From: Kribbella sp. NBC_00382
GTDB taxonomy: Bacteria; Actinomycetota; Actinomycetes; Propionibacteriales; Kribbellaceae
NCBI RefSeq assembly: GCF_036067295.1
Contig: NZ_CP107954.1
Location: 992,001 to 1,056,000, forward strand
Reading direction: 5' to 3'
DNA: 64,000 nt
A program made the position numbers and the translations under genes. Position 1 is the stretch's first letter, and every line of letters starts with the position of its first letter. Under the pieces are notes generated by a model that had not been told where the DNA came from, made no database searches, and worked only from the letters and a program-made list of their open reading frames with translations. This document shows, piece by piece, positions 1-64,000 of the stretch.

Positions 1-269
1 GGGCCCAGCCGAACCCCACCGATCACTGCACCAGCTGGGTCCTTGGCGACCAGGACTACTGTGCGTGAGTCTTCATCTCGTTCGTCCAGATCGCTGCCGG
101 CGAACAGGCCTTGGTCGTGGACGAAGGCCTGCTGCCTCAGCGCGCGGTAGGCAGCCAGATCGTTGCCGGCAGCCACTTCGATGAGGAAGGCCGGCGGCGG
201 ATCGCCCAACAGCGCGCAGACATCCGCGGCCCGCCGAACGCCGGTCGTCTGTACTACTGGCGTGATCAT
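1..269 (-). CDS. Sll0786/MSMEG_0567-family GNAT N-acetyltransferase (NitE-like), 3' end outside the window
   Basis: The minus strand reads open from the ATG at 269 to the window edge, about 89 residues, too broken up to stand out as a full ORF. It contains a stretch like YRALRQQAFVHDQGLF, followed by DLDERDEDSRTVVLVAK and GGVRLG, which is typical of the N-terminal half of the GNAT protein found in Nit1C (nitrilase) clusters. The ATG overlaps the stop of the upstream radical SAM gene as ATGA, so the two are probably translationally coupled. In the family, the acetyltransferase is sometimes fused to or followed by an AIR-synthase-like protein; that part would lie off the left edge. The substrate is unknown. 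Confidence 0.8.
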   Translation of the reverse strand, partial: MITPVVQTTGVRRAADVCALLGDPPPAFLIEVAAGNDLAAYRALRQQAFVHDQGLFAGSDLDERDEDSRTVVLVAKDPAGAVIGGVRLG

Positions 270-1336
270 GCGCCGGCCGCCGACAAGAGACTGCAGGCTC
301 CGCAGGCGGCGCAGCCGGCGCCTTGGTCTGCCCCTTGCATCTCGGCTGTCTTCAGGAGGGCGGCGACTCGGGCGGTGATGTCTTGGACCAGCCGGGGGTC
401 GGGTGCGGTGACGCCGTCCAGGCGGGCGAGGGTGCCTAGCATCGGGCGGAGGGGGACTACGAAGGGGTAGATGCCGCGGGAGATGAGGTCGGCGGCGCCG
501 GCTACCAGTTCGTCGGGGTCTTCGCCCATACCGATCAAGAGGTACGTCGAGACGCGGTTGCGGCCGAAGACCCGGACTGCCTCGTCCCAGGCGGCGTTGT
601 ACTCCGCCAGCGGCACCGTCGACTTGCCGGGCATCCAGCGGCGGCGGACGTCATCATCCAAGGACTCGACATGGATTCCGATCGAGGTCGCGCCCGCGGC
701 GTACAGGTCGGTGATGACGGACAGCTCCCCCGGCGGCTCGATCTGGACCTGGATCGGCAACCCTGGAACGGCTTCCAGTACAGCCCGGACGCAACGGACC
801 AGGTTGCGAGCACCACGATCCGGCCCAGTCGTCGTACCGGTGGTCATCACCATCTGGGTGACGCCGTCGAGGCGCACCGCAGCCTCGGCCACCTCCGCCA
901 ACTGGCGTGGTGTCTTGGCTGCGACGGTCGCGCCGCTGCGCAGTGACTCCTCGATCGAGCAGAAGCGGCAACGCGTCGATTCGTCGTACCGGATGCAGGT
1001 CTGGACGACGGTCGTGGCCAAGACGTCCTTCCCGTGCAACAAAGCGATCTGCTGGTACGGAACGCCGTCCGCCGTCGTCAGGTCGTAGAAGCGCGGCCGA
1101 CGGACCGGCTCGACGGACAGGCCGAGGCTGAGTCCGTTGCGGTACACCCCACCGTCCCGTACCTGGTAGGGGCTGTCAGCAACGATGGGGAGGGTGGCGT
1201 TGGCACCGTCGACGACCAGGTGCCCGTCGTCGCTCGGGCCGGCGCCCTTGCTGCGGCGGACCGGGGCGTCCACCTGAACGCCGTACACGGCCATCTCGGC
1301 CCGGGCCGCCAGGGCTTCTTCGGTGCCAACGCTCAT
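266..1336 (-). CDS. MSMEG_0568-family radical SAM protein (NitD-like)
   Basis: A 356-residue radical SAM enzyme. The cluster-binding cysteines are C114, C123 and C126 (Cys-x8-Cys-x2-Cys, ending CRFC), and a second Cys group (CAACGAC) lies close to the C-terminus. Spacing and overall sequence match the MSMEG_0568 family of Nit1C/nitrogen-starvation clusters; the reaction is not established. A TTG at 1342 is also possible, but the ATG at 1336 has GAGGGG six bases upstream and is preferred. The NitB-like gene ends 10 bases upstream and the GNAT gene overlaps downstream, so this is one operon. Confidence 0.88.
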   Translation of the reverse strand: MSVGTEEALAARAEMAVYGVQVDAPVRRSKGAGPSDDGHLVVDGANATLPIVADSPYQVRDGGVYRNGLSLGLSVEPVRRPRFYDLTTADGVPYQQIALLHGKDVLATTVVQTCIRYDESTRCRFCSIEESLRSGATVAAKTPRQLAEVAEAAVRLDGVTQMVMTTGTTTGPDRGARNLVRCVRAVLEAVPGLPIQVQIEPPGELSVITDLYAAGATSIGIHVESLDDDVRRRWMPGKSTVPLAEYNAAWDEAVRVFGRNRVSTYLLIGMGEDPDELVAGAADLISRGIYPFVVPLRPMLGTLARLDGVTAPDPRLVQDITARVAALLKTAEMQGADQGAGCAACGACSLLSAAGA

Positions 1337-1346
1337 AGCCAACCCC

Positions 1347-1868
1347 TCAGAACATGTACGTCGAGTTGATGATGGCGCCCTTGCGGGCGTAGTGGATCAG
1401 CGCGTCCTGGACGTCGAGCGGGTGCGTCGGGATGACGCCCTCGATCAGGTCCTCCTCGCGCGCTCCGTGCAGCGACAGCCCGAACCGGCAGCAGTAGACC
1501 TTGCCGCCCTCGGCGATGAACGTCTTCAGCGACTCGTTGATGTTATGCTCGCCTGGGAACGCGGAGTTGCCGGTGGTCGGAAAACCCCGCGTCGCCAGGC
1601 AGTTCAGCGACCCGGGACCGTAGAAGTAGATCGCCGACTCGAAGCCCTTGCGCTGTGCCCGGGTTGCCTGCAGGATCGCGACGAAGCTCACCGACGACTC
1701 GTGGGCGATGCCGTGCACCAGGGTGAAGTACGTCTCGCCGTCCTCGGCCTGGTAGTCGGGGAAGACCTTCGTACCGCCGTAGATGCTCGACCCCTCCGCC
1801 AGCGACGGGTGCGGGATCTCCTGCAGGCTCTTGGTCTCGAGGTCGGTCAGTTCGGCCAGTTCGGGCAT
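1347..1868 (-). CDS. MSMEG_0572/Sll0783-family nitrogen starvation response protein (NitB-like)
   Basis: A 173-residue protein with the family hallmarks: a segment around YGGTKVFPDYQ, an internal GNSAFPGEHN, and a C-terminal ARKGAIINSTYMF. The family is induced on nitrogen starvation in cyanobacteria and is the first gene of many Nit1C clusters linked to growth on cyanide; the biochemical function is unknown. It starts at ATG 1868 with GAGGAG seven bases upstream. In the usual cluster a nitrilase follows directly; here the next gene, 10 bases on, is the radical SAM gene, so the nitrilase is missing from that slot. Confidence 0.88.
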   Translation of the reverse strand: MPELAELTDLETKSLQEIPHPSLAEGSSIYGGTKVFPDYQAEDGETYFTLVHGIAHESSVSFVAILQATRAQRKGFESAIYFYGPGSLNCLATRGFPTTGNSAFPGEHNINESLKTFIAEGGKVYCCRFGLSLHGAREEDLIEGVIPTHPLDVQDALIHYARKGAIINSTYMF

Positions 1869-1883
1869 TGGTGCTCCTCAGGG

Positions 1884-2702
1884 TCAGTCGTAGAGATGGT
1901 TGAAGGTGTGGTGGAAAACGTGGTCGCCGAGCTCGCCGTCGCCCATCGCGGCGCGCACCTTGGCGTACTCGCCGGCGTGGTCGCCCCAGGGCTGGTCGCT
2001 GGCGAACAGCACCCGGTCGTGGCCGATACCGCGCCGCTCGATCTCGGCGGCCAGCCAGGCCGGGGCGAAACCGATCGCCCAGGACAGATCGGTGTAGACG
2101 CGCTTGCCCGACTCGATCCAGTCGAAGAAACGCGAGCCGATCAGCTTGATGTGCCCACTCATCCCGCCGCCGAAGTGGACGAGATGCAGCGGCACCTGGT
2201 CGGCGTACGTCTCGACCAGCAGACCGATGTGGTCGATGTCGGACGCGGCGCCGGGTGAGGTGTGGACGTGAACGACGAGGCCGTTTCGCCTTGCTGTCTT
2301 GAAGATCTCGTCCAGTTGCGGCCGGACCTCCTCGTCAGCCGGATGACCGCCGAGCAGGAAACTCAACTTCAGCGCCCGTACGCCGGGCTCGGTCGCCAAC
2401 GTGAGCGCCTTGGCCGTCAACTCGGCGTCCTGTGGTCGCGGCGAGACCCACAGGCCGGCCCGGATCCGGTCATCGCGACCAGCCGCCTCGACCACGAGCT
2501 CGTTGAACCCGAAGGAGACCGCGACATCCGGTACGCCGTAGTTGGGGATCACCAATGCGCGTTCGGTGCCCTCGGCATCGAGATCGGCGAGCAACTCGTC
2601 GATGGTGGCGCGGGCGGTGAGGTCCGGGTTGACCGGCGGGCCGCCGTAGAAGGGGTAGGCCGGCAGGACTCCGAGATGCCGGTGCGCGTCGTTTGTCGAC
2701 AT
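1884..2702 (-). CDS. amidohydrolase (Amidohydrolase_2 family) in the Nit1C-type operon
   Basis: A 272-residue TIM-barrel amidohydrolase-2 type protein. Seen: an N-terminal DAHRHLG (HxH metal motif), a central HVHTSPG, a following HFGGGMSGH, and a C-terminal ASDQPWGD like the metal-binding Asp region of this family. The ATG at 2702 has AGGG upstream and lies 10 bases after the stop of the flavin oxidoreductase; an in-frame TTG at 2720 is less likely. It lies between NitH-like and NitB-like genes, so it probably acts in the same pathway, possibly by removing ammonia or a carboxylate from an intermediate. The substrate is not predictable from sequence. Confidence 0.82.
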   Translation of the reverse strand: MSTNDAHRHLGVLPAYPFYGGPPVNPDLTARATIDELLADLDAEGTERALVIPNYGVPDVAVSFGFNELVVEAAGRDDRIRAGLWVSPRPQDAELTAKALTLATEPGVRALKLSFLLGGHPADEEVRPQLDEIFKTARRNGLVVHVHTSPGAASDIDHIGLLVETYADQVPLHLVHFGGGMSGHIKLIGSRFFDWIESGKRVYTDLSWAIGFAPAWLAAEIERRGIGHDRVLFASDQPWGDHAGEYAKVRAAMGDGELGDHVFHHTFNHLYD

Positions 2703-2712
2703 GTCTATTGCC

Positions 2713-4008
2713 CTACGCAACCGTCTTCTGGGAGCGCGGCAAACCGGCGATCCAGCGAACGCCGGCCTGCATCCGGCGCTGGACGATCTGCTCGGCCAGG
2801 TACGCCGCGTCGGCCGCGACCCCGCCGAAGCGGCCGGACCCCCAGGTGTGCTGCCAGGGCAGGCCGACGAAGTACAGGCCGGGGACGCTCGTCACGCCAC
2901 GGTGATGCGTCGGATAGCCGCGACCATCGAAGACCGGGACGCGGATCCAGCCGTCATCGCGGCTGAAGCCGGTGCTCCACACCACAGCACCGATCCCTTG
3001 CAGGCTGAGGGTTTCGGGTTCTACGACTGGCTCCCAAACGGGCTGATAGCGAGCCTCAACCGGCGCCTGGATGGCTTTGGAGGTGATGAAGGCGTCGATC
3101 GAGTCCTTGATACCTTCGGAGACCGCGTCGGCATGATCGAGGTTGGCGCGGAGATCCGGCTTCAACCTCAGACTGCCGGCCTGTACGTCGATCAGCCGGC
3201 CGTAGAGCTTCATGCCCTCGAGGGCGAACCGGCGCAGGTCGATGTCGCGCCCGCCGTCCCGCCCGGTGACATAGTGGTTGACCCGGAACCGTACGGCGTC
3301 GACGTCGTCGAACTCGTCGATTCCCTTGGCGTAGTAGCCCATCTCGTCGAGCCAGGCGACGACGTCCTTCCCGCGATAGACCCGTGCCACCCGCGGCGCC
3401 GACCCCGTCACCAGATGTACCGTCCGGCCGGCCAGATGAAGATCCTCAGCGATCTGGCAACCGGACTGCCCGGTACCGACCACGAGAACCTCGCCCGGCT
3501 CCAGCTGCTCAGGGTTCCGGTACTGCGATGAGTGGAGCTGCTGCAGGTTGGCCGGCAACCGCTCGGCGAAGCGCGGGATCTTCGGTCGTTGGTACGGCCC
3601 GGTCGCGAGCACCACCTGGTCGGCCGTCACGGTCGCCGTGTCCGTCGTCAGCTGGAAGCCTTGCGAAGACTGCTCCAAACCCGTCGCCCGGACGCCTTCG
3701 GCCAGCGGTACGTCGAACGAGTGCGCATACGACTCCAGGTAGGCCACGATCTCGTCGCGGAGCATGAAGCCGTCGGCATGCGGTCCGGAGTACGGGAAGC
3801 CTGGAAGGCGGCACTGCCAGTTGGGAGTGACCAGGCAGAAGGAGTCCCAGCGGCGGTTGCGCCACTCGCTGCCGACCCGATCGGCTTCGAGGACGACGTG
3901 GTCGAGGCCGCGGGACGTCAGCTCCCAACTGGTTGCCAGGCCGCCCTGGCCGCCGCCGATGATGACCGCCGGGTAGTGCGCGCCTTCGCGAAGACTGACC
4001 TGCGGCAT
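2713..4008 (-). CDS. MSMEG_0569-family flavin-dependent oxidoreductase (NitH-like)
   Basis: A 431-residue flavoprotein monooxygenase-like enzyme (CzcO group). The FAD-binding motif IIGGGQGGLATS is near residue 16, ATGPYQRP follows, and a second dinucleotide motif VVGTGQSGCQ lies near residue 176. The C-terminal WGSGRFGGVAADAAYLAEQI is a family feature. It is the first gene of the minus-strand operon leading into the amidohydrolase, NitB-like, radical SAM and GNAT genes. The upstream 155 bp (4009-4163) should hold the operon promoter; I see no convincing sigma-70 box in it. Confidence 0.88.
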   Translation of the reverse strand: MPQVSLREGAHYPAVIIGGGQGGLATSWELTSRGLDHVVLEADRVGSEWRNRRWDSFCLVTPNWQCRLPGFPYSGPHADGFMLRDEIVAYLESYAHSFDVPLAEGVRATGLEQSSQGFQLTTDTATVTADQVVLATGPYQRPKIPRFAERLPANLQQLHSSQYRNPEQLEPGEVLVVGTGQSGCQIAEDLHLAGRTVHLVTGSAPRVARVYRGKDVVAWLDEMGYYAKGIDEFDDVDAVRFRVNHYVTGRDGGRDIDLRRFALEGMKLYGRLIDVQAGSLRLKPDLRANLDHADAVSEGIKDSIDAFITSKAIQAPVEARYQPVWEPVVEPETLSLQGIGAVVWSTGFSRDDGWIRVPVFDGRGYPTHHRGVTSVPGLYFVGLPWQHTWGSGRFGGVAADAAYLAEQIVQRRMQAGVRWIAGLPRSQKTVA

Positions 4009-4163
4009 GTCGGCTCCCGGGGATTCGGTACGGCCTGGATGTCATCCAGTGAAGAACCGCCCGATTGCCGCACGATTGCCCCCGGAACAAACTCCCGTTT
4101 CCGAATCGCCCCCGCAGGTTTCGCGTGGGTAACCACGATCTCTCAGCAGACAGCGCGCGCTGG

Positions 4164-5786
4164 CTACTTCAGTCCGAGCAGCTCGAGCGACTTCTCGCGC
4201 ATCTCGATCTTCCGGATCTTGCCGGTGACGGTCATCGGGAACTCGTCCACCAGCAGGACGTAGCGCGGGATCTTGTAGTGGGCGAGCTTGCCGGTGGCGA
4301 ACTCCTTCACACCCGCTGCATCCAGGGGCGCCGCGCCGTCCTTGAGTTTGATCCAGGCGCAGAGCTCCTCGCCGTACCGGTCGTCCGGTACGCCGATCAC
4401 CTGTACGTCGGCGATATCCGGGTGGGTGTAGAGGAACTCCTCGATCTCCCGCGGGTACACGTTCTCGCCGCCGCGGATCACCATGTCCTTGATCCGGCCG
4501 ACGATGTTGACGTACCCGTCGTCACGCATCTCGGCCAGGTCGCCGGTGTGCATCCAGCGCGCCTGGTCGATCGCTTCGGCGGTCTTCTCCGGCTCGTCCC
4601 AGTAGCCGAGCATCACGGAGTACCCACGGGTGCACAGCTCGCCCGGCTCACCTCGCGGTACGACGAGCCCGGTCGCCGGATCGACCAGCTTCACCTCGAC
4701 ATGCGGCATCACCCGGCCTACGGTCGACGTCCGCCGATCCAGATCGTCGTCACGGCGGGTCTGCGTGGATACCGGCGAGGTCTCGGTCATGCCGTAGCAG
4801 ATCGCCACCTCGGCCATGTGCATGTCGGCGACACAACGCTTCATCACCTCGACCGGGCAGGGCGAGCCGGCCATCACGCCGGTGCGCAGTGAGGTCAGGT
4901 CGTACGAGGCGAAGTCGGGCAGCCCGAGCTCGGCGATGAACATCGTCGGTACGCCGTACAGCCCCGTGCACCGCTCGTCCTGAACCGCCCGCAGGGTCGC
5001 CGCCGGATCGAAGGCCGGCCCCGGAATGACCATGCATGAGCCGTGCGTCGTGCAGCCGAGATTCGCCATCACCATGCCGAAGCAGTGGTAAAAGGGCACC
5101 GGGATGCACAGCCGGTCGTCCGGCCCGAAGCCGATCGTCTCGGTGACGAAGTACCCGTTGTTGAGAATGTTGTGATGGCTGAGCGTCGCGCCCTTGGGGA
5201 AGCCGGTCGTCCCCGACGTGTACTGGATGTTGATCGCGTCGTCGAAGCTCAACTCGCTCGCGCGCTCGTCCAACTGCTCCCGGCTGACCTGCCCGGCCGC
5301 CTCGACGACGGCGTTCCAGTCCGGCGTACCGATGTAGACGACAGCTTCGAGCGCAGCACAGTCCGGCCGTACCTCGTCGACCATCCGCTGGTAGTCGCTG
5401 GTCTTGAACTCCGTCGCCGAGATCAGCAGCTTCACCCCCGACTGATTGAGCGCATAGGCCAGCTCATGCGTCCGGTACGCCGGATTGATGTTGACCAAGA
5501 TCGCCCCGATAGCCGCCGTCGCGTACTGCGTGATCGTCCACTCAGCACAGTTAGGCGCCCAGATCCCAACCCGATCCCCCTTGGCAATCCCCCGCCCCAT
5601 CAACCCCCGGGCAAACTCATCCACGACCGCCCCGAACTCGGCATAAGTCCACCGCCGCCCACTGACGACCTCGACCATCGCCTCCCGGTCGCCGTACTCC
5701 GCAACCGTCCGTCTCAGGTTCTGCCCAATCGTTTCCCCCAGCAACGGAACCGCAGAAACCCCAGACGCATACGAAGGCACACTCAT
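4164..5786 (-). CDS. AMP-dependent acyl-CoA synthetase (FadD-like)
   Basis: A 540-residue adenylate-forming enzyme that should activate a fatty or aryl acid to its CoA thioester in the cytosol. Seen: the P-loop-like [16 protein letters not shown], the A8 hinge [18 protein letters not shown], and the C-terminal catalytic lysine in VTGKIRK. Its length is normal for the family. The ATG at 5786 opens a standard N-terminus; a TTG at 5822 would add 12 residues without support. It is transcribed in the same direction as the Nit1C-type genes, but a 155-bp gap argues for separate transcription. Substrate chain length cannot be read from sequence. Confidence 0.9.
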
Positions 5787-6010
5787 CCCGCCATCGTGAC
5801 CCGCAACCGCTCGGTCCGACAAGACGACACCGGGAGTCGCGCAGAGTTACCGCCCAGCGGACGTTCCGGCGGGTGAACACGGTGCGTTTGCAGGTGCACT
5901 TGCAGGAGGAAACAAGGGGTGGACGGCAAGCAATGTCCTTGCCAACTCTCCGTCATGTTGGTCGCGGAGCGTGGTTGGGCGGTTACCTTTGAGGTGAGAG
6001 GTGTGAGGCG

Positions 6011-7474
6011 ATGGGCCGAACCGGTGATGGTTACGCCCGCAGCGACCGGCCGCCCGGGCGTACCGCCGAGGCGGCACAACGTACCGCTGCGGTGGAGGAG
6101 CGCGTCCTGGAACTGGGCGGGATCCTGGCCGGCGCACTCGCGATCGATGTCCATGGCACCGATCTGCAGACCCTCAAGCGGGCGCCTCGACGGGCGCCGC
6201 CGACGGTGCCGGCTGCTGATCTCGCGGCGCGTCCCGGACCTGTCTGGGACGCGTTCCTGCCCCCACGGCTGGGACGGTTCCGCTGGTGGGGCACCGAACG
6301 CCGGTACGCGCGGCGGCTGGCCGAGGCCGAGGACAGGTTCGCCGAGGCCATCGACCGGCACCGGGCGGCCGAGGACACCAGGCGTGAGCGGGTGACGCGT
6401 GCCGTCAGGGAGCAGGCCGAGCAGCAGCGCCGGCTGGACGAGGCGACCGAAGAGCAGCACGCCCGCATCGACGCCTACCAGCGCGCCGTCGAGAACCACG
6501 ACCGCGAGGCAGTCAGCCGGTACTTCCGGAAGGCCCTCGAACGCGTCACCGAGCCGCCAGACTTCCCGCGCCGGCGCAGGGTCGGCTACGTGCCCGAGTC
6601 GACGCTGCTGGCGGTCGAGTGGGATCTCCCCGACCTCAGCGTCGTACCGGCTGAGGCGTCGTACCGCTACGACCGAGAGGTAGACGCGGTAGTCGCTGTG
6701 CCCCGGCCGGAGAAGGAAGTACGGCTGCTGTACCAGCAACTCGTTGCGCAGTTGGCCTTGCGGACCCTGCACCTGGTCTTCGGCAGCGACCGGTACAAGG
6801 TCGTCGACACCGTCGTCTTCAACGGCATGGTCGAGTCCGTGGACCTGCCGACCGGCCAGGCCGTCCGGCCATGCCTGATCACGCTCCGGGCCACCCGTGA
6901 GCAGTTCAAAGCCCTGGTACTCGACCAGTTGGATCCAGTTGCCTGCGTCCGCCACTACTTCGCTGCTGAGGTGTCCCGGCACCCAGAGGAACTCCAGCCG
7001 GTCGAACCGGTGCTGGACTTCGACCTGGCCGACCCGCGGACCATCAGAGCCGCAGACGTCATCAGCGAGATCGACAGCCGGCCGAACCTGCTGGAGCTCA
7101 CCCCTGACGAGTTCGAGCATCTGGTGCACAACCTGCTGACCCGGATGGGCCTGGAGACGCGGTTGTTCCGTAGTGGCAACGACGGTGGCATCGATTGCGT
7201 CGCCTACGACCCCAGGCCGATCACCGGTGGCAAATTCGTCGTACAGGCCAAGCTCTACACGCGTACTGTCCCACCGTCGGCCGTACGGGACCTCTTCGGG
7301 ACCGTGCTGGACGCCGGAGCCACCAAGGGCATCCTGATCACCACCAGTGGCTTCGGCCCGTCCAGCTACCAGTTCGCCAACGGGAAGCCACTGCAACTGA
7401 TCGACGGCACCGGCCTGCTCGCCCTCTGCCATCAGCACGACATCCCTGCCCGAATCGTCCCGCGCGCTAGCTGA
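6011..7474 (+). CDS. Mrr-type restriction endonuclease with N-terminal coiled coil
   Basis: A 487-residue protein. Residues about 100-180 are a long charged coiled-coil-like region rich in Arg, Glu and Ala. The C-terminal ~130 residues are an Mrr_cat PD-(D/E)xK domain: ELTPDEFEHLVHNLL, then GNDGGIDC (Asp near 394), FVVQAKLY (QxK near 412-414) and a GILITTSGF core strand. Mrr-like enzymes cut modified (often methylated) foreign DNA. No methyltransferase or specificity gene is next to it, as expected for a type IV enzyme. GAGG lies a few bases before the ATG. The 188-bp gap from the divergent acyl-CoA synthetase gene holds the promoters; an imperfect 16-bp palindrome is visible at 5889-5904. 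Confidence 0.85.
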   Translation: MGRTGDGYARSDRPPGRTAEAAQRTAAVEERVLELGGILAGALAIDVHGTDLQTLKRAPRRAPPTVPAADLAARPGPVWDAFLPPRLGRFRWWGTERRYARRLAEAEDRFAEAIDRHRAAEDTRRERVTRAVREQAEQQRRLDEATEEQHARIDAYQRAVENHDREAVSRYFRKALERVTEPPDFPRRRRVGYVPESTLLAVEWDLPDLSVVPAEASYRYDREVDAVVAVPRPEKEVRLLYQQLVAQLALRTLHLVFGSDRYKVVDTVVFNGMVESVDLPTGQAVRPCLITLRATREQFKALVLDQLDPVACVRHYFAAEVSRHPEELQPVEPVLDFDLADPRTIRAADVISEIDSRPNLLELTPDEFEHLVHNLLTRMGLETRLFRSGNDGGIDCVAYDPRPITGGKFVVQAKLYTRTVPPSAVRDLFGTVLDAGATKGILITTSGFGPSSYQFANGKPLQLIDGTGLLALCHQHDIPARIVPRAS

Positions 7475-8408
7475 TCGGGGACTCGTAGATCAGTAGCTCG
7501 GTACCGGTTGCGCCCTCACCGTCGTCGGGCGCAGTGAAGAGCCGCAGCTTAGTACCGTCGACCTCCAGCGCCACCGGGTTGCGGGTGACGGAGTGCCCGG
7601 CCGTGGAGTACGCCGCGAACGGGATCTCGTGCAGGATCCGGTTGTCGTCGTTGAGGTCGAGCAGTGTGAGCCCACCGAGCTCGAAGTTGCCACCTGTCTG
7701 CGTCTTGAGCCCAGTGACGCCGCCACACAGCTGCTTACTCCGCCCGACGTAGTCGCAGTCCTGGTAGTCCAGCAGGTGGCTCTGGTTGGGCTGCGCGTCC
7801 ACCTGCTTGCCAGAGGCAGTCCAGGCATAAAGCGTCCGCGACCCCCAGCTCACCCCATGCACCAGCCCGGTACGCCGGTCCCGCACGACCCCGCCAACAT
7901 GGTCCTTCACCCGGAACTGCTCCGTGACGCGATACGTGCGGGGGTTGATCTTGTAGACGATCGCCCGCGAGTTCGGCCGGTACTCCGCGGCCGGCACCCA
8001 CACGTTCTCGCCGTCGTAGTCGATCCCGCCCGGGTGGTACACCGTGCCCTCGCCGACCCGAATGTCCTTCTTCAGGTTGCCCTGGCGGTCCAGCACGAAC
8101 ACATGCCCGATCCCCTTGCCCGGCGTCCGGTCGTACCCGTCCACCGGCACCGGATAGGGCACCGGGGCCTCCAGCACCTCGACACTCGACAGGTAGATCA
8201 GATCGCCCACCAGCGCGAACCCCTGCGGATGGTACGTCGGGAACTTCAACGGGATGCGAGCAACCTGCGTCCACGCCGTACTACGGGTCGTCGCCTCGAA
8301 TGCCCGGGCAACCTTGTCATCGCGCCCGGCGGCGTCGGCGCCGACCACCGACAGGCCGGCCACCAGCACTCCGGCCAACACGCTCGCCACCAACGTCTTC
8401 CTACGCAT
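7467..8408 (-). CDS. secreted DUF6454-like protein
   Basis: A 313-residue exported protein: MRRKTLVASVLAGVLVAGL, then a Sec cleavage site near ADA-A. The mature part has repeated short beta segments (HPQGFALVGDLIYLS, HPGGIDYDGENVWVPAAEY, GVVRDRRTGLVHGVSWGSR) as in beta-propeller proteins, and resembles the DUF6454 family as I remember it. Function unknown. It has AGGAGA six bases before ATG 8408. Its 3' end overlaps the Mrr gene tail by 8 bp in convergent orientation, and its start is only 27 bp from the divergent SIMPL-domain gene, so the two promoters must interleave with the coding starts. Confidence 0.75.
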   Translation of the reverse strand: MRRKTLVASVLAGVLVAGLSVVGADAAGRDDKVARAFEATTRSTAWTQVARIPLKFPTYHPQGFALVGDLIYLSSVEVLEAPVPYPVPVDGYDRTPGKGIGHVFVLDRQGNLKKDIRVGEGTVYHPGGIDYDGENVWVPAAEYRPNSRAIVYKINPRTYRVTEQFRVKDHVGGVVRDRRTGLVHGVSWGSRTLYAWTASGKQVDAQPNQSHLLDYQDCDYVGRSKQLCGGVTGLKTQTGGNFELGGLTLLDLNDDNRILHEIPFAAYSTAGHSVTRNPVALEVDGTKLRLFTAPDDGEGATGTELLIYESPIS

Positions 8409-8435
8409 CGTGGTTCTCCTGTCAGACTGGCTCGT

Positions 8436-9059
8436 ATGGACTCTGGGATCACGGTGACCGGGACCGGGCAGGCTACTGCGCCGGCGGATCTACTGCGGCT
8501 GACTTTGAGTGTCGGTCATGACGCGGCCGATGTGGCGGCCGCGGTCGCACAAGTAGCCGAGAAGACCGATGCTGTTCATGCTGCATTGAGTGCGCTGGGG
8601 GTCGAGGCGAAGGACATCGAGACCAGCACGGTCAACGTCTACCCGCAGTACAGGGACTCGATGAAGGTGGCGAGCTATCGCGCGTCGCACTCGATCACCG
8701 TGACGACCCGGAACCTGACCGGGTTCGGTGACCTACTGAACGCCGCGGTCGATGCGGTGGGCAACGATCTCGGGATGGAAGGGCTGAACTTCGACGTCGC
8801 CGACAAGCGGCCGCTGCTGGACCAGGCGCGGCAACTCGCCTTCGCCCAGGCCCGTGAGAAGGCCGCCCAGCTGGCCGAGCTGGCCGGCCAGTCCCTCGGC
8901 TCCATCTCCGCCGTCACCGAAGGCTACGGCCACGGCCCGATCCCGTTGGTGATGGAGCAGTCGGCCAAGGCCTCCGGGGCCTACGACTCAAGCCTGTCGA
9001 TCACCCCTGGCGAGCAGACCGTCCAACTCTCCCTCGACGTCCGGTGGAACTGGGCCTGA
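8436..9059 (+). CDS. SIMPL (DUF541) domain protein
   Basis: A 207-residue protein matching the SIMPL/DUF541 fold: ITVTGTGQATAPADLLRL at the N-terminus, SALGVEAKDIETSTVNVYPQY, then an Ala/Gln-rich helix with AREKAAQLAELAGQSLG near the C-terminus. Bacterial homologues are often periplasmic and linked to envelope or oxidative stress, but this one shows no signal peptide. The ATG at 8436 has no clear Shine-Dalgarno; a leaderless transcript is possible. Divergent from the DUF6454-like gene. Confidence 0.82.
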   Translation: MDSGITVTGTGQATAPADLLRLTLSVGHDAADVAAAVAQVAEKTDAVHAALSALGVEAKDIETSTVNVYPQYRDSMKVASYRASHSITVTTRNLTGFGDLLNAAVDAVGNDLGMEGLNFDVADKRPLLDQARQLAFAQAREKAAQLAELAGQSLGSISAVTEGYGHGPIPLVMEQSAKASGAYDSSLSITPGEQTVQLSLDVRWNWA

Positions 9060-9122
9060 CACGTTGCACAAAGCTGCAAAATGGCGGGCACCAGGTTTGC
9101 GGGGCAATACAGTCGTTCCACC

Positions 9123-9893
9123 ATGGTGAACACTCGATCCTTCCTGTCCCTTGTCCTCGCTGCCGGACTCGCCACCACGCTGGCCGCCTGCAACGACAAA
9201 TCCGACAAGGCCGCGACGCCGCCGAGCACGAGCACGTCCTCGACCCCGCCGCCGAGCAGCACGCCGGCGCCGACGACCCCGTCGGTCACCCAGTCGGCCC
9301 CGGTGCCGGTCCCCGCGGCGCGAACCAAGGCGGACCTGACCAAGGCGCTGCTGGTGCTGGCAGACCTCCCGTCGGGGTTCTCCGTCGATACCTCCGGCGA
9401 TGAGGAGGACGGAACCAAGCTGTCCTCGACCGATGCCCGCTGCAAGGACCTGGTGCTGCTCTTCAACGCCGAGACCCCGCCCGGCGCGAAGGTCATCGCG
9501 AAACGCTCGTACACCGGCGGTCAGCAGGGCCCGTTCTTCGACGAGGAACTGGACGCGATGGGCTCGACCGCCGCGGCCAACGCGCTGCTCAACCGCACCA
9601 AGGCGGCGGTCAAGGGCTGCAAGACGGCCAAGCTGACCGTCCCCGGCGCCGGCACCTCGACGGTCGAGGTCAGCGAGATGTCGGTACCGAAGGCGGGCAC
9701 CAACCCGGTCGGCGGCCGGTTCACCGCCAGTGGCGGGCCGCTGGACGGCGCCGAAGTGCTCTTCGCCTTCACCGGGATCGGCGACGTCGTGCTCGCGATG
9801 AGCTTCGACGCCCCAGACGTCCTGGACGGAGCGCTCGGCGACGCGGCTGCCAAGGCGACCAAGGTGCTCGGCACGGCCAAGACCGGTACCTGA
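9123..9893 (+). CDS. putative lipoprotein, unknown function
   Basis: A 256-residue lipoprotein. The N-terminus VNTRSFLSLVLAAGL is followed by a lipobox (TTLAAC) with Cys about 22, then a low-complexity Ser/Thr/Pro linker and a ~180-residue domain with two Cys-containing segments (DARCKDLVLLF and KGCKTAKLTV) that could form a disulfide. I do not recognise the domain; it resembles the many sensor-like lipoproteins of actinobacteria. The ATG at 9123 is chosen because it puts the signal peptide at the N-terminus; the longer frame from 9081 would bury it. Confidence 0.72.
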   Translation: MVNTRSFLSLVLAAGLATTLAACNDKSDKAATPPSTSTSSTPPPSSTPAPTTPSVTQSAPVPVPAARTKADLTKALLVLADLPSGFSVDTSGDEEDGTKLSSTDARCKDLVLLFNAETPPGAKVIAKRSYTGGQQGPFFDEELDAMGSTAAANALLNRTKAAVKGCKTAKLTVPGAGTSTVEVSEMSVPKAGTNPVGGRFTASGGPLDGAEVLFAFTGIGDVVLAMSFDAPDVLDGALGDAAAKATKVLGTAKTGT

Positions 9894-9900
9894 GCAGGCC

Positions 9901-9915
9901 GTCTCAGATTGAGAC
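9901..9915. promoter_or_regulatory. inverted repeat upstream of the NRAMP gene
   Basis: GTCTCA, three bases, TGAGAC: a perfect 6-bp inverted repeat in the 78-bp gap between the lipoprotein stop and the NRAMP start. It could be an operator for a metal regulator or the tip of a weak terminator; no T-run follows. Confidence 0.35.
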
Positions 9916-9971
9916 GACTCTCCTACGCTTGCGCAGATGACGGAACGGGGTCCGGTACCTAAGGTCGAGCC

Positions 9972-11207
9972 ATGTACGCACCGGCTCCGCTGAGACGACA
10001 ACTGAACCGTTCGGGTCTGTTGTTGCTCGGTCCCGCCTTCGTGGCGGCGGTCGCGTACGTCGATCCGGGCAACTTCGCCACCAACATCGCCGCGGGCGCG
10101 ACGTACGGGTATCTGCTCTGCTGGGTCGTGGTCGGCGCCAACCTGATGGCCGTGCTGGTCCAGTACCTCGCGGCCAAGGCGAGCATCGCGACCGGGCTGA
10201 CGTTGCCGCAGCTGTGCCGGGAGCACTTCAAGCGGTCCACCTCGACCGGGTTGTGGGCGCAGGCCGAGCTTGTCGCGGTCGCGACCGACCTGGCCGAGGT
10301 GGTGGGTGGGGCGATCGCGCTCAACCTGCTGTTCGGGATTCCGTTGCTGCTCGGTGGTGCGATCACCGGCGCGGTCTCGTTCGCCTTGCTGATCTACCAG
10401 TCGAAGCGCGGGCAGCGGCCGTTCGAGGCGGCGATCGTCGGGTTGCTGGCGGTGGTACTGGTCGGGTTCGTGGTGTCGACGTTCCAGTCGCATCCGTCCG
10501 CGTCGGGCGTGGTGGGCGGCCTGGTACCGCGCCTGGACGGCACCCAATCGATCGTGCTGGCCGCCGGAATGCTCGGCGCGACGGTGATGCCGCACGCGAT
10601 TTGGTTGCACGGGGCCCTCGTCACGGACCGGCACTGGAAGTCGATCCGGTCTGCGAAGGGCAAGCAACGGGTGCTGCGCGCGACCCGGATGGACGTCGCG
10701 GTCGCGATGGCGCTGGCCGGTGCGGTCAACCTGGCGATGGTCGTGCTCGCGGCCGCCGCGCTGAAGGGCACCGGCGCCGACTCGCTCGACGCCGCGCACG
10801 CCGCGATCGGCGATCGGCTCGGTCATACGGCGGCATTGTTGTTCGCGCTCGCGCTGCTGGCGTCGGGCTTCGCGTCGTCCTCGGTCGGTACGTACGCCGG
10901 GTCGGTGATTCTCGAGGGGTTCTGGAAGCGTCACGTGCCGCTGGCGACGCGGCGACTCATCACGCTGGCTCCGGCGCTGATCATCCTGGCGATCGGGATC
11001 GACCCCAGTCGCGCGCTGGTCGTCTCGCAGGTCGTGCTGAGCTTCGGCATCCCGTGCGCGCTGTGGCCTTTGGTACGGCTCACAGCTTCCCGGCGCGTCA
11101 TGGGTGACCTTGTCAACCGGTTGCCGACTACTCTCCTGGCATGCCTGGTAGCAACCGCCGTCACGGCCCTCAACGTCGTACTGATCGTGCTGACGCTGCG
11201 GGGGTGA
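9972..11207 (+). CDS. mntH: NRAMP-family divalent metal transporter (MntH-like)
   Basis: A 411-residue integral membrane protein with about 11 hydrophobic segments, which should import Mn2+ (or Fe2+) with protons across the cytoplasmic membrane. The metal-site motifs are both intact: DPGN in helix 1 (AYVDPGNFATN, near residue 31) and MPH in helix 6 (ATVMPHAIWLHG). Length is normal for MntH. It is followed 7 bp later by a phosphoesterase gene. A small inverted repeat at 9901-9915 is a possible operator. Confidence 0.92.
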   Translation: MYAPAPLRRQLNRSGLLLLGPAFVAAVAYVDPGNFATNIAAGATYGYLLCWVVVGANLMAVLVQYLAAKASIATGLTLPQLCREHFKRSTSTGLWAQAELVAVATDLAEVVGGAIALNLLFGIPLLLGGAITGAVSFALLIYQSKRGQRPFEAAIVGLLAVVLVGFVVSTFQSHPSASGVVGGLVPRLDGTQSIVLAAGMLGATVMPHAIWLHGALVTDRHWKSIRSAKGKQRVLRATRMDVAVAMALAGAVNLAMVVLAAAALKGTGADSLDAAHAAIGDRLGHTAALLFALALLASGFASSSVGTYAGSVILEGFWKRHVPLATRRLITLAPALIILAIGIDPSRALVVSQVVLSFGIPCALWPLVRLTASRRVMGDLVNRLPTTLLACLVATAVTALNVVLIVLTLRG

Positions 11208-11214
11208 ACCGCGC

Positions 11215-12006
11215 GTGACCGCGAGCTATGCGGTCAGCGACATTCACGGTCACCCGGACAAGCTCGCCGCGGCGCTGCAGGAGGCCGGGCTGATCGACGC
11301 CGAGGGCAGCTGGTCGGACCAGGACGTCCGGCTGTGGTTCCTGGGCGACTTCTTCGACCGTGGGCCGGACGGCGTCGGCGTACTCGCGCTGGTCCGCCGG
11401 CTGGTGGCGCAGGCCGAGGCCGGTCAGGGCGAGGTCCGGGTGCTGCTCGGCAACCACGAGATCCTCGCGCTCGGGATGCGCAAGTTCGGTGACACGTTCG
11501 TACCGCACGAGGGCATCACGTCACGCAGCTTCGAGCGCAGCTGGGCGCTGAACGGCGGCCAGGACCGCGACCAGGAGCTGCTCACCGACGACGACGTCGC
11601 CTGGTTGCTGGACCGGCCGATGCTTGGACTGGACGCCGACCACCTGCTGATGCACTCCGACACCGAGGAGTACCTCGCCTGGGGTGACTCCATCGACGAG
11701 ATCAACGCCAACGTCCGGACCGAGCTGCACAGCGACGAGATCACCATCTGGTGGGAGATCTGGCGCCGGATGACGTCGCGGTACGCGTTCCGCGGCGAGG
11801 CCGGCCCAGTGATCGCGGCCGAGCTGCTCGAACGGCTCGGCGGCCGCAGGATCGTGCACGGCCACAGCATCGTGGCCGACCAGCTCGGCATCGACCCGGC
11901 GTACCTGACCGGGCCGCTGCTGTACGCCGACGGCCTGGCGCTCGGCATCGACGGCGGCACCTTCGACGGCGGGCCCTGCCTGGTCGTCAAACTGCTGCCG
12001 GTCTGA
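11215..12006 (+). CDS. calcineurin-like metallophosphoesterase
   Basis: A 263-residue PPP-type phosphoesterase. The metal-binding signatures are all visible: SDIHGHPDKL at the N-terminus, GDFFDRGPDG, LLGNHEILAL, and a later VHGHSIV. Start is GTG 11215, eight bases after the transporter stop, so it may be co-transcribed with it. The substrate could be a phosphoprotein or a dinucleoside polyphosphate; sequence does not decide. Confidence 0.88.
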   Translation: MTASYAVSDIHGHPDKLAAALQEAGLIDAEGSWSDQDVRLWFLGDFFDRGPDGVGVLALVRRLVAQAEAGQGEVRVLLGNHEILALGMRKFGDTFVPHEGITSRSFERSWALNGGQDRDQELLTDDDVAWLLDRPMLGLDADHLLMHSDTEEYLAWGDSIDEINANVRTELHSDEITIWWEIWRRMTSRYAFRGEAGPVIAAELLERLGGRRIVHGHSIVADQLGIDPAYLTGPLLYADGLALGIDGGTFDGGPCLVVKLLPV

Positions 12007-12074
12007 CGGAATGCCCCGGCGCCGGGGACGGTTGACGCCTGAAGTAGATGCCGCACGCCCTTGGGAGCTGAGCT

Positions 12075-12452
12075 ATGTCTGACAAGCCGGTCAAGATTCC
12101 GGGTCCGGACCACCCGATCACGGTCGGGAAGAACCCGGACCGAGTGGTCGTCAAGATCGACGGCCGGGTGATCGCGGACAGCCGTGACGCGCTGTCGCTG
12201 CAGGAGGCCAACTACCCGGCCGCGCAGTACATCCCGCGCAAGGACGTCGACATGACGCTGTTGCAGCGGACCGACAACGAGACGTACTGCCCCTACAAGG
12301 GCGACGCCAACTACTTCAGCATCGTCCCCGGCGGCGAGCAGACCGTGAACGCCGTCTGGACCTACGAGCACCCGTACGACGCGGTGGCGGACATCCGCGA
12401 CCACGTCGCCTTCTACCCGGACCGCGTCTCGATCGAGATCATCGCGGACTAA
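12075..12452 (+). CDS. DUF427 domain protein
   Basis: A 125-residue DUF427 protein with the family features RVVVKIDGRVIADS, YIPRKDVDM, TYCPYKGDANYFS and a C-terminal AFYPDRVSIEI. Function is not established; it is a widespread small cytosolic beta-rich protein in actinobacteria. A GAG-rich element precedes the ATG at 12075. The 3' end overlaps the convergent alpha/beta hydrolase gene by 14 bp. Confidence 0.9.
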   Translation: MSDKPVKIPGPDHPITVGKNPDRVVVKIDGRVIADSRDALSLQEANYPAAQYIPRKDVDMTLLQRTDNETYCPYKGDANYFSIVPGGEQTVNAVWTYEHPYDAVADIRDHVAFYPDRVSIEIIAD

Positions 12453-13221
12453 GGAACTCAGCTAGTACCGGCGCAAGAATTTCCGCCGGTACTACATGAT
12501 GCTGCCCGTCGAGCTCGACGAGTCTCCCGTTCGGCACAGTCTTGGCGACGGCCCGCGCCGCCTCCATCATGAACGGCGGACTCGCCGACCCGGCGATCAC
12601 CAGCGTGGGCTGCTGGAGTCCTTCGAGCAGGCTGACCGGTACGACTCCGCCCTTCGACGCGTGGTCCATGACGGCGAAGTCGTAGGCGAGCGTGTGCGCG
12701 ACCTCGGCCATCCCGTACGTCTTCGCGTACTCCGCGGCCGCTTCCGGCGGCATGCCCGCCATGGTGAGGAAGGCTGCGACGGCCTCGACCCGGCGGCCTT
12801 CGGCAAGGAGGCGTAGTACGACGGCGCCGTCCTCGTCGGACTGTTGCAGCGACTCCTCGTCGTCCGGTCCGTACGGCGGCTCGTGCAACACGATCCGGGT
12901 GATCGGGAGGCTGCTGGCTGCCATCGCGACGAGCGCCGCGCCCGAGGAGTGCCCGTAGACGGCTGCGCTGCCGCCGACCGCGGCTATGAGCGCTTGGAGG
13001 TCCTGGATCTCGCGCGCGACGGAGTACGGGCTGGTGTCGGTGCTGTCGCCGCGGCCTCGGCGGTCGTACGTGATGACGGTGAAGTCCTGGGCGAGGGCTT
13101 CGGCATACGGTTGCATGCCGCTGCGGGTGGAGAGCGCTCCGTTGACCAGGATGACCGGCGTACCGGAGCCGAAGCGGTCGTAGGCGATCGTGGTGCCGTC
13201 TGCTGAGCGTGTGGTGTCCAT
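12439..13221 (-). CDS. alpha/beta hydrolase
   Basis: A 260-residue alpha/beta-hydrolase fold protein without signal peptide. The nucleophile elbow is GHSSG (VYGHSSGAALVAM), the oxyanion region is VILVNGALS, and a C-terminal DGQHHVV provides the catalytic His. YDRRGRGDS is the usual strand-loop before the elbow. Substrate unknown; similar proteins are esterases or haloperoxidase-like enzymes. No obvious partner gene. Confidence 0.87.
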   Translation of the reverse strand: MDTTRSADGTTIAYDRFGSGTPVILVNGALSTRSGMQPYAEALAQDFTVITYDRRGRGDSTDTSPYSVAREIQDLQALIAAVGGSAAVYGHSSGAALVAMAASSLPITRIVLHEPPYGPDDEESLQQSDEDGAVVLRLLAEGRRVEAVAAFLTMAGMPPEAAAEYAKTYGMAEVAHTLAYDFAVMDHASKGGVVPVSLLEGLQQPTLVIAGSASPPFMMEAARAVAKTVPNGRLVELDGQHHVVPAEILAPVLAEFLSPR

Positions 13222-13301
13222 ACCGGTGACGTCGGAGCGGGGTCGGCGTACTCGACATATTTGGTTGCCGGTGAACCGGTGGGCTGCTTCACTGCGCGGT
13301 G

Positions 13302-14099
13302 ATGACTTACCTCTCGAGAGTCGACGAGTACCTGCACGCGGTTCCGTTGTCCGGTGCTGAGGCGCTGGACGTGGGGCCGTTCACCTTGTTCCGGTCGACC
13401 ACGATCTGGCCGTACTACGCCCGCCCGGTACCGGGGTCAGGTGCGACGGTGACCGCCGCCGACCTCTCAGAGCTCCGGGCTCGATGCGAGGAACTCAAGC
13501 TGCCACTGAGCCTGGAGTGGGTCGTCGAGACCTGCCCCTCGCTCGGGCCGGCCGCTGCCGAGGCTGGGCTGGAGGTGCACGAGTACCCGCTGCTCGTGCT
13601 CGAGCGGGCCGACTTCAAGCCCGCCACCACGGCTCTCGACTGCCAGATCCTCCCCGCCTCCCCCGACGTACTGCGCCAAGCCCGCGCAGTCGCCGACACG
13701 GCCTTCGGAACCCCCGGTACTGCGATCGCCGAAGGCGGCCCCGCGGAGCGTGACGCGACCGCCGCCGCCATCGCCGACGACAAGCTCGCAGCCCTGGTCG
13801 AACGGGCCAAGGCAGGCTACTCGATCACCGCCGGTGCCTCCGGCGACCAAGGCATCGTCGCCAGTGGCGTCCACCAACCCGTCGGCGACACCACCGAAAT
13901 CGTCGGCGTGGCCACTCTGCCGGCCATGCGCCGCCAGGGTCTGGGCGCCGCGGTCACCAGCTGCCTGGTCGAGCACGCCTTCGCCAACGGGGTCGATCTC
14001 GTCCTGCTCTCCGCCGAGGACGACGCGGTCGCCGCGGTCTACGAGCGCGTCGGCTTCCGCCGGATCGGCCACGCCGGTGCCGCCGAACCCGCTGAATAA
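13302..14099 (+). CDS. GNAT-family N-acetyltransferase
   Basis: A 265-residue protein with a C-terminal GNAT domain: VGVATLPAMRRQGLGAAVTSCL carries the acetyl-CoA pyrophosphate loop (R/QxxGxG/A), and VLLSAEDDAVAAVYERVGFRRIG is the final beta-alpha-beta unit. The N-terminal half (about 130 residues) has no obvious second acetyl-CoA site and may be a degenerate GNAT repeat. The start is ATG 13302; a GTG overlaps just upstream at 13299. Acceptor substrate unknown. Confidence 0.85.
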   Translation: MTYLSRVDEYLHAVPLSGAEALDVGPFTLFRSTTIWPYYARPVPGSGATVTAADLSELRARCEELKLPLSLEWVVETCPSLGPAAAEAGLEVHEYPLLVLERADFKPATTALDCQILPASPDVLRQARAVADTAFGTPGTAIAEGGPAERDATAAAIADDKLAALVERAKAGYSITAGASGDQGIVASGVHQPVGDTTEIVGVATLPAMRRQGLGAAVTSCLVEHAFANGVDLVLLSAEDDAVAAVYERVGFRRIGHAGAAEPAE

Positions 14100-14157
14100 C
14101 GACAAGAGTTGAGGCGGGAATCGTTGGGGTTGGGGTAATGGGCATACCGTTGGAGGG

Positions 14158-16446
14158 ATGAGCAATACCGAGCGGACCCGCCCCCGTACCCTCGCCGAGG
14201 CACTGCGCGGCTGGGACGACCTTGCCCTCGGGCAGTTGCTCCGGCACCGGCCTGACCTGGCGACACCGATTCCGGCCGACACGGGCCAGCTGGCCGCCCG
14301 TGCCACCACCAACGCCTCCGCGGCTCGCGCGATCAACAGGCTCGACGAGTTCAGCGTCGACCTGCTGGAGGCGCTGTCCGCTCTCACCGAGCCGGTAGAC
14401 GTCGAGGCACTGGCCAAGGGCGTCGACCAGCCCATCGAGGTGGTTCAGCCGCGGGTGACCGAGTTGCTGGCGCTCGCGCTGGTCTGGGGTACCGAGGACG
14501 ACCTGCGTCCGATCAGGGCCGTGCACGAGCTCCTCGGGCCGACACCTGCCGGGCTCGGGCCGCTCACGACCCGGCACTTCGGCGATCTCGACCAGCTGAT
14601 CGAGGACGCCGGCCCGGAAGCGCGTGAGGTGCTCGACAAGCTCACCTGGGGTCCGCCCACCGGTACGGTCGAGAAGGCCGAGCGCCCGGTGACGATCGCC
14701 TCTGCCCGCTCCCCGATCGAGCAGTTGCTCGCGCGCGGCCTCGTAGTACCGAAGGACGCGACTACTGTCGTGCTGCCCCGGCAGATCGGCCTGCACCTGC
14801 GTGGTGGCCGCGTGCTGGCCTCCACCCGACCCACGCCTCCCCCGCTCGACGGCAAGCCGGTATCGAACGCTATAGCCGACCGTGCCGCCGCCGGAGCCGC
14901 ACTGGACCTCGTACGCCAGGTGGACCGCACGCTAGAGCAGCTAGGCACAGAGCCACCGCCCGTACTACGCACCGGCGGCATCGGCGTGCGCGAACTCCGT
15001 ACCCTCGCCACCAAGATCGGTGCCGAAGAGCAGGCCGCCGGAGCCGTCCTCGAGATCGCGTACTCCGCTGGGCTGGTCGCAGCCGTCGAGGTCGGCAACA
15101 GCGAGATGTGGTTGCCCACTGGCGCGTACGACGACTGGCTGGAGCTCGACACCGCCCACCGCTGGGCAGTACTGGTCCACGCCTGGTTCACCGGGCTGCG
15201 GGCGATCGGACTCATCGGTCGACGGGACAGCGGCGGCGCGACTGCTGCTGCACGCGAGCGACTCGTGAACGCACTGGCACCCGACCTGGAGCGCCTGCTG
15301 GCTCCTGAGATCCGGCAGCTCACACTGCAGGCGCTGTCTCAGGCTGCGGAAGGTATTGCGCCGGCCATCGAGTCCGTCGTCACCTGGGTCGCTTGGCACC
15401 GGCCGCGGCGTGGTGGGCAGTTCCGCGATGACCTGGTCGAGTGGACCATCACCGAGGCGGCACTGCTCGGGCTGACCGGGCTCGGCACGCTTGCGTCGCA
15501 CTCTGCCGTGCTGCTGAAGGATGAGCCGACTACTGATGAGCTGGCGGCTGCTATCCAGCCGCTGGTGCCGGAGCCGGTCTCTGAGGTGCTGCTGCAGGCT
15601 GATCTGACTGCTGTCGCGCCTGGGCCGCTCGTGCGCGAAGTACAGGACGAATTGGCTGCCATGGCTGACATGGAGTCGCATGGCGGCGGTGGGGTGTATC
15701 GCTTCAGCGAGAGCTCGATACGGCGGGCCTTCGACCTCGGGAAGACCAGTGATCAGCTGCACAAGTGGTTGGCGGAGCACTCGCGGACTCCTGTTCCGCA
15801 GCCGTTGACCTATTTGATCGATGACGTTGCACGGCGGCATGGCGTACTGCGGATCGGCGCGGCCTCGACGTACCTGCGGTGTGATGACGAGAACGTGCTG
15901 ACTGGACTGCTGAGCGCCAACTTGCCGGGCATTCGCTTCCGGCGGCTTGCGCCGACTGTGGTGGTGTCGCCGTCGCCGCCTGACCTGGTGTTGGCTCGGC
16001 TGCGCGATGCGGGGCTTGCTCCGCTTGGTGAGACGTTTGATGGGGTTGTGCATGTGACCACGGCTGGGCATCGTCGGGGTGAGCCACCACGTCGGCGTAC
16101 GAGCCGGGACTTTGCCGACAACACGATCGACCTTGGCGAGGACCAGATCAAGGCGGTCATCGAGAAGGTCCGCTCGGGTGATCGGGTCGCGGCCGAGCGT
16201 CCGGCGGAGCACACGTCGGGGGACACGACCGCTCCCGCCGAGACGATCAGCGTGCTCAGCGAGGCGGCCGAGGCGCATACGCGCACGTGGATCTCATACG
16301 TCGACCACAACGGGACGCCGGCTGAGCGCATCGTCGAGCCGGTGCGGGTCGCGGACGGCTGGCTCACGGCGTACGACGAAGACGCGGATCAGCCACGAAC
16401 GTACGCGCTGCACCGGATCGCGACAGCCCGGCCGGTCGACAAGTAG
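14158..16446 (+). CDS. helicase-associated domain protein, partner of XPB
   Basis: A 762-residue protein of the actinobacterial helicase-associated family (the type that sits next to the XPB gene in mycobacteria). It has N-terminal winged-helix-like repeats (LAEALRGWDDLALGQLLRHRPDL; INRLDEFSVDLLEAL), a long helical middle, a conserved LTYLIDDVARRHGVLRIG segment and a C-terminal WYL-like module (ISYVDHNGTPAERIVEPVRV). No Walker motifs, so not itself an ATPase. It probably assists XPB in DNA repair or transcription-linked remodelling. Here the XPB gene lies 3.2 kb downstream in the same direction. Confidence 0.85.
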   Translation: MSNTERTRPRTLAEALRGWDDLALGQLLRHRPDLATPIPADTGQLAARATTNASAARAINRLDEFSVDLLEALSALTEPVDVEALAKGVDQPIEVVQPRVTELLALALVWGTEDDLRPIRAVHELLGPTPAGLGPLTTRHFGDLDQLIEDAGPEAREVLDKLTWGPPTGTVEKAERPVTIASARSPIEQLLARGLVVPKDATTVVLPRQIGLHLRGGRVLASTRPTPPPLDGKPVSNAIADRAAAGAALDLVRQVDRTLEQLGTEPPPVLRTGGIGVRELRTLATKIGAEEQAAGAVLEIAYSAGLVAAVEVGNSEMWLPTGAYDDWLELDTAHRWAVLVHAWFTGLRAIGLIGRRDSGGATAAARERLVNALAPDLERLLAPEIRQLTLQALSQAAEGIAPAIESVVTWVAWHRPRRGGQFRDDLVEWTITEAALLGLTGLGTLASHSAVLLKDEPTTDELAAAIQPLVPEPVSEVLLQADLTAVAPGPLVREVQDELAAMADMESHGGGGVYRFSESSIRRAFDLGKTSDQLHKWLAEHSRTPVPQPLTYLIDDVARRHGVLRIGAASTYLRCDDENVLTGLLSANLPGIRFRRLAPTVVVSPSPPDLVLARLRDAGLAPLGETFDGVVHVTTAGHRRGEPPRRRTSRDFADNTIDLGEDQIKAVIEKVRSGDRVAAERPAEHTSGDTTAPAETISVLSEAAEAHTRTWISYVDHNGTPAERIVEPVRVADGWLTAYDEDADQPRTYALHRIATARPVDK

Positions 16447-16467
16447 CTAGGCCGGTCGAGGGTTAGG

Positions 16468-18900
16468 TCAGCCTCGGGCTCGGAGCATGCGGGTCAGTAG
16501 GTCGGTCCTCTCCAGCAGGTTGGCGCGGACTACCGGCTCGGCGTCCGCGGCGAGCACCTGGATCTTCTCGGCGAAGTCGGCGTCGACCCCGAAGAGTGGG
16601 ATGAGGGTCCGGGTGTAGGTGGTCGCGGGCATCACGCCCCACTTGCTGAACTCGGGGACGAGCTTCAGGAACCTTGCAGTGAACGGCTTCAGCAGCTCGT
16701 CCTGACCCGGGCTCCAGAAGGCCGCCGTCACTTGGTGGACCGAGCCGATCGGAACATCCTGCTCGTTCACCAGCCGCTGCCAAACCGCCTCCTTCTCGGC
16801 GGCGTCGGGCACTGCGGCGCGGACGGTGAGCTCGCTGACCCAGGCTTCCGGATCTTGGTCTCTGGCTCGTAAAGCCTGCACCTCGGCGCTGGTGTCGGCC
16901 CCAAGCTGAGCCTTGCGAATCAGCGCTCGCCACTGCAGATCGAGGTCATCACCGGCCTCGCGCTGAAGCCACGCAACGCCGTCCAGATCGGCGACAGCCT
17001 TGGCGAACCCACGCAGCGCAACCTTGCGCACACGCCCACCATCAGCAAGCGCACGACAACTAGCAGCCACCTCAGCAGCCAGCTCGTCCCGGCTCAGCTC
17101 CGGACTCCAGAGCAACGCTGCGTCGACCGCCCGATTGAGATGCGGCTCGATCAGCGACTCAGAAGTCTCCACAGCCAGTACTCCGACCAAACACCGCACC
17201 ACCTCGGCCGTAGTCGCCTCCCCCGTAATCAACATGTCCCAAGCAGTAGCAACCGCGACCGCCCGCGACAACGGAGTAGGCAACCCAGCAGCATCCCCAA
17301 AGAAGCTGTCCCGGGTCTTCGGGTCGGGCCGCGTCGACGCGAACGTCAGATCACCATCGTTGACCAGGTAGAAGTCAGCCCCGTCAGGCAACTCAATCCG
17401 AGTCCGCGGTCCAGTCACGTCGACATCGACGAGCGCCACGCGCTCCAGCGCGGCCACCCCGCGCTGGTAGGCGCCTACGGCTAGGACCTGTGGGCGGGGC
17501 TCGCCGTTGGGGCCTTCGGCAACCAATGTCCAGCCGGCCTCGTCGTGCTCCAGCGTGAGGCGGTCGGTGCCAGCCTCGTCTAGCCAGGCTGCGCTCCAGC
17601 GCTGTAGGTCGCGGTCTGTCTCGCCGGCTATGGCGGCGATCAGGTCTTCCAGGGTGGCGTTGGACCAGGCGTGCTTGGCGAAGTACTTGGTCAGGCCTCG
17701 GGAGAAGGGGTCCTCGCCGACGTACGTCATCAGCTGTTGGAGGACCGAGGCGCCTTTGGGGTAGGTGATGGCGTCGAAGGTGGCGGCGCCTTCGGCTACG
17801 TCGTGGACGGGCTGACGGATCGGGTGGGTGGTCGGACCCTGGTCGACCAGGTAGGCCTTGAGTTTCTCACCGGCCAGGTGGGCGGCCCACGCATCGGAGT
17901 ACGAGGTGGCACTGACCGCGGCCCAGTTGCTCGCGAACTCGGCGAACGCCTCGTTGAGCCACAGATCGTCCCACCAGCGCATCGTGACGATGTTGCCGAA
18001 CCACATGTGCGCCAGCTCATGCAGCAGGTACCGCGAGAAGAGGTCCCACTCCGCGCGCGTCGGCGTACTGCGGCGCAGGAACCAGTCCATCCAGGTGATG
18101 CAGCCGTAGTTCTCCATCGCACCGGCATACTCCGGAGCGAAGACTTGGTCGTACTTACGCTGCGGGAACGGCATCCCGAAGACCTTGGCGAAGAACTCGT
18201 GCCCCTGGGTAGTGAGGGTGAAGAGCTCGTCGGCGTCACGGTCCAGGATCGGCGCGAGCGACTGCCGCGCGAACAGCCCGAGGTCATGGCCGGCGCCTTC
18301 GCGACGCAACTCGTAGTACGGGCCGGCGTTGATCACCAGGTTGTACGTCGACAGTGGCGGGGTCGGCGGGAAGGTCCAGCGGCGCCCGCCGTCGACCGGC
18401 TCGATCTCAGGGTCGCCGGCGTTGCTCAGGACGAGCCAGTCGGCCGGCGCGGTGACCGTGAAGGCGTACGGGGCCTTGAGGTCGGGCTGGTCGAAACAGG
18501 CCCACACGTACCGGGTGAGGTCCGGCGCGAAGTCGGTCCAGAAGTAGACGCGGCCGTCCGCGGGGTCGACAGTCTTGCGGAGACCCTCGGCCGCGGCGCT
18601 GTCGGCAACCACGGTCACCACGTCGAGCAGGTTCTCCTCCGCGAGATCCGTCAGCAGGATCCGGCCGTCAGTGGCGGCCGGCAGCGCTACACCGTTGAGG
18701 GTGGCACTCTCGATCTCCGCGACGCAGTCGGCGAACGTCGACGCACCCGGCTCATGGCAGGTGAACGCGATGGTCGACCGGGTCACGACGCGGGTGCCGG
18801 TCGCCAGGTCGGTGAGGTCGACGGCGACGTCGTACCGCTCGATGGTCAGTAGCCGGGCGCGTTCCTCGGCTTCGGCGCGCGTGAGACTCAGAACGGCCAT
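16468..18900 (-). CDS. pepN: aminopeptidase N (M1 zinc metallopeptidase)
   Basis: An 810-residue cytosolic M1 aminopeptidase that removes N-terminal residues from peptides. The substrate-anchoring GAMEN motif is near residue 261 and the zinc motif HELAHMWFGN with the downstream WLNEAFAE near residues 293-320, both intact. The C-terminal ERAP1-like helical domain runs to the end. ATG 18900 has AAGG and GGAG upstream; a longer TTG/GTG start at 18936 would add 12 unconvincing residues. Divergent from the carbonic anhydrase gene by 73 bp. Confidence 0.95.
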   Translation of the reverse strand: MAVLSLTRAEAEERARLLTIERYDVAVDLTDLATGTRVVTRSTIAFTCHEPGASTFADCVAEIESATLNGVALPAATDGRILLTDLAEENLLDVVTVVADSAAAEGLRKTVDPADGRVYFWTDFAPDLTRYVWACFDQPDLKAPYAFTVTAPADWLVLSNAGDPEIEPVDGGRRWTFPPTPPLSTYNLVINAGPYYELRREGAGHDLGLFARQSLAPILDRDADELFTLTTQGHEFFAKVFGMPFPQRKYDQVFAPEYAGAMENYGCITWMDWFLRRSTPTRAEWDLFSRYLLHELAHMWFGNIVTMRWWDDLWLNEAFAEFASNWAAVSATSYSDAWAAHLAGEKLKAYLVDQGPTTHPIRQPVHDVAEGAATFDAITYPKGASVLQQLMTYVGEDPFSRGLTKYFAKHAWSNATLEDLIAAIAGETDRDLQRWSAAWLDEAGTDRLTLEHDEAGWTLVAEGPNGEPRPQVLAVGAYQRGVAALERVALVDVDVTGPRTRIELPDGADFYLVNDGDLTFASTRPDPKTRDSFFGDAAGLPTPLSRAVAVATAWDMLITGEATTAEVVRCLVGVLAVETSESLIEPHLNRAVDAALLWSPELSRDELAAEVAASCRALADGGRVRKVALRGFAKAVADLDGVAWLQREAGDDLDLQWRALIRKAQLGADTSAEVQALRARDQDPEAWVSELTVRAAVPDAAEKEAVWQRLVNEQDVPIGSVHQVTAAFWSPGQDELLKPFTARFLKLVPEFSKWGVMPATTYTRTLIPLFGVDADFAEKIQVLAADAEPVVRANLLERTDLLTRMLRARG

Positions 18901-18973
18901 CTCCGCACCTTCCCACGAACCGGATTCGGACGACACCGATTTGCCCGGCCCTTGGATCGACTACCTTTCAGCC

Positions 18974-19597
18974 GTGCCGCAGAGCCCGATCAATATCCAC
19001 AGCATCCATGCGGTGAGCAGCCCGGGCCTTCCCGCGCTGCGGGTCCACTACCCGTCCGTGCTCGACCTGTCACTCCGGTACGAAGGCAGCGGCCGGACAG
19101 TACTCGCCCCGATCCCGGCAGGCGCTGCCTGGGTGATGCTCGGTGCGGTGCGGTACGACCTGGTCAACTTCCACTTCCACACCTTCTCCGAGCACCGGCT
19201 GGACGGCCGGCAGTTCCCGTTGGAGCAGCACTTCGTGCACAGCGGGCCAAGCGGGGAGGCGCTCGTCGTCGGGCTGTTCCTCACGCCGGGAGGGAAGGGT
19301 GGGGCCATGCAGGACCAGGTGCTCGCCACGGTGCCGGACGAGGGTGGGCCGGACGTGTACATCCCACAGACCGCCCTGGCGACCGCGCTGCCGGATGACC
19401 TGTCGACCTTCCGGTACGAGGGGTCCCTGACCACCCCGCCGTACAGCGAGCCGGTGTCCTGGCTGATCCTCAAGAGTCACCGCTCCATCCATGCGGCGTC
19501 GCTGCACAACCTCCGGCTCCGCTTCCCGGCCGGCGACAGCCGGATGATGCAGCCACTGAACGGCCGGACGGTCTGCTACCGCGACCAGAGCACCTGA
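18974..19597 (+). CDS. alpha-class carbonic anhydrase without signal peptide
   Basis: A 207-residue alpha-carbonic anhydrase, interconverting CO2 and bicarbonate. The two first zinc histidines are in NFHFHTFSEH, the third in LEQHFVH, and the TTPP substrate-pocket motif is in EGSLTTPPYSEPVSWLI. The protein starts almost at the QSPINI motif, so the usual N-terminal ~30 residues with the WGY segment are absent, and there is no signal peptide although bacterial alpha-CAs are mostly periplasmic. GTG 18974 is the best start; no Shine-Dalgarno is visible. It sits between pepN and xpb. Confidence 0.85.
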   Translation: MPQSPINIHSIHAVSSPGLPALRVHYPSVLDLSLRYEGSGRTVLAPIPAGAAWVMLGAVRYDLVNFHFHTFSEHRLDGRQFPLEQHFVHSGPSGEALVVGLFLTPGGKGGAMQDQVLATVPDEGGPDVYIPQTALATALPDDLSTFRYEGSLTTPPYSEPVSWLILKSHRSIHAASLHNLRLRFPAGDSRMMQPLNGRTVCYRDQST

Positions 19598-19677
19598 TCG
19601 GGCCATTTGCCACCACGAGGCACAATGGAGGGTCGGGTGGGGTGTTCTGCCTGAAGCTGGTGACGGGAGAAGCTGTA

Positions 19678-21318
19678 GTGACTGACGGGCCGTTGATTGT
19701 TCAGTCCGACAAGACGTTGTTGCTGGAGACCGCCCATCCGGAGGCGACCGACTGCCGGAAGGCGATCGCTCCCTTCGCTGAGCTGGAGCGGGCGCCTGAG
19801 CACGTGCACACCTACCGGTTGACGCCGCTGGGCCTGTGGAACGCCCGGGCGGCCGGACACGACGCCGAGCAGGTGATCGACGTACTGCTGCGCTACAGCC
19901 GGTACCCGGTCCCCCACTCGCTCCTGGTCGACATCGCGGAGACGCTGGACCGGTACGGGCGGCTGAGGCTGGAGAAGCACCCGCAGCACGGGCTGGTCCT
20001 CGTCACGACCGACCGGCCGGTACTGGAGGAGGTGCTGCGCTCCGCCAAGATCAAGCCGATGATCGGCGAGCGGATCGACGACGACACCGTCGCGGTGCAC
20101 CCGTCCGAACGCGGCCACCTGAAGCAGACGCTGCTGAAGATCGGCTGGCCGGCCGAGGACCTCGCCGGGTACGTCGACGGCGAGGCGCACAAGATTGACC
20201 TGGTCAAAGATGGGTGGGACCTCCGTCCGTACCAGCAGCAGGCGACCGACGCGTTCTGGCACGGCGGCTCCGGGGTGGTCGTACTGCCCTGTGGCGCCGG
20301 CAAGACGATCGTCGGCGCGGCCGCGATGGCGCAGGCGTCGGCAACCACGCTGATCCTGGTGACCAACACGGTCTCCGCACGGCAGTGGAAGGACGAGCTG
20401 CTCAAGCGGACCACCCTGACCGAGGACGAGATCGGCGAGTACTCCGGTGCGCGCAAAGAGGTCCGCCCGGTGACGATCGCGACGTACCAGGTGATGACGA
20501 CCCGGCGGAAGGGCGTCTACACCCACCTGGAGCTGCTCGACGCCCGCGACTGGGGCCTGATCGTGTACGACGAGGTGCACCTGCTGCCGGCCCCGATCTT
20601 CCGGATGACGGCTGACCTGCAGACCCGCCGCCGCATCGGCCTGACCGCAACCCTGGTCCGCGAGGACGGCCGCGAAGGCGACGTCTTCTCCCTGATCGGC
20701 CCCAAGCGCTACGACGCTCCGTGGAAGGACATCGAGGCGCAGGGCTGGATCGCCCCCGCGGACTGCGTAGAAGTACGAGTGGACCTAGAGCAAACCGAGC
20801 GCTTCGTCTACGCCACCGCCGAACCCGAGGACCGCTACCGCCTAGCCGCCTCAACGCCAGCCAAGTCCCGCCTGGTCCGCCGCATAGCCGAACACCACAA
20901 GGGCGAGCCCATGCTGGTGATCGGCCAATACATCGACCAGCTGGACGAACTGGGCGAACGCCTTGAATGCCCTGTCATCAAAGGCGAAACCACGGTCAAG
21001 GAACGCCAACGCCTCTTCCAGGCATTCCGTACCGGAGAAATCGACCGCCTGGTAGTCAGCAAGGTAGCCAACTTCTCCATCGACCTCCCCGAAGCCTCGG
21101 TAGCAGTCCAGGTCTCCGGCACCTTCGGCTCCCGCCAGGAAGAAGCCCAACGCCTAGGCCGAGTCCTCCGCCCCAAGGGCGACGGTCGCACAGCCCGCTT
21201 CTACTCCATCGTCGCCCGAGACACGGTCGACGCCGAGTTCGCCGCCCACCGCCAACGCTTCCTGGCAGAACAGGGCTACGCCTACACAATCGTCGACGCC
21301 GAAAACCTCTTCGCCTGA
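19678..21318 (+). CDS. DNA repair helicase XPB
   Basis: A 546-residue superfamily-2 3'-5' helicase, close to the mycobacterial XPB protein. The N-terminal domain begins TDGPLIVQSDKTLLLE and contains IAPFAELERAPEHVHTYR. Walker A is LPCGAGKT near residue 204, the DEVH box near 298, GLTATLVRED follows, and motif VI is QRLGRVLRPK. Start is GTG 19678, chosen by the conserved N-terminus; the ORF itself opens at 19642. Its usual partner, the helicase-associated protein, is upstream at 14158-16446, separated by pepN and the carbonic anhydrase gene. Confidence 0.95.
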   Translation: MTDGPLIVQSDKTLLLETAHPEATDCRKAIAPFAELERAPEHVHTYRLTPLGLWNARAAGHDAEQVIDVLLRYSRYPVPHSLLVDIAETLDRYGRLRLEKHPQHGLVLVTTDRPVLEEVLRSAKIKPMIGERIDDDTVAVHPSERGHLKQTLLKIGWPAEDLAGYVDGEAHKIDLVKDGWDLRPYQQQATDAFWHGGSGVVVLPCGAGKTIVGAAAMAQASATTLILVTNTVSARQWKDELLKRTTLTEDEIGEYSGARKEVRPVTIATYQVMTTRRKGVYTHLELLDARDWGLIVYDEVHLLPAPIFRMTADLQTRRRIGLTATLVREDGREGDVFSLIGPKRYDAPWKDIEAQGWIAPADCVEVRVDLEQTERFVYATAEPEDRYRLAASTPAKSRLVRRIAEHHKGEPMLVIGQYIDQLDELGERLECPVIKGETTVKERQRLFQAFRTGEIDRLVVSKVANFSIDLPEASVAVQVSGTFGSRQEEAQRLGRVLRPKGDGRTARFYSIVARDTVDAEFAAHRQRFLAEQGYAYTIVDAENLFA

Positions 21319-21320
21319 GT

Positions 21321-21600
21321 TCCGCTTCCTACACAACGCGTTGACCGACCCGCCGCTGCCGGAGCTACCTCCCGCAGCGGCGGAGTTGTTGGTCGCCGAG
21401 AACGGCCCCACCAAGACTGGCTGACCACGACGTACCCAAGCCTGTACTTCGACCGCGATGCAGTCCTCTTCGGCGCTGCCACCCACGACAACTGGATAGC
21501 CCCAGAGGTCGAGTTGGAAGACCTACTCGTCAGCCTCGCCGACAAGGTGTGGAGGGCGAAGCGAGTCGTCGACCTGGAGCAGTTGCTGGTCGACGACTGA
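21321..21600 (+). pseudogene. remnant of an HD-domain phosphohydrolase-like gene
   Basis: No intact ORF. Directly after the xpb stop one frame reads FRFLHNALTDPP and PPAAAELLVAENG before a stop at 21422; in another frame the sequence continues TYPSLYFDRDAVLFGAATHD, then ELEDLLVSLADKVWRAKRVVDLEQLL to a TGA at 21600. The LADKVWxxKR...LEQLL ending resembles the C-terminus of small HD-domain phosphohydrolases. The N-terminal HD motif is absent and a frameshift separates the pieces, so this looks like a decayed gene. Positions 21601-21752 beyond it hold no gene I can support. Confidence 0.5.
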
Positions 21601-21752
21601 TGGTGGTGACCGGCGGAGAGAGCTGGGAGGCGTTCCTGATCAAGGGACTCGCGGCGTCTGGGGAGGACTTTCGCCGGAGGCGGGGTGGATTTTGGGCTCG
21701 TACGGGGGTAAAAGCCTCCGCAAGTGCCCGCTGCTCTGGGACGGTGCCGCGA

Positions 21753-22175
21753 TCAGGGGACGAGGTCGTCGCAGGGGATGAGTGGGCAGGGGACTCGTTT
21801 GAGGTAAGGGCCCGCGGAGCGGTTGCCGTGGGCTGCGTCGTGGGCGGGTTGCCAGTGATCGCGGCCTAGTACTACGGGGTGGGTGGCGCGGTCGGCCAGG
21901 GCTGCTCGGGCTAGGGCGGTGGGGCCTGTACCGGCTGCGGCGAGCACTCGGCGTAGTACCGGGGTGGTGATGTCTGGTTTGTTGGCCATGTGGAGCAGGG
22001 CCAGGTCGGCCTCTTGGGCTAGGGCCCAGGTGAGGCCGGCGCGGACGGAGGCGGAGAGGGTGACTTCTTGTACAACGAGGATCTGGGTGCAGCCGGCTTC
22101 GCGCATGATGTCGACTGAGCGGGTGACCGAGGAGGTGCCTGGGCGGGCTGCCAGGAGGATGCCTAGGAGGGTCAT
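21753..22175 (-). CDS. MobA-like nucleotidyltransferase, probably degenerate
   Basis: A 140-residue protein resembling MobA/CTP:molybdopterin cytidylyltransferases (normally about 190-200 residues). Family landmarks are recognisable: LAARPGT at the N-terminus in place of LAAGxGxRxG, LTWALAQEADLALLHMANKPDITTPVLRRVL, HPVVLGRDHW and HDAAHGNRSAGPYL. But the N-terminal nucleotide signature with its Lys is missing and the usual metal Asp of the DxPD region reads NKPD. It overlaps the GntR gene by ATGA at the end of the sialidase operon. Possibly a pseudoenzyme or a gene in decay. Confidence 0.65.
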   Translation of the reverse strand: MTLLGILLAARPGTSSVTRSVDIMREAGCTQILVVQEVTLSASVRAGLTWALAQEADLALLHMANKPDITTPVLRRVLAAAGTGPTALARAALADRATHPVVLGRDHWQPAHDAAHGNRSAGPYLKRVPCPLIPCDDLVP

Positions 22176-22843
22176 TCGCCGAGTCTGGTGTTGATGCCTA
22201 CGAAGTGGGCTTTCATTGAGGCGGCGAAGTTGGTGGGGTTGCCGGATTTGAGGGTGGTGAGGAGGGAGCGGTGCCAGGAGGCTGCGTCGACGGGGGTGTA
22301 GCGGGGGCCGGGGAGGCGGGTGTCTACGTCGGCGAAGGTGCGCCAGAAGACGCTCAGGAGGTCGAGGATCAGGGCATTGCCCAAGGGTTTGTAGAGAGCT
22401 TCGTGGAAGGCCCAGTCCTCGGTGGGGAAGTACTCGCCTAGTGCCGCCTTGGACTCCATCGCGGAGACCAGTGCCTCCAAGTGCGAGACGCCGGTGGTGG
22501 AGAAGTGGGTGACGACTTCCGAGGCGAGGCCGACCTCTAGGGCCTGCCGTACCTCTAGGACGTTGCGTACGTCGCGGAGGTCGCCGGCCATCGACTGGGA
22601 CATGCGGAAGGCCAGGCCGTCCTCCAGCGACTGCAGGGTCACCTGGCCGACGTACGTGCCGTGGCCGTGGCGGATCTCGATGATGCCGACCGCCTGCAGG
22701 GCCTTCATCGCCTCGCGGAGTGGGTGCCGGCCGACGCCGAGCTGCACCATCAGGTCCTGCTCGTTGGGCAGCGGGTCGCCCGCCTTGAGGCCGCGTTCGA
22801 GGATGAACGACTTCATCTGGTCGCGGATGAAGGACTGGTTCAC
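22172..22843 (-). CDS. GntR/FadR-family transcriptional regulator
   Basis: A 223-residue regulator with an N-terminal winged helix (LPNEQDLMVQLGVGRHPLREAMKALQAVGIIEI then HGHGTYV) and a helical FCD ligand domain (VLEVRQALEVGLASE; DWAFHEALYKP; HRSLLTTLKSGN) that typically binds a carboxylated metabolite. Start GTG 22843, four bases after the DapA-family gene. Its position in the operon suggests that it controls the sialidase island; the palindrome at 24871-24890 is the obvious candidate operator. Confidence 0.9.
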   Translation of the reverse strand: MNQSFIRDQMKSFILERGLKAGDPLPNEQDLMVQLGVGRHPLREAMKALQAVGIIEIRHGHGTYVGQVTLQSLEDGLAFRMSQSMAGDLRDVRNVLEVRQALEVGLASEVVTHFSTTGVSHLEALVSAMESKAALGEYFPTEDWAFHEALYKPLGNALILDLLSVFWRTFADVDTRLPGPRYTPVDAASWHRSLLTTLKSGNPTNFAASMKAHFVGINTRLGE

Positions 22844-22847
22844 GGAC

Positions 22848-23780
22848 TCACCGTAACCCGGCCCGCTCCAGCAGCTCGCCGACCCGCGCGATCTCGTCCT
22901 CGTCCAGCGGGATCGACGGGTACGCCGTCAGCGGGCACGCGATCACCCCGAGCAAGAACAGCGCCGCCTTGAATGCACCGAGCGCTGCCGAGCTCAACCC
23001 CATCCGGCTCCGATCCGCCACCTCGACGATCTCGAACAACCGGAACAGCCGGTCCTGCTCCCGTCGCGCCGACCCAGCATCCCCAGCGGCGACGGCATCG
23101 AAGATCCGTACGTACCCAGCCGGATCCACATTGCCCAGCCCCGGTACGACGCCGTCGACCCCGAACGCAAGCGCCGAGTCGACCGTCAGCTCCGACCCAG
23201 TCATCACCACGAAATCCAGCCCAGCCCGATCCAGCACGAGCCGGCGCAGACTCGTCTCCTGCCCACTAGAGTCCTTCACCCCAGCGATTACCCCCTGCCG
23301 ACCGAGCTCGATCAGCAACGCAGCCGGCAGTTTCGTCCCAGCGAGACGAGACGGGATGTCATACGCATAAAGCGGCGTGGACCCGGCAACGGACGCCAAC
23401 CGAACGAAGTGCCGCGAGATCTCCGCCGGATGCGTCGCCGCATAAAAGGGGGCCGTGGCAACAATCCCGTCCACCCCGGCCTTCAGCGCCGCCGATACAT
23501 GCTCACCCGCGCGCGCCGTCGACGTATCGATCGCTCCAGCCAGTACCGGTACCTGACCAGCGACCTCCGAGACGACCGTCTCCATCACAGTCTGCCTCTG
23601 CTCGTCGGTCAGGAACGTCCCCTCCCCCGACGTCCCGAGTACGAACACTCCCCGCACTCCGCCGTTCAACTGATGCGCGACCAGTGAGGCGAGCGACGCC
23701 GTATCGACGTCGTACGAGTCGTTGAGCGGAGTGACGAGCGGCGGCACGACGCCGGCGAGCTTCTGGGCGGAACTGTTCAC
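22848..23780 (-). CDS. DapA/N-acetylneuraminate lyase-family aldolase
   Basis: A 310-residue class I aldolase of the DapA family. Seen: GTSGEGTFL (phosphate/carboxylate-binding loop, near residue 49), PLYAYDIPSRLAG with the catalytic Tyr, and AGVKDSSGQ with the Schiff-base Lys. The family includes N-acetylneuraminate lyase, dihydrodipicolinate synthase and sugar-acid aldolases. Genome context (sialidase 12 bp upstream, GntR downstream) favours N-acetylneuraminate or a related 2-keto acid as substrate. The sequence motifs alone do not separate these subfamilies. Confidence 0.82.
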   Translation of the reverse strand: MNSSAQKLAGVVPPLVTPLNDSYDVDTASLASLVAHQLNGGVRGVFVLGTSGEGTFLTDEQRQTVMETVVSEVAGQVPVLAGAIDTSTARAGEHVSAALKAGVDGIVATAPFYAATHPAEISRHFVRLASVAGSTPLYAYDIPSRLAGTKLPAALLIELGRQGVIAGVKDSSGQETSLRRLVLDRAGLDFVVMTGSELTVDSALAFGVDGVVPGLGNVDPAGYVRIFDAVAAGDAGSARREQDRLFRLFEIVEVADRSRMGLSSAALGAFKAALFLLGVIACPLTAYPSIPLDEDEIARVGELLERAGLR

Positions 23781-23792
23781 TGAGATCCCCTG

Positions 23793-24875
23793 TCAGAGTG
23801 TGGACGGATCGAAGCTGGCAAACCGCAAAGTGGCGAAGGACGACGTCTCCCCCGCCTCGTAGAAGATCCCGGCCCGCCCGCCAGGCAGCGCGACGAGATC
23901 GGAATACCCGGACATCCCCGGATGAACGACCACCCCCGGCCGCCAGCTCACCCCCGAGTCGTCACTGATGAAGACGGTCAACTCCCGCCGCACGGACGGA
24001 TCCACCGGCGTCGACATCAGCAGCCGATCGCCGACGCGCAGCACGCTCCCCTGGATCCCCGGCGCCGTGACCCCGGCAATCCCCTCGTACGGCGAATCAA
24101 GCGTCAGCCCGCCGTCCGACGACCACGCATGCACCCGCGCCGCCCCGGTCCCGCGATGGTTGCGCGCGTTGAAGTAAAGCCGCCCATCAGCAAGCTCCAC
24201 CACAGCCGTCTCGTTCGCGTTGATCTCGCCGCCGTCGTTCCGATCGACGAACCCACACGACCACGACACCCCACCGTCATCACTAAAGATGCAATGCCCG
24301 CCATTGAGCCGCACGGCCTCAGCCGCCCCCAGCCCATCGAAGTCCGCCGGCACAAAGGAATGATTAGCCGGTACTACGATCCGCCCGCCGGCCAGCGCGA
24401 TCCCATGACACGGCCCAGTCGCGTACCAACCCCAATCCGCGGCCTTCACCTCCGCCGTGATCTCGACCGGCTCGCTCCACGTCAAGCCATCATCACCACT
24501 GCGCTGCACGAACACCCGGCGCCCGTTCTCAGCATCGATGCCCCGGGCAACCGAGATCTCAATCGCGTCGGCCCCGTTCTGGCAGGTGACCAGCACAACG
24601 TCGCCACTCGCCGGGTCGACCACCGGCACCGGATTCCCACAGGTCTTCCCCGCAGCCGCCGAAACCACCTGCACCGGCGACCACGTCAGACCACCATCGA
24701 GCGACCGACGTAGGACGACCTCAATCTCACCCGCATCCGCCGACGAGTCCAGCCGCCCCTCACAAAACGCCAGCAACGCCTCCCCAGCAGCGATGACAGC
24801 CGGTATCCGGTACGTGTGATAGCGGCCGTCCACCGGGTCGAAGACGATTGAAGGATCGCCGACTCTTGAAGACAT
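23793..24875 (-). CDS. exo-alpha-sialidase (GH33-like), no signal peptide
   Basis: A 360-residue six-bladed propeller sialidase. The arginine motif is YRIP (HTYRIPAVIAAG), and at least four Asp-boxes are visible: SLDGGLTW, SGDDGLTW, SDDGGVSW and SDDSGVSW, plus a weaker SSDGGLT. It should release terminal sialic acid. The N-terminus MSSRVGDPSIVFDP is not a signal peptide, so the enzyme is predicted cytosolic, unlike most bacterial sialidases. The ATG at 24875 lies inside a 20-bp palindrome. It is the first gene of a four-gene minus-strand operon and divergent from the ABC importer genes. Confidence 0.88.
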   Translation of the reverse strand: MSSRVGDPSIVFDPVDGRYHTYRIPAVIAAGEALLAFCEGRLDSSADAGEIEVVLRRSLDGGLTWSPVQVVSAAAGKTCGNPVPVVDPASGDVVLVTCQNGADAIEISVARGIDAENGRRVFVQRSGDDGLTWSEPVEITAEVKAADWGWYATGPCHGIALAGGRIVVPANHSFVPADFDGLGAAEAVRLNGGHCIFSDDGGVSWSCGFVDRNDGGEINANETAVVELADGRLYFNARNHRGTGAARVHAWSSDGGLTLDSPYEGIAGVTAPGIQGSVLRVGDRLLMSTPVDPSVRRELTVFISDDSGVSWRPGVVVHPGMSGYSDLVALPGGRAGIFYEAGETSSFATLRFASFDPSTL

Positions 24876-24890
24876 AGGACGTACTATGTC
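24871..24890. promoter_or_regulatory. palindromic operator overlapping the sialidase start codon
   Basis: GACATAG, six bases, CTATGTC: a perfect 7-bp inverted repeat in the 59-bp gap between divergent sialidase and ABC-importer genes, covering the sialidase ATG. A binding site for the operon's own GntR regulator is the simplest reading. Confidence 0.6.
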
Positions 24891-24934
24891 ACTGTGAGGC
24901 CGCAGCCACAATCGCTCCCCTGAAGTGAGGCCTC

Positions 24935-26557
24935 ATGCAGCTCAGCAGACGTACGTTCCTCGGTGGCGGCCTGGCCGCAGCGGCGGTCGCGGTCACCGGC
25001 ACCCCGCTGATCAGCGGCTGCGCGGCCGACAAGAAGAACCAGGCGGCCGCCAATCTCGCGGTCAAACTGCCCACCTACAGCAGGTTCACCGGCGTCAAGC
25101 CCGACCTGCCCGGCACCGACCTGGTGCTCGACGGCTTCCTCAAGTACCCGGCCGACCCGCTCAAGGCGATCGCCGACAAACCGGGTGACGGCAAGCCGAT
25201 CACCTTTCTGACCAACATCCCCGGCGCGATCCCGCCGGCGCTGGACAAGAACCAGTTCTGGCAGGCGCTCAACGAGCGGCTCGGCTCGGAGCTGCAGATC
25301 AGCATGGCGTCCAACGACGAGTACAAGGACAAGTTCGCCACCCGGATCGCCGGTGGCGACCTGCCCGACATCCTCAACATCCCGGTCGACACCGTGCAGA
25401 TCCCCGGCCTGGTGAAGGCCAAGTGCATGGACCTGACCGAGCAACTGTCCGGCGACGCCGTGAAGAAGTACCCGTTCCTGGCGAACATCCCCACGGAGTA
25501 CTGGAAGGGCTGCGTCTTCAACGGTGGCATCTACGGCGTACCGGTACCGCGCGGGATGTCGCGCACCTCGCTGCCGCTGTACCGGGCGGACCTGCTCGCA
25601 GCCAAGGGCATCAAGGATCCGGCGCCGAAGAACTTCCAGGAGTTCTTCGACCTGGCCAAGGAGCTGACCGCGGCCAAGCAGAACAAGTGGGCCTGGACCC
25701 GGGTGCCGTTGTCGACGATCCGGCAGATGCTCGGCGTGCCGAACGTCTGGCAAGAGGACGGCGGCAAGTTCACGTCAATGTACGAGCACGAGGCCCAAGC
25801 GGAGGCGCTGGAGGCCGGTCGCAAGATGGTCGCCGCCGGAGTGGTCAACCCGGACGCGTTCAACGACAAGGCGACCGCGCGCAAGCAGTGGTTCAACGGC
25901 GGGGTCGCCGCGTTCGACTACGACAGCTTCGTCGCCTGGAACCAGTACTACGCCGACAACACGGCCGGCGACGCGTTCTCGGTGAACATGCTCGACGTCC
26001 CCGGCTTCGACGGCGGCGAAGGCGCGCCCTGGATGGGATCGGCGCTCAACAACGTCACCGCCTTCAGCAAGAACAGCAAGCACTCCGTCGATACGTTGCT
26101 GAAGGTCGCGAACTGGATGGCCGCGCCGTTCGGCACCGAGGAGTACCTGTTCCGCAAGTACGGCGTCGAGGGTCGCCACTACGCGTTGGTCGGCACCGAC
26201 CCGGTACCGACCAAGATCGGCGTCGTGGAGACCGGGATCGGCCTGCAGTACATCAGCGACTCCGCGTTGGCTCTCTACTGGTCGGGCAAACCGGACGTAC
26301 CGCAGAAGCAGCACGCGATCCAGGAGAAGGTCGCGCCGAAGCTCACCTTCGACGCGTCGTACGGGCTCTACTCCGACACCCAGTCGAAGAAGCAGACGCA
26401 GCTCGCGAAGACGCTGACCGATCTCGAGAACCAGATCGTGCAGGGCAGCAAGCCGGTGTCGGACTGGACCGCCGCCGTCAGCACCTGGAAGTCCTCGGGC
26501 GGCGACGCGATGCGGTCCGAGCTCGAGCAGGCCTTCAGCGACGCGGCTGGCCGGTAG
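24935..26557 (+). CDS. ABC sugar transporter substrate-binding lipoprotein (LplA-like)
   Basis: A 540-residue solute-binding protein. SRRTFLGGG gives a twin-arginine type signal and the lipobox LISGC places the lipidated Cys at residue 29. The large mature domain (IPPALDKNQFWQALNERLG; FEYDSFVAWNQYY-like segments; WMAAPFGTEEYLF) resembles LplA/YtcQ binding proteins for oligosaccharides. GAGG precedes the ATG. It opens a plus-strand operon with two permeases and shares a promoter region with the sialidase gene, so the ligand is likely a sialylated or related glycan. Confidence 0.88.
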   Translation: MQLSRRTFLGGGLAAAAVAVTGTPLISGCAADKKNQAAANLAVKLPTYSRFTGVKPDLPGTDLVLDGFLKYPADPLKAIADKPGDGKPITFLTNIPGAIPPALDKNQFWQALNERLGSELQISMASNDEYKDKFATRIAGGDLPDILNIPVDTVQIPGLVKAKCMDLTEQLSGDAVKKYPFLANIPTEYWKGCVFNGGIYGVPVPRGMSRTSLPLYRADLLAAKGIKDPAPKNFQEFFDLAKELTAAKQNKWAWTRVPLSTIRQMLGVPNVWQEDGGKFTSMYEHEAQAEALEAGRKMVAAGVVNPDAFNDKATARKQWFNGGVAAFDYDSFVAWNQYYADNTAGDAFSVNMLDVPGFDGGEGAPWMGSALNNVTAFSKNSKHSVDTLLKVANWMAAPFGTEEYLFRKYGVEGRHYALVGTDPVPTKIGVVETGIGLQYISDSALALYWSGKPDVPQKQHAIQEKVAPKLTFDASYGLYSDTQSKKQTQLAKTLTDLENQIVQGSKPVSDWTAAVSTWKSSGGDAMRSELEQAFSDAAGR

Positions 26558-27499
26558 ATGCTGAAGGCAACAAAACCCGCAGCTCAGCAGCTGTCACTCG
26601 GTAGACGGCTGCTCCGTGACCGAGTGCTGTTGCTGTTCGCCTTGCCCGGTACGGCGTTGATCGTTGCCTTCCACTACGTTCCATTGCTCGGCAACGTGAT
26701 CGCTTTCAAGGACTACCAGCCGTTCCTCGGCATCGGCGGCAGTGACTGGGCCGGCTGGCAGAACTTCTCGGTCATCTTCACCGGCGACCCAGCGTTCCTC
26801 CAGGCCCTGAAGAACACCCTGATCCTGACCAGCCTGCAATCGGTCTTCGTGTTCCCGGCGCCCATCATGCTCGCTCTGCTGCTGAACTCCTTGTTCTCCG
26901 AGCGGATCAAGCGGATCGCGCAGAGCATCCTGTACTTGCCGCACTTCATGTCCTGGGTGATCGTCGTCGCCCTGTTCCAGCAGATGCTGGGCGGCAGCGG
27001 CCTGCTCAACAACTACCTGCGGTCCCACGACCTGGCGACGCTCGACATCATCGGCAACTCCGAACTCTTCCAGGTCCTGCTGACCTCACAAATCATCTGG
27101 AAGGACACCGGCTGGGCGACGATTCTCTTCCTGGCGGCGCTCTCCCAGATCGACTCGCAGCTCTACGAGGCAGCGAGCGTGGACGGCGCGAGCCGGCTGA
27201 AGCAGCTCTGGCACGTCACCATGCCCGGGCTGCGCGGGATCATCATCTTGCTCTTCATCCTGCGGCTGGGCGACTCACTGACGGTCGGCTTCGAGCAGAT
27301 CATCCTGCAGCAGGCCGCGGTGGGGCGCGACGTCAGCGAAGTACTGGACACCTACGTCTACAACAACGGCGTGATCGGCGGCGCCTGGGGCGTGGCCGCG
27401 GCGGTCGGGCTGGTGAAGGGCCTCGTCGGCGTCGTCCTCGTCCTCGCGGCCAACAAGGTCGCCCACATCTTCGGCGAGCAAGGGGTGTACAGCAGATGA
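26558..27499 (+). CDS. ABC sugar transporter permease (LplB-like)
   Basis: A 313-residue inner-membrane permease with about six transmembrane segments and the EAA loop YEAASVDGASRLKQLWHVTMPGL that docks the ATPase. It starts directly after the binding-protein stop and overlaps the next permease by ATGA. Typical of the CUT1/LplB family for oligosaccharide uptake. Confidence 0.93.
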   Translation: MLKATKPAAQQLSLGRRLLRDRVLLLFALPGTALIVAFHYVPLLGNVIAFKDYQPFLGIGGSDWAGWQNFSVIFTGDPAFLQALKNTLILTSLQSVFVFPAPIMLALLLNSLFSERIKRIAQSILYLPHFMSWVIVVALFQQMLGGSGLLNNYLRSHDLATLDIIGNSELFQVLLTSQIIWKDTGWATILFLAALSQIDSQLYEAASVDGASRLKQLWHVTMPGLRGIIILLFILRLGDSLTVGFEQIILQQAAVGRDVSEVLDTYVYNNGVIGGAWGVAAAVGLVKGLVGVVLVLAANKVAHIFGEQGVYSR

Positions 27500-28383
27500 G
27501 CCGGCGGATCGTCAACGGTGTGGAGCTGCCGTCCTGGCCGATGCGGGGCTTCAAGGGGCTGGTGCTGCTGGTCTTCTGCGCGGCGGTGATCGTGCCGTTC
27601 GTGGCGGTGATCTCGACCAGCATCGCGCCGAACAAGCAGGTCACCGAGTCCGGCGGGCTGGTGCTGTTCCCGCATTCGGTGGACTTCGGGGCGTACCGGT
27701 CGCTGTTCGCGGGTGGCGTGGTCACGCAGGCGCTGTTCGTGAGCGTCTTCGTCACAGTGATCGGTACGGCGCTCAGCCTCACGGTCTCCGCCCTGCTGGC
27801 GTACTCGCTGGCCCGGCCGGGCTTCACCGCCGGACGGCCGATCCTGCTCGTCGTGCTGTTCAGCATGCTCTTCTCGCCCGGCATCATCCCGACGTACCTG
27901 GTGGTGAAGGGGGCCGGGCTGCTGGACAGCCTCTGGGCGCTGATCGTGCCGACGATGGTGAGCGCGTTCAACGTGGTCGTGCTGCGCGCGTTCTTCGCGA
28001 ACCTGCCGGGCGAGCTCACCGAGAGCGCCCGGATCGACGGCGCAGGCGAGCTGAAGACGTTCGGGTACATCGTGCTGCCGCTGTCGAAGGCGGTGCTCTC
28101 GGTGATCGGCCTGTTCTACGCGGTGAGCTACTGGAACGCGTTCTTCTCCGCCCTGCTGTATCTGAACGACAGCAAGCTGTGGCCCCTGCAACTGGTCTTG
28201 AGGACGTACGTCATCAACGACGCCCAACTGGGCAGCGCCGAGCTGGGCACCGAGCGGCTGCCACCCCAGGCCTCGATCCAGATGGCCATCCTGGTGGTCT
28301 CGATCGTGCCGATCCTGGTCGTCTACCCGTTCCTCCAGCGGCACTTCGCCAAGGGCGTGCTGACCGGCGCCGTGAAGGGCTGA
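27496..28383 (+). CDS. ABC sugar transporter permease (YtcP-like)
   Basis: A 295-residue second permease with six hydrophobic segments and the EAA loop ESARIDGAGELKTFGYIVLPLSKAVL. Segments like NKQVTESGGLVLFPHSVDFGAYRSLF and YWNAFFSALLYLND are typical of YtcP-type permeases. No ATP-binding-protein gene follows; CUT1 importers of actinobacteria usually borrow a shared MsiK-type ATPase encoded elsewhere. Confidence 0.93.
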   Translation: MSRRIVNGVELPSWPMRGFKGLVLLVFCAAVIVPFVAVISTSIAPNKQVTESGGLVLFPHSVDFGAYRSLFAGGVVTQALFVSVFVTVIGTALSLTVSALLAYSLARPGFTAGRPILLVVLFSMLFSPGIIPTYLVVKGAGLLDSLWALIVPTMVSAFNVVVLRAFFANLPGELTESARIDGAGELKTFGYIVLPLSKAVLSVIGLFYAVSYWNAFFSALLYLNDSKLWPLQLVLRTYVINDAQLGSAELGTERLPPQASIQMAILVVSIVPILVVYPFLQRHFAKGVLTGAVKG

Positions 28384-28402
28384 CCGGAAAAGGAATGGAC
28401 CG

Positions 28403-28438
28403 GTTGTCTGCCGGGTTGCGTAATAGAAGGCAGACAAC
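28403..28438 (+). terminator. 10-bp stem hairpin after the ABC importer operon
   Basis: GTTGTCTGCC at 28403-28412 pairs perfectly with GGCAGACAAC at 28429-28438 across a 16-base loop, 20 bp after the permease stop. No T-run follows, so it is either a factor-assisted terminator, an RNA-stabilising hairpin or an operator for the next gene. Confidence 0.45.
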
Positions 28439-28551
28439 GGCGGATTGGGGGTGACGGGACGGTCACGAAGAGTGTCTCGGGGGTTGCCCAGGGCAACATC
28501 AGGGTTCAGCCTGGGCCATTCCGGAGGCTTTGACCGGTACCGTCGAGGGGT

Positions 28552-29349
28552 ATGGGGATACACGCACTGGAGCAGGTGGAACTGGCTGGTGAGCGGGGGC
28601 GCGCCCCATCGGGGGCAGCGCCGGTCGTGTGGCGGGTGGTGCGGGAAGCAGTCCTGCTGGCCACCATGTTCGGGATCTACACGGCCGGCCGGCAGTTCGC
28701 CGGCAAGCACACCGGCTCGGCCCGCGGCCACGCTCGTGAAGTGCTGGCGTGGCAGAACTGGCTGCATCTGCCCAATGAGGCAACGTTGCAGCACGCGGCC
28801 CTGCAGGTCCCTCATCTGGTCGAGGGAGCAAACCTGTACTACGCCTCAGTTCACGCGCCACTCACCGGCGCGGTGCTGATCTGGCTGAGCATCTGGCGCC
28901 CCAAGGCCTACTCCAACGTGCGCTGGACGATCGTCGCGCTGACCGGGCTGGCCCTGGTCGGCCACATCCTGTTCCCGCTCGCACCGCCGCGGATGATGCC
29001 GGGCTTCGTCGACACCGGCCTGCTGTACGGCCAGTCGGTGTACGGCCCCGACGCCTCCGGCGGGGTGGCGAACCAGTTCGCCGCGATGCCGAGCCTGCAC
29101 GTCGGCTGGGCGGCCCTGATCGCGCTGTCGATGATCCTGATCACCCGGAGCAAGTGGCGCTGGCTGTGGCTGCTGCACCCGATCATCACCTTCGCCGTGG
29201 TGGTCATGACAGCGAACCACTACTGGCTCGACGGCATCGTCGCGCTGATCCTGCTGGGCGTCACCCTCCCGCTGCTGCTCCGGCCCGGCTTGCACGCCGA
29301 CAAGCCGCTGACGGTTAAATCAGATGCTGGGGAGCTCGCTCTCAAGTAA
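28552..29349 (+). CDS. PAP2-family membrane phosphatase
   Basis: A 265-residue integral membrane protein with about six transmembrane segments. The PAP2 signature is present in its Aur1/inositolphosphotransferase-like form: MPSLHVGWAALIAL and, further on, TANHYWLDGIVALI, carrying the catalytic histidines. Expected to act on a lipid phosphate at the outer face of the cytoplasmic membrane. The N-terminal ~40 residues are poorly conserved. The HelD-like gene follows 47 bp later. Confidence 0.85.
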   Translation: MGIHALEQVELAGERGRAPSGAAPVVWRVVREAVLLATMFGIYTAGRQFAGKHTGSARGHAREVLAWQNWLHLPNEATLQHAALQVPHLVEGANLYYASVHAPLTGAVLIWLSIWRPKAYSNVRWTIVALTGLALVGHILFPLAPPRMMPGFVDTGLLYGQSVYGPDASGGVANQFAAMPSLHVGWAALIALSMILITRSKWRWLWLLHPIITFAVVVMTANHYWLDGIVALILLGVTLPLLLRPGLHADKPLTVKSDAGELALK

Positions 29350-29396
29350 CGTGACGGGGCTTCCCTGCCCTCGACCGCACTTGCGGAGGTCCTGTC

Positions 29397-31406
29397 ATGC
29401 CCCCTGACGACCCGATCCTCCACGCCGAGAAGACCTATCTCAGTACGTCGCGCGCCGCGCTCGCGGTGATGCGCGAGAAGACCGGATCGCTGGAGATCGC
29501 CAGCGCTGACCCGGTCAACACCGAGTTCCTGAAGGCCGCGATCTGGCGGCGGATGAAGGAGCTCGAGGACGACCCCGACGTACCGCTGTTCTTCGGCCGC
29601 CTCGACTACCTCGAGCCGCTCGAGGAGACCTTCCACATCGGCCGCCGGCACGTCAACGACGAGGCCGGCGAACCGCTGGTGGTGGACTGGCGGGCCGACA
29701 TCTCGGTGCCGTTCTACCGGGCCAGCAAGACCGAGCCGATGGGCGTCGGGATCCGCCGCCGGTTCGGTTTCACGCACGGCGAGATGACCGCCTTCGAAGA
29801 CGAGGACCTGACCAGCTCGGCCGCTCCTGAGCAACACAGCAACATCCTGGACGCGGAAATCGAGCGGCCCCGCTCCGGCCCGATGCGCGACATCGTCGCC
29901 ACCATCCAGCCCGAGCAGGACGTCATCGTCCGAGCCGGCGTCGAGGAGACCATCTGCGTGCAGGGGGCGCCTGGTACCGGTAAAACGGCGGTGGGGCTGC
30001 ACCGGGCGGCGTACCTGCTCTATGCGTACCGCGACCAGCTCAGCCGGTCCGGGGTGCTGGTGGTCGGCCCGAACGCGAGCTTCCTGCGGTACATCGGCGA
30101 CGTACTCCCGGCGCTGGGCGAGATCGAGGCGAAGCAGACCACGGTCGAGGAGATGGTCGCCCGGGTGAAGGTCGCCGGGCCCGGTCCGGCAGCGCTGGAC
30201 GTGCTCAAGGGGGACGCGCGGCTGGCCGAAGTACTGCATCGGGCGGTCTGGTCCCAGGTCCAGCTGCCCAAGGAACCCCTAGTAGTCCCTAGGGGATCCC
30301 ACCGATGGCGTGTAGCGGCGTACCAGGCTGAGGAGCTCGTCAACGAGCTGCGCACCCGCGGTATCCGGTACGGCGCCGGCCGGGCCATGCTGCCGCAGCG
30401 GCTCGCACATGCCGTCCTCCTGCGGATGGAAGCGGCCGGGGACTCCCCCGACGACCGCGTGCAGGACTCCGTGGCCCGCAGCCGCCCAGTGAAGCAGTAC
30501 GCCGATGCGCTCTGGCCAGCGATCGACCCGGCCAAGCTGCTGTTCCAGCTGTTCACCGACGCGGAGCTACTCGCCGAGCACGCGGCAGGCGTCCTCACTG
30601 AGGAGGAGCAAGCGCTACTGCTCTGGGAGAAGCCGCCCCGGTCCGCCGGAGCCGCCAAGTGGTCCGTCGCCGATGCCACCCTTATCGACGAGATCGCTGA
30701 CTTGGTCGACCGGACGCCCAGCCTGGGACACGTAGTGCTGGACGAGGCGCAGGACCTGTCGGCGATGCAGCTCCGAGCGGTGGGGCGCCGGTGCTCTACC
30801 GGCTCGATGACGGTGCTCGGCGACATCGCCCAGGGCACGACACCGTGGGCCACACCCTCCTGGGACGAGGCACTCGGGCACCTGGGCAAGAGCGGCGCCC
30901 ACACCGAGGAGCTGACGGCTGGCTTCCGGGTACCGGGCCAGGTGATCGAGTACGCCGCCCGCCTCCTCCCGCAGATCGCCCCTCACCTCACCCCGCCTAT
31001 CGCAGTACGACGGTCCCGCGGTGAGCTGGACATCACGCGCGTACCCGACAGCATGGCCGCCGCCGTCGACACGGTCAGTCGCGTGATGGACCGGCCGGGC
31101 TCGATCGGGCTGATCGTGCCCGACGCGCTGGTCCCGGCGGCCCGGAAGACTCTGGAGGGCAAGGGGCTGAGTTACGCAGTACTGGGCGACGCGGACGACG
31201 TCGAGGCGCACGTGGACGTCGTACCGGCCGGGCTGGCCAAGGGCCTCGAGTTCGACCACGTGGTGCTGGTCGAGCCGGCTGGGATCGTCGCCGGCGAGGC
31301 TGACGAGCGGACCGGGTTGCGCCGGCTCTACGTCTGCCTGACGCGTGCGGTCACCTCACTCGCGGTGCTGCACAGCGAGGACCTCCCCGAGGTCTTGCAG
31401 GGCTGA
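29397..31406 (+). CDS. helD: HelD-like RNA polymerase-associated motor ATPase
   Basis: A 669-residue UvrD-related superfamily-1 ATPase. Seen: the HelD signature FFGRLDYLEPLEETFHIGRR and EPLVVDWRADISVPFYRA, Walker A GAPGTGKTAVGLHRAAYLL near residues 188-195, VLDEAQDLS (Walker B), and C-terminal AKGLEFDHVVLVEP with RLYVCLTRA. HelD proteins remove stalled RNA polymerase from DNA and can confer rifampicin tolerance. It is shorter than characterised HelD proteins (roughly 735-775 residues); the N-terminal coiled-coil arm is only about 60 residues. An ECF41 sigma gene follows 17 bp later. Confidence 0.85.
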   Translation: MPPDDPILHAEKTYLSTSRAALAVMREKTGSLEIASADPVNTEFLKAAIWRRMKELEDDPDVPLFFGRLDYLEPLEETFHIGRRHVNDEAGEPLVVDWRADISVPFYRASKTEPMGVGIRRRFGFTHGEMTAFEDEDLTSSAAPEQHSNILDAEIERPRSGPMRDIVATIQPEQDVIVRAGVEETICVQGAPGTGKTAVGLHRAAYLLYAYRDQLSRSGVLVVGPNASFLRYIGDVLPALGEIEAKQTTVEEMVARVKVAGPGPAALDVLKGDARLAEVLHRAVWSQVQLPKEPLVVPRGSHRWRVAAYQAEELVNELRTRGIRYGAGRAMLPQRLAHAVLLRMEAAGDSPDDRVQDSVARSRPVKQYADALWPAIDPAKLLFQLFTDAELLAEHAAGVLTEEEQALLLWEKPPRSAGAAKWSVADATLIDEIADLVDRTPSLGHVVLDEAQDLSAMQLRAVGRRCSTGSMTVLGDIAQGTTPWATPSWDEALGHLGKSGAHTEELTAGFRVPGQVIEYAARLLPQIAPHLTPPIAVRRSRGELDITRVPDSMAAAVDTVSRVMDRPGSIGLIVPDALVPAARKTLEGKGLSYAVLGDADDVEAHVDVVPAGLAKGLEFDHVVLVEPAGIVAGEADERTGLRRLYVCLTRAVTSLAVLHSEDLPEVLQG

Positions 31407-31422
31407 TCGTAGGCTGGGTGGC

Positions 31423-32289
31423 GTGACTACTGACCTGGACGAGGCCGCTGTCGACTTCGGTAGGGTGCGGCCGCGCTTGTTCGGCATCGCCTACCGGATG
31501 CTCGGCAGCGTGCACGAGGCCGAGGATCTGGTCCAGGACGTGTGGCTCAAGTGGCAGGCCTACGACCGCAGTACGGTCCGGGAGCCGGCCGCGTTCCTCG
31601 CCACCACGACGACCCGGCTGGCCATCAACGCGAGCCAGTCGGCCCGGGCCCGGCGGGAGACGTACGTCGGGCCGTGGCTGCCCGAGCCGGTCGACACCAG
31701 CGCCGACCCGACTCTGGGCGCCGAGCGGGGTGAGGCTCTCGAGCTGGCCATGCTCGTGCTGCTGGAGAAGCTGTCCCCGACCCAGCGGGCGGCGTACATC
31801 CTGCGCGAGGCGTTCGACTACCCGTACGACCAGATCGCGGACATCGTCCAGCTTTCCGAGGCGAACGTGCGGCAGCTGGTCAGCCGGTCCCGCAAGCGGC
31901 TCGCCGAGGAGCGGCGGGAGCCGGTCGTCAAGGACGAGCAGCGCAAGCTGCTGGCCGCCTTCATGGCCGCGGCTCAGAAAGGCGACCTCGAGACGCTGGT
32001 GGAGCTGCTCGCCGCCGACGCCGTGAGCTACTCCGACGGCGGCGGCATTGTCCGCGCCACCAAGGTGCAGCTGGTCGGCGGCGACGTCATCGCGAAGGTC
32101 ACGGTCGCCTTCGCGGGCACCTTCTGGACCGGCTCGGACCTCACCTTCGCGGAGACCAACAGCGGCTGGTCCGCTGTGGCCTCCCGCGACGGCGAGGTCT
32201 TCGTGGTGGTCAGCATCAGCGCCTCGGCCGACGGGATCGACCAGGTCCAGTGGATGCTCAACCCCGAGAAGCTGGCTGGCCTGTACTAG
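31423..32289 (+). CDS. sigJ: ECF41-family RNA polymerase sigma factor (SigJ-like)
   Basis: A 288-residue ECF sigma factor with region 2 (FGIAYRMLGSVHEAEDLVQDVWLKW), region 4 (LSPTQRAAYILREAFDYPYDQIADIVQLSEANVRQLVSRSRKRL) and the ECF41 C-terminal SnoaL-like extension. The family motifs WLPEP (GPWLPEPVD), YSDGGG and NPEKLAG (for NPDKL) are all present; the extension controls activity in cis, replacing an anti-sigma factor. Start GTG 31423. The usual neighbouring COE (carboxymuconolactone decarboxylase or oxidoreductase) gene is missing; the neighbours are HelD and a convergent MFS gene, with a 4-bp 3' overlap. Confidence 0.92.
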   Translation: MTTDLDEAAVDFGRVRPRLFGIAYRMLGSVHEAEDLVQDVWLKWQAYDRSTVREPAAFLATTTTRLAINASQSARARRETYVGPWLPEPVDTSADPTLGAERGEALELAMLVLLEKLSPTQRAAYILREAFDYPYDQIADIVQLSEANVRQLVSRSRKRLAEERREPVVKDEQRKLLAAFMAAAQKGDLETLVELLAADAVSYSDGGGIVRATKVQLVGGDVIAKVTVAFAGTFWTGSDLTFAETNSGWSAVASRDGEVFVVVSISASADGIDQVQWMLNPEKLAGLY

Positions 32290-33476
32290 GCCGCTTCGGT
32301 CGCGTACGCGTCTTCCTCGTCCAGGTGCTCGACCCGCTGCAGCGCAGGGTTGCGCCGGAGCGTCACGAGGAGGCCGATGACGACCAAGCCGAGTACTGCG
32401 GCGATGGGCGGCAGCAGCTGGACTCCGACAAGCTTGATCACCACACCGCCGACCGCTGCCGCCAGGCCCGCGCCCAGGTAGATGGCGGACGCGTTCATGG
32501 CCAGGAGCAGCCCGCCGCCTTCGCCCATCTCCAGGAGCAGGTTCTGGATCGGCGGGTTGAACGCCCAGGTGAACAGGCTCCACACGAACAGTGCGACAGC
32601 CGCACCGGCCACGGTGGTGGCCGTCAGGGTCAGGGTGGCGATGACGGCGGTAAAGCCTGTGAGGGTCACGGTCAGAGTCCGCAGGCTGCCGAAGCGGTCA
32701 GTGGCGCGACCACCGACCAGGTTGCCCACTACTGCGCCAACGCCGTACACGAGAAGGAGGATGCTGACAGTGCCGCCCTTGAGGTGGGCAGTCTCGGCCA
32801 GCAGCGGCACTACGTAGATGAAGACGCTCATGGTGGCCAGTACGGCGAGCACAGTCATCACCAGCACGGTCTGCACGCGGCGGTCGGTCAGGCCGGCGAA
32901 GCGCTCACGCAGGCTCACGGCCTCGGGCGCCTCGACAGTCGGGAGCGCGGACCGTACAGCCAGCGTGACCACCAGACAGACGGCCGCGATCAGCGCGAAC
33001 ACTCCGCGATAGCCGAGGCTGTCACCGAGCAAACTACCCGCCGGTACGCCGAGCACGAGCGCGAAGGTCAAGCCGCCGAACACCACGGCGACCGCTCGTC
33101 CCCGCTCCTCCGGCGGCAGGAACTTGGTCGCGAACAGCGTCGCCGCGGGCGTGTACGCGGCAGCGCCGAAGGCGGCCACGATCCGGCCCACGATCAGGAT
33201 CGGGTAGTTGGTCGCGATCGCCGCGATCCCGTTACCGAGCGCGGCCAGCAGCAGCGCGGCGATCAGCAGCGTGCGGCGCTCCCAGCGGCCTGTCAGGGTC
33301 GACAGCAGCGGCGCGCCGACGGCGTACGAGAGGGCGAACGCGGTGGCGAGCTGGCCGGCGGCGGTCAGCGAGACGTGCAGCTCGGAGCTGACCGCGGGCA
33401 GCACACCGGACACGACGTACGCGCTGGTGCCGACGGCGAAGGCTCCGGCGGCCAGCAGGTAGATCCGTGCGGACAT
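32286..33476 (-). CDS. MFS transporter (drug/arabinose efflux type)
   Basis: A 396-residue major facilitator with 12 hydrophobic segments. Motif A-like loops are in LSTLTGRWERRTLLI and GGRATDRFGSLRTL, and GVPAGSLLGDSLGYRGVF resembles motif C of proton-driven exporters. Likely a drug or sugar exporter. It is divergent from an ArsR-type regulator gene 91 bp away whose palindromic sites lie between them, so the exporter is probably repressed by that regulator. Confidence 0.9.
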   Translation of the reverse strand: MSARIYLLAAGAFAVGTSAYVVSGVLPAVSSELHVSLTAAGQLATAFALSYAVGAPLLSTLTGRWERRTLLIAALLLAALGNGIAAIATNYPILIVGRIVAAFGAAAYTPAATLFATKFLPPEERGRAVAVVFGGLTFALVLGVPAGSLLGDSLGYRGVFALIAAVCLVVTLAVRSALPTVEAPEAVSLRERFAGLTDRRVQTVLVMTVLAVLATMSVFIYVVPLLAETAHLKGGTVSILLLVYGVGAVVGNLVGGRATDRFGSLRTLTVTLTGFTAVIATLTLTATTVAGAAVALFVWSLFTWAFNPPIQNLLLEMGEGGGLLLAMNASAIYLGAGLAAAVGGVVIKLVGVQLLPPIAAVLGLVVIGLLVTLRRNPALQRVEHLDEEDAYATEAA

Positions 33477-33517
33477 GAAACAACCTTCCAGAAGACTCAG
33501 GCGCTTGTTCGACGTTC

Positions 33518-33547
33518 ATCGTACTACGATTACCGTCGAAGTTCGAC
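33518..33547. promoter_or_regulatory. two adjacent palindromes between MFS and ArsR genes
   Basis: ATCGTA-C-TACGAT at 33518-33530 and GTCGAA-G-TTCGAC at 33535-33547 are both perfect 6-1-6 palindromes, four bases apart, in the 91-bp divergent gap. They are the likely binding sites of the ArsR-family repressor. Confidence 0.6.
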
Positions 33548-33567
33548 CGCCGTCGTACTATGGACCC

Positions 33568-33882
33568 ATGAGCACCTCGAAAAACCTGCCGCAGCCCGAC
33601 CGCGAGGAGATTCGCGTCGAGGATGTCCTGCAGGCACTGGGCGAGCCCGTCCGGCTGCAGATCATCCAGGCCCTGGCGGATGTCCCGGAGGGCATCGCCT
33701 GCGGCGAGATCGAGCTGCCGGTGACGGCGTCGACCCGGGCGCATCACCTGCGCATTCTGCGCGAGGCGGGCGTGCTGTCCACACACACCGAGGGCACCCG
33801 CCGGATCAGCAAGCTGAGGCGCGAGGACCTGGAGGCGCTCTACCCCGGCCTGCTCACCGGAGTGCTCGCCGCACGCCGCTGA
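33568..33882 (+). CDS. ArsR-family winged-helix regulator
   Basis: A 104-residue HTH_5 protein: VEDVLQALGEPVRLQIIQALADVPEG, then STRAHHLRILREAGVLSTHTEGTRRISKLRREDLEALYPGLL. No metal-binding Cys cluster is present, so the inducer is not a thiol-bound metal of the classic ArsR type. The ATG at 33568 is chosen because the family starts near this point; the open frame extends upstream into the operator region. Divergent from the MFS exporter it probably controls. Confidence 0.88.
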   Translation: MSTSKNLPQPDREEIRVEDVLQALGEPVRLQIIQALADVPEGIACGEIELPVTASTRAHHLRILREAGVLSTHTEGTRRISKLRREDLEALYPGLLTGVLAARR

Positions 33883-33946
33883 TCCGCAACCGCAAGGCAG
33901 AGGTGTGCCGATCGAGCGGTCACCGTTGTGATCGGACTGGCAGACT

Positions 33947-36217
33947 GTGGCGGTGGTGGTCCTGCGTGAACGGTGGAGCGAGCTACTGCCCGGCTCTGCG
34001 CCGCTGGCGGACGACCTCGTCGCGCGCTACGTCGAGCGGAACCGGCGCGCCTACCGCGACCAGTACCTCGAAGCCGTCCTGGACGCCCTCGACTCACTGA
34101 TCCAGCTGAGCACCGATCCGACCTCGGTCCGGCTCGCGGCCTGGTTCCATCGGGCCGTGCACCAGCCCGGCGGCGGGTCCGCCGAGGACGCGGAGTCGTC
34201 GGCCCGGTTGGTCGAGCAGACGTTGCCCACCTATGGGGTGGATCCGATCCGCGTCGCCGAGGTGGCCCGGCTGGTCCGGCTCACCGGTGACCTGGCGACT
34301 CCACCGACCGACTCCTATGCACCGCCCCGGCGCGACGCGAACGGCGACGTCCTGCTCGATGCAGTCAACGGCATCATGGCGACAGCTCCCGCCCGGTACG
34401 CGGCCCACGCCTCCGAGGTACGCCGGGACGCGGGTGACCGCACAGCCGCCATCGGACGCCGGTACGACGAAGTACGGGTCCTGCTCGACGGGCATCTCTA
34501 CCGGAGTCAGCTGGCTCGACAGCGGATGGGTGCGCACGCTCGCGCCAACCTGGAGGCAGAGCTCGCCGGGCTCGACAGCGAATTGCCAGCGCCCTGGCGT
34601 GGTTGGCAGCAGGCGGCACTGGCGGCTACTGCGACCTTCGCGGCCATAGCGGCGACCGTTGCCTCGATCGCCGCGGCAGGAGCTCCTTGGCAGGTGCCGG
34701 CAGTAGAGCCCGAGGCTGGTTGGCCACCGGTCGCTCTAGCCGTGTTCTCACTCTTCTGCGCACCACTGCTCTTCCGTACGGCCCGCAGCGCGAGTCAACG
34801 CGCAAGGCTGATCGCAGGCGCCGTGGTGGCTGTCGCGGTCACCGGACTCTTGATTGCCTGGGCACAGGTCCCAGTCACGAACCCTGCGGTCGGTATCGGC
34901 CTCCGGGTCCCTCTGGTCATCTCTGCTCTCCTACTGCTCCTCGTAGCCGGTACTGCGGCCTTGGTCGCCTCCCTGCTCCGGACCAGGAACGCACGATTCC
35001 TACCGACCCGGAATCTCGGCCAGCAGCTCTCGTGGCTCGCAGTACCGGGGGTGATCGCGCTACTTCTCCTGCTGGTCGTGCAGCCGCTGGCCAAGGGGTA
35101 CGTGCTGGGCTCCAACGAGCGGTCGGAGGGCCCACGTGGTCCGGCCGGGCAGATGCCTGAGTCGCTGCTCGACGGTGGAGTCACCTGGGTCAGTCGGGCG
35201 TTGACCAACGCTGGCGCCGAGGAGGCCGTCGGGACCAAGTACGGGATCGCCGTACCTCGGCAGAGCGGTGTGGTGGAGATGCTGGACGCGGCCACCGGGG
35301 AACTGCGGTGGCGCTACAGCCGGTCCGACTCGGACGAGAAGCCGGACATCGTGGCTACCGGCAACGGCGAGTACGTGCTGGCCGAGTTCGCCGACATCGG
35401 CTACCTGCTGCTCGATGCGAACACCGGCAAGCGCAAGGCCGCCTGGCCGGGGAGTACGCGCGATCACAGCATCCAGCAGGCCGATCCGCTGCTGACGGGC
35501 GAGCAGGTCTCCCGCGGCTCGGACAAGCTGCGCGGGGTCGACCCGGACGGCGACAGCCGGTGGACCTTCGAGCCCGGCCGCTGCACCAACATCGGAGCCG
35601 TGGCGACTTCGGACACCGTCGTCGCGTTCCTCGGGCACAGCTGCGGGCGGCAGGCCGACGAGGTGGCCGGCCTCGACCTGAAGAGCGGCAAGAAGCTCTG
35701 GAGCAAGGCGCCGAGCGACATGTACCGGCGGCCGGTCGTGGTCGGCGGGGCGGTCGTGGTGGCGGAGCCGGGCGGCGATTCGGACGTACCGGTCGCGTTG
35801 GTGGCGATCGAACCGCGTACCGGCCAGACGAAGTGGCGGTGGCCGGTACCGGCGAACTGGGCGTGCCGGACGCTGCTGAAGTCCGCGGGGCGGCTCCTGA
35901 TCGTCGTGGACTGCCCGGGACCGGAGAGTCAGCAGAACACCAAGACGGTGGTCACTGCGATCGATGCGACGACTGGCCAGACCGCTTGGCAGACCACTGC
36001 GCCGGTGGATCCTCGGAGCCGGGTGGCGGTGACTGCGGACGGGCGGGTCGTGTCGCTGGGAGGCAGCAGCTCGGGAGGGTGTGCGGCCAATGTCATCGAC
36101 AGCACCGGCTTCCGCCGGGTCGCACTGCCGACCGGGATCTCCTGCAGCCGCGACCCGGTGGCCATCGGCAACCTGGTCCTGACCTCAGGCCCGGCCGGCG
36201 TCATCGCCCTGCACTGA
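33947..36217 (+). CDS. degenerate HD-domain / transmembrane / PQQ-like propeller fusion protein (paralogue 1)
   Basis: A 756-residue three-part protein. Residues ~1-205 match the COG4339-type HD phosphohydrolase domain, but metal ligands are replaced: the YHxxxH motif reads AYRDQY, HD reads HR (WFHRAVHQ), and DADL reads DAVN. Then come four or five transmembrane segments and, after residue ~390, a PQQ-like propeller with repeats such as LDAATGELRWRYSRSD, LDLKSGKKLWSKAP and IDATTGQTAWQTT. Alignment with the second paralogue (37188-39569) suggests the true start is GTG 33956 rather than 33947. Likely a membrane sensor or scaffold; enzymatic activity of the HD part is not expected. Confidence 0.78.
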   Translation: MAVVVLRERWSELLPGSAPLADDLVARYVERNRRAYRDQYLEAVLDALDSLIQLSTDPTSVRLAAWFHRAVHQPGGGSAEDAESSARLVEQTLPTYGVDPIRVAEVARLVRLTGDLATPPTDSYAPPRRDANGDVLLDAVNGIMATAPARYAAHASEVRRDAGDRTAAIGRRYDEVRVLLDGHLYRSQLARQRMGAHARANLEAELAGLDSELPAPWRGWQQAALAATATFAAIAATVASIAAAGAPWQVPAVEPEAGWPPVALAVFSLFCAPLLFRTARSASQRARLIAGAVVAVAVTGLLIAWAQVPVTNPAVGIGLRVPLVISALLLLLVAGTAALVASLLRTRNARFLPTRNLGQQLSWLAVPGVIALLLLLVVQPLAKGYVLGSNERSEGPRGPAGQMPESLLDGGVTWVSRALTNAGAEEAVGTKYGIAVPRQSGVVEMLDAATGELRWRYSRSDSDEKPDIVATGNGEYVLAEFADIGYLLLDANTGKRKAAWPGSTRDHSIQQADPLLTGEQVSRGSDKLRGVDPDGDSRWTFEPGRCTNIGAVATSDTVVAFLGHSCGRQADEVAGLDLKSGKKLWSKAPSDMYRRPVVVGGAVVVAEPGGDSDVPVALVAIEPRTGQTKWRWPVPANWACRTLLKSAGRLLIVVDCPGPESQQNTKTVVTAIDATTGQTAWQTTAPVDPRSRVAVTADGRVVSLGGSSSGGCAANVIDSTGFRRVALPTGISCSRDPVAIGNLVLTSGPAGVIALH

Positions 36218-37085
36218 GCTGAGCTTCCGCAGAAGAAAGAAGTTCTACTACCCGGGTTCCGAACGTGATGTCGACCGGGTGGGTATCGCCTGACTCCGCT
36301 GCGGCTACCAGCTCGGTGGCAGCCAGAGCGAAGGCGTCGACGGCTTCCGTCTCGGGGCGCGGCAGGATCGCAGTACCGGTCTCTCCCCAGATACCGGTCT
36401 CGAAGCTGATGCCCTCCGGCGGCGCCGACAGCGTCATGCTCGCGGTGCTCGTCGCGCCCGACTCGTGGGTGAGGACGAGGTGGACCAGGTCGCCTTCGCC
36501 ACCCACTGCGCGCAGGTCGGCGATCGGACCGAGCAGCCCGATCAGGTTGGACAGGGCGTGCGGCCCGACGTCCCAGAGCGCACCCCGCTGCTCCCTCCGC
36601 CAGGCCGACCCACCGAAGGGATTGCCCGGCGCGTCGAGCGAGGCCAGCATCCGGGACCAACCGCCCTTCCAGCCGCCGGTCGCCTGGATCTGATCGAAGA
36701 ACGCCCGGGTCTCCGGCTGAAACCGGCCCGTGAAGAAGACCACTGAGGCGATCCCCTCGTTGGCCACCTCGTCCGCCAGCGCCCGGGCATCGTCCAGCGA
36801 ATCGGCGACGGGCTTGTCGAGCAGCAGATGCTTGCCGACCGCCGCCGCGTCCAGCGCCATCGACGCCTGCACGTTCGGAGGTACCGCGAACGCCAGCGCA
36901 TCCACGTCGGCGAGTAACTCAGCGTAATCGGTATAGGCCGCGACCTTTAGATCTGTGGCCAATACGTTCGCTTTGTCCTCGTTCCGGCCCCAGACACCCA
37001 CCAGTTCGACGTCTTCGGCGGCCTGCAGACCCGGGCCTTGGGTCAAATGGGCCCAAGGGCCGGTTCCGACCAAACCGAAGCGCAT
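36201..37085 (-). CDS. Gfo/Idh/MocA-family oxidoreductase
   Basis: A 294-residue NAD(P)-dependent oxidoreductase. The Rossmann start is MRFGLVGTGPWAH (GxGxxA/G), and LLLDKPVADSLDDARAL carries the family EKP-type motif (here DKP) with the substrate-facing lysine. ATG 37085 has a strong AAGGAGGA eight bases upstream. Its 3' end overlaps the propeller gene by 17 bp convergently. It separates the two HD-propeller paralogues. Substrate unknown, probably a sugar or cyclitol. Confidence 0.88.
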   Translation of the reverse strand: MRFGLVGTGPWAHLTQGPGLQAAEDVELVGVWGRNEDKANVLATDLKVAAYTDYAELLADVDALAFAVPPNVQASMALDAAAVGKHLLLDKPVADSLDDARALADEVANEGIASVVFFTGRFQPETRAFFDQIQATGGWKGGWSRMLASLDAPGNPFGGSAWRREQRGALWDVGPHALSNLIGLLGPIADLRAVGGEGDLVHLVLTHESGATSTASMTLSAPPEGISFETGIWGETGTAILPRPETEAVDAFALAATELVAAAESGDTHPVDITFGTRVVELLSSAEAQLSAGR

Positions 37086-37187
37086 GGTGTCCTCCTTGTG
37101 ACGAGCCGATATCGCTTTGGCCACGACCCTAACCGGGAGCCCCGGATCGGTCGGAGGAGGCCGTCACCGGGTGCGAGACTCACGGCC

Positions 37188-39569
37188 ATGGACCTGCGCG
37201 ACCAGTGGAATCGCCTGCTGCCGCACGCGCAGCCGTTGGGCGATGATCTGCTGGCCCGTTACGCAGAGCAACATCGGCACTATCACGACCAGCGGCACCT
37301 GACCGAGATGCTCGAGACCATCGACGAGCTCGCCGCTGTCGCGGCCGACGTCGACGCGGTCCGGCTGGCCGCCTGGTTCCACGACGCGATCTACGACCCG
37401 CAGGCCGAACCGGGTGAGAACGAAGAGGTCTCCGCCCAGCTCGCCGAGCTCGAACTGTCGGCGTACGGCGTCGAGGCGGCCAGGGTGGCCGAGATCGGCC
37501 GGCTGATCCGGCTGACCGCCAAGCACGACAGCGAGCCGGGTGACGCGAACGGCTCCGTCCTGTGCGACGCGGACCTGCGCGTGCTGAGCATGTCCGCCGC
37601 CCGGTACGACGAGTACGCGGTCGGCATCCGCGCGGAGTACGCGCATGTCGCGGACCGCGACTTCGCCCGGGGCCGGATGAAGTTCCTGGACGGCCTGTCC
37701 GAGACCTCCCTGTACGCGACCGAGCACGGCCGCCAGCACTGGGAGCAGGCGGCCCGGGAGAACCTCCGGCGCGAACTGAAGCAGTGGGGCCCGAAAGCGG
37801 CCCGCCCGATCGCTGGGCTGATCCCGATGATCTACCTGGGCGCAGCGCTCGGTGTGGTCATCGCAGCCTCTGTACTACTCGGCCGCGGACTGGGAGCGGC
37901 CGCACGCTGGCCTGCCGGTCCGGACGACGCCAATGGCTTCCCGGTCTGGGCACCGATCGCCGGTACTGCGGTCGCGGCCGGTCTAGCGTGCGCGTGGTTC
38001 CGCCGGGCGCAGCCTCGACTGGTCACGATCCCCGCACTGGTGTTCGCCGTCGTCGGCCTGATCTCCATCGGGGTCTGCTGGTGGCAGTGGCCCTCGGCCA
38101 AGCCGGGCGCGGCCATGAGTGAGCGCTGGCCGTACCTCGTCCTGGCCTCCGTCGCCTTGCTGCTCGCGGGGGCGCTACTGGGGCTGGCACGGCGGCTACG
38201 GCTGGCACCGCCGTACGCGCTGTCTCCGCCCCGGGGGCTGGGTCTCGGCGTGACCGTGGTGTGCGCGGCGCTGCTGGCCTGGATCGTGGTGTCGGCTGGC
38301 GAGCCGTTCGTCCAGGCCCGGCTCGAGACGGCCAACACGGTGAGCACGACTACTGACGAGGCACCCGCAACACTGCCCGTGCAGCTCGACGGTGGAGTCG
38401 CCTGGAGCCGGGAGGTGCCCGCGACGGGCGCTATCGCCGGTACTGCGGGTGGGGTGGCCGAGTTGCGGTCGGACGGCGTGGTGATGTCCGACGCGACCAC
38501 TGGCCAGACCCGGTGGCGGTACACGCGAGCTGATGTCGATGACGCCGCCTCCAACGGCTCCGACGGGCTACTGGTCTCCAGTGATGGCCGGACGATCGCA
38601 GCGCATCTGCCGTACGACGACGGGAACGCTCCGCGAGGGATCGAGCTGCCGACGTACGCAGTACTGGATGCAGTGAGCGGCAAGGTGCTCACTGAGGTTC
38701 ACACGGACGGTACGGCGCTCGCAGTCGACGCCAATCAACTGCTGGTCGCCGAAGGTACGGATGTCGTGGCGCATGGCGTGAGCAGCCCGACCCACTGGCG
38801 AGCGCGGCTGAAGTGCGCTGTCACGCAGGGCGTGCTGCTGGCCGACCAGGCCGTCGTGGTGGACGCCTGTGGTGGCAACGGCGCGGTGGTGCGCGGCCTG
38901 GACCTCATGGATGGGGACCAGCACTGGGAGGTCAACCTGGGCATCCGGTTCGAGCTGAGCGCCGAGCTGGACCCGTCGACGTGGATCGGGGAGCTGGTCG
39001 CAGTACCGGACACCCGTGAGGTCTCCGGGCTCGTCTGGACCGGCGCGGCCGGCGGCACCCTGTACCAGTGGTCAGTGGATGTCGGCTCGGGCCACATCCT
39101 GTGGACCGACTCAGTGCCCGGTACGCCGAGGCCGCGGCTCGGGCGGTCGTCCTGCGACGCGCAGCTCGCGGCAACCCACAACTCGATCGTGCTGGTGACC
39201 TGCCGGACGAGCACCGAGAACGGCGAGGACCAGACGTACGACGTGTCCGCCCTGAACCCGTCGGACGGCACACCGCAGTGGCACCACCTGCTGGCGGTAC
39301 CACCGAAGCTGCAGCAGCCCGAGTTCCCCCGGGACGGCTTCGGCCTGCTCCCGGACGGCCGGGTGGTCACCCTGATGCCCCAATCCGACGGCAGCTGCTC
39401 CCCCGTCATGGTCGGCACCACCGGCATCCAGCCGCGCCCACTGGTCCCCGGCCCGACCGCAGCCTCAGTAGCCGAAACCAAGAACGTCACCTGCAACAAA
39501 CCGGCCGTCACCGTAGCCGCCGGCCGCCCCATCTTCAGCGACGGCACCCGCCTCTTCGCCTTGAACTGA
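37188..39569 (+). CDS. HD phosphohydrolase / transmembrane / PQQ-like propeller fusion protein (paralogue 2)
   Basis: A 793-residue protein with the same layout as 33947-36217 but intact HD residues: HYHDQRHL (H33, H37), WFHDAIYD (H65, D66), and LCDADLRVLS. Residues ~205-410 hold about five transmembrane segments; after ~430 comes a PQQ-like propeller (MSDATTGQTRWRYTRADVDD; LDAVSGKVLTEVHTDG; LDLMDGDQHWEVNLG; TPQWHHLLAV). Topology suggests a cytoplasmic HD domain and an external propeller. ATG 37188 aligns with the paralogue start. The beta-lactamase gene follows after 18 bp and may be co-transcribed. Nucleotide substrate unknown. Confidence 0.8.
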   Translation: MDLRDQWNRLLPHAQPLGDDLLARYAEQHRHYHDQRHLTEMLETIDELAAVAADVDAVRLAAWFHDAIYDPQAEPGENEEVSAQLAELELSAYGVEAARVAEIGRLIRLTAKHDSEPGDANGSVLCDADLRVLSMSAARYDEYAVGIRAEYAHVADRDFARGRMKFLDGLSETSLYATEHGRQHWEQAARENLRRELKQWGPKAARPIAGLIPMIYLGAALGVVIAASVLLGRGLGAAARWPAGPDDANGFPVWAPIAGTAVAAGLACAWFRRAQPRLVTIPALVFAVVGLISIGVCWWQWPSAKPGAAMSERWPYLVLASVALLLAGALLGLARRLRLAPPYALSPPRGLGLGVTVVCAALLAWIVVSAGEPFVQARLETANTVSTTTDEAPATLPVQLDGGVAWSREVPATGAIAGTAGGVAELRSDGVVMSDATTGQTRWRYTRADVDDAASNGSDGLLVSSDGRTIAAHLPYDDGNAPRGIELPTYAVLDAVSGKVLTEVHTDGTALAVDANQLLVAEGTDVVAHGVSSPTHWRARLKCAVTQGVLLADQAVVVDACGGNGAVVRGLDLMDGDQHWEVNLGIRFELSAELDPSTWIGELVAVPDTREVSGLVWTGAAGGTLYQWSVDVGSGHILWTDSVPGTPRPRLGRSSCDAQLAATHNSIVLVTCRTSTENGEDQTYDVSALNPSDGTPQWHHLLAVPPKLQQPEFPRDGFGLLPDGRVVTLMPQSDGSCSPVMVGTTGIQPRPLVPGPTAASVAETKNVTCNKPAVTVAAGRPIFSDGTRLFALN

Positions 39570-39587
39570 CCAACTAGGGTCGGGCCC

Positions 39588-40541
39588 ATGCGACGAGCCC
39601 TCCTTGCCGCCCTGTCCGCCACCGTGCTGATCAGCACCGCCTGCTCCTCGGAGCCCAAGGCAACAGCCGCACTGGCCTCAACGCCGACGCCCGTCGCCAG
39701 CACCTCAGCGCCGACGCCCGTCTCCACTCCCGCGCCGGTCTCGGCGGAGTTCCGGAAGCTGGAGGCGCAGTACGCCGCGCGGCTCGGAGTCTTCGCGGTG
39801 GATACCGGCTCGGGCCGGACCATCTCGTACCGCGCCGGCGAACGCTTCGCCTTCGCCTCCACCTTCAAGTCGCTCGCCTGCGGCGTCCTGCTGGCCCAAG
39901 CCCCGGACCTCGGCAAACTGATCCGGTACGACGGGTCCGTCCTGCTCCCCAACTCGCCGATCACCGAGAAGCACGTCGCCACCGGCATGACGCTCCGCGA
40001 ACTCTGCGACGCCGCGATCCGCTACAGCGACAACGCCGCCGCCAACCTGATCCTCAACGAGCTCGGCGGCCCACCCGCCCTCCAGAAGGCCCTGCGCAAG
40101 GCGGGCGACCACGTCAGCATCACCACCCGCACCGAACCCACCCTCAACGAAGCCACCCCCGGCGACCTCCGCGACACCACCACTCCCCGGGCACTGGCCA
40201 CCAGCCTCCAAAAGTTCACCCTCGGCCGAGCCCTCCCGCCAGCCAAGCGCGCCACCCTCACCACCTGGCTCCTCAACAACACCACCGGCGCCACCACAAT
40301 CCGAGCCGGCGTCCCCGCGGCCTGGAAGGTCGGCGACAAAACCGGCACCGCCGGCTACGGCACCCGCAACGACGTAGCGATCCTCTTCCCACCCAACCAC
40401 GCCCCGATCATGCTCGCGGTCATGTCCACCAAGGGCGTCAAAGACGCAGTCCCCAACGACGCCTTGATCGCATCCGCAGCCAAGGCAGCGATCAAAGAGC
40501 TCCGCCGTGCCCCAGATTCCTCCCACCGACCGCCGAGGTGA
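39588..40541 (+). CDS. class A beta-lactamase lipoprotein
   Basis: A 317-residue serine beta-lactamase that should hydrolyse penicillins or cephalosporins outside the membrane. The lipobox VLISTAC puts the lipidated Cys at 19, followed by a Pro/Thr/Ser-rich linker. Active-site motifs are complete: S91-T-F-K94 (SxxK), S147-D-N149, E183-P-T-L-N187 (omega loop with the general base), and K251-T-G253. Length and motifs are normal for class A. It lies 18 bp after the HD-propeller gene in the same direction and is followed by the palindromic repeat block. Confidence 0.93.
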   Translation: MRRALLAALSATVLISTACSSEPKATAALASTPTPVASTSAPTPVSTPAPVSAEFRKLEAQYAARLGVFAVDTGSGRTISYRAGERFAFASTFKSLACGVLLAQAPDLGKLIRYDGSVLLPNSPITEKHVATGMTLRELCDAAIRYSDNAAANLILNELGGPPALQKALRKAGDHVSITTRTEPTLNEATPGDLRDTTTPRALATSLQKFTLGRALPPAKRATLTTWLLNNTTGATTIRAGVPAAWKVGDKTGTAGYGTRNDVAILFPPNHAPIMLAVMSTKGVKDAVPNDALIASAAKAAIKELRRAPDSSHRPPR

Positions 40542-40555
40542 CGCGCTACCCGCTG

Positions 40556-40644
40556 CCACAATTTGAGGGGTTAACCCCTCAAATTGTGGGTTGTCACCCC
40601 GGGTTCATGGGTGGCAACCCACAAGCTCGGGGGTTAACCCCCGA
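40556..40644. repeat. cluster of three palindromic units (REP-like)
   Basis: Three hairpin-forming units follow the beta-lactamase gene. Unit A is a perfect 34-bp palindrome (40556-40589) centred on GGGGTTAACCCC. Unit B (40588-40620) pairs GGGTTGTCACCC with GGGTGGCAACCC with one G-U pair over a 9-base loop. Unit C (40627-40644) is a perfect 18-bp palindrome, again centred on GGGGGTTAACCCCC. Units A and C share flanks (CCACAA... and ...AAAT), so they look like copies of one element. Confidence 0.75.
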
Positions 40645-40781
40645 AAATGCCGGCGGCTGCGAGCGGGCTCAGGCTGGGCGCTGGGGTGAGAATAGGCGGG
40701 CTCTCCGCAACCGCGCCCGGCCCTGTCGCCATCGCTTCGCTTGGCTGTCACGCTGGCGGGGCCGGGGACTACGCTCCTCCG

Positions 40782-41444
40782 ATGGAGCTGACTGCGGTTG
40801 CCTTGATGGCGGCACTGCGGGAGTACGCCGAGCCCGGCAAGGTGGTGCACAAGCATTACCCGGGTGGCGGCGAGGTGCTGGGTGTACCGATGCGGAGCAC
40901 CTTTGATACCGCCAAGGTGTTCACCGGCATGCAGTTCAGGGAGGTCGAGCGGCTGTTGGACGAAGCGTCGTACGAGGGGCGGCTGGCCGGATTCTGCGTG
41001 CTCGATTTCAAAGCTCGGGCCAAGAGGACGACAGACAACGAGCGGCAGACGGCGTACGAGCTGTATCTGCGCCGGCATGACGCCATAGACAGCTGGGACA
41101 TGGTCGACCGAGCGGCGCCACATGTCGTCGGCCGTTATCTGCTGACGCGCACTCGGGATCCGCTCTTCGATCTGGCGAGGACCAGCGACCCCCTGCGGCG
41201 ACGCACAGCCATCACAGCCCCCTTGTACTTCGCCCGCTTCGGCACCCCAGCCGACCTAAACGATCTGTTCGCGATCGCCGAACTCCTGCTGGCCGACAAG
41301 AACCCGGTCGTCTCCAAACCCGTCGGCATCGCGCTCAAGTACGCCGGCGTGCTGGACGAGTCAGCGCTTCGGACCTTCCTCAAGAAGCACGAAGCCGCCA
41401 TGCAGTCCCCCACCCTGCGCTACGCCCGGGAGAAGCTGAAGTAG
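40782..41444 (+). CDS. DNA alkylation repair protein (AlkD-like HEAT-repeat)
   Basis: A 220-residue all-helical HEAT-like protein of the AlkD family, which excises alkylated purines. Seen: VLGVPMRSTFDTAKVF (the AlkD N-terminal GV..P region), LARTSDPLRRRTAITAPLYFARFG and NPVVSKPVGIALKYAG followed by a helix ending RYAREKLK. In AlkD a conserved Trp-Asp pair is near WDMVDRAAPHVVG; here SWDMVDRAAPHVVG is intact. The start at ATG 40782 fits the family; upstream sequence is the repeat block. Confidence 0.85.
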   Translation: MELTAVALMAALREYAEPGKVVHKHYPGGGEVLGVPMRSTFDTAKVFTGMQFREVERLLDEASYEGRLAGFCVLDFKARAKRTTDNERQTAYELYLRRHDAIDSWDMVDRAAPHVVGRYLLTRTRDPLFDLARTSDPLRRRTAITAPLYFARFGTPADLNDLFAIAELLLADKNPVVSKPVGIALKYAGVLDESALRTFLKKHEAAMQSPTLRYAREKLK

Positions 41445-41523
41445 CCGGTAGAAGCCCCACCCGCCGACCGCCTTCCGCTCCACGGCCGCTACCGCTCCGA
41501 ACGCTCCCACACCACCCGGTGTT

Positions 41524-41584
41524 GGGCGGGAGCCGCCGAACCAGCACGCGACGAAGGAGCGGGCGTCGGAGGCCGCATGGGGGA
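41524..41584 (+). repeat. 61-bp direct repeat, copy 1
   Basis: Begins GGGCGGGAGCCGCCGAAC and matches copy 2 (41661-41721) at about 55 of 61 positions by eye. It is preceded by ACACC..GGTGT pairing at about 41508-41522. Confidence 0.65.
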
Positions 41585-41660
41585 GTACACCGGCCTCGCC
41601 AAGACGGGCAAGCACCATCGTGGTCGCATTCGCGCGACGCGGGAGCGCCCAACGCCGGGT

Positions 41661-41721
41661 GGGCGGGAGCGGCCGAACGAGCACGCGACGAAGGAGCGGG
41701 CATCGGAGGCGGCGTGGGGAA
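41661..41721 (+). repeat. 61-bp direct repeat, copy 2
   Basis: Second copy, beginning GGGCGGGAGCGGCCGAAC, 137 bp after copy 1. Its end touches the -35 element of the putative SigR-type promoter at 41718. Confidence 0.65.
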
Positions 41722-41744
41722 TATCCGTTGCCGGGGGCAGCGTT
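41718..41744 (+). promoter_or_regulatory. putative SigR/SigH-type promoter of the tuf gene
   Basis: GGAAT at 41718-41722 and GTT at 41742-41744 with 19 bases between. In full, GGGAATA and CGTTGA match the thiol-stress sigma consensus (GGAAT-N18/19-GTT) known from Streptomyces SigR, mycobacterial SigH and corynebacterial SigH. The predicted start is about 41752, just ahead of the leader ORF. A TTGACA at 41743 has no matching -10. Confidence 0.5.
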
Positions 41745-41757
41745 GACATCTACCGTG

Positions 41758-41883
41758 ATGACCATGTTCCGTGCGGATTCTGTTGCGTACCTGTCAGGCC
41801 TGGGCCTGTCAGGCGCTGCCGCGTGGACGTCAGTCGATTCAACTGATCTGACCGGCGCACGAAGCCGACCCTCCTCCTGCTGA
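41758..41883 (+). CDS. putative leader peptide upstream of tuf, ending in Cys
   Basis: A 41-codon frame, [19 protein letters not shown] through RSRPSSC and TGA; a second in-frame ATG is at 41764. It starts within about ten bases of the predicted transcript start and its last sense codon (TGC) and stop lie in the loop side of the first tuf leader hairpin. Short, not conserved to my knowledge, and without a clear ribosome site, so its translation is unproven. It could act as a sensor uORF for cysteine availability. Confidence 0.35.
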
Positions 41884-41928
41884 CCGCAGGACCCGCGGAG
41901 GAGGGTGGCTCGAGAACCGGCCCCCTCC
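41869..41928 (+). promoter_or_regulatory. mutually exclusive leader hairpins before tuf
   Basis: CCCTCCTCC (41869-41877) pairs with GGAGGAGGG (41897-41905). The latter's GGAGGG can instead pair with CCCTCC at 41923-41928. A further match, CAGGACCC (41887-41894) with GGGTCCTG (41965-41972), is possible. Such switching pairs are typical of attenuators. Confidence 0.4.
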
Positions 41929-42011
41929 GACCGCTGGAACACCCAGCTGGTACGGACGGGCCCTGGGTCCTGGCTCAGTCGAATCTTCTGACCAGCAAGG
42001 GAAAACACACA

Positions 42012-43199
42012 ATGGCCAAGAGCCAGTTCGTGCGGACCAAGCCGCACCTCAACATCGGCACCATGGGGCACGTGGACCATGGCAAGACCACGCTGACCGC
42101 CGCGATCACCAAGGTGCTCGCCGAGCGCTACCCGAGCCTCAACTCGTTCGTCGCGTTCGACGGGATCGACCGGGCGCCCGAGGAGGTCCAGCGCGGGATC
42201 ACGATCAACATCTCGCACGTCGAGTACGAGACCGCCAACCGGCACTACGCGCACGTCGACATGCCCGGGCACGCCGACTACGTGAAGAACATGATCACCG
42301 GCGCCGCCCAGGTGGACGCCGCGATCCTGGTCGTGTCGGCGCAGGACGGCGCCATGCCGCAGACCCGTGAGCACGTACTGCTCGCGCAACGCGTCGGGGT
42401 GCCGTACCTGGTCGTCGCGCTGAACAAGGCCGACGCCGTCGACGACCCCGAGCTGCTCGACCTGGTCGAGTTGGAGGTCCGCGAGCTCCTGTCGGAGTAC
42501 GGCTTCCCGGGCGACGAGGTACCGGTCGTGCGCGTCTCCGGTCTGCGTGCGCTCGAGGGCGACCCCGAGTGGATGAAGGCCGTCGGCGACCTGCTCGACG
42601 CCGTCGACGACTACGTACCCGTCCCCGACCGTGAGCTGGGCGAGCCGTTCCTGATGCCGATCGAGAACGTACTCACCATCAGCGGTCGTGGCACCGTCGT
42701 CACCGGCGCGGTCGAGCAGGGTTCGCTCAAGCTCGGCGACGCCGTGGAGGTCGTGGGTCTCGGCCCGACGGTCACCAGTACGGCGATCGGGCTGGAGACG
42801 TTCGGCAAGTCGCTGGAGTCCGCGGAGGCGGGCGACAACGCGGCCGTACTGCTGCGTGGCATCAAGCGCGACGAGGTCCGTCGTGGCCAGGTACTGGTGC
42901 TGCCGGGCAGTGTGCAGCCGCACCGCAAGTTCCGGGCGCAACTGCACGCGCTGTCGACAGCCGAAGGAGGCCGCCACACCCCCTTCGCCGCCGACTACCG
43001 CCCACAGTTCTACTTCCGCACCACGGACGTATCGGGTGGTATCGACCTGGGTGACATCGCCCTGGTCATGCCCGGCGACACGATCGAGCTCGGCGTGGAA
43101 CTGGAGAAGCCGATCGCCATGACGGTAGGCCTGGGCTTCGCTGTCCGCGAAGGCGGCCACACGGTAGCCGCCGGTACGGTCACCGAACTCCGCGATTGA
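42012..43199 (+). CDS. tuf: elongation factor Tu, cysteine-free, stand-alone (tuf3-like)
   Basis: A 395-residue EF-Tu, delivering aminoacyl-tRNA to the ribosome. G1 is GHVDHGKT (19-26), G3 DMPGH (83-87), G4 NKAD (138-141), G5 SGL (176-178); domain 2 and 3 are full length. The usual DCPGH and NKCD cysteines are Met84 and Ala140, and I find no Cys anywhere in the protein. It is not within an str operon (no fusA or rpsL beside it), like the divergent extra EF-Tu (tuf3) of Streptomyces. A clear Shine-Dalgarno (AAGGGA) precedes the ATG. A strong terminator follows. Confidence 0.93.
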
Positions 43200-43203
43200 A
43201 GAG

Positions 43204-43236
43204 AAGGTGCCCCGGGCTAATTGCCCGGGGCACCTT
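43204..43236 (+). terminator. rho-independent terminator, probably bidirectional
   Basis: AAGGTGCCCCGGGC pairs perfectly with GCCCGGGGCACCTT (14-bp stem, TAATT loop), followed by TCTT. It lies between the tuf stop and the convergent serine hydrolase stop and reads as a terminator on both strands. Confidence 0.9.
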
Positions 43237-43238
43237 TC

Positions 43239-44117
43239 TTATGCCGCGAACGCATCGATCATCCCAGCCATCGGTACTCCGGTCAGCGGCCGCTGCAGCC
43301 CATCCAGGTACTCCGCGATCGCCGGCAACGCATCGGTATCGTCCACCAACATCACAGCCGCCCACTCGTCCCCCGGCGACAACAGCATCCCTGCCCGATA
43401 CCCCGGCAACCGCCCGTTGAGGTAAAGCATCCCCGAGGGCCCCACCGCCCACCCGAGTGCGTAGGTCAGCGGCGTCCACACCCGAGGGGTGGAGATCTCG
43501 GCCAGCAACCCCTTGTCCTGCAGCAGAAACTCGCAAAAGCTCAGCAGGTCAGGCACGGTCGACCACAGGCCGCCGCTCGGCCGGCGAGCTCGTGGATAGT
43601 CACCAGCGGTGAAGACGGTCGACTTGAGACCAACCGTCGAGGTGAACTCCTCGAGACCTTCCTCGAAGGTGCCGCCTGTAAGCCTGGCCAGCACCGCACC
43701 CGCAAGGAAGTAGTTCCCGTTGTAGTAGGACCAGCGCTCCCCCGGCGGATACTCGTGCCCCGCGGCGACCACCAGCTTGGCTGCCTCCAGGAACACCTCA
43801 TCGCCTTCACCCAGAGCCTGTACGGCAGCAGCGGTCACGGCCTCGTTGAAGCCGGTGCATTGCGCCAGTACCTGTTCCACGGTCAGCGATGTCTCAAGCT
43901 CCGGCAGCACCCCAGCCACTGGCTGACTGAGACTCAATCCCTTGTTTTGCACGGCTCTCACAGTCGCCGCAGCCGTGAGCGTCTTGGTCAGCGAAGCAAT
44001 CCGGAACGGCGCATCAACCGCTACCCCGGTCGCCCCGGTCGAGCGCTGCCCGCGATCCGAGACCCCCACCACAGCGCCGAGCCCCGCGAAGGCCGACAAG
44101 TCCAGCTCGGCGCCCAT
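43239..44117 (-). CDS. beta-lactamase-family serine hydrolase
   Basis: A 292-residue class C/EstB-like serine hydrolase without signal peptide. The SxxK motif is in FRIASLTKTLTAAAT and the YxN motif in RWSYYNGNYFLAGAVL; the usual third motif (HTG/KTG) reads LPGYRAGM. Likely a cytosolic esterase or peptidase rather than an antibiotic-degrading lactamase. ATG 44117 has AAGGGG upstream; the longer frame from 44168 overlaps the DUF4031 gene. It is the last gene of the CutC/DUF4031 operon. Confidence 0.85.
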   Translation of the reverse strand: MGAELDLSAFAGLGAVVGVSDRGQRSTGATGVAVDAPFRIASLTKTLTAAATVRAVQNKGLSLSQPVAGVLPELETSLTVEQVLAQCTGFNEAVTAAAVQALGEGDEVFLEAAKLVVAAGHEYPPGERWSYYNGNYFLAGAVLARLTGGTFEEGLEEFTSTVGLKSTVFTAGDYPRARRPSGGLWSTVPDLLSFCEFLLQDKGLLAEISTPRVWTPLTYALGWAVGPSGMLYLNGRLPGYRAGMLLSPGDEWAAVMLVDDTDALPAIAEYLDGLQRPLTGVPMAGMIDAFAA

Positions 44118-44118
44118 C

Positions 44119-44376
44119 TCAGGTCCCCTTGCGATGCCGCAGCCCGGACGCCAGCAACCGCTGAACAATCACCCGACTCGATACCGGCACAGCCCCCGCC
44201 GCCACCAGATCGTCGTACCGATCGGACGGTACGTCGTAGTGATCGCGATCGAAGCCACGAGCAGGAATCCCAGCGGCACGCGCGAACTCGTGCAGTTCCT
44301 CATACGACGAGTCGCTGACCAGATGCGACCACAAGCGGTTGTGCGCCGTCCAAGCCGGCGGGTCGATATAGATCAT
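44119..44376 (-). CDS. DUF4031 domain protein
   Basis: An 85-residue protein with the DUF4031 features: MIYIDPPAWTAHNRLWSHLVSDSSYEELHEFA, GIPARGFDRDHYDVP, and RYDDLVAAGAVPVSSRVIVQRL. Function unknown. ATG 44376 overlaps the CutC stop as ATGA, and the hydrolase gene starts one base after the stop, so the three are tightly coupled. Confidence 0.88.
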   Translation of the reverse strand: MIYIDPPAWTAHNRLWSHLVSDSSYEELHEFARAAGIPARGFDRDHYDVPSDRYDDLVAAGAVPVSSRVIVQRLLASGLRHRKGT

Positions 44377-45077
44377 GCCTTCTCGTCCTGCGCGTCGAGC
44401 AGGTTGCGCCACGCTCGTACGAAGCGGGAGTTCACGTACGCCTTGGTCCACGAGCCGTCCTGCCGCACCGACGAGCCGACATGGAAACGCCGGACCCCGG
44501 CCCCGTACAGCCAGGGCACATGTTCCGGCTGGAGCGAGCCGCCCGCCATCATCACCTTCGCCACCTGCTCATCACCGGACGCCAGCTTGAGCAGATCGTC
44601 CAGCCCATGCCCGACTCCGAGCGACGACCCCGCAGTCAGTACGCAGTCCAGCCCCGGCAGGCTCCGCAGCGCGCGCCACGCCTTCTCCTGCTCGAGCACG
44701 GCGTCGACAGCCCGGTGGAACGTCCACGGCGTACCGGCAAAGGTGCTCGCGAGCGCAGCGGCCGACTCGACATCCACCTCGTTGTCCGCGTTCAGGAACC
44801 CGAACACGAACCCGTCCGCGCCCGCCGACAGGTAGGACTGCGCCATCGCGGTCAGCCGGTTCAGCTCGGCGCCGTCGGTGCCGAACGAGTTCGACAGCCG
44901 CAACATCACCCGCAACGGCAGGTCGGTCACCCGGCGGATGGCGCTCACCGTGGACACCGACGGGCACAGGCCGTCGGCCTCCATCGAGGCGCACAGCTCC
45001 AGCCGGTCCGCGCCGCCCTCCTGAGCCGCCTCGGCATCCGCCGGATGCAAAGCGATGATCTCCAGCAACGAACCCAT
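44373..45077 (-). CDS. cutC: CutC-family protein
   Basis: A 234-residue TIM-barrel CutC protein: LEIIALHPADAEAAQEGGADRLELCASMEADGL at the N-terminus, the family VMLR segment (PLRVMLRLSNSF), FHRAVDAV, and a C-terminal RRFHVGSSVR. The name comes from a proposed copper-homeostasis role in E. coli that is disputed; the real substrate is unsettled. Divergent from the LacI-family gene by 134 bp, which contains repeated AACGAT half-sites. Confidence 0.9.
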   Translation of the reverse strand: MGSLLEIIALHPADAEAAQEGGADRLELCASMEADGLCPSVSTVSAIRRVTDLPLRVMLRLSNSFGTDGAELNRLTAMAQSYLSAGADGFVFGFLNADNEVDVESAAALASTFAGTPWTFHRAVDAVLEQEKAWRALRSLPGLDCVLTAGSSLGVGHGLDDLLKLASGDEQVAKVMMAGGSLQPEHVPWLYGAGVRRFHVGSSVRQDGSWTKAYVNSRFVRAWRNLLDAQDEKA

Positions 45078-45149
45078 GCGGCCATCATCCCGTACCGGCC
45101 CACGGCGCCGCTCCAGAAATAACTGTTGCGCTCTCCGAGAGTCTTCTGT

Positions 45150-45181
45150 ATCGTTTTTCTAGAACGATTTAGTAGAACGAT
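45150..45181. promoter_or_regulatory. LacI-type operator with three half-sites
   Basis: ATCGTT (45150-45155) and AACGAT (45163-45168) form an inverted repeat, and a second AACGAT (45176-45181) follows as a direct repeat of TAGAACGAT. They lie in the divergent gap between cutC and the LacI-family gene, 31 bp before the latter's ATG. Confidence 0.6.
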
Positions 45182-45211
45182 GCAGAAGCCGTTGGAAGAG
45201 GAGGCAGACCG

Positions 45212-46252
45212 ATGACACCCCGAGTCACGATCAAGACCGTCGCCCAGGCGGCCGGAGTGTCGCCGTCGACCGTCTCCAACGCCTACAACAAGCCTGACCA
45301 GCTCTCCGCCGCGGTCCGCGAGCGGATCCTGGCCAAGGCCCAAGAGCTCGGGTACGCCGGTCCTGACGCCTCCGCCCGCGCCCTGCGCAGCGGCAAGGCG
45401 GGTGCGGTCGGCGTGCTGTTCACCGACAAGCTCTCCTACGCCTTCTCCGACCCGTACGCGGTGGGCTTCCTGGCCGGCCTGGCCGAGGTCGCCGAGGAGT
45501 TCACCACCAGCCTGCTGCTGATGCCGATCAGCTCGACCGACATCGAGTCCGGGACGAACGCGGTCCGCCAGGCCGCGATCGACACCGCCGCGATCTTCTG
45601 CGTGGATCACGGCCACCCGGCCCTGGAGATGCTGAAGAACCGGGGCATTCCGACGGTATCGACCCAGCGCGGACACGACCTGGCCGACGGCTGGGTGGCG
45701 ATCGACGAGCTGGACGCCGCGGCCGCGATGGGCGAGCACCTGGCCCGACTCGGTCACCGCGACGTCGTCGTACTGGTCGACAACCACAAGGCGACCAGCA
45801 GCCAGCCGATCGAGCTGGACCTCGACGAGATCAACTGCGACGACTGCGAGCTCAGGATCGCCGGTCTGCGCAAGACGATGTCCGATGCCCGGTTCAGGGT
45901 CGTCTCGGGCGGCCACAACGCCTTCGGGTCCGGGCTGGCAGCGGCCGGCTGGGTGCTCGACTCGCAGGACCGGCCGACCGCGATCGCCGGGCTGAGCGAC
46001 GTCCAGGCGCTCGGCGCGATCCAGGCGATGAAGACCCGCGGCCTGGTTCCCGGCCGGGACCTGACGGTGACCGGCTTCGACGACATCCCCGCTGCCGAGA
46101 CGGCCGGGCTGACCACGATCCGGCAGCCGATCAACGACAAGGGCCGCGCCGTCGGGCGGCTGCTGCTGGACCCGAACGCGACCGAGCGGCACCTCACGAT
46201 GCCGACCGAGCTGGTCGTCCGCGCCAGCAGCGGTCCCGCACCCCGCAACTGA
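45212..46252 (+). CDS. LacI-family transcriptional regulator
   Basis: A 346-residue regulator. The HTH is VTIKTVAQAAGVSPSTVSNAYNKPDQLSAAVRERIL, the hinge ASARALRSGKAGAVGVLF, and a periplasmic-binding-protein-like sugar domain fills the rest (FDDIPAAETAGLTTIRQPINDKGRAVG at the end). GGAAGAGGAGG precedes the ATG. The gap upstream carries three half-sites that probably serve for self-control and control of cutC. Effector unknown. Confidence 0.92.
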   Translation: MTPRVTIKTVAQAAGVSPSTVSNAYNKPDQLSAAVRERILAKAQELGYAGPDASARALRSGKAGAVGVLFTDKLSYAFSDPYAVGFLAGLAEVAEEFTTSLLLMPISSTDIESGTNAVRQAAIDTAAIFCVDHGHPALEMLKNRGIPTVSTQRGHDLADGWVAIDELDAAAAMGEHLARLGHRDVVVLVDNHKATSSQPIELDLDEINCDDCELRIAGLRKTMSDARFRVVSGGHNAFGSGLAAAGWVLDSQDRPTAIAGLSDVQALGAIQAMKTRGLVPGRDLTVTGFDDIPAAETAGLTTIRQPINDKGRAVGRLLLDPNATERHLTMPTELVVRASSGPAPRN

Positions 46253-46327
46253 ATCAACCCACCATCTCGCCGATGGCCGCCGTGGCCATGGGTTCTGATC
46301 ATCACGCCCTCGGAAGGGAGCACGACC

Positions 46328-46552
46328 ATGACTTACTTCATCGCCGGCAACACCGCAGTGGAGAACGCGAGGTCCCTCGCCCAGTCCGCACTGCCGAACG
46401 CTCCTCAGGAGGAGTACTACGAGCCGGCACCGCGCCGCGGAATCGCCTTCCGCACAAGGCTTTCCGCCGTACTACGCACCGCCGCCGAGCGCGAGCTCAA
46501 GCTCGCCGAGCGCCTCGACCCGGCGCCTCGTTGCGAGCCGCTCGCCGGCTGA
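46328..46552 (+). CDS. small protein, unknown function
   Basis: A 74-residue protein (MTYFIAGNTAVENARSLAQS; RRGIAFRTRLSAVLRTAAERELKLAERL) with an amphipathic C-terminal helix. It is supported by a good Shine-Dalgarno (AAGGGAG, eight bases before the ATG), its own gap, and a terminator just after the stop. I do not recognise it. Confidence 0.6.
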   Translation: MTYFIAGNTAVENARSLAQSALPNAPQEEYYEPAPRRGIAFRTRLSAVLRTAAERELKLAERLDPAPRCEPLAG

Positions 46553-46569
46553 CCTCTCCCAAGGCGATG

Positions 46570-46598
46570 AAACCCCATGCCGATCGGCGTGGGGTTTT
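46570..46598 (+). terminator. rho-independent terminator after the small gene
   Basis: AAACCCCA and TGGGGTTT enclose an inner GCC-GATC-GGC stem, followed directly by a T run (TTTT). A classic intrinsic terminator 17 bp after the stop of the 74-residue protein. Confidence 0.88.
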
Positions 46599-46627
46599 GT
46601 CGGTTCCGTCTGGCACTCTGAAGGGCG

Positions 46628-46972
46628 ATGAACGAACCAGGTGTGTTGCTGACGGCCCGGGCACAGGTGCTCCACGACCTGGCCGCGCGGGGATTCGACG
46701 ACGCCGTCATGGTGTCTCTGCTGGAGGATGCCGTCGCCGGACGGCAGTGGTGGCTGGACCAATGGCCGGACGGCGCCGAACACATCGCCGGCCTGGTCGC
46801 GCAAGACGTCCAGGACCGCCTCTCCGACTCCGGCGTCCGCTGGCCGCGCTGCACCGCCTGCGACGACCTCCACGACCACGAACTCCGGATCGAACCCGAG
46901 CTCGGCCCCGACCCGCACTGGGTCTGCGAACGAGCAGGCATATCGGTATCACGTCTGGGCCAGTTGACCTGA
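46628..46972 (+). CDS. conserved small protein with Cys pair, unknown function
   Basis: A 114-residue protein: LTARAQVLHDLAARGFDDAVMVSLLEDAVAGRQWWLDQWPDGAEHI, then RCTACDDLHDHELRIEPELGPDPHWVCER. The CxxC (CTAC) and a later Cys may bind a metal. Homologous small proteins occur across actinobacteria as I recall, but without a known role. Confidence 0.65.
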   Translation: MNEPGVLLTARAQVLHDLAARGFDDAVMVSLLEDAVAGRQWWLDQWPDGAEHIAGLVAQDVQDRLSDSGVRWPRCTACDDLHDHELRIEPELGPDPHWVCERAGISVSRLGQLT

Positions 46973-46977
46973 GGGTT

Positions 46978-46999
46978 CGACCAGGGGTTTAACTGGTCG
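46978..46999. promoter_or_regulatory. inverted repeat upstream of the multicopper oxidase operon
   Basis: CGACCAG and CTGGTCG around an 8-base centre, followed at 47002-47011 by a 10-bp palindrome (CTACATGTAG), all within the 61-bp gap before the first gene. Possible operator sites; the first could also end the upstream transcript. Confidence 0.4.
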
Positions 47000-47033
47000 C
47001 GCTACATGTAGACAGGCTACTACTCTCACCACC

Positions 47034-47399
47034 ATGAAGTCTTTGGTGGTACTTCGGGCTGCCGCGGTGGTGCATGCCGTCGCGGTCTGCCTGCAACCCG
47101 TGCTCGCGGGCGCCTACCTGAACGGGTCGGGCGCCGCGCTGCGACTGCACGAGCCGATCGGGCTCGGCCTCGCCTTCCTCTCCCTCGGGCAGGTCCTGCT
47201 CGCGACGATCTACTGGCGCTCCGGTGGCAAAGCCTCAGCCGTCCTCGTCTCGCTCCTGCTGCTCGCCGCCGAGGCCGTCCAGATCTCGATGGGCTACACC
47301 CGCCAGCTCGCCATCCACATCCCCCTTGGCATCGCCATCGTCGCCGTCGCCTGCGCCTTCGCCGCCTGGACCTTCCGCTCCGCAGCGAGGCCCGCATGA
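47034..47399 (+). CDS. small four-helix membrane protein with conserved histidines (1 of 2)
   Basis: A 121-residue protein with about four transmembrane helices. It aligns end to end with the next gene and shares H14, the motif QPxLAG (20-26), HxPIG with H39, LYWR/IYWR near 60 and HxPLGxAI with H95. Intramembrane His residues in such a compact bundle suggest heme b or quinone binding, but no family is certain. It is the first of a three-gene operon with ATGA overlaps ending in the multicopper oxidase. Confidence 0.75.
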   Translation: MKSLVVLRAAAVVHAVAVCLQPVLAGAYLNGSGAALRLHEPIGLGLAFLSLGQVLLATIYWRSGGKASAVLVSLLLLAAEAVQISMGYTRQLAIHIPLGIAIVAVACAFAAWTFRSAARPA

Positions 47400-47773
47400 T
47401 CACCCTGTGGCTGTTGAGGATGACCCTCCTCCTGCATGCAGTACTCGTCGCGGCGCAGCCGATCCTCGCCGGATACTTCCTCTCCGGAGAGGTCGACGCG
47501 ATGGCTTGGCACGGCCCGATCGGATCGTCACTCTTCCTGATCGCGGCGATCCAGTTCGTCGCCGCCGTCCTGTACTGGCGCCCGGGCCGCGGCCGTCTGT
47601 GGCCGGCCCTCGTCACGCTCGGACTGATCGTCGCCGAGCTCACCCAACTCGCCTTCGGCTACGCCCAGAACTTCGCCGTCCACGTGCCGCTCGGCACCGC
47701 CATCGTGATCACCGTGCTCTGGATGACGGTCTGGTCCTTCCGCTCCAGCGCACGAGGAAAGGTCAAGCCATGA
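47396..47773 (+). CDS. small four-helix membrane protein with conserved histidines (2 of 2)
   Basis: A 125-residue paralogue of the preceding protein with the same conserved positions (H14, QPILAG, H39, LYWRPG, H96) and about four transmembrane helices. It overlaps the first paralogue by ATGA at its start and the multicopper oxidase by ATGA at its end, so the three proteins should be made together. A heterodimer seems likely. Function inferred from context only: an electron or oxygen-linked partner of the copper oxidase. Confidence 0.75.
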   Translation: MITLWLLRMTLLLHAVLVAAQPILAGYFLSGEVDAMAWHGPIGSSLFLIAAIQFVAAVLYWRPGRGRLWPALVTLGLIVAELTQLAFGYAQNFAVHVPLGTAIVITVLWMTVWSFRSSARGKVKP

Positions 47774-49290
47774 AACTGTCCCGCCGCCGATTCCTCGGAG
47801 CGGCCGGCGGTACCGGCCTGGCCCTCACCCTCGCCAACTGCGGCCTCCCTGGACAGACCGCCGAACTCCTCAAGAGCAAAGCTCCACTCCCCGAAGCTTT
47901 CAAGGTCGCGCTGCCGATCCCGCCCGTGAAGAAGCCGCTCCGCACACACGCAGGAGTCGACTTCTACCGCGTCGTCCAGCAGAAGGCATCGCTGGAGATC
48001 CTGCCCGGCCTGAAGACCGAGATCATCGGGTATGACGGACTGCTCCCCGGCCCGACATTCGACGTACGCAGCGGCCGGACGACCGTCGTCGAGCAGGTCA
48101 ACCAACTCGACGTACCGACTGTCGTGCATCTCCACGGCGGGCACACCCCGGCCGCGAGCGACGGCTGGCCACTCGACCTGCTGATGCCGGCCGGTGAGCA
48201 CCACGACCACACTGGGCACAGCGGCATGGGTGGCGGCGACGTCAAGATGGGCAGCCGGACGTACACCTATCCGAACACGCAGCGGGCCGCCACGCTCTGG
48301 TATCACGACCATCGGATGGACTACACGGCCCCGCAGGTCTATCGCGGACTGTTCGGCCTGCATGTGGTTCGTGATGCCGAGGAGGACCTACTTCCCTTGC
48401 CTGGTGGCGATCGGGAGATCCCGTTGGTGCTGGCAGATCGCGCGTTCGCGGCCGATGGCTCGTTCCTCTACCCGGCCGCGAAGGACGGGCCTGGTGTCGA
48501 GACGAAGTACATGGAAGGTGTGATCGGCGACGTCATGCTGGTCAACGGCGCTCCCTGGCCGGTACTCGAGGTCGACGCCGCGCGCTACCGCTTCCGCATC
48601 CTCAACGCGTCGAACGCACGCCGCTACGAGCTGGCACTGGACCCCGGCCCGGCGACGTTCATCCAGATCGGGAGCGATGGCGGACTGCTCGGAGCACCGG
48701 TCGAGCACAAGACGCTGGTGATCGCGCCGGCCGAGCGATTCGATGTAGTGGTGGACTTCTCGAAGTACCAGCCCGGCACTGAAGTCACTCTGCTCAACAA
48801 GCTGGACAGTGGTCGGGCCGGCCAGGTGATGCGATTCAAGGTCGCCCGCAAGGCTCGAGACGACAGCAACGTCCCGGCCAAGCTCTCGTCGTACGCCGCT
48901 GTGCCCGAACCGTCCGGCCTGGTCCACCGCGAGTGGCGCTTCCGCCGCGGCTCAGCCAACGGTCATCAAGGCTGGACGATCAACGGCAAACCCTTCGATC
49001 CCCAGCAAATGCAGGCATCCATCAAGCTCGACCAGTACGAGGTCTGGTCCTTCGTCACCGACGTCCACCACCCCGTCCACGTCCACCTCGCCCCCTTCCA
49101 GGTACTCCGCCGAGGCGGCGGCAAACCCGGCCCGTACGACGTGGGCTGGAAGGACACCGTCGACATCCGCCCCGCCGAAGTGGTCGACGTCCTGATCAAA
49201 TTCACCGCCCACAAGGGCAAGTACCTCATCCACTGCCACAACCTCGAACACGAGGACATGGCCATGATGGCCACCTTCGCAACGATCTAG
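47770..49290 (+). CDS. Tat-exported multicopper oxidase lipoprotein
   Basis: A 506-residue multicopper oxidase (CotA/bilirubin-oxidase-like). SRRRFLGAAGG is a Tat signal, and LTLANC gives a lipobox with Cys24. All four copper motifs are present: HLHGGH, LWYHDHRMD, HHPVHVHLAPF and IHCHNLEHEDMAMM (type 1 site with an axial Met). A His/Gly-rich loop (GEHHDHTGHSGMGG) may bind extra copper. It should oxidise phenols or metals on the outer membrane face, reducing O2 to water. Convergent 4-bp overlap with the DUF998 gene. Confidence 0.92.
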   Translation: MKLSRRRFLGAAGGTGLALTLANCGLPGQTAELLKSKAPLPEAFKVALPIPPVKKPLRTHAGVDFYRVVQQKASLEILPGLKTEIIGYDGLLPGPTFDVRSGRTTVVEQVNQLDVPTVVHLHGGHTPAASDGWPLDLLMPAGEHHDHTGHSGMGGGDVKMGSRTYTYPNTQRAATLWYHDHRMDYTAPQVYRGLFGLHVVRDAEEDLLPLPGGDREIPLVLADRAFAADGSFLYPAAKDGPGVETKYMEGVIGDVMLVNGAPWPVLEVDAARYRFRILNASNARRYELALDPGPATFIQIGSDGGLLGAPVEHKTLVIAPAERFDVVVDFSKYQPGTEVTLLNKLDSGRAGQVMRFKVARKARDDSNVPAKLSSYAAVPEPSGLVHREWRFRRGSANGHQGWTINGKPFDPQQMQASIKLDQYEVWSFVTDVHHPVHVHLAPFQVLRRGGGKPGPYDVGWKDTVDIRPAEVVDVLIKFTAHKGKYLIHCHNLEHEDMAMMATFATI

Positions 49291-49886
49291 CACCTGCGCC
49301 AGGCAAGAAACGTGAGCCAGGTCCATCCGATGATCACGGCGAGGCGCTGGAAGAACCCAGCGACATCGACCAGCGATTCCGTCTGCGCGAAGCCGGCACT
49401 CGCCAACATGAACGTGATCACAAAAGCTGCAGCGCTCAGGAGGGAGTAGAGCACCCAACCGCGAGCGAGTACGACCTGCGCCACCGCCAAGGCCAGGAAT
49501 GCCGGTAGTGAGAAGGCGTCATGCAACGCGCCGGAGGTCGTGTACTCCACCGTGGCAGGTGTGCCCAGCGGAAAGCCACTGACCGGGTCGGTGGTGAAGA
49601 GCCCAGCGCCCAGCAGGCCGACACCCCAGATGCCGACCAGTACCGCACCCAGGCGCGCCTGCCGCCAGAGGCCGAGCGCGAAGGCGATGGTCAACGCACC
49701 CGCCACCAGGAAGTTCGCAGTCTGGATCCAACCGTGGTCGCCGAGAGCCAACGAGCTGACCGGATGGCGCAGTGAGTCGTAGCCGTCACCCTTGAACATT
49801 CCTTCGATCAGGAAGGTGAGGACGAAGAGCGGGCCGGCCAGCAATCCGCAGTACAGAAGGCGGTTTCCCCTTGCCAGCCGGGCCAT
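49287..49886 (-). CDS. DUF998 membrane protein
   Basis: A 199-residue integral membrane protein of DUF998 type with about six transmembrane segments (LLYCGLLAGPLFVLTFLIEG; HPVSSLALGDHGWIQTANFLVAG). Function unknown. ATG 49886 overlaps the ClpN-domain gene stop as ATGA. Third gene of the HTH/ClpN/DUF998 operon. Confidence 0.85.
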   Translation of the reverse strand: MARLARGNRLLYCGLLAGPLFVLTFLIEGMFKGDGYDSLRHPVSSLALGDHGWIQTANFLVAGALTIAFALGLWRQARLGAVLVGIWGVGLLGAGLFTTDPVSGFPLGTPATVEYTTSGALHDAFSLPAFLALAVAQVVLARGWVLYSLLSAAAFVITFMLASAGFAQTESLVDVAGFFQRLAVIIGWTWLTFLAWRRC

Positions 49887-50377
49887 CAGTGTTCCTGGCG
49901 AGTGGCTGCTTGATAGGCCTGGTCGCGGAGGGCTTCGCGGTTGATGCCGGCCAACTCCAAGGCCCGGGGGATGCGGCCAAGCGTGGTGTCGAGGGCGCCG
50001 ACTAGTAGGTGGGCGGCGCCGATGCGGCCGCCGCCGGTGGCGGACGCGGTGGTCATCGCGCGTTTGAGGAGCAGCTTGGCGGTCTCGCCGATCTGGGGGC
50101 TGCGGGAGCGGTCAGGTGTTGCCTTGGGCAACTCTGCGATCGCGATGGCTACGCCGGCGATTGAGAGGCTTTGTTCCCATTCGCGGTCGAGCGCCGCCCG
50201 GGTCGTCTCGTGGGTCAGGCCGGCGTCGGCGAGTAGCCGGGCGGTCGTAGTACCGGATAGTTCGGTCAGGGCCAGTAGTACGTGCTCGGCCTCGATCGCG
50301 GGCGAGCCGTCCTCGACCGCTTCGGCGCGGGCACCTCGGACCAGTACGGCCCGGACATCGTTCACCTTCGTCGTCAT
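49886..50377 (-). CDS. stand-alone Clp N-terminal repeat domain protein
   Basis: A 163-residue protein with two Clp_N repeats: AIEAEHVLLALTELSGTTTARLLADAGLT and, after a linker, GRIGAAHLLVGALDTTLGRIPRALELAGIN. There is no AAA+ module, so it cannot unfold proteins itself; such proteins may act as adaptors or decoys for ClpC. ATG 50377 overlaps the upstream HTH stop. The pairing with a small HTH gene recurs in actinobacteria and suggests a regulator-inhibitor pair. Confidence 0.85.
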   Translation of the reverse strand: MTTKVNDVRAVLVRGARAEAVEDGSPAIEAEHVLLALTELSGTTTARLLADAGLTHETTRAALDREWEQSLSIAGVAIAIAELPKATPDRSRSPQIGETAKLLLKRAMTTASATGGGRIGAAHLLVGALDTTLGRIPRALELAGINREALRDQAYQAATRQEH

Positions 50378-50601
50378 CAACGCCTCCTCAGGGCGACGCC
50401 CGCGGCGATCAGCCGCTTGGCGTGTTTCTTGTGTACGGCCTGCCGGGTCACGCCCAGCACCTCGGCGACGTCGGACCAGCTCCAGCCCGCCCGCATCGCC
50501 TGCTCCACCTGGCTGTCCTCGATCCGGTCCGCCAGCCGCCGCAACGCGACCACCGAGGCCAGCCCGGCGCCGGGATCGTCCTCGTTCACCAACTTCTCCA
50601 T
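50377..50601 (-). CDS. small HTH protein paired with the ClpN gene
   Basis: A 74-residue protein with one helix-turn-helix: RIEDSQVEQAMRAGWSWSDVAEVLGVTRQAVHKKHAKRLI, typical of the sigma-70 region 4/HTH_AsnC-like group. The ATG at 50601 has a promoter (-35 TTGACA, 17 bp, -10 TAAGTT) ending about where the codon starts, so the mRNA is probably leaderless. The longer frame from 50637 would use codons inside the promoter. First gene of the operon; it may bind the palindrome in front of it. Confidence 0.85.
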   Translation of the reverse strand: MEKLVNEDDPGAGLASVVALRRLADRIEDSQVEQAMRAGWSWSDVAEVLGVTRQAVHKKHAKRLIAAGVALRRR

Positions 50602-50603
50602 GC

Positions 50604-50650
50604 TTAGCAACTTAGGTTGACAATCGGGCGTTGTCAACCCAAGTTGCTAA
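50604..50650 (-). promoter_or_regulatory. 47-bp palindromic promoter of the HTH/ClpN operon
   Basis: Two 20-bp arms (50604-50623 and 50631-50650) form an inverted repeat with a single mismatch around a 7-bp centre. On the minus strand it contains TTGACA (50637-50632), a 17-bp spacer and TAAGTT (50614-50609). On the plus strand the equivalent -10 reads CAAGTT, so only the minus-strand promoter keeps a consensus first base. Confidence 0.75.
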
Positions 50651-50660
50651 AACCTGCCTC

Positions 50661-50690
50661 TTGACCCCGCAGCTCAGCTTTGCCTATATT
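50661..50690 (+). promoter_or_regulatory. sigma-70-type promoter of the ArsR operon
   Basis: TTGACC (50661-50666) and TATATT (50685-50690) with 18 bp between. Transcription would start near 50697. Confidence 0.65.
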
Positions 50691-50704
50691 CAACACATCA
50701 GTTG

Positions 50705-50722
50705 ATCAACGGGATGGTTGAT
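50705..50722. promoter_or_regulatory. operator for the ArsR-type regulator
   Basis: ATCAAC, six bases, GTTGAT, overlapping a GTTGATCAAC palindrome (50701-50710), lies between the predicted transcription start and the regulator ATG. Position fits auto-repression. Confidence 0.55.
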
Positions 50723-50726
50723 AAAG

Positions 50727-51065
50727 ATGTCGGTTGACGAAGAGGCACTGGACCGGGCGTTCACCGCGCTCGGCGATCCGGTCCGCCGGGCGCTGATCGC
50801 GCGGTTGTCCCGCGGTGAGGCGACGGTCAACGAGCTCGCCGAGCCGTTCGAGATCACCAAGCAGGCGATCTCCCGGCATCTGCAGGTGCTCGAGGCCGCC
50901 GGCCTGATCACCCGCAGCCGCGACGGCCAGCGCCGGCCGTGTCATCTCAACGCCTCCGCCCTGGAGAGCCTGACCAGCTGGATCGACGAATACCGCCTGA
51001 CCGCCGAGGCCCGGTACCGCCGGCTCGACGCCGTACTCGACACCGTGAAGGAGCAGGAGAAATGA
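50727..51065 (+). CDS. ArsR-family regulator of an SRPBCC operon
   Basis: A 112-residue HTH_5 regulator: AFTALGDPVRRALIARLSRGEATVNELAEPFEITKQAISRHLQVLEAAGLITRSRDGQRRP. This subgroup, next to AHSA1/SRPBCC genes, is common in actinobacteria and lacks metal-binding Cys. ATG 50727 is preferred over a TTG at 50718 that sits in the operator. It overlaps the SRPBCC gene by ATGA. Confidence 0.9.
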   Translation: MSVDEEALDRAFTALGDPVRRALIARLSRGEATVNELAEPFEITKQAISRHLQVLEAAGLITRSRDGQRRPCHLNASALESLTSWIDEYRLTAEARYRRLDAVLDTVKEQEK

Positions 51066-51544
51066 GCACCAACCCGACCACCATCGAGGCCCCCGCGGGG
51101 ACCCCGTTCCTCTCGACGACGCGTGAGTTCGACGCGACCCCGGCCCAGCTGTTCCGGGTCCAGACCGATCCCGAGCTGGTCGCCCAGTGGCTCGGCCCGC
51201 GCGATCTGGAGATGACGATCGAGGAGTACGACGTCCGCCCGGGCGGCCGGTACCGGTACATCCATCGGCGCGGCGACCAGGAGTTCGCATTCCGCGGCGT
51301 CTTCCACACCGTCGAGCCCGACACCCTGGTGATCCAGACCTTTGAGTGGGAAGGGGCGCCGGGCGAGGTCTGCCTGGAGCGGGCGACCTACGAGAAGACC
51401 GACACCGGCGTACGGCTGCACACCCAGTCGGTGTTCCCGTCGGTCGCGGCGCGCGACGCGGCGGTCGAGAGCGGGATGGAGCACGGCATCAACGACTCGA
51501 TGGACCGCCTCGCCGAGCTGCTCGCCCGCGGGGAGGGCGCATGA
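51062..51544 (+). CDS. SRPBCC (AHSA1-like) protein
   Basis: A 160-residue START-like lipid/ligand-binding fold: TREFDATPAQLFRVQTDPELVAQWLGPRDLEMTI, then GGRYRYIHRRGDQEFAFRGVF and a C-terminal helix GMEHGINDSMDRLAELLA. Typically of unknown ligand. Starts ATGA-overlapped with ArsR and ends overlapped with the RibD-like gene. Confidence 0.88.
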   Translation: MSTNPTTIEAPAGTPFLSTTREFDATPAQLFRVQTDPELVAQWLGPRDLEMTIEEYDVRPGGRYRYIHRRGDQEFAFRGVFHTVEPDTLVIQTFEWEGAPGEVCLERATYEKTDTGVRLHTQSVFPSVAARDAAVESGMEHGINDSMDRLAELLARGEGA

Positions 51545-52125
51545 GCCGTGTCATCGCAACCGCTGCCGTCTCGCTGGACGGCTTCGTCGCCGACACCTCG
51601 GACGCCGTCGGCCCGCTGTTCGACTGGTACGAGAACGGACCGGTGGAGGTCTACGGAACCGACCCCGGGCGCCCGTTCCACGTCACCCAGCCCAGTGCTG
51701 ACTATCTGCAGTCCATCTGGCCGACCATCGGCGTAACGCTGATCGGCCGCCGCCTCTTCGACCTGACCAACGGGTGGAACGGCGTCCCGGCCGTCGGCGA
51801 CCACGTCGTCGTGGTCACCCACGCACCGCCGACGGACTGGCCCTTCCCCGACGCCCCGTACACCTTCGTCGACGGCATCGAGGAAGCGGTCGCACAAGCC
51901 AAGTCGCTGGCCGGTCACCGTCATGTCGCCGTGGCCGCCGGCAACCTCACCGGCCAGCTCCTCGAAGCCGGCCTGCTGGACGAGCTGGTCCTCAGCCTCG
52001 TCCCCGTCGTCTTCGGCACCGGTCGCCCGTTCTTCGGCGACTACACCGGCCGCCAGCAACTCTTCAACAACCCCAATGTCATCGAAGGCGACCGAGTCAC
52101 CCACCTGCACTACACAATCCAATAG
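51541..52125 (+). CDS. dihydrofolate reductase-like (RibD C-terminal domain) protein
   Basis: A 194-residue RibD_C-type reductase domain: VIATAAVSLDGFVADTSDAVGPLFDWY at the N-terminus and VAVAAGNLTGQLLEAGLLDELVLSLVPVVFGTGRPFF at the C-terminus (NADPH-binding core). Members are usually annotated dihydrofolate reductase family but the true substrate is unknown. Last gene of the ArsR/SRPBCC operon. Confidence 0.88.
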   Translation: MSRVIATAAVSLDGFVADTSDAVGPLFDWYENGPVEVYGTDPGRPFHVTQPSADYLQSIWPTIGVTLIGRRLFDLTNGWNGVPAVGDHVVVVTHAPPTDWPFPDAPYTFVDGIEEAVAQAKSLAGHRHVAVAAGNLTGQLLEAGLLDELVLSLVPVVFGTGRPFFGDYTGRQQLFNNPNVIEGDRVTHLHYTIQ

Positions 52126-52130
52126 ACGAT

Positions 52131-52460
52131 TTACAGGCCGCCGACGCTCCAGAAGAGGTTGACGCTGCCCTGGCCGCCGGAGCGGATCACGGTGTTGCGG
52201 CCGGTGCAGTTGGTGCCGGACCAGATCCGCTGGTCCAGGTTCGACTCGTTGTCCACGTGGTCGACGTACTGGGACAGCCGCACACACTGGCCGGGATTCA
52301 CCGGCAAGAGGTCGAACACGAGATTGCCCTGGTTGTACCCGCAGACGCGACCCGGCGCGCACGCATTGACGGTCGAGGTCGAGGCCGAGGCGGCCTGGGT
52401 GGACAAGGCGGTCAGCAGCAGTACCGAGGCTGCGAGGGCTCCTGCGATTCGTTTGCTCAT
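52131..52460 (-). CDS. secreted peptidase inhibitor (I36/SMPI-like)
   Basis: A 109-residue exported protein: signal peptide RIAGALAASVLLLTALSTQA then mature CAPGRVCGYNQGNLVF, QCVRLSQYVDHVDNESNL and GTNCTGRNTVI, with four Cys likely forming two disulfides. The pattern matches the Streptomyces metalloproteinase inhibitor (I36) family. ATG 52460 gives a proper signal peptide; the frame opens upstream at 52478. Confidence 0.8.
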   Translation of the reverse strand: MSKRIAGALAASVLLLTALSTQAASASTSTVNACAPGRVCGYNQGNLVFDLLPVNPGQCVRLSQYVDHVDNESNLDQRIWSGTNCTGRNTVIRSGGQGSVNLFWSVGGL

Positions 52461-52515
52461 GCCAGCGAACGTAGCCACCGTGACCGGCCCAGCACGAACA
52501 GTTAGACGAGCACGG

Positions 52516-53172
52516 CTACCGAAGCGCGGGATGGTCTGCGATGACCGTGTAGCTCCCGGGGTCGATCTCAGTGAAACCAGCGTCCTGTACTACGGGAAGC
52601 CCACTGGCCATCAAGTCTTTCCACAAGGCCGGTGTGGCAGTCCGGACGGCCAGGCGGAACCCGTCCTCCTGCCACGCTTTCCGATCGGCATCCGAGAGCT
52701 CGAACCACGCCAGATGCACCCCGTGACCGACCTGGGCCATCGTCTTGCCGGTGGACATGGTGAGCCCGGGGTTCACCCAGATCACTGGCGCGCCATGCTC
52801 AGGTACGGGCAGCTCCTCTGGGTCCTCCAGGTCCGTCCCGGTGACCTGCAGCTTGGCCAGGTCCTTGGGCACCTCATCGAGCGGTACCGGCGGAAACACC
52901 CGTACTACGGCCGTCCCACCCGTCACCGTGATCCCCGGCAGCGCCTCCGCCCTGCGCCACTCGGCACCCCGCGCCCGGCGGACCACCTTCCGGATCCGCG
53001 CGTCCTGCCAGCCGCGCATCGCCTCGGCCCACTCCCCCTCGCCAACCGACCGCTCATCCGCCAGGATCGCCAGCACCGCCCGCGCCGCCGTCTCCAGCGC
53101 ATCCGTCTGCCCAGGCCGCTCCACCTTCTCCACCTGCAGCACCAGCGTCAACACATACTCTTCAGAACTCAC
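52516..53172 (-). CDS. peptidyl-tRNA hydrolase 2-type protein
   Basis: A 218-residue protein whose C-terminal ~110 residues match Pth2: PVIWVNPGLTMSTGKTMAQVGHGVHLAWF (the K..AQ..HG catalytic stretch), LAVRTATPALWKDLMASGLPVVQDAGFTEIDPGSYTVIA. The N-terminal ~90 residues are an extra helical domain found in actinobacterial members. Expected to free peptides from stalled peptidyl-tRNA, complementing Pth1. Divergent from thyA by about 50 bp. Confidence 0.82.
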   Translation of the reverse strand: MSSEEYVLTLVLQVEKVERPGQTDALETAARAVLAILADERSVGEGEWAEAMRGWQDARIRKVVRRARGAEWRRAEALPGITVTGGTAVVRVFPPVPLDEVPKDLAKLQVTGTDLEDPEELPVPEHGAPVIWVNPGLTMSTGKTMAQVGHGVHLAWFELSDADRKAWQEDGFRLAVRTATPALWKDLMASGLPVVQDAGFTEIDPGSYTVIADHPALR

Positions 53173-53221
53173 TCGCCGAGTCTGTCAGGTCACCAACTTC
53201 GAGGCCTGTTAGTTTGGCGGC

Positions 53222-54013
53222 ATGCGGCAGTATCTGGAGCTTCTCGACCACGTTCTCACCACCGGCGTCGAGAAGGGCGACCGCACCGGCACCGGCACGC
53301 TCAGCGTCTTCGGCTACCAGTCGCGCTACGACCTCACCCAGGGCTTCCCCGCGGTGACGACCAAGAAGCTGCACCTGCGCTCGGTGATCGGTGAGCTGAT
53401 CTGGTTCCTGAGCGGCTCGACCAACATCAAGTGGCTGCACGAGAACAACATCTCGATCTGGGACGAGTGGGCCGACGCCGACGGCGAGCTGGGCCCGGTC
53501 TACGGCTACCAGTGGCGCTCCTGGCCGACCCCGGACGGCCGGCACATCGACCAGATCTCCGCGCTGATCGAGTCGATCAAGACCAACCCGAACTCCCGCC
53601 GGCACATTGTCAGCGCCTGGAACGTCGCGGACGTCGACGGGATGGCATTGCCGCCCTGCCACACGATGTTCCAGTTCTACGTTGCCGACGGCAAGTTGTC
53701 CTGCCAGCTGTACCAGCGCTCGGCCGACATCTTCCTCGGCGTCCCGTTCAACATCGCTTCGTACGCCCTGTTGACGCACATGGTCGCCCAGCAGACCGGT
53801 CTCGAGGTCGGCGACTTCGTCCACACCCTCGGCGACGCGCACCTCTACCTGAACCACCTCGACCAGGCCAAGCTCCAGCTCACCCGCGAGCCCCGCCCGC
53901 TACCGACGCTGCGGCTGGCCAAGCGCGACTCCATCGACTCGTACGAGATCGCGGACGTCGTACTCGACGGCTACGACCCGCACCCCGGGATCAAGGCGCC
54001 GATCGCGGTATGA
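53222..54013 (+). CDS. thyA: thymidylate synthase
   Basis: A 263-residue ThyA, converting dUMP to dTMP with methylene-tetrahydrofolate. The active-site motif is [12 protein letters not shown], with the [32 protein letters not shown] and HLYLNHLDQ segments conserved. Full length. It overlaps folA by ATGA, the classic thyA-folA operon that regenerates the dihydrofolate ThyA makes. Confidence 0.97.
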
Positions 54014-54468
54014 CCGTCATCCTGATCGCCGCGGTCGGTGCCAATGGCGTGATCGGGCGGGACAACGATCTGCCCTGGCGGATTCGTGAGGATCTGCAGC
54101 ATTTCAAGGCGTTGACGCTCGGGCATACGTTGGTGATGGGCCGTAAGACCTACGACTCCATCGGCCGGCCGTTGCCTGGTCGGCGTACTGTCGTCGTCAC
54201 CCGGCAGCTCGACTGGGCCGTCGACGGTGTCGAGGTCACGCACGACCTGGACGTTGCCCTGAAGCTTGCTGATGGCAACGACCTGTACGTGGCCGGCGGT
54301 GGGGAGATCTACCGCCAGGCGCTCCCGTACGCCGACCGCCTGGAACTGACCGAGGTCGACCAGTCCCCCGACGGCGACGTCACCTTCCCCACCTTCGACC
54401 GCACCGACTGGCGCGAAACCGCCCGAATCCAGCACGACGGTTTCGCGTTCGTCACCTACGTTCGCTAG
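54010..54468 (+). CDS. folA: dihydrofolate reductase
   Basis: A 152-residue [81 protein letters not shown]. All substrate and NADPH-binding motifs are standard. Its stop region overlaps the convergent glycosidase gene by 4 bp. Confidence 0.97.
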
Positions 54469-56024
54469 TTGTTTCGCGGGTCGGTCGTGCTCTCGGCCTT
54501 GTAGGAGTTGTACTCCGGCTTGGGAGTGCCTTCTGTGGTGAGCAGGTCCAGCGCCTGACCCGTATGGGAGGCGATGGTGGACTGGTTGGAGAGCCAGACG
54601 TTGTGGGTGCGGAGCATGGCGAACATGGCGTGCACGTAGAAGTCGGTCCAGGCCTGGCTCTCATTGCCCGGCCAGGTGAGGTCGATCGTGTCGTTCCACT
54701 CACTGTCGGCCAGCTTGAGTTCGTCGGCGATCGGGTAGCCCTGGTCGGTGAGGCCGGCGAACGCGCTGTTCACGTAGGCCTGTAGGTCGTCGTAGAAGTT
54801 GCCCCAGGCATCGATCGCCGCCTGGGCGTGCGCCTGGGTGTCGTTCTCGGTCGGCGTCACCAGGTACGTGTGGGTGGAGATGAAGTCGGGCAGCCAGTCG
54901 CGGTTCTGCGCGTGGGCGAGATAGTCGGCCTTGGTGGCAGCGAGCCAGACCTTCAACTCCGCAAGACTCGGCGCGTCACTGGCGGACCAGCCAGGTCCGC
55001 CGACGTAGATCTGGTGGCCGAGCGTCCGGGCATACGCCTTCAGCGTGGGCACGTTCACCCAGAGCTGGTCGTGGTACTGCTGCCCGGTCAGCCCGCAGTA
55101 GTGGTCCGGCTCGTTGCCCATCTCATAGAGGTTGACCCGACTTCCGGCGGTCCGGATGATCCACTGCTGCCAGGCGAGCGACCAGGGGTCGGGCGCTGTC
55201 GCGCACTGCTGGTCCCAGATCGGTGGCAGGCCGACTAGCGGTTCGGCGCCGAGGCGGCGGATCCCGTCGATGGCGGCGTTGAACTGCGCCTCTGTCTGAC
55301 AGTCAGTAGGGCGCAACTCGCACGGCGGCTTCCACATCTGCCACTTGATCACCCGGATCTTGGCAGCGGTCACATTGGCTGCTGCGGTCGCGTTGCTGAT
55401 CGCAGTACCGCCGTCCATGTCCCAGGCGCCGATATGCGAGCCGTAGATGAGGTTCTGCCCATCGAAGAGTGAACCGCGCGGGTCAGTCTTGGTCCAGCTC
55501 GCATCGTCCAGGTACACCCGCCCGTCCCAGCCCCGGCTGTCGAACTCGAGGCCCAGGTGGTGGATGTCCGGTACCGCCGGTACCCGCCAAGTGAGAGTGG
55601 TCCACGAACCCGGGGTCAGCCTCGACCAGGGCCCGAAGTGCTCCACGTACGCCTTGTCTGTCACGTACGGCTTCACCTGGAGCAGCCTGGCGCTCCTGGG
55701 CGTATAGAGGTGGTAGGTCACCAGCGAGCCGACCGTCAGCCCCGGCAGCCGCGAAGGCGACCTGAACCCTGGGTACTCGCGTCCCTCCACCGACAGAGCC
55801 AATGAGCGTGCGCCGCTGAGGGCGACCGCGGTGGAGCTGGTCGGATCGTCTCCACCCCAGTCAACGCTCCAGCCCTGGGCTGTGCCGTCCTCCCAGTCAT
55901 AGCCCTGGGTCGCTGCGGCCTGTACCGCTCCCCCACCGGCTGCGGTCCCAAGTACCGCGATCAGTGTTCCTATGAGTACGAGTGTGAACAAACGCCTGTT
56001 CACTCCACGCTGTAACCGTTGCAT
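54465..56024 (-). CDS. secreted clan GH-A-like glycoside hydrolase
   Basis: A 519-residue exported protein. A Sec signal (RRLFTLVLIGTLIAVLGTAAG, cleavage near VQA-A) is followed by a ~150-residue beta-sandwich (CBM-like: YDWEDGTAQGWSVDWGG) and a TIM-barrel domain with YEMGNEPDHYC (acid/base Glu of the NEP motif) and ELKLADSEWNDT (nucleophile candidate). Substrate unknown, likely plant polysaccharide. GAGGGGGG precedes ATG 56024. Ends convergent with folA. Confidence 0.78.
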   Translation of the reverse strand: MQRLQRGVNRRLFTLVLIGTLIAVLGTAAGGGAVQAAATQGYDWEDGTAQGWSVDWGGDDPTSSTAVALSGARSLALSVEGREYPGFRSPSRLPGLTVGSLVTYHLYTPRSARLLQVKPYVTDKAYVEHFGPWSRLTPGSWTTLTWRVPAVPDIHHLGLEFDSRGWDGRVYLDDASWTKTDPRGSLFDGQNLIYGSHIGAWDMDGGTAISNATAAANVTAAKIRVIKWQMWKPPCELRPTDCQTEAQFNAAIDGIRRLGAEPLVGLPPIWDQQCATAPDPWSLAWQQWIIRTAGSRVNLYEMGNEPDHYCGLTGQQYHDQLWVNVPTLKAYARTLGHQIYVGGPGWSASDAPSLAELKVWLAATKADYLAHAQNRDWLPDFISTHTYLVTPTENDTQAHAQAAIDAWGNFYDDLQAYVNSAFAGLTDQGYPIADELKLADSEWNDTIDLTWPGNESQAWTDFYVHAMFAMLRTHNVWLSNQSTIASHTGQALDLLTTEGTPKPEYNSYKAESTTDPRNN

Positions 56025-56144
56025 CGAGGCCCCCCTCGGTCAGTCACCGATTCTGGGTGGCTGGTAGTTCTCTGGCAATGGGTCGGGTCACGGATCGGGG
56101 AAGGTTCCCCGCAGATGACCGGGAACCGCGTAGATTGTGTGCGC

Positions 56145-56161
56145 GTCACGGAGTGTGTGAC
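56145..56161. promoter_or_regulatory. inverted repeat before the TelA-PknG operon
   Basis: GTCAC, seven bases, GTGAC, about 50 bp before the telA ATG and after a TAGATT (-10-like, 56131-56136). Possible operator or 5' hairpin. Confidence 0.35.
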
Positions 56162-56209
56162 AGGGGAAGCGGGCTGGAGGCTCGCGGTAGGCCACCGAGG
56201 GGAACGACG

Positions 56210-57478
56210 ATGACCGAAGCTGACAACACCCAGGGCGCCGCAGCAGCACAGCAGGCTGCGGCAGCACCGGCTATCTCGCCGCTGCAACCGCCTACTGCGA
56301 CCGCACCTGGGCTGATACTAACCGCGCCGGCGCCAACACAGCCAGTAGCGGCCACCGCCGCGCCGAGCCTGGCTCCGGCGGTCGATCCGGCCGCGCTGCC
56401 CGGCCTGGACTCGAAGGTCGACTCCTTCCTGACCTCGCTGATGACCGCCGCGCCGCGGTCACCGGAGTTCGCCCAGAAGGCCGGCGACGTCCGCAGCATG
56501 GGCGACGTCGACATCCGGCACGCCGCGGAGAGCTCGAACCGGCTGCTGCAGTCGCCGGTCAAGGCGCTGACCAGCGGCGGCCTGGCCGAGGGCTCGACGG
56601 TGGGCAAGACGCTGCTGGAGCTCCGCCGTACGGTCGAGAACCTGGACCCGAAGGAAGCCACCGGGCCGAAGAAGCTGCTCGGGATGATCCCGTTCGGGGA
56701 CAAGATCGAGGACTACTTCCGCAAATACCAGAGCGCCCAGAGCCACCTCGAGGGCATCCTGCACTCGCTCCGCAACGGCCAGGACGAGCTCGGCAAGGAC
56801 AACGCCGCGCTGAACCTGGAGAAGCAGCAGCTCTGGGACGCGATGGGCCGGCTGAACCAGTACGTCTACGTCGCCGAGCGGCTCGACGCGCGGCTGTCGG
56901 CGACCATCGCCGAGCTGGAGCTGTCCGACCCGGACAAGGCCCGGGCGCTGCGCGAGGACGTCTTGTTCTACGTCCGCCAGAAGCACCAGGACCTGCTCGT
57001 CCAGCTGGCCGTGTCGATCCAGAACTACCTGGCCATCGACATCGTGATCAAGAACAACATCGAGCTGATCAAGGGTGTCGACCGAGCCTCGACGACGACG
57101 GTCTCGGCACTGCGGACCGCGGTCATCGTGGCGCAGGCGCTGGGCAACCAGAAGCTGGTGCTCGACCAGATCACCGCGCTGAACACGACCACCAGCGGGA
57201 TGATCGAGCGCACCTCGCAGATGCTGCGGGACAACTCGGTCGCGATCCAGCAGCAGGCGGCGTCGGCGACCATCGGGCTGCCGCAGCTGCAGGCGGCGTT
57301 CGCCAACATCTACGCCACGATGGACGCGATCGACACCTTCAAGAGCGAGGCGCTGGACAACATGGCGGCCACCATCGGCACGCTCGAGGGCGAGGTGACC
57401 AAGTCCCGCAGCTACCTGGACCGAGTCGCAAAGCAGGACCAGCGCGTCGTCTCGGGCACGCTCGACCTCGGCCGCTGA
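56210..57478 (+). CDS. TelA-family toxic anion resistance protein
   Basis: A 422-residue cytosolic TelA/KlaA homologue. After an Ala/Pro-rich N-terminus come the family signatures KVDSFLTSLMTAAPRSPEF, TVGKTLLELRRTVENLDP, LLGMIPFGDKIEDYFRKYQSAQSHLEGIL and a long helical body. In tellurite-resistance loci TelA interacts with XpaC-like proteins; the next gene is XpaC-like. First gene of a seven-gene operon ending in pknG. ATG 56210 has GAGGGG upstream. Confidence 0.9.
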   Translation: MTEADNTQGAAAAQQAAAAPAISPLQPPTATAPGLILTAPAPTQPVAATAAPSLAPAVDPAALPGLDSKVDSFLTSLMTAAPRSPEFAQKAGDVRSMGDVDIRHAAESSNRLLQSPVKALTSGGLAEGSTVGKTLLELRRTVENLDPKEATGPKKLLGMIPFGDKIEDYFRKYQSAQSHLEGILHSLRNGQDELGKDNAALNLEKQQLWDAMGRLNQYVYVAERLDARLSATIAELELSDPDKARALREDVLFYVRQKHQDLLVQLAVSIQNYLAIDIVIKNNIELIKGVDRASTTTVSALRTAVIVAQALGNQKLVLDQITALNTTTSGMIERTSQMLRDNSVAIQQQAASATIGLPQLQAAFANIYATMDAIDTFKSEALDNMAATIGTLEGEVTKSRSYLDRVAKQDQRVVSGTLDLGR

Positions 57479-57570
57479 CCACCAGTACACACAGCAGGTA
57501 CGCCGGAAGCGGCCGGCCGGGGACTTGACCCGGTCCGGCCCTGGGGACCACAGGAGCGGGGAACGACTGC

Positions 57571-58167
57571 ATGGCATTGGGTGACTTCTTTGCGCGGCTC
57601 ACAGGCCGCAAGGCGGAGCCCGAGCCTGCCCCGATCCCCCGCGCACCCACCAACGACGACCTGTTGCAGTCGCTGGTCCGGGTCGAGCAACTGGTCGCGG
57701 ACGGCGCCGTACCGGCCGTAGTGGCGTCCCGGGTCAACCGGGTGGTCAGGATCGTGCGGGAGACCATCCCGCGGCTGGGCAACCTCGGCGGCAGCGCCCA
57801 GGCGTACTCCGTGATGGCCACCGCGACGGACTACCTGCCGGAGGCGATCGGCGGGTACCTCCGACTGCCACGGCAGTGGGCGGACAGCCGGCCGGTGGAT
57901 CGCGGGAAGACGTCGCTGATGATCCTGATCGACCAGCTGGACCTCTTGGGGTCGACGATGGACAAGGTGTTCGACGCGGTGAACCGGGCGGACGCGGCGG
58001 CGCTGATCGCCCATGGCCGGTTCCTGCAGGAGAAGTTCGGCACCGGGTCGACGGGTGGCAGTCTCGCTCTCGGCCCGACGGAATCAACACCGGCACCGGA
58101 TCCGGGTCCACCGCAACCACCGGGGGCGGGTCCGCTGCAACCACCACCAGGACGAGGAGGAGCATGA
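57571..58167 (+). CDS. XpaC-like protein in the PknG operon
   Basis: A 198-residue protein: NDDLLQSLVRVEQLVADGAVPAVVASRVNRVVRIVRETI and YLPEAIGGYLRLPRQWADSR, a helical pattern like XpaC proteins that partner TelA. The C-terminal 40 residues are Pro/Gly-rich and disordered. It overlaps the AAA+ gene by ATGA. Molecular role unknown. Confidence 0.72.
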   Translation: MALGDFFARLTGRKAEPEPAPIPRAPTNDDLLQSLVRVEQLVADGAVPAVVASRVNRVVRIVRETIPRLGNLGGSAQAYSVMATATDYLPEAIGGYLRLPRQWADSRPVDRGKTSLMILIDQLDLLGSTMDKVFDAVNRADAAALIAHGRFLQEKFGTGSTGGSLALGPTESTPAPDPGPPQPPGAGPLQPPPGRGGA

Positions 58168-59576
58168 CCGGCGCGGGGGGTACTTCGCTGCAGGACGCAC
58201 TGTCCGGCCTGCTGGCCGTCGCTACGCGTGCCGGCGTTGCTGAGTCGGTGGCTCGCGCCGAGGCGCTGTCACTGGCCGCTGCTCTCGCTGAGTCGGCACC
58301 GGGTGCTTCTGCTGACTGGGCTGCGGTGACGCCGGGTTTCGGCACCCAGGACTTCTTCGACGCAGCGGTACGCGGCCGCCGCTGGCGTGGCGCACCTACT
58401 GCCGTACTGACTGACCTGGTTGCGCAGGGGTCTGCTGAGAAGGTGCCGTACGCCGAGGCGCTGGCTGAGGTGGCTTCGGCGGCTTGCAGTCTTGGTGAGC
58501 CGACCATGCGGGTCATCGGCAACGCATCGGTGGCGGCTGCCGCTCAGTTGCAGGCAGCAGGCGCACGGCAGCAAGTACAGGTCGGTGCCACTCCAACTAC
58601 GGCTGCTCCCGCTGTAGAGGCGAAGCCTGCGGTGGAAGAAAAGCCTGCTGAGCCTGAACGAACTGTTGAAGAGTTGCTTGCTGAGCTTGATGAGCTGACT
58701 GGGTTGGCGAAGGTCAAGCGGGAGGTGCATCGGCAGGTTGCTGTGTTGCGGGTGGAGAAGTTGCGGGTCGAGGCGGGGCTGAAGAGTCCGACGATCACCC
58801 GGCACCTCGTGTTCACCGGCAACCCCGGCACCGGCAAGACGACCGTGGCTCGGCTCGTGAGTGGGATTTACAAGGCGCTTGGGCTGCTCTCCAAGGGGCA
58901 GCTGATCGAGGTCGACCGGTCTGAGCTGGTGGCCGGGTATTTGGGGCAGACGGCAACCAAGACCGCCGAGGTGGTCGCGTCGGCGGTCGGTGGCGTGCTG
59001 TTCATCGACGAGGCCTACAGCTTGACCGCTGGTGAGTTGGGCGCCGATCAGTACGGGCGTGAGGCTGTGGACACGTTGGTGAAGGAGATGGAGGACCGGC
59101 GGGACGATCTGGTCGTCATCGTGGCCGGCTACCCCGAGCCGATGGAGGACTTCATCGCGGCGAACCCCGGGCTGGCGAGCCGGTTCCGGACCACGATCGC
59201 GTTCGAGGACTACACCGACGACGAGCTGACCGACATCCTGACCGGCCTGGCCGAGGGCGCCGACTACGAGCTGACGGCGAACGCGCTGGACGAGTTCAAG
59301 GTGATCCTCGCGTCGACCCGGCGGGACCGTTCGTTCGGCAACGGCCGGTTCGCCCGCAACATGCTGGAGGCCGCGATCGGCCGGCACGCCTGGCGGCTGC
59401 GCGACGTGACGGCACCGACCACCGAGCAATTGCGTCAGATCCTCGCCGAGGACCTGACCGACGAAGAGCCGGAGACAGCGGTACCGGACAAGCCGGCCGT
59501 CGCGGCAGAGCTGGACAGCGCAGTACCGGAGCAGCCCGTAGTACCGGATGAGGACGAGCAAGGAGAGACGGCGTGA
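58164..59576 (+). CDS. CbbX/CfxQ-like AAA+ ATPase
   Basis: A 470-residue protein: an N-terminal helical region (1-165), a linker rich in Ala/Pro/Glu, then a CbbX-type AAA+ module with GNPGTGKT (219-226), GYLGQTA (258-264), VLFIDEAYSL (278-287) and an NPGLASRFRTTI arginine-finger region. Relatives remodel rubisco, act in type VII secretion (EccA) or in metal/tellurite stress. Here it likely remodels a neighbour in this operon (TelA, GlnX or PknG). Overlaps glnX by GTGA. The C-terminal 40 residues are acidic and disordered. Confidence 0.88.
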   Translation: MTGAGGTSLQDALSGLLAVATRAGVAESVARAEALSLAAALAESAPGASADWAAVTPGFGTQDFFDAAVRGRRWRGAPTAVLTDLVAQGSAEKVPYAEALAEVASAACSLGEPTMRVIGNASVAAAAQLQAAGARQQVQVGATPTTAAPAVEAKPAVEEKPAEPERTVEELLAELDELTGLAKVKREVHRQVAVLRVEKLRVEAGLKSPTITRHLVFTGNPGTGKTTVARLVSGIYKALGLLSKGQLIEVDRSELVAGYLGQTATKTAEVVASAVGGVLFIDEAYSLTAGELGADQYGREAVDTLVKEMEDRRDDLVVIVAGYPEPMEDFIAANPGLASRFRTTIAFEDYTDDELTDILTGLAEGADYELTANALDEFKVILASTRRDRSFGNGRFARNMLEAAIGRHAWRLRDVTAPTTEQLRQILAEDLTDEEPETAVPDKPAVAAELDSAVPEQPVVPDEDEQGETA

Positions 59577-60901
59577 CACAGACAGCCAGTGCGCCACCCG
59601 CGACCAGGTCGCCGGTGGTCCCGCAGGCCGCGGCGCCGGGTCTGCCGACGCCGCCGCCGGTCCAGCGGCAGCAGCTCGGCCGGGTCGCCCAGCTCTTCGA
59701 GGGCACGCCCGGCCGGATGCGCGCGATGCTCATCCTGGCCGCCGTGTTCAGCGTCGTCTTCGGGCTGACCGCCGCGCAGGGCTTCAACCAGTCCGACGGC
59801 GCGCTCGGCCGGGCCGAGGCGAACACTGCCCAGCTGGTCCGGATCCAGGCGATCCACACCAACCTGGTCAGCGCGAACGCCGACGCCACCAACGCCTTCC
59901 TGGTCGGTGGCCTGGAGCCGCCGGCCCAGCGCCAGCACTTCACCGACGCGATGACGAACGCCGCCAAGCTGATCTCCGAGGCCGCGACCGCCCAGCCCGC
60001 CGACCAGCAGGCACTGGGCGAGCTCAACGTCACCCTGCTCACGTACCAAGGTCTGATCGAGCAGGCGCGGGCCAACAACCGCCAGGGCCTGCCGTTGGGT
60101 TCGCAGTACCTGAAGGACGCCAGCGCAACCCTGCAGGACGACTCACTGCCGCTGCTGAACGCACTGGTCACCGCCAACCAGGACCGGGTCGACACCGAGT
60201 TCAACGGCGTCAACCTGGGCAACATCTGGATGCTCACCGGAGGGCTGCTCTCCTTCGCGGTCCTGCTCTTCGCCCTGTGGTGGCTGGCCAAGCGCACCCA
60301 CCGCTGGGTGAACGTACCGGTCGCAGCCGCCGCAGCCCTGGTACTGCTCACCACGGTCGTCGGCGGCGCCTCCCTCGCGGGTGCGGCCAGCGCGGCCAAG
60401 GACACCAGGAAGAACGCGTACGCCGACACGCTCGCGCTCTCGCAGGCCCGCATCTCGGCGTACGACGCGAAGTCGAACGAGAGCCTGACCCTGATCGCCC
60501 GCGGCTCCGGTACGGCCTTCGAGGTCGCCTGGAAGGAAGCGGCGAACAACACCAGCGACCAGCTCAGGGCCGTCAGCGACACAGCACCCGGCCTCGGCTC
60601 GGCGTGGGACAACTACCGCGAGGTGCACGTCGCCATCCGCAAGAGCGACGACGACGGTTTTTGGGACAAAGCGGTCCACCTGGCCATCGGGTCCGGCAAC
60701 GGGACCTCCAACGCCACGTTCAAGACCTTCGACGACCAGTCGGCCGGCAAGCTGGCCGACTTCAGCGACCAGACCCGGGCCGAGCTGAGCGACGCCCGCG
60801 ACGGGCTGCCGCCGATCGGCTGGCTGGGCCTGCCGATCGGGATCGCCGCCGCCCTGCTCGCCGCCTGGGGATTCTCCCAGCGACTGGAGGAGTACCGATG
60901 A
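59573..60901 (+). CDS. glnX: GlnX-like membrane sensor protein
   Basis: A 442-residue protein with four transmembrane helices and two extracellular domains: TM1 near 52-72, domain 1 to ~215, TM2-TM3 (GLLSFAVLLFALWWLAKRTHRW and AAAALVLLTTVVGG), domain 2 to ~410 and a C-terminal TM4. The order glnX-glnH-pknG matches mycobacteria, where the GlnX partner passes aspartate/glutamate binding by GlnH to PknG. Start GTG 59573, overlapping the AAA+ stop. Confidence 0.85.
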   Translation: MTQTASAPPATRSPVVPQAAAPGLPTPPPVQRQQLGRVAQLFEGTPGRMRAMLILAAVFSVVFGLTAAQGFNQSDGALGRAEANTAQLVRIQAIHTNLVSANADATNAFLVGGLEPPAQRQHFTDAMTNAAKLISEAATAQPADQQALGELNVTLLTYQGLIEQARANNRQGLPLGSQYLKDASATLQDDSLPLLNALVTANQDRVDTEFNGVNLGNIWMLTGGLLSFAVLLFALWWLAKRTHRWVNVPVAAAAALVLLTTVVGGASLAGAASAAKDTRKNAYADTLALSQARISAYDAKSNESLTLIARGSGTAFEVAWKEAANNTSDQLRAVSDTAPGLGSAWDNYREVHVAIRKSDDDGFWDKAVHLAIGSGNGTSNATFKTFDDQSAGKLADFSDQTRAELSDARDGLPPIGWLGLPIGIAAALLAAWGFSQRLEEYR

Positions 60902-61890
60902 ACAAGACCCGCCTGATCGCAGGCTCGCTGGCCCTCCTGTTCGCCGCCACCGCCTGCGGCTCCAGCTCGTACGACGCGACGCCCGTTCCGGCCAAGCCGA
61001 CCCCGGCCCCGGCTACGCCTGCCCCGGCAGCACCGGAGACCTGCAAGAACGCACTGCAGTCGTACGCACCGGACGTCACATTGCCGCCCCCTGGCGCGAT
61101 GCCGGACGGCACCACGATGGCGAAGATCCAGCAGTACGGCCGGCTCGTCGCGGGCGTCTCGGCAGACAGCCTCAACCTCGGCTCGCGGGACCCGATCAGC
61201 GGCAAGATCCAGGGCTTCGACATCGACATGATCAACGCCGTCGCGGACGCCATCTTCGGCGAACCGGCGCCGGGACAGCCGCACAAAGTCGAGCTCCGGG
61301 TGATCTCCAGCCCGCAGCGCCTTCCCGTCCTGCAGGCGCCCCGCAAGGACGGCGCGGTCGACATCGTCGCGCGGAACATGACGATCAACTGCGACCGGTG
61401 GACCAAGATCGCGTTCTCCGCGGAGTACTACCACTCCGGCCAGAAGCTGCTGGTCCAGCGCGACATGAAGGAGCAGTCGCTCAAGCAGTTGAGCGGCAAG
61501 AAGGTCTGCACCCCGACCGGTTCGACCAGCTACACCAACATGCGCAAGGAAAACCCCGACATCATCCCGGTGACCGCCGACACCGACACTGGCTGCCTGG
61601 CGCTGTTCCAGGCCGGCGAGGTCGTCGGTATCTCCGGTGACGACACCGTGCTCGCCGGAGACGTCGCTCAGGACCCCTACGCCCGAGTGACCACGGCCGG
61701 CCAGATCAGCGATGAACCGTACGGCCTCGGCATGAACTCCGGTCAGGTCGACTTCGTGAAGTTCGTCAACGGCGTGCTGGCGAAGATGAAGGCCGATGGC
61801 GATTGGCAGAAGTCGTACGACACGTGGTTCCTCAAGGCGCTCGGCCCCGCGAAGCCGCCGGTGGCCCAATACGGGCGAGTCGCCCCCTGA
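60898..61890 (+). CDS. glnH: GlnH-like amino-acid-binding lipoprotein
   Basis: A 330-residue solute-binding lipoprotein: lipobox FAATAC with Cys ~19, Pro/Ala linker, then the type 3 binding domain (GRLVAGVSADSLNLGSRDPISGKIQGFDIDMINAVADAIFG; DIVARNMTINCDRWTKIAFS; GSTSYTNMR). In mycobacteria GlnH binds Asp/Glu/Asn and activates PknG through GlnX. ATGA overlap with glnX; the following gene overlaps by one base. Confidence 0.9.
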   Translation: MNKTRLIAGSLALLFAATACGSSSYDATPVPAKPTPAPATPAPAAPETCKNALQSYAPDVTLPPPGAMPDGTTMAKIQQYGRLVAGVSADSLNLGSRDPISGKIQGFDIDMINAVADAIFGEPAPGQPHKVELRVISSPQRLPVLQAPRKDGAVDIVARNMTINCDRWTKIAFSAEYYHSGQKLLVQRDMKEQSLKQLSGKKVCTPTGSTSYTNMRKENPDIIPVTADTDTGCLALFQAGEVVGISGDDTVLAGDVAQDPYARVTTAGQISDEPYGLGMNSGQVDFVKFVNGVLAKMKADGDWQKSYDTWFLKALGPAKPPVAQYGRVAP

Positions 61891-63014
61891 TGACAGTGGG
61901 TACGCCGACGGCGACTGCGCCGTCTCCTCCGGGGCGGATCGGCAGCAGCATTCCTGCGAAGGAGCTGCTGGACTTTCTCGATGCCTTGGGGAGTTGGCGG
62001 GATCGGCGTCGGGCGGAGCTGGACGAGCTCGACCAGGCCGCCCTGAACTCGGCCGACGCCGACGCGCTGAGCGGCGACATCGTCTTGTCGATGGCGGTCT
62101 GGAAGGCGGTCTCGGACCGGTACGAGCTGATCCTGGTCACCTGGGACTCCGGCCGGGTTGGAACGACCGAGACCGAGCGGATCTCGACGCTGATCTGGGG
62201 CGGCCTGGACACCGGTGGCGCGGCCGGTTCGCTCGCGGTTTCGTTGCCTGAGGCATGTACTTTGTCGGACGCGCTCGCGTCGACGCTGCGGGCCAAGCTC
62301 GCGCTCGAACCCGGTGATGCCGACCTGGCGGCGCGGTTGCGCCAACTGCGGGCAGGCGTCGAGCGGATCAACGACCTGGTCGCGATCGAGCCCGCGAGCA
62401 CCCGCAACGCGGCGATCGCGACGCACCACGACCTCGACCGGCGTACCACCGATCTGACCGAGCGGGCCAAGCGTGGCGCGGACATCGGCGGGCTGATCGG
62501 GCCGCTGGAGATCGACGCAGCGCATGCCGAGCGGGACCTCATCGTCGGCGCAGCGACCCGTCGCGAGCGGGCGGCCGACGTGGCCCGGGCTCGTGCGGTC
62601 CGGACCGAGCTCGAAGCGCAGGGGCAGGCGGTACGGACCCTGGCGGACCGTTGCGTCGCTACGGTGACGCCGGCGCCGCGGCTCGCAGTACCGGATGTGA
62701 CTGCGTTGGGGCCGGTGCCGAACACACCGGCCGAGTTGGAGAAGTACCTGACCCGGCTGGACGCAGTACGGCGTGCACTGGGGCAGGCACAGACGGCGTA
62801 CGGCTCCGCACTGGAGCGCAAGGACGAGTTGGCCGGGCGGCTGGACGCGTATCAGGTGAAAGCCGGCAGCGTCCCCCGGAGCAGTGGTACCACCGATGAC
62901 CTGGCAGAGCTCTACCGACGCGGCCGTGAGGTGCTCGACGCGGAACCAGTGGACCTGGTTCGGCTCGGCGCGCTCGTTGCGGCGTACCAGACGTATCTGG
63001 GAGTGACGACATGA
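61890..63014 (+). CDS. coiled-coil protein of the PknG operon, unknown function
   Basis: A 374-residue mostly helical protein without transmembrane segments: PAKELLDFLDALGSWRDRRRAELDELDQAAL at the N-terminus, long charged helices in the middle (TERAKRGADIGGLIGPLEIDAAHAERDLIVGAATRRERAADVARARAVR), and a short C-terminal domain. It sits between glnH and pknG with overlapping ends (TGATG and ATGA), a position where mycobacteria have no gene. Could be a scaffold linking the sensor to the kinase. Confidence 0.75.
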   Translation: MTVGTPTATAPSPPGRIGSSIPAKELLDFLDALGSWRDRRRAELDELDQAALNSADADALSGDIVLSMAVWKAVSDRYELILVTWDSGRVGTTETERISTLIWGGLDTGGAAGSLAVSLPEACTLSDALASTLRAKLALEPGDADLAARLRQLRAGVERINDLVAIEPASTRNAAIATHHDLDRRTTDLTERAKRGADIGGLIGPLEIDAAHAERDLIVGAATRRERAADVARARAVRTELEAQGQAVRTLADRCVATVTPAPRLAVPDVTALGPVPNTPAELEKYLTRLDAVRRALGQAQTAYGSALERKDELAGRLDAYQVKAGSVPRSSGTTDDLAELYRRGREVLDAEPVDLVRLGALVAAYQTYLGVTT

Positions 63015-64000
63015 CGACCAACGCCTGCACACAGCCGGGTTGTACCGGCACGATCCAGGACGGCTACTGCGACGTTTGCGGCTCACCAGCCGCCGCGTCC
63101 GCAGCGGGCACGCCCGTATCGGCTGTCACGGGAAGGCCGGGCATCTCCGGCGCACCGACGGCCTCCGGCGCGTGCACGCAACCAGGTTGCTCCGGGACGG
63201 TGGTGGACGGCTACTGCGACGTCTGCGGCACTCCTGCCGGTGGAAGCAGCTCTGCAGCGCTGGACCCGATCAGTACCGCCTCGACTGTGTCGCGTGCGTC
63301 CAACCGCCTGGCGTCGACCCCACTGGGCTCGGCCCGGGCGACAGCGGCCGGCTCCAAGCTCACCCGCAAGCTCGGTACTTCGTCGACGCGCCTGCGTGGA
63401 GCACGACTGGGCGCCGGCCTGACGCATGTGCCGCCGATCCCCGCGATCGACGCCAGCAAAGCGATCCTGGCCAACCCCATGGTCCCCGAGGAACGCCGCA
63501 ACTGTCCCAACTGCGGCAACCCGGTCGGCCGCTCGCGGGGCGACCAGCCCGGCCGTACCGACGGCTTCTGCCCGAAGTGCCGCAGCCCGTTCTCGTTCTC
63601 GCCGAAGCTGCAGGACGGCGACCTGGTCGGCGGCCAGTACCTGGTCCGCGGCTGCCTGGCGCACGGTGGCTTCGGCTGGATCTACATGGCCCAGGACCAG
63701 AACGTGTCCAACCGCTGGGTGGTGCTGAAGGGCCTGCTGAACTCGGAGGACCCGGACGCCGTCGCGGCCGCGATCGCCGAGCAGCAGTTCCTGGCCCGGG
63801 TCGAGCACCCGCTGATCGTCGAGATCTACAACTTCGTCACCCACGACGGCGCCGGCTACATCGTGATGGAGTACGTCGGCGGTACCTCGCTCAAAACCCT
63901 GCTCAAGCAGCGGATGGAGGCCAACCGCGGTCAGTACGACGCGCTGCCGATCGACCAGGCGATCGCCTACATGCTCGAGATCATGCCGGCGTTCTCCTAT
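63011..64000 (+). CDS. pknG: PknG-type serine/threonine protein kinase, 3' end outside the window
   Basis: At least 330 residues, truncated by the window edge. N-terminal part: two repeats CTQPGCTG...DGYCDVCG (C6/C11/C20/C23 and C55/C60/C69/C72), each a small zinc-ribbon, then the PknG rubredoxin-like domain (NCPNCGNPVGR...GFCPKC). The kinase starts VGGQYLVRGCLAHGGFGWIYMAQDQN with the ATP Lys in VVLKGLL, and reaches IVMEYVGGTSL. In mycobacteria PknG controls GarA and glutamate metabolism. Last visible gene of the operon. Confidence 0.93.
   Translation, partial: MTTNACTQPGCTGTIQDGYCDVCGSPAAASAAGTPVSAVTGRPGISGAPTASGACTQPGCSGTVVDGYCDVCGTPAGGSSSAALDPISTASTVSRASNRLASTPLGSARATAAGSKLTRKLGTSSTRLRGARLGAGLTHVPPIPAIDASKAILANPMVPEERRNCPNCGNPVGRSRGDQPGRTDGFCPKCRSPFSFSPKLQDGDLVGGQYLVRGCLAHGGFGWIYMAQDQNVSNRWVVLKGLLNSEDPDAVAAAIAEQQFLARVEHPLIVEIYNFVTHDGAGYIVMEYVGGTSLKTLLKQRMEANRGQYDALPIDQAIAYMLEIMPAFSY

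Follow-up and report, generated by a model that had tools for sequence, protein, structure and literature searches.

A ten-gene PknG operon with telA in Kribbella and a candidate second input to the kinase

Genes of the operon and their products

The window, a stretch of 64,000 nucleotides from Kribbella sp. NBC_00382 (NZ_CP107954.1), ends within an operon whose first gene, telA (nt 56210–57478), codes for a protein of 422 aa on the plus strand. On the same strand, and after a gap of 92 bases, follow a TelA-partner gene (nt 57571–58167, 198 aa), a gene for an AAA+ ATPase of the SpoVK/EccA/CbbX type (nt 58164–59576, 470 aa), glnX (nt 59573–60901, GTG start, 442 aa), glnH (nt 60898–61890, 330 aa, solute-binding family 3), a gene for a helical adaptor (nt 61890–63014, 374 aa) and pknG (792 aa), found at nt 63011–64000 of the window and running on to 65389 in the genome. 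These seven genes, proposed by a first-pass annotation, were confirmed at these positions, as was its claim that each gene from the second on overlaps its neighbour (by 4, 4, 4, 1 and 4 bases successively in genes 2 to 7). The operon as such was also retained, but not its size of seven, as three genes past the window end bring it to ten: a PP2C gene (65386–66453), overlapping pknG by 4 bases, a vWA gene (66485–67762), starting 31 bases after it, and an FHA gene (67759–68469), overlapping the vWA gene by 4 bases. Scans for promoters (one sigma-70 promoter-like sequence against 0.4 expected) and for terminators (five terminator-like sequences against 3.9) were not used as evidence.

TelA matched PF05816 over its length (E = 2.3e-93, profile positions 4–332 of 332). 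A tree built from 51 TelA proteins placed the 21 of the operon type in one group with a support of 0.953, which also includes those of loci L128, L129 and L134. A sequence search of the PDB gave no relative at E up to 0.01, no relative was confirmed in the viral contigs searched to deepen the alignment, and the predicted structure (mean pLDDT 54.2) was too poor to be used. The product of gene 2 had been labelled XpaC-like. This identity found no support, as PF10112, which we take to be the XpaC family, matched none of 16 aligned members of the partner family (at E up to 5) and, with E allowed up to 10, gave nothing at this locus in the Kribbella genome. The window protein itself found no match in Pfam or NCBIfam; weak homologues (21–116 bits) occur in 19 of the 28 loci with a generic telA, and its assignment to a TelA-partner family is supported.

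The AAA+ protein, with Walker A (GNPGTGKT) and Walker B (VLFIDEA) motifs read from the sequence, shares the AAA core and the AAA_lid_6 domain with the CbbX, SpoVK and EccA ATPases but stays below every equivalog cut-off, and its N-terminal ~165 residues are unassigned. The earlier name CbbX was not upheld, the score being 229.3 of the 459.25 bits of TIGR02880 and lower than those for SpoVK (279.5 bits) and EccA (235.2 bits).

The GlnX-GlnH-PknG core was, on the contrary, correctly recognized. GlnX, in which hydropathy indicates four hydrophobic segments, scored 334.7 bits with NF058618 (cut-off 250) and 142.1 of the 780 bits set for the stricter equivalog NF041460. PknG carries rubredoxin (PF16919, 91 bits), kinase (PF00069, 100.8 bits) and TPR (PF16918, 165.9 bits) domains, together with a doubled zinc-ribbon-like motif. 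GlnH has a lipoprotein-like N-terminus, as read from the sequence, and keeps the contacts to the amino-acid backbone (Arg169, Asp250 and a Thr in place of Ser164). Its side-chain pocket is different: of the three positions at which GlnH in the M. tuberculosis structure recognizes the side chain of Asp or Glu, Arg147 is kept, but Trp232 is replaced by Asp and Thr162 by Asn in all 17 Kribbella GlnH sequences, and Asp/Glu specificity is not predicted for the Kribbella protein.

A GarA orthologue is encoded elsewhere in the genome and was found in 31 of 31 Kribbella genomes. In the 30 Kribbella sequences read, an Asp (DTAML) aligns with the first phospho-Thr, the short variable linker being aligned by eye; the Thr at that position is the one phosphorylated by PknG in mycobacteria and corynebacteria. 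The second Thr is kept in all 30. Given the changes in the GlnH pocket and the apparent Asp for Thr in GarA, glutamate/GarA assays taken from mycobacteria and corynebacteria may miss the signal used in Kribbella, and the scheme leading from an Asp/Glu-binding GlnH through PknG to GarA may not transfer unchanged beyond those two groups.

Conservation of the operon and its gene losses

The full ten-gene set is present in 17 of 17 Kribbella loci, and all 25 loci with telA that were compared first had identical gene order and strand. Strong telA and pknG matches were both present in 84 of the 196 genomes of the host order and both absent from 109, leaving three discordant genomes (two with telA only, one with pknG only). 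This count left out, as another type, seven weak TelA matches (68.9–94.4 bits), namely a second copy in G506 and those of G451, G430, G526, G458, G493 and G439, six genomes that fall among the 109 double negatives. Of the 84 genomes with both genes, 82 have telA and pknG within 12 kb of each other; in the other two, the fragmented G373 and G429 of family f42, they are on different contigs. Chance was set aside as the cause of the co-occurrence (Fisher p = 4e-52, a value overstated since the genomes are related). The outcome that the first-pass annotation had named as its refutation, a lack of co-occurrence elsewhere, was not what the genomes showed. Identical order and strand, together with the co-occurrence over 196 genomes, place the operon beyond chance: it is not a local oddity and occurs in extended form across the host order. 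The claimed coupling of the extra genes to the GlnX-GlnH-PknG core likewise held, through gene overlaps and conservation. Outside the order, in the class draw, telA was near pknG only in G010, among the matches listed.

The operons of Mycobacterium and Corynebacterium have the same glnX, glnH, pknG order and a GarA orthologue elsewhere, but the Kribbella operon holds seven further genes, its GlnH pocket is changed at two of the three side-chain-reading positions, and the first phospho-Thr of its GarA aligns with Asp. Rubredoxin, kinase and TPR domains are common to Kribbella and mycobacterial-type PknG, while the Corynebacterium kinase is described as devoid of rubredoxin (PMC8546545). The four loci compared from f5, presumably the mycobacterial family, contain only glnX, glnH and pknG, with one separate weak PP2C match (32 bits). 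The operons of family f20 (probably Streptomyces) and of f18 and f19 share with that of Kribbella glnX, glnH and pknG, mostly PP2C, vWA and FHA genes and, in many loci, a protein bearing the C-terminal piece of the adaptor; telA, the TelA-partner gene and the AAA+ gene are, however, absent from the locus, recognisable similarity to the adaptor in the protein encoded before pknG is limited to the C-terminal ~68 residues, and for several loci, L042, L044, L051 and L052 among them, no adaptor match was obtained at all.

The protein between glnH and pknG, earlier counted among the added extras, is present as described but not peculiar to this operon: among 32 pknG loci that do not have this telA, 14 encode a matching protein. 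Close analysis of ten such loci confined the match to the C-terminal ~68 residues; the N-terminal domain occurs where telA occurs. Structure prediction (mean pLDDT 83.7, pTM 0.45) indicates a helical fold and nothing beyond: the best PDB match of the model had an E-value of 1.2, with no fold relative, and the sequence gave no PDB relative at E up to 1.

Gene losses were followed in family f41, where 31 genomes have a strong telA or pknG. The 21 loci examined are a chosen set and not a random draw, 19 having been picked partly for a short telA-pknG distance or an apparently missing gene. With absence judged in the locus, score thresholds (here and in the other comparisons of locus content) of our own, and the very divergent glnH of L187 counted as present, glnH is missing from 16 of the 21, telA and its partner gene are kept in 15 of these 16, and two of the 16 lack glnX as well; in eight f41 loci the glnX match reached only 37–96 bits. 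The best telA + vWA tree requires three or more losses of glnH, and two or more once a node supported at 0.715 is disregarded. Nor is its absence limited to telA-bearing loci: glnH was also not found in 4 of the 32 telA-less pknG loci (L065, L162, which reaches a contig end, L175 and L190). The AAA+ gene is dispensable, being missing in L171, L173 and L174.

The most reduced loci, L173 and L174, come from two long-branched genomes of a single genus. Both lack glnX, glnH, the AAA+ gene and a recognisable PP2C gene and keep telA, partner, kinase, vWA and FHA genes, and in both the N-terminal ~220 aa of the adaptor (model positions ~5–228; E = 4e-53 and 1e-56) are fused to the kinase. No rubredoxin was seen in either fusion, and the TPR domain is present in part in L173 and was not seen in L174. 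G477 (locus L175), the sole f41 pknG genome found without telA, also lacks the partner, AAA+ and adaptor genes and keeps glnX, pknG, pp2c and fha; since glnH and vWA are missing along with telA, this locus does not isolate the TelA genes.

TelA does not need PknG: in two genomes of family f34 (L128 and L129) telA and the AAA+ gene occur without it, and elsewhere telA, with or without the partner gene, is separate from it, as in L134, from another order, where the pair lies among purine-biosynthesis-like genes.

Possible inputs to PknG

We regard the chances as about even that PknG receives two inputs in this operon, one from GlnH and GlnX and the other from TelA, its partner and the AAA+ protein through the helical adaptor. 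In the first, already known arm, the lipoprotein GlnH would bind an extracellular amino acid and, by way of GlnX in the membrane, signal to the TPR region of PknG. In the putative second arm, cytoplasmic TelA, its partner and the AAA+ protein would form or monitor a sub-membrane assembly and contact the kinase through the adaptor encoded immediately 5' of pknG, whose N-terminal domain would serve TelA and its associates and whose C-terminal hairpin would serve PknG and GlnX. TelA would sense the membrane or envelope state, the AAA+ protein would reset TelA or adaptor assemblies, and the PP2C, vWA and FHA proteins could make up a phospho-switch with the kinase. Gene content, overlaps, co-occurrence, losses and the adaptor-kinase fusion are direct observations, all of them comparative; from these we infer the physical contacts, the TelA signal, the resetting role of the AAA+ protein and whether the kinase is raised or lowered in activity; envelope stress as the TelA signal is a guess by analogy with TelA regulation in Firmicutes.

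Related genomes retain telA after loss of the amino-acid sensor, which points to TelA as the source of a second signal to PknG. Since the two genomes with an adaptor-kinase fusion have neither GlnX nor GlnH, the TelA arm might even drive the kinase alone; that PknG integrates extracellular amino acids with membrane or envelope state, and can spare the GlnH-GlnX arm more readily than the TelA arm, is a reading we put forward only tentatively. No fusion of TelA itself to the kinase was seen, and the PknG operons of other families, which carry no telA in the locus, speak against the two-input model.

A simpler reading is that the TelA, partner and AAA+ proteins are an independent envelope-stress module, which would share regulation with pknG and make no contact with the kinase. 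It would accommodate the 92 bases that set telA apart from the overlapping genes 2 to 7, the L128 and L129 loci, and the occurrence of telA with the partner gene alone in other orders. We nevertheless consider co-transcription alone unlikely, in view of the near-perfect co-occurrence of telA and pknG, of the persistence of telA beside the kinase where much of the operon is lost, and of an adaptor domain that tracks telA and, in two genomes, is part of the kinase polypeptide.

Quite improbable, in our view, is a Ter-like stress system, in which kinase, PP2C and vWA proteins would be a TerY-P-type triad acting with TelA, and GarA control of 2-oxoglutarate metabolism would be secondary or absent in Kribbella. 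The triad is described as TerY, kinase and PP2C (PMC4978471), and TelA and a vWA protein as sub-membrane Ter components (PMC7824862); vWA, Ser/Thr kinase and PP2C genes do lie together in the operon, with telA, the smallest versions retain TelA, kinase, vWA and FHA, and the Asp that aligns with the first Thr in GarA would fit. The kinase, however, is PknG by its rubredoxin and TPR domains, a GlnX-GlnH sensor is present, no TerD, TerB or TerC family match was found in the nine operon proteins scanned (all but FHA), and GarA was found in all 31 Kribbella genomes, with its second Thr kept in the 30 sequences read.

About as improbable is the proposal of the first-pass annotation that the extras enlarge amino-acid sensing, with PknG or the membrane sensor GlnX-GlnH as their target, for which gene overlaps, conservation and the preserved backbone contacts of GlnH can be cited, but against which stand the pocket unlike an Asp/Glu-specific one and the retention of the extras where glnH, and in two genomes also glnX, was not found.

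If the two-input model holds, TelA, a widespread protein, would deliver a signal to a eukaryote-like kinase. The operon joins the questions of PknG activation and of TelA role, and the losses and the fusion, by splitting the arms, offer a direct route to testing them.

In the open-licence literature, judged partly by title, nothing was found on a PknG operon combined with TelA, its partner and the AAA+ protein. The nearest precedents for the first two genes are the TelA/XpaC pairs of Firmicutes: these are reported to be induced in a CesSR-linked response in Lactococcus (PMC3139573) and linked to nisin tolerance in Listeria (PMC12791056). There too telA adjoins a partner gene, but gene numbers run from xpaC to telA (strand not compared), whereas the Kribbella partner is not recognisable as XpaC by Pfam, and with the pair go an AAA+ gene and the operon of a kinase.

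Organisation of the operon in Kribbella sp. NBC_00382

The genome carrying the window is a single contig of 8.49 Mb. The first-pass annotation had described a seven-gene TelA-XpaC-CbbX-GlnX-GlnH-PknG operon, and translation and family search bore out its seven plus-strand genes, which run from 56210 up to the end of the window, with overlaps of 1 or 4 bases between neighbours from gene 2 to gene 7. The gene number did not hold: reading on into the genome, pknG (+) ends at 65389, past the window end, and is followed by genes for a PP2C phosphatase that has a double zinc ribbon (65386–66453), a vWA protein (66485–67762) and an FHA protein bearing zinc-ribbon-like motifs (67759–68469). As read from the sequence, the operon is one of ten genes. 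Two of the earlier protein names were also given up, since the 198-aa product called XpaC is not recognisable as such by Pfam, TelA-partner being the safer name, and the AAA+ protein belongs to the SpoVK/EccA/CbbX type rather than to CbbX specifically. The operon core belongs to the GlnX-GlnH-PknG kind of system, and the joint presence of kinase, PP2C and vWA genes resembles the TerY-P triad (PMC4978471, in excerpt).

Upstream lies a divergent ORF (54465–56024, minus strand), preceded by ordinary thymidylate-synthase-like and dihydrofolate-reductase-like ORFs that adjoin at 53222–54468; an epoxide-hydrolase-like ORF begins 57 bases downstream of the FHA gene, these enzyme names being taken from sequence alone.

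Distribution of the operon, of telA and of pknG

Profiles were made from the operon proteins and used to annotate 53 loci. In all 25 telA-bearing loci the genes for TelA, its partner, the AAA+ protein, GlnX, GlnH, the helical protein, PknG and PP2C were on one strand and in constant order, and the vWA and FHA genes were also present in 24 of them, locus L087 being the exception. A wider table showed all ten genes in 17/17 Kribbella loci and in 7/8 loci of family f2, of which the remaining one is a 4-kb contig. All ten were also present in 23/23 loci retrieved from public genomes with the helical protein, a set that shares species with the table and was itself obtained through one of the ten genes. 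The named relatives retrieved with this protein are nearly all Kribbella (21 of 23 records, the others being one titled Streptomyces sp. and one MAG).

Of 196 Propionibacteriales genomes, 84 carried strong-type telA together with pknG and 109 carried neither gene, leaving two with telA alone (G510 and G179) and one with pknG alone (G477); the two genes were at most 12 kb apart in 82 of the 84 double-positive genomes. G510, telA-only by count, does carry a kinase of the PknG kind without the TPR domain (locus L174). The operon is a real extension, spread across the order, of a signalling operon already known. A draw of 394 genomes from the class gave TelA in 75 and PknG_TPR in 143, and all ten genomes of this order with either had both. 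In other orders, compared by reading among the matches listed, telA was away from pknG, except in genome G010.

TelA does not need PknG. The gene is separate from pknG in many actinobacteria, a partner-like gene was found in 19 of 28 loci with generic telA (outside the PknG operon), and the profiles found no PknG operon near any of these 28 genes, in stretches of at most 20 kb. At L134 (family f33) a telA-partner pair (9161–11056), whose TelA groups with the operon type, lies amid a run of purine-biosynthesis-like genes. Two f34 genomes without PknG carry an operon-type telA next to a matching AAA+ gene (L128, 9049–12083; L129, 7780–10670), with no match to the other operon profiles within the 20-kb stretch; their TelA falls within the operon group, beside Kribbella sequences, on a midpoint-rooted tree, and because of this placement the pair looks like a remnant or a transfer. 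No TelA-kinase fusion was seen among the loci examined.

Conversely, four loci of f5, taken as the mycobacterial family, matched only the glnX, glnH and pknG profiles plus one weak PP2C match, and loci of f20, f18 and f19 had glnX, glnH and pknG, mostly also PP2C, vWA and FHA genes, and no telA block. Of 32 pknG loci that lack this telA, 14 encode a protein matching the helical protein and the other 18 gave no match; in ten matches analysed closely, only the C-terminal ~68 residues were alike (E 1.7e-8 to 1.9e-6 by profile comparison, with a probability of 90–95%). PP2C, vWA, FHA and the C-terminal piece are therefore common PknG partners, and the special addition in the order consists of telA, the partner, the AAA+ gene and the N-terminal domain of the helical adaptor. 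In f19 genomes (L061 and L062; G072 and G142) glnX-glnH pairs occur more than once, in some cases on the strand opposite a nearby pknG, and there are up to six GlnX-profile matches per genome among the matches listed, some being pieces of one gene.

Natural losses in family f41 and a putative second input to PknG

In family f41, sampled as 21 loci of which 19 were picked partly for odd spacing, glnH was missing in 16, while telA and the partner were present in 20, the AAA+ gene in 17, glnX in 19 and pknG in 21. Eight of the 19 glnX scored just 37–96 bits; each of six GlnX proteins checked had four or five hydrophobic segments. Loci lacking glnH occupied at least three places on the telA + vWA tree, two losses being the safe minimum because one of the placements depends on a node supported at 0.715 and on the L187 glnH, which is divergent. 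As glnH was not found in 4/32 pknG loci without telA either, its loss is no special mark of telA-bearing operons.

In L173 and L174 no AAA+, glnX, glnH or PP2C gene scored above our own thresholds, and the N-terminal ~220 residues of the helical protein are fused ahead of the kinase (L173, 6392–9349, E 4e-53; L174, 9441–10823, E 1e-56). Neither rubredoxin nor TPR domain was detected in the L174 fusion; in that of L173 no rubredoxin was detected and the TPR was partial. At L175, telA, partner, AAA+ gene and helical protein are absent together, as are glnH and vWA, and glnX, pknG, PP2C and FHA are kept. The fusions and these losses indicate that the helical protein's N-terminal part accompanies telA and has its place beside the kinase.

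The extension would best be read as a second, TelA-based input reaching PknG through the helical adaptor, next to that of GlnH-GlnX, a reading to which we give an even chance: the gene composition, the co-occurrence, the pattern of losses and the adaptor-kinase fusion are observed, and the contacts, signals and direction are predicted. The TPR domain of PknG is the proposed GlnX contact (PMC6069109 and PMC8546545, in excerpt), and in both genomes that lack GlnX (L173 and L174) it is reduced; this reduction, together with the adaptor fusion, is what a two-input arrangement would predict, in a small sample of two genomes of one genus. TelA together with a vWA protein is described as a sub-membrane component of Ter stress systems (PMC7824862, in excerpt). 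As to the possible signal, XpaC-like and telA genes of Lactococcus respond in a CesSR-linked envelope response (PMC3139573, in excerpt), and a gene of the TelA type is reported to affect nisin tolerance in Listeria (PMC12791056, in excerpt). It is solely from the Lactococcus and Listeria reports that an envelope signal would be suggested here.

GlnH pocket and GarA substrate

In the structures of M. tuberculosis GlnH, three residues (Arg147, Trp232 and Thr162) recognise the side chain of the ligand and three others (Ser164, Arg169 and Asp250) its backbone (PMC6069109, in excerpt). Alignment of 55 operon GlnH proteins placed Arg, Asp and Asn at the former positions and Thr, Arg and Asp at the latter in 17/17 Kribbella sequences, Trp232 being retained in just four sequences, of f5. 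An amino acid is a likely ligand of Kribbella GlnH, for which Asp/Glu specificity is not predicted.

PknG phosphorylates the first Thr of its substrate motif, T14 of OdhI and T21 of GarA (PMC2784874, in excerpt). In 30/30 sequences read, the Kribbella GarA orthologue, which by reading adjoins gcvH-like and MerR-like ORFs, has a zinc-ribbon-like motif as well as an invariant DTAML, where four f5 GarA sequences have ETTSVF; in a side-by-side reading by eye of this short variable linker, the first Thr aligns with Asp and the second Thr is retained. Signal and output may differ here from those of the textbook PknG pathway.

The kinase (twice, in the pknG start at 63011–63300), the phosphatase and FHA protein, encoded past the window end, and GarA (G000:C1:6195715-6196233) carry similar short N-terminal zinc-ribbon-like motifs (e.g., GYCDVCG or RFCSQCG after CxxxGC or CxxCG), as if these labelled the putative phospho-switch parts alike.
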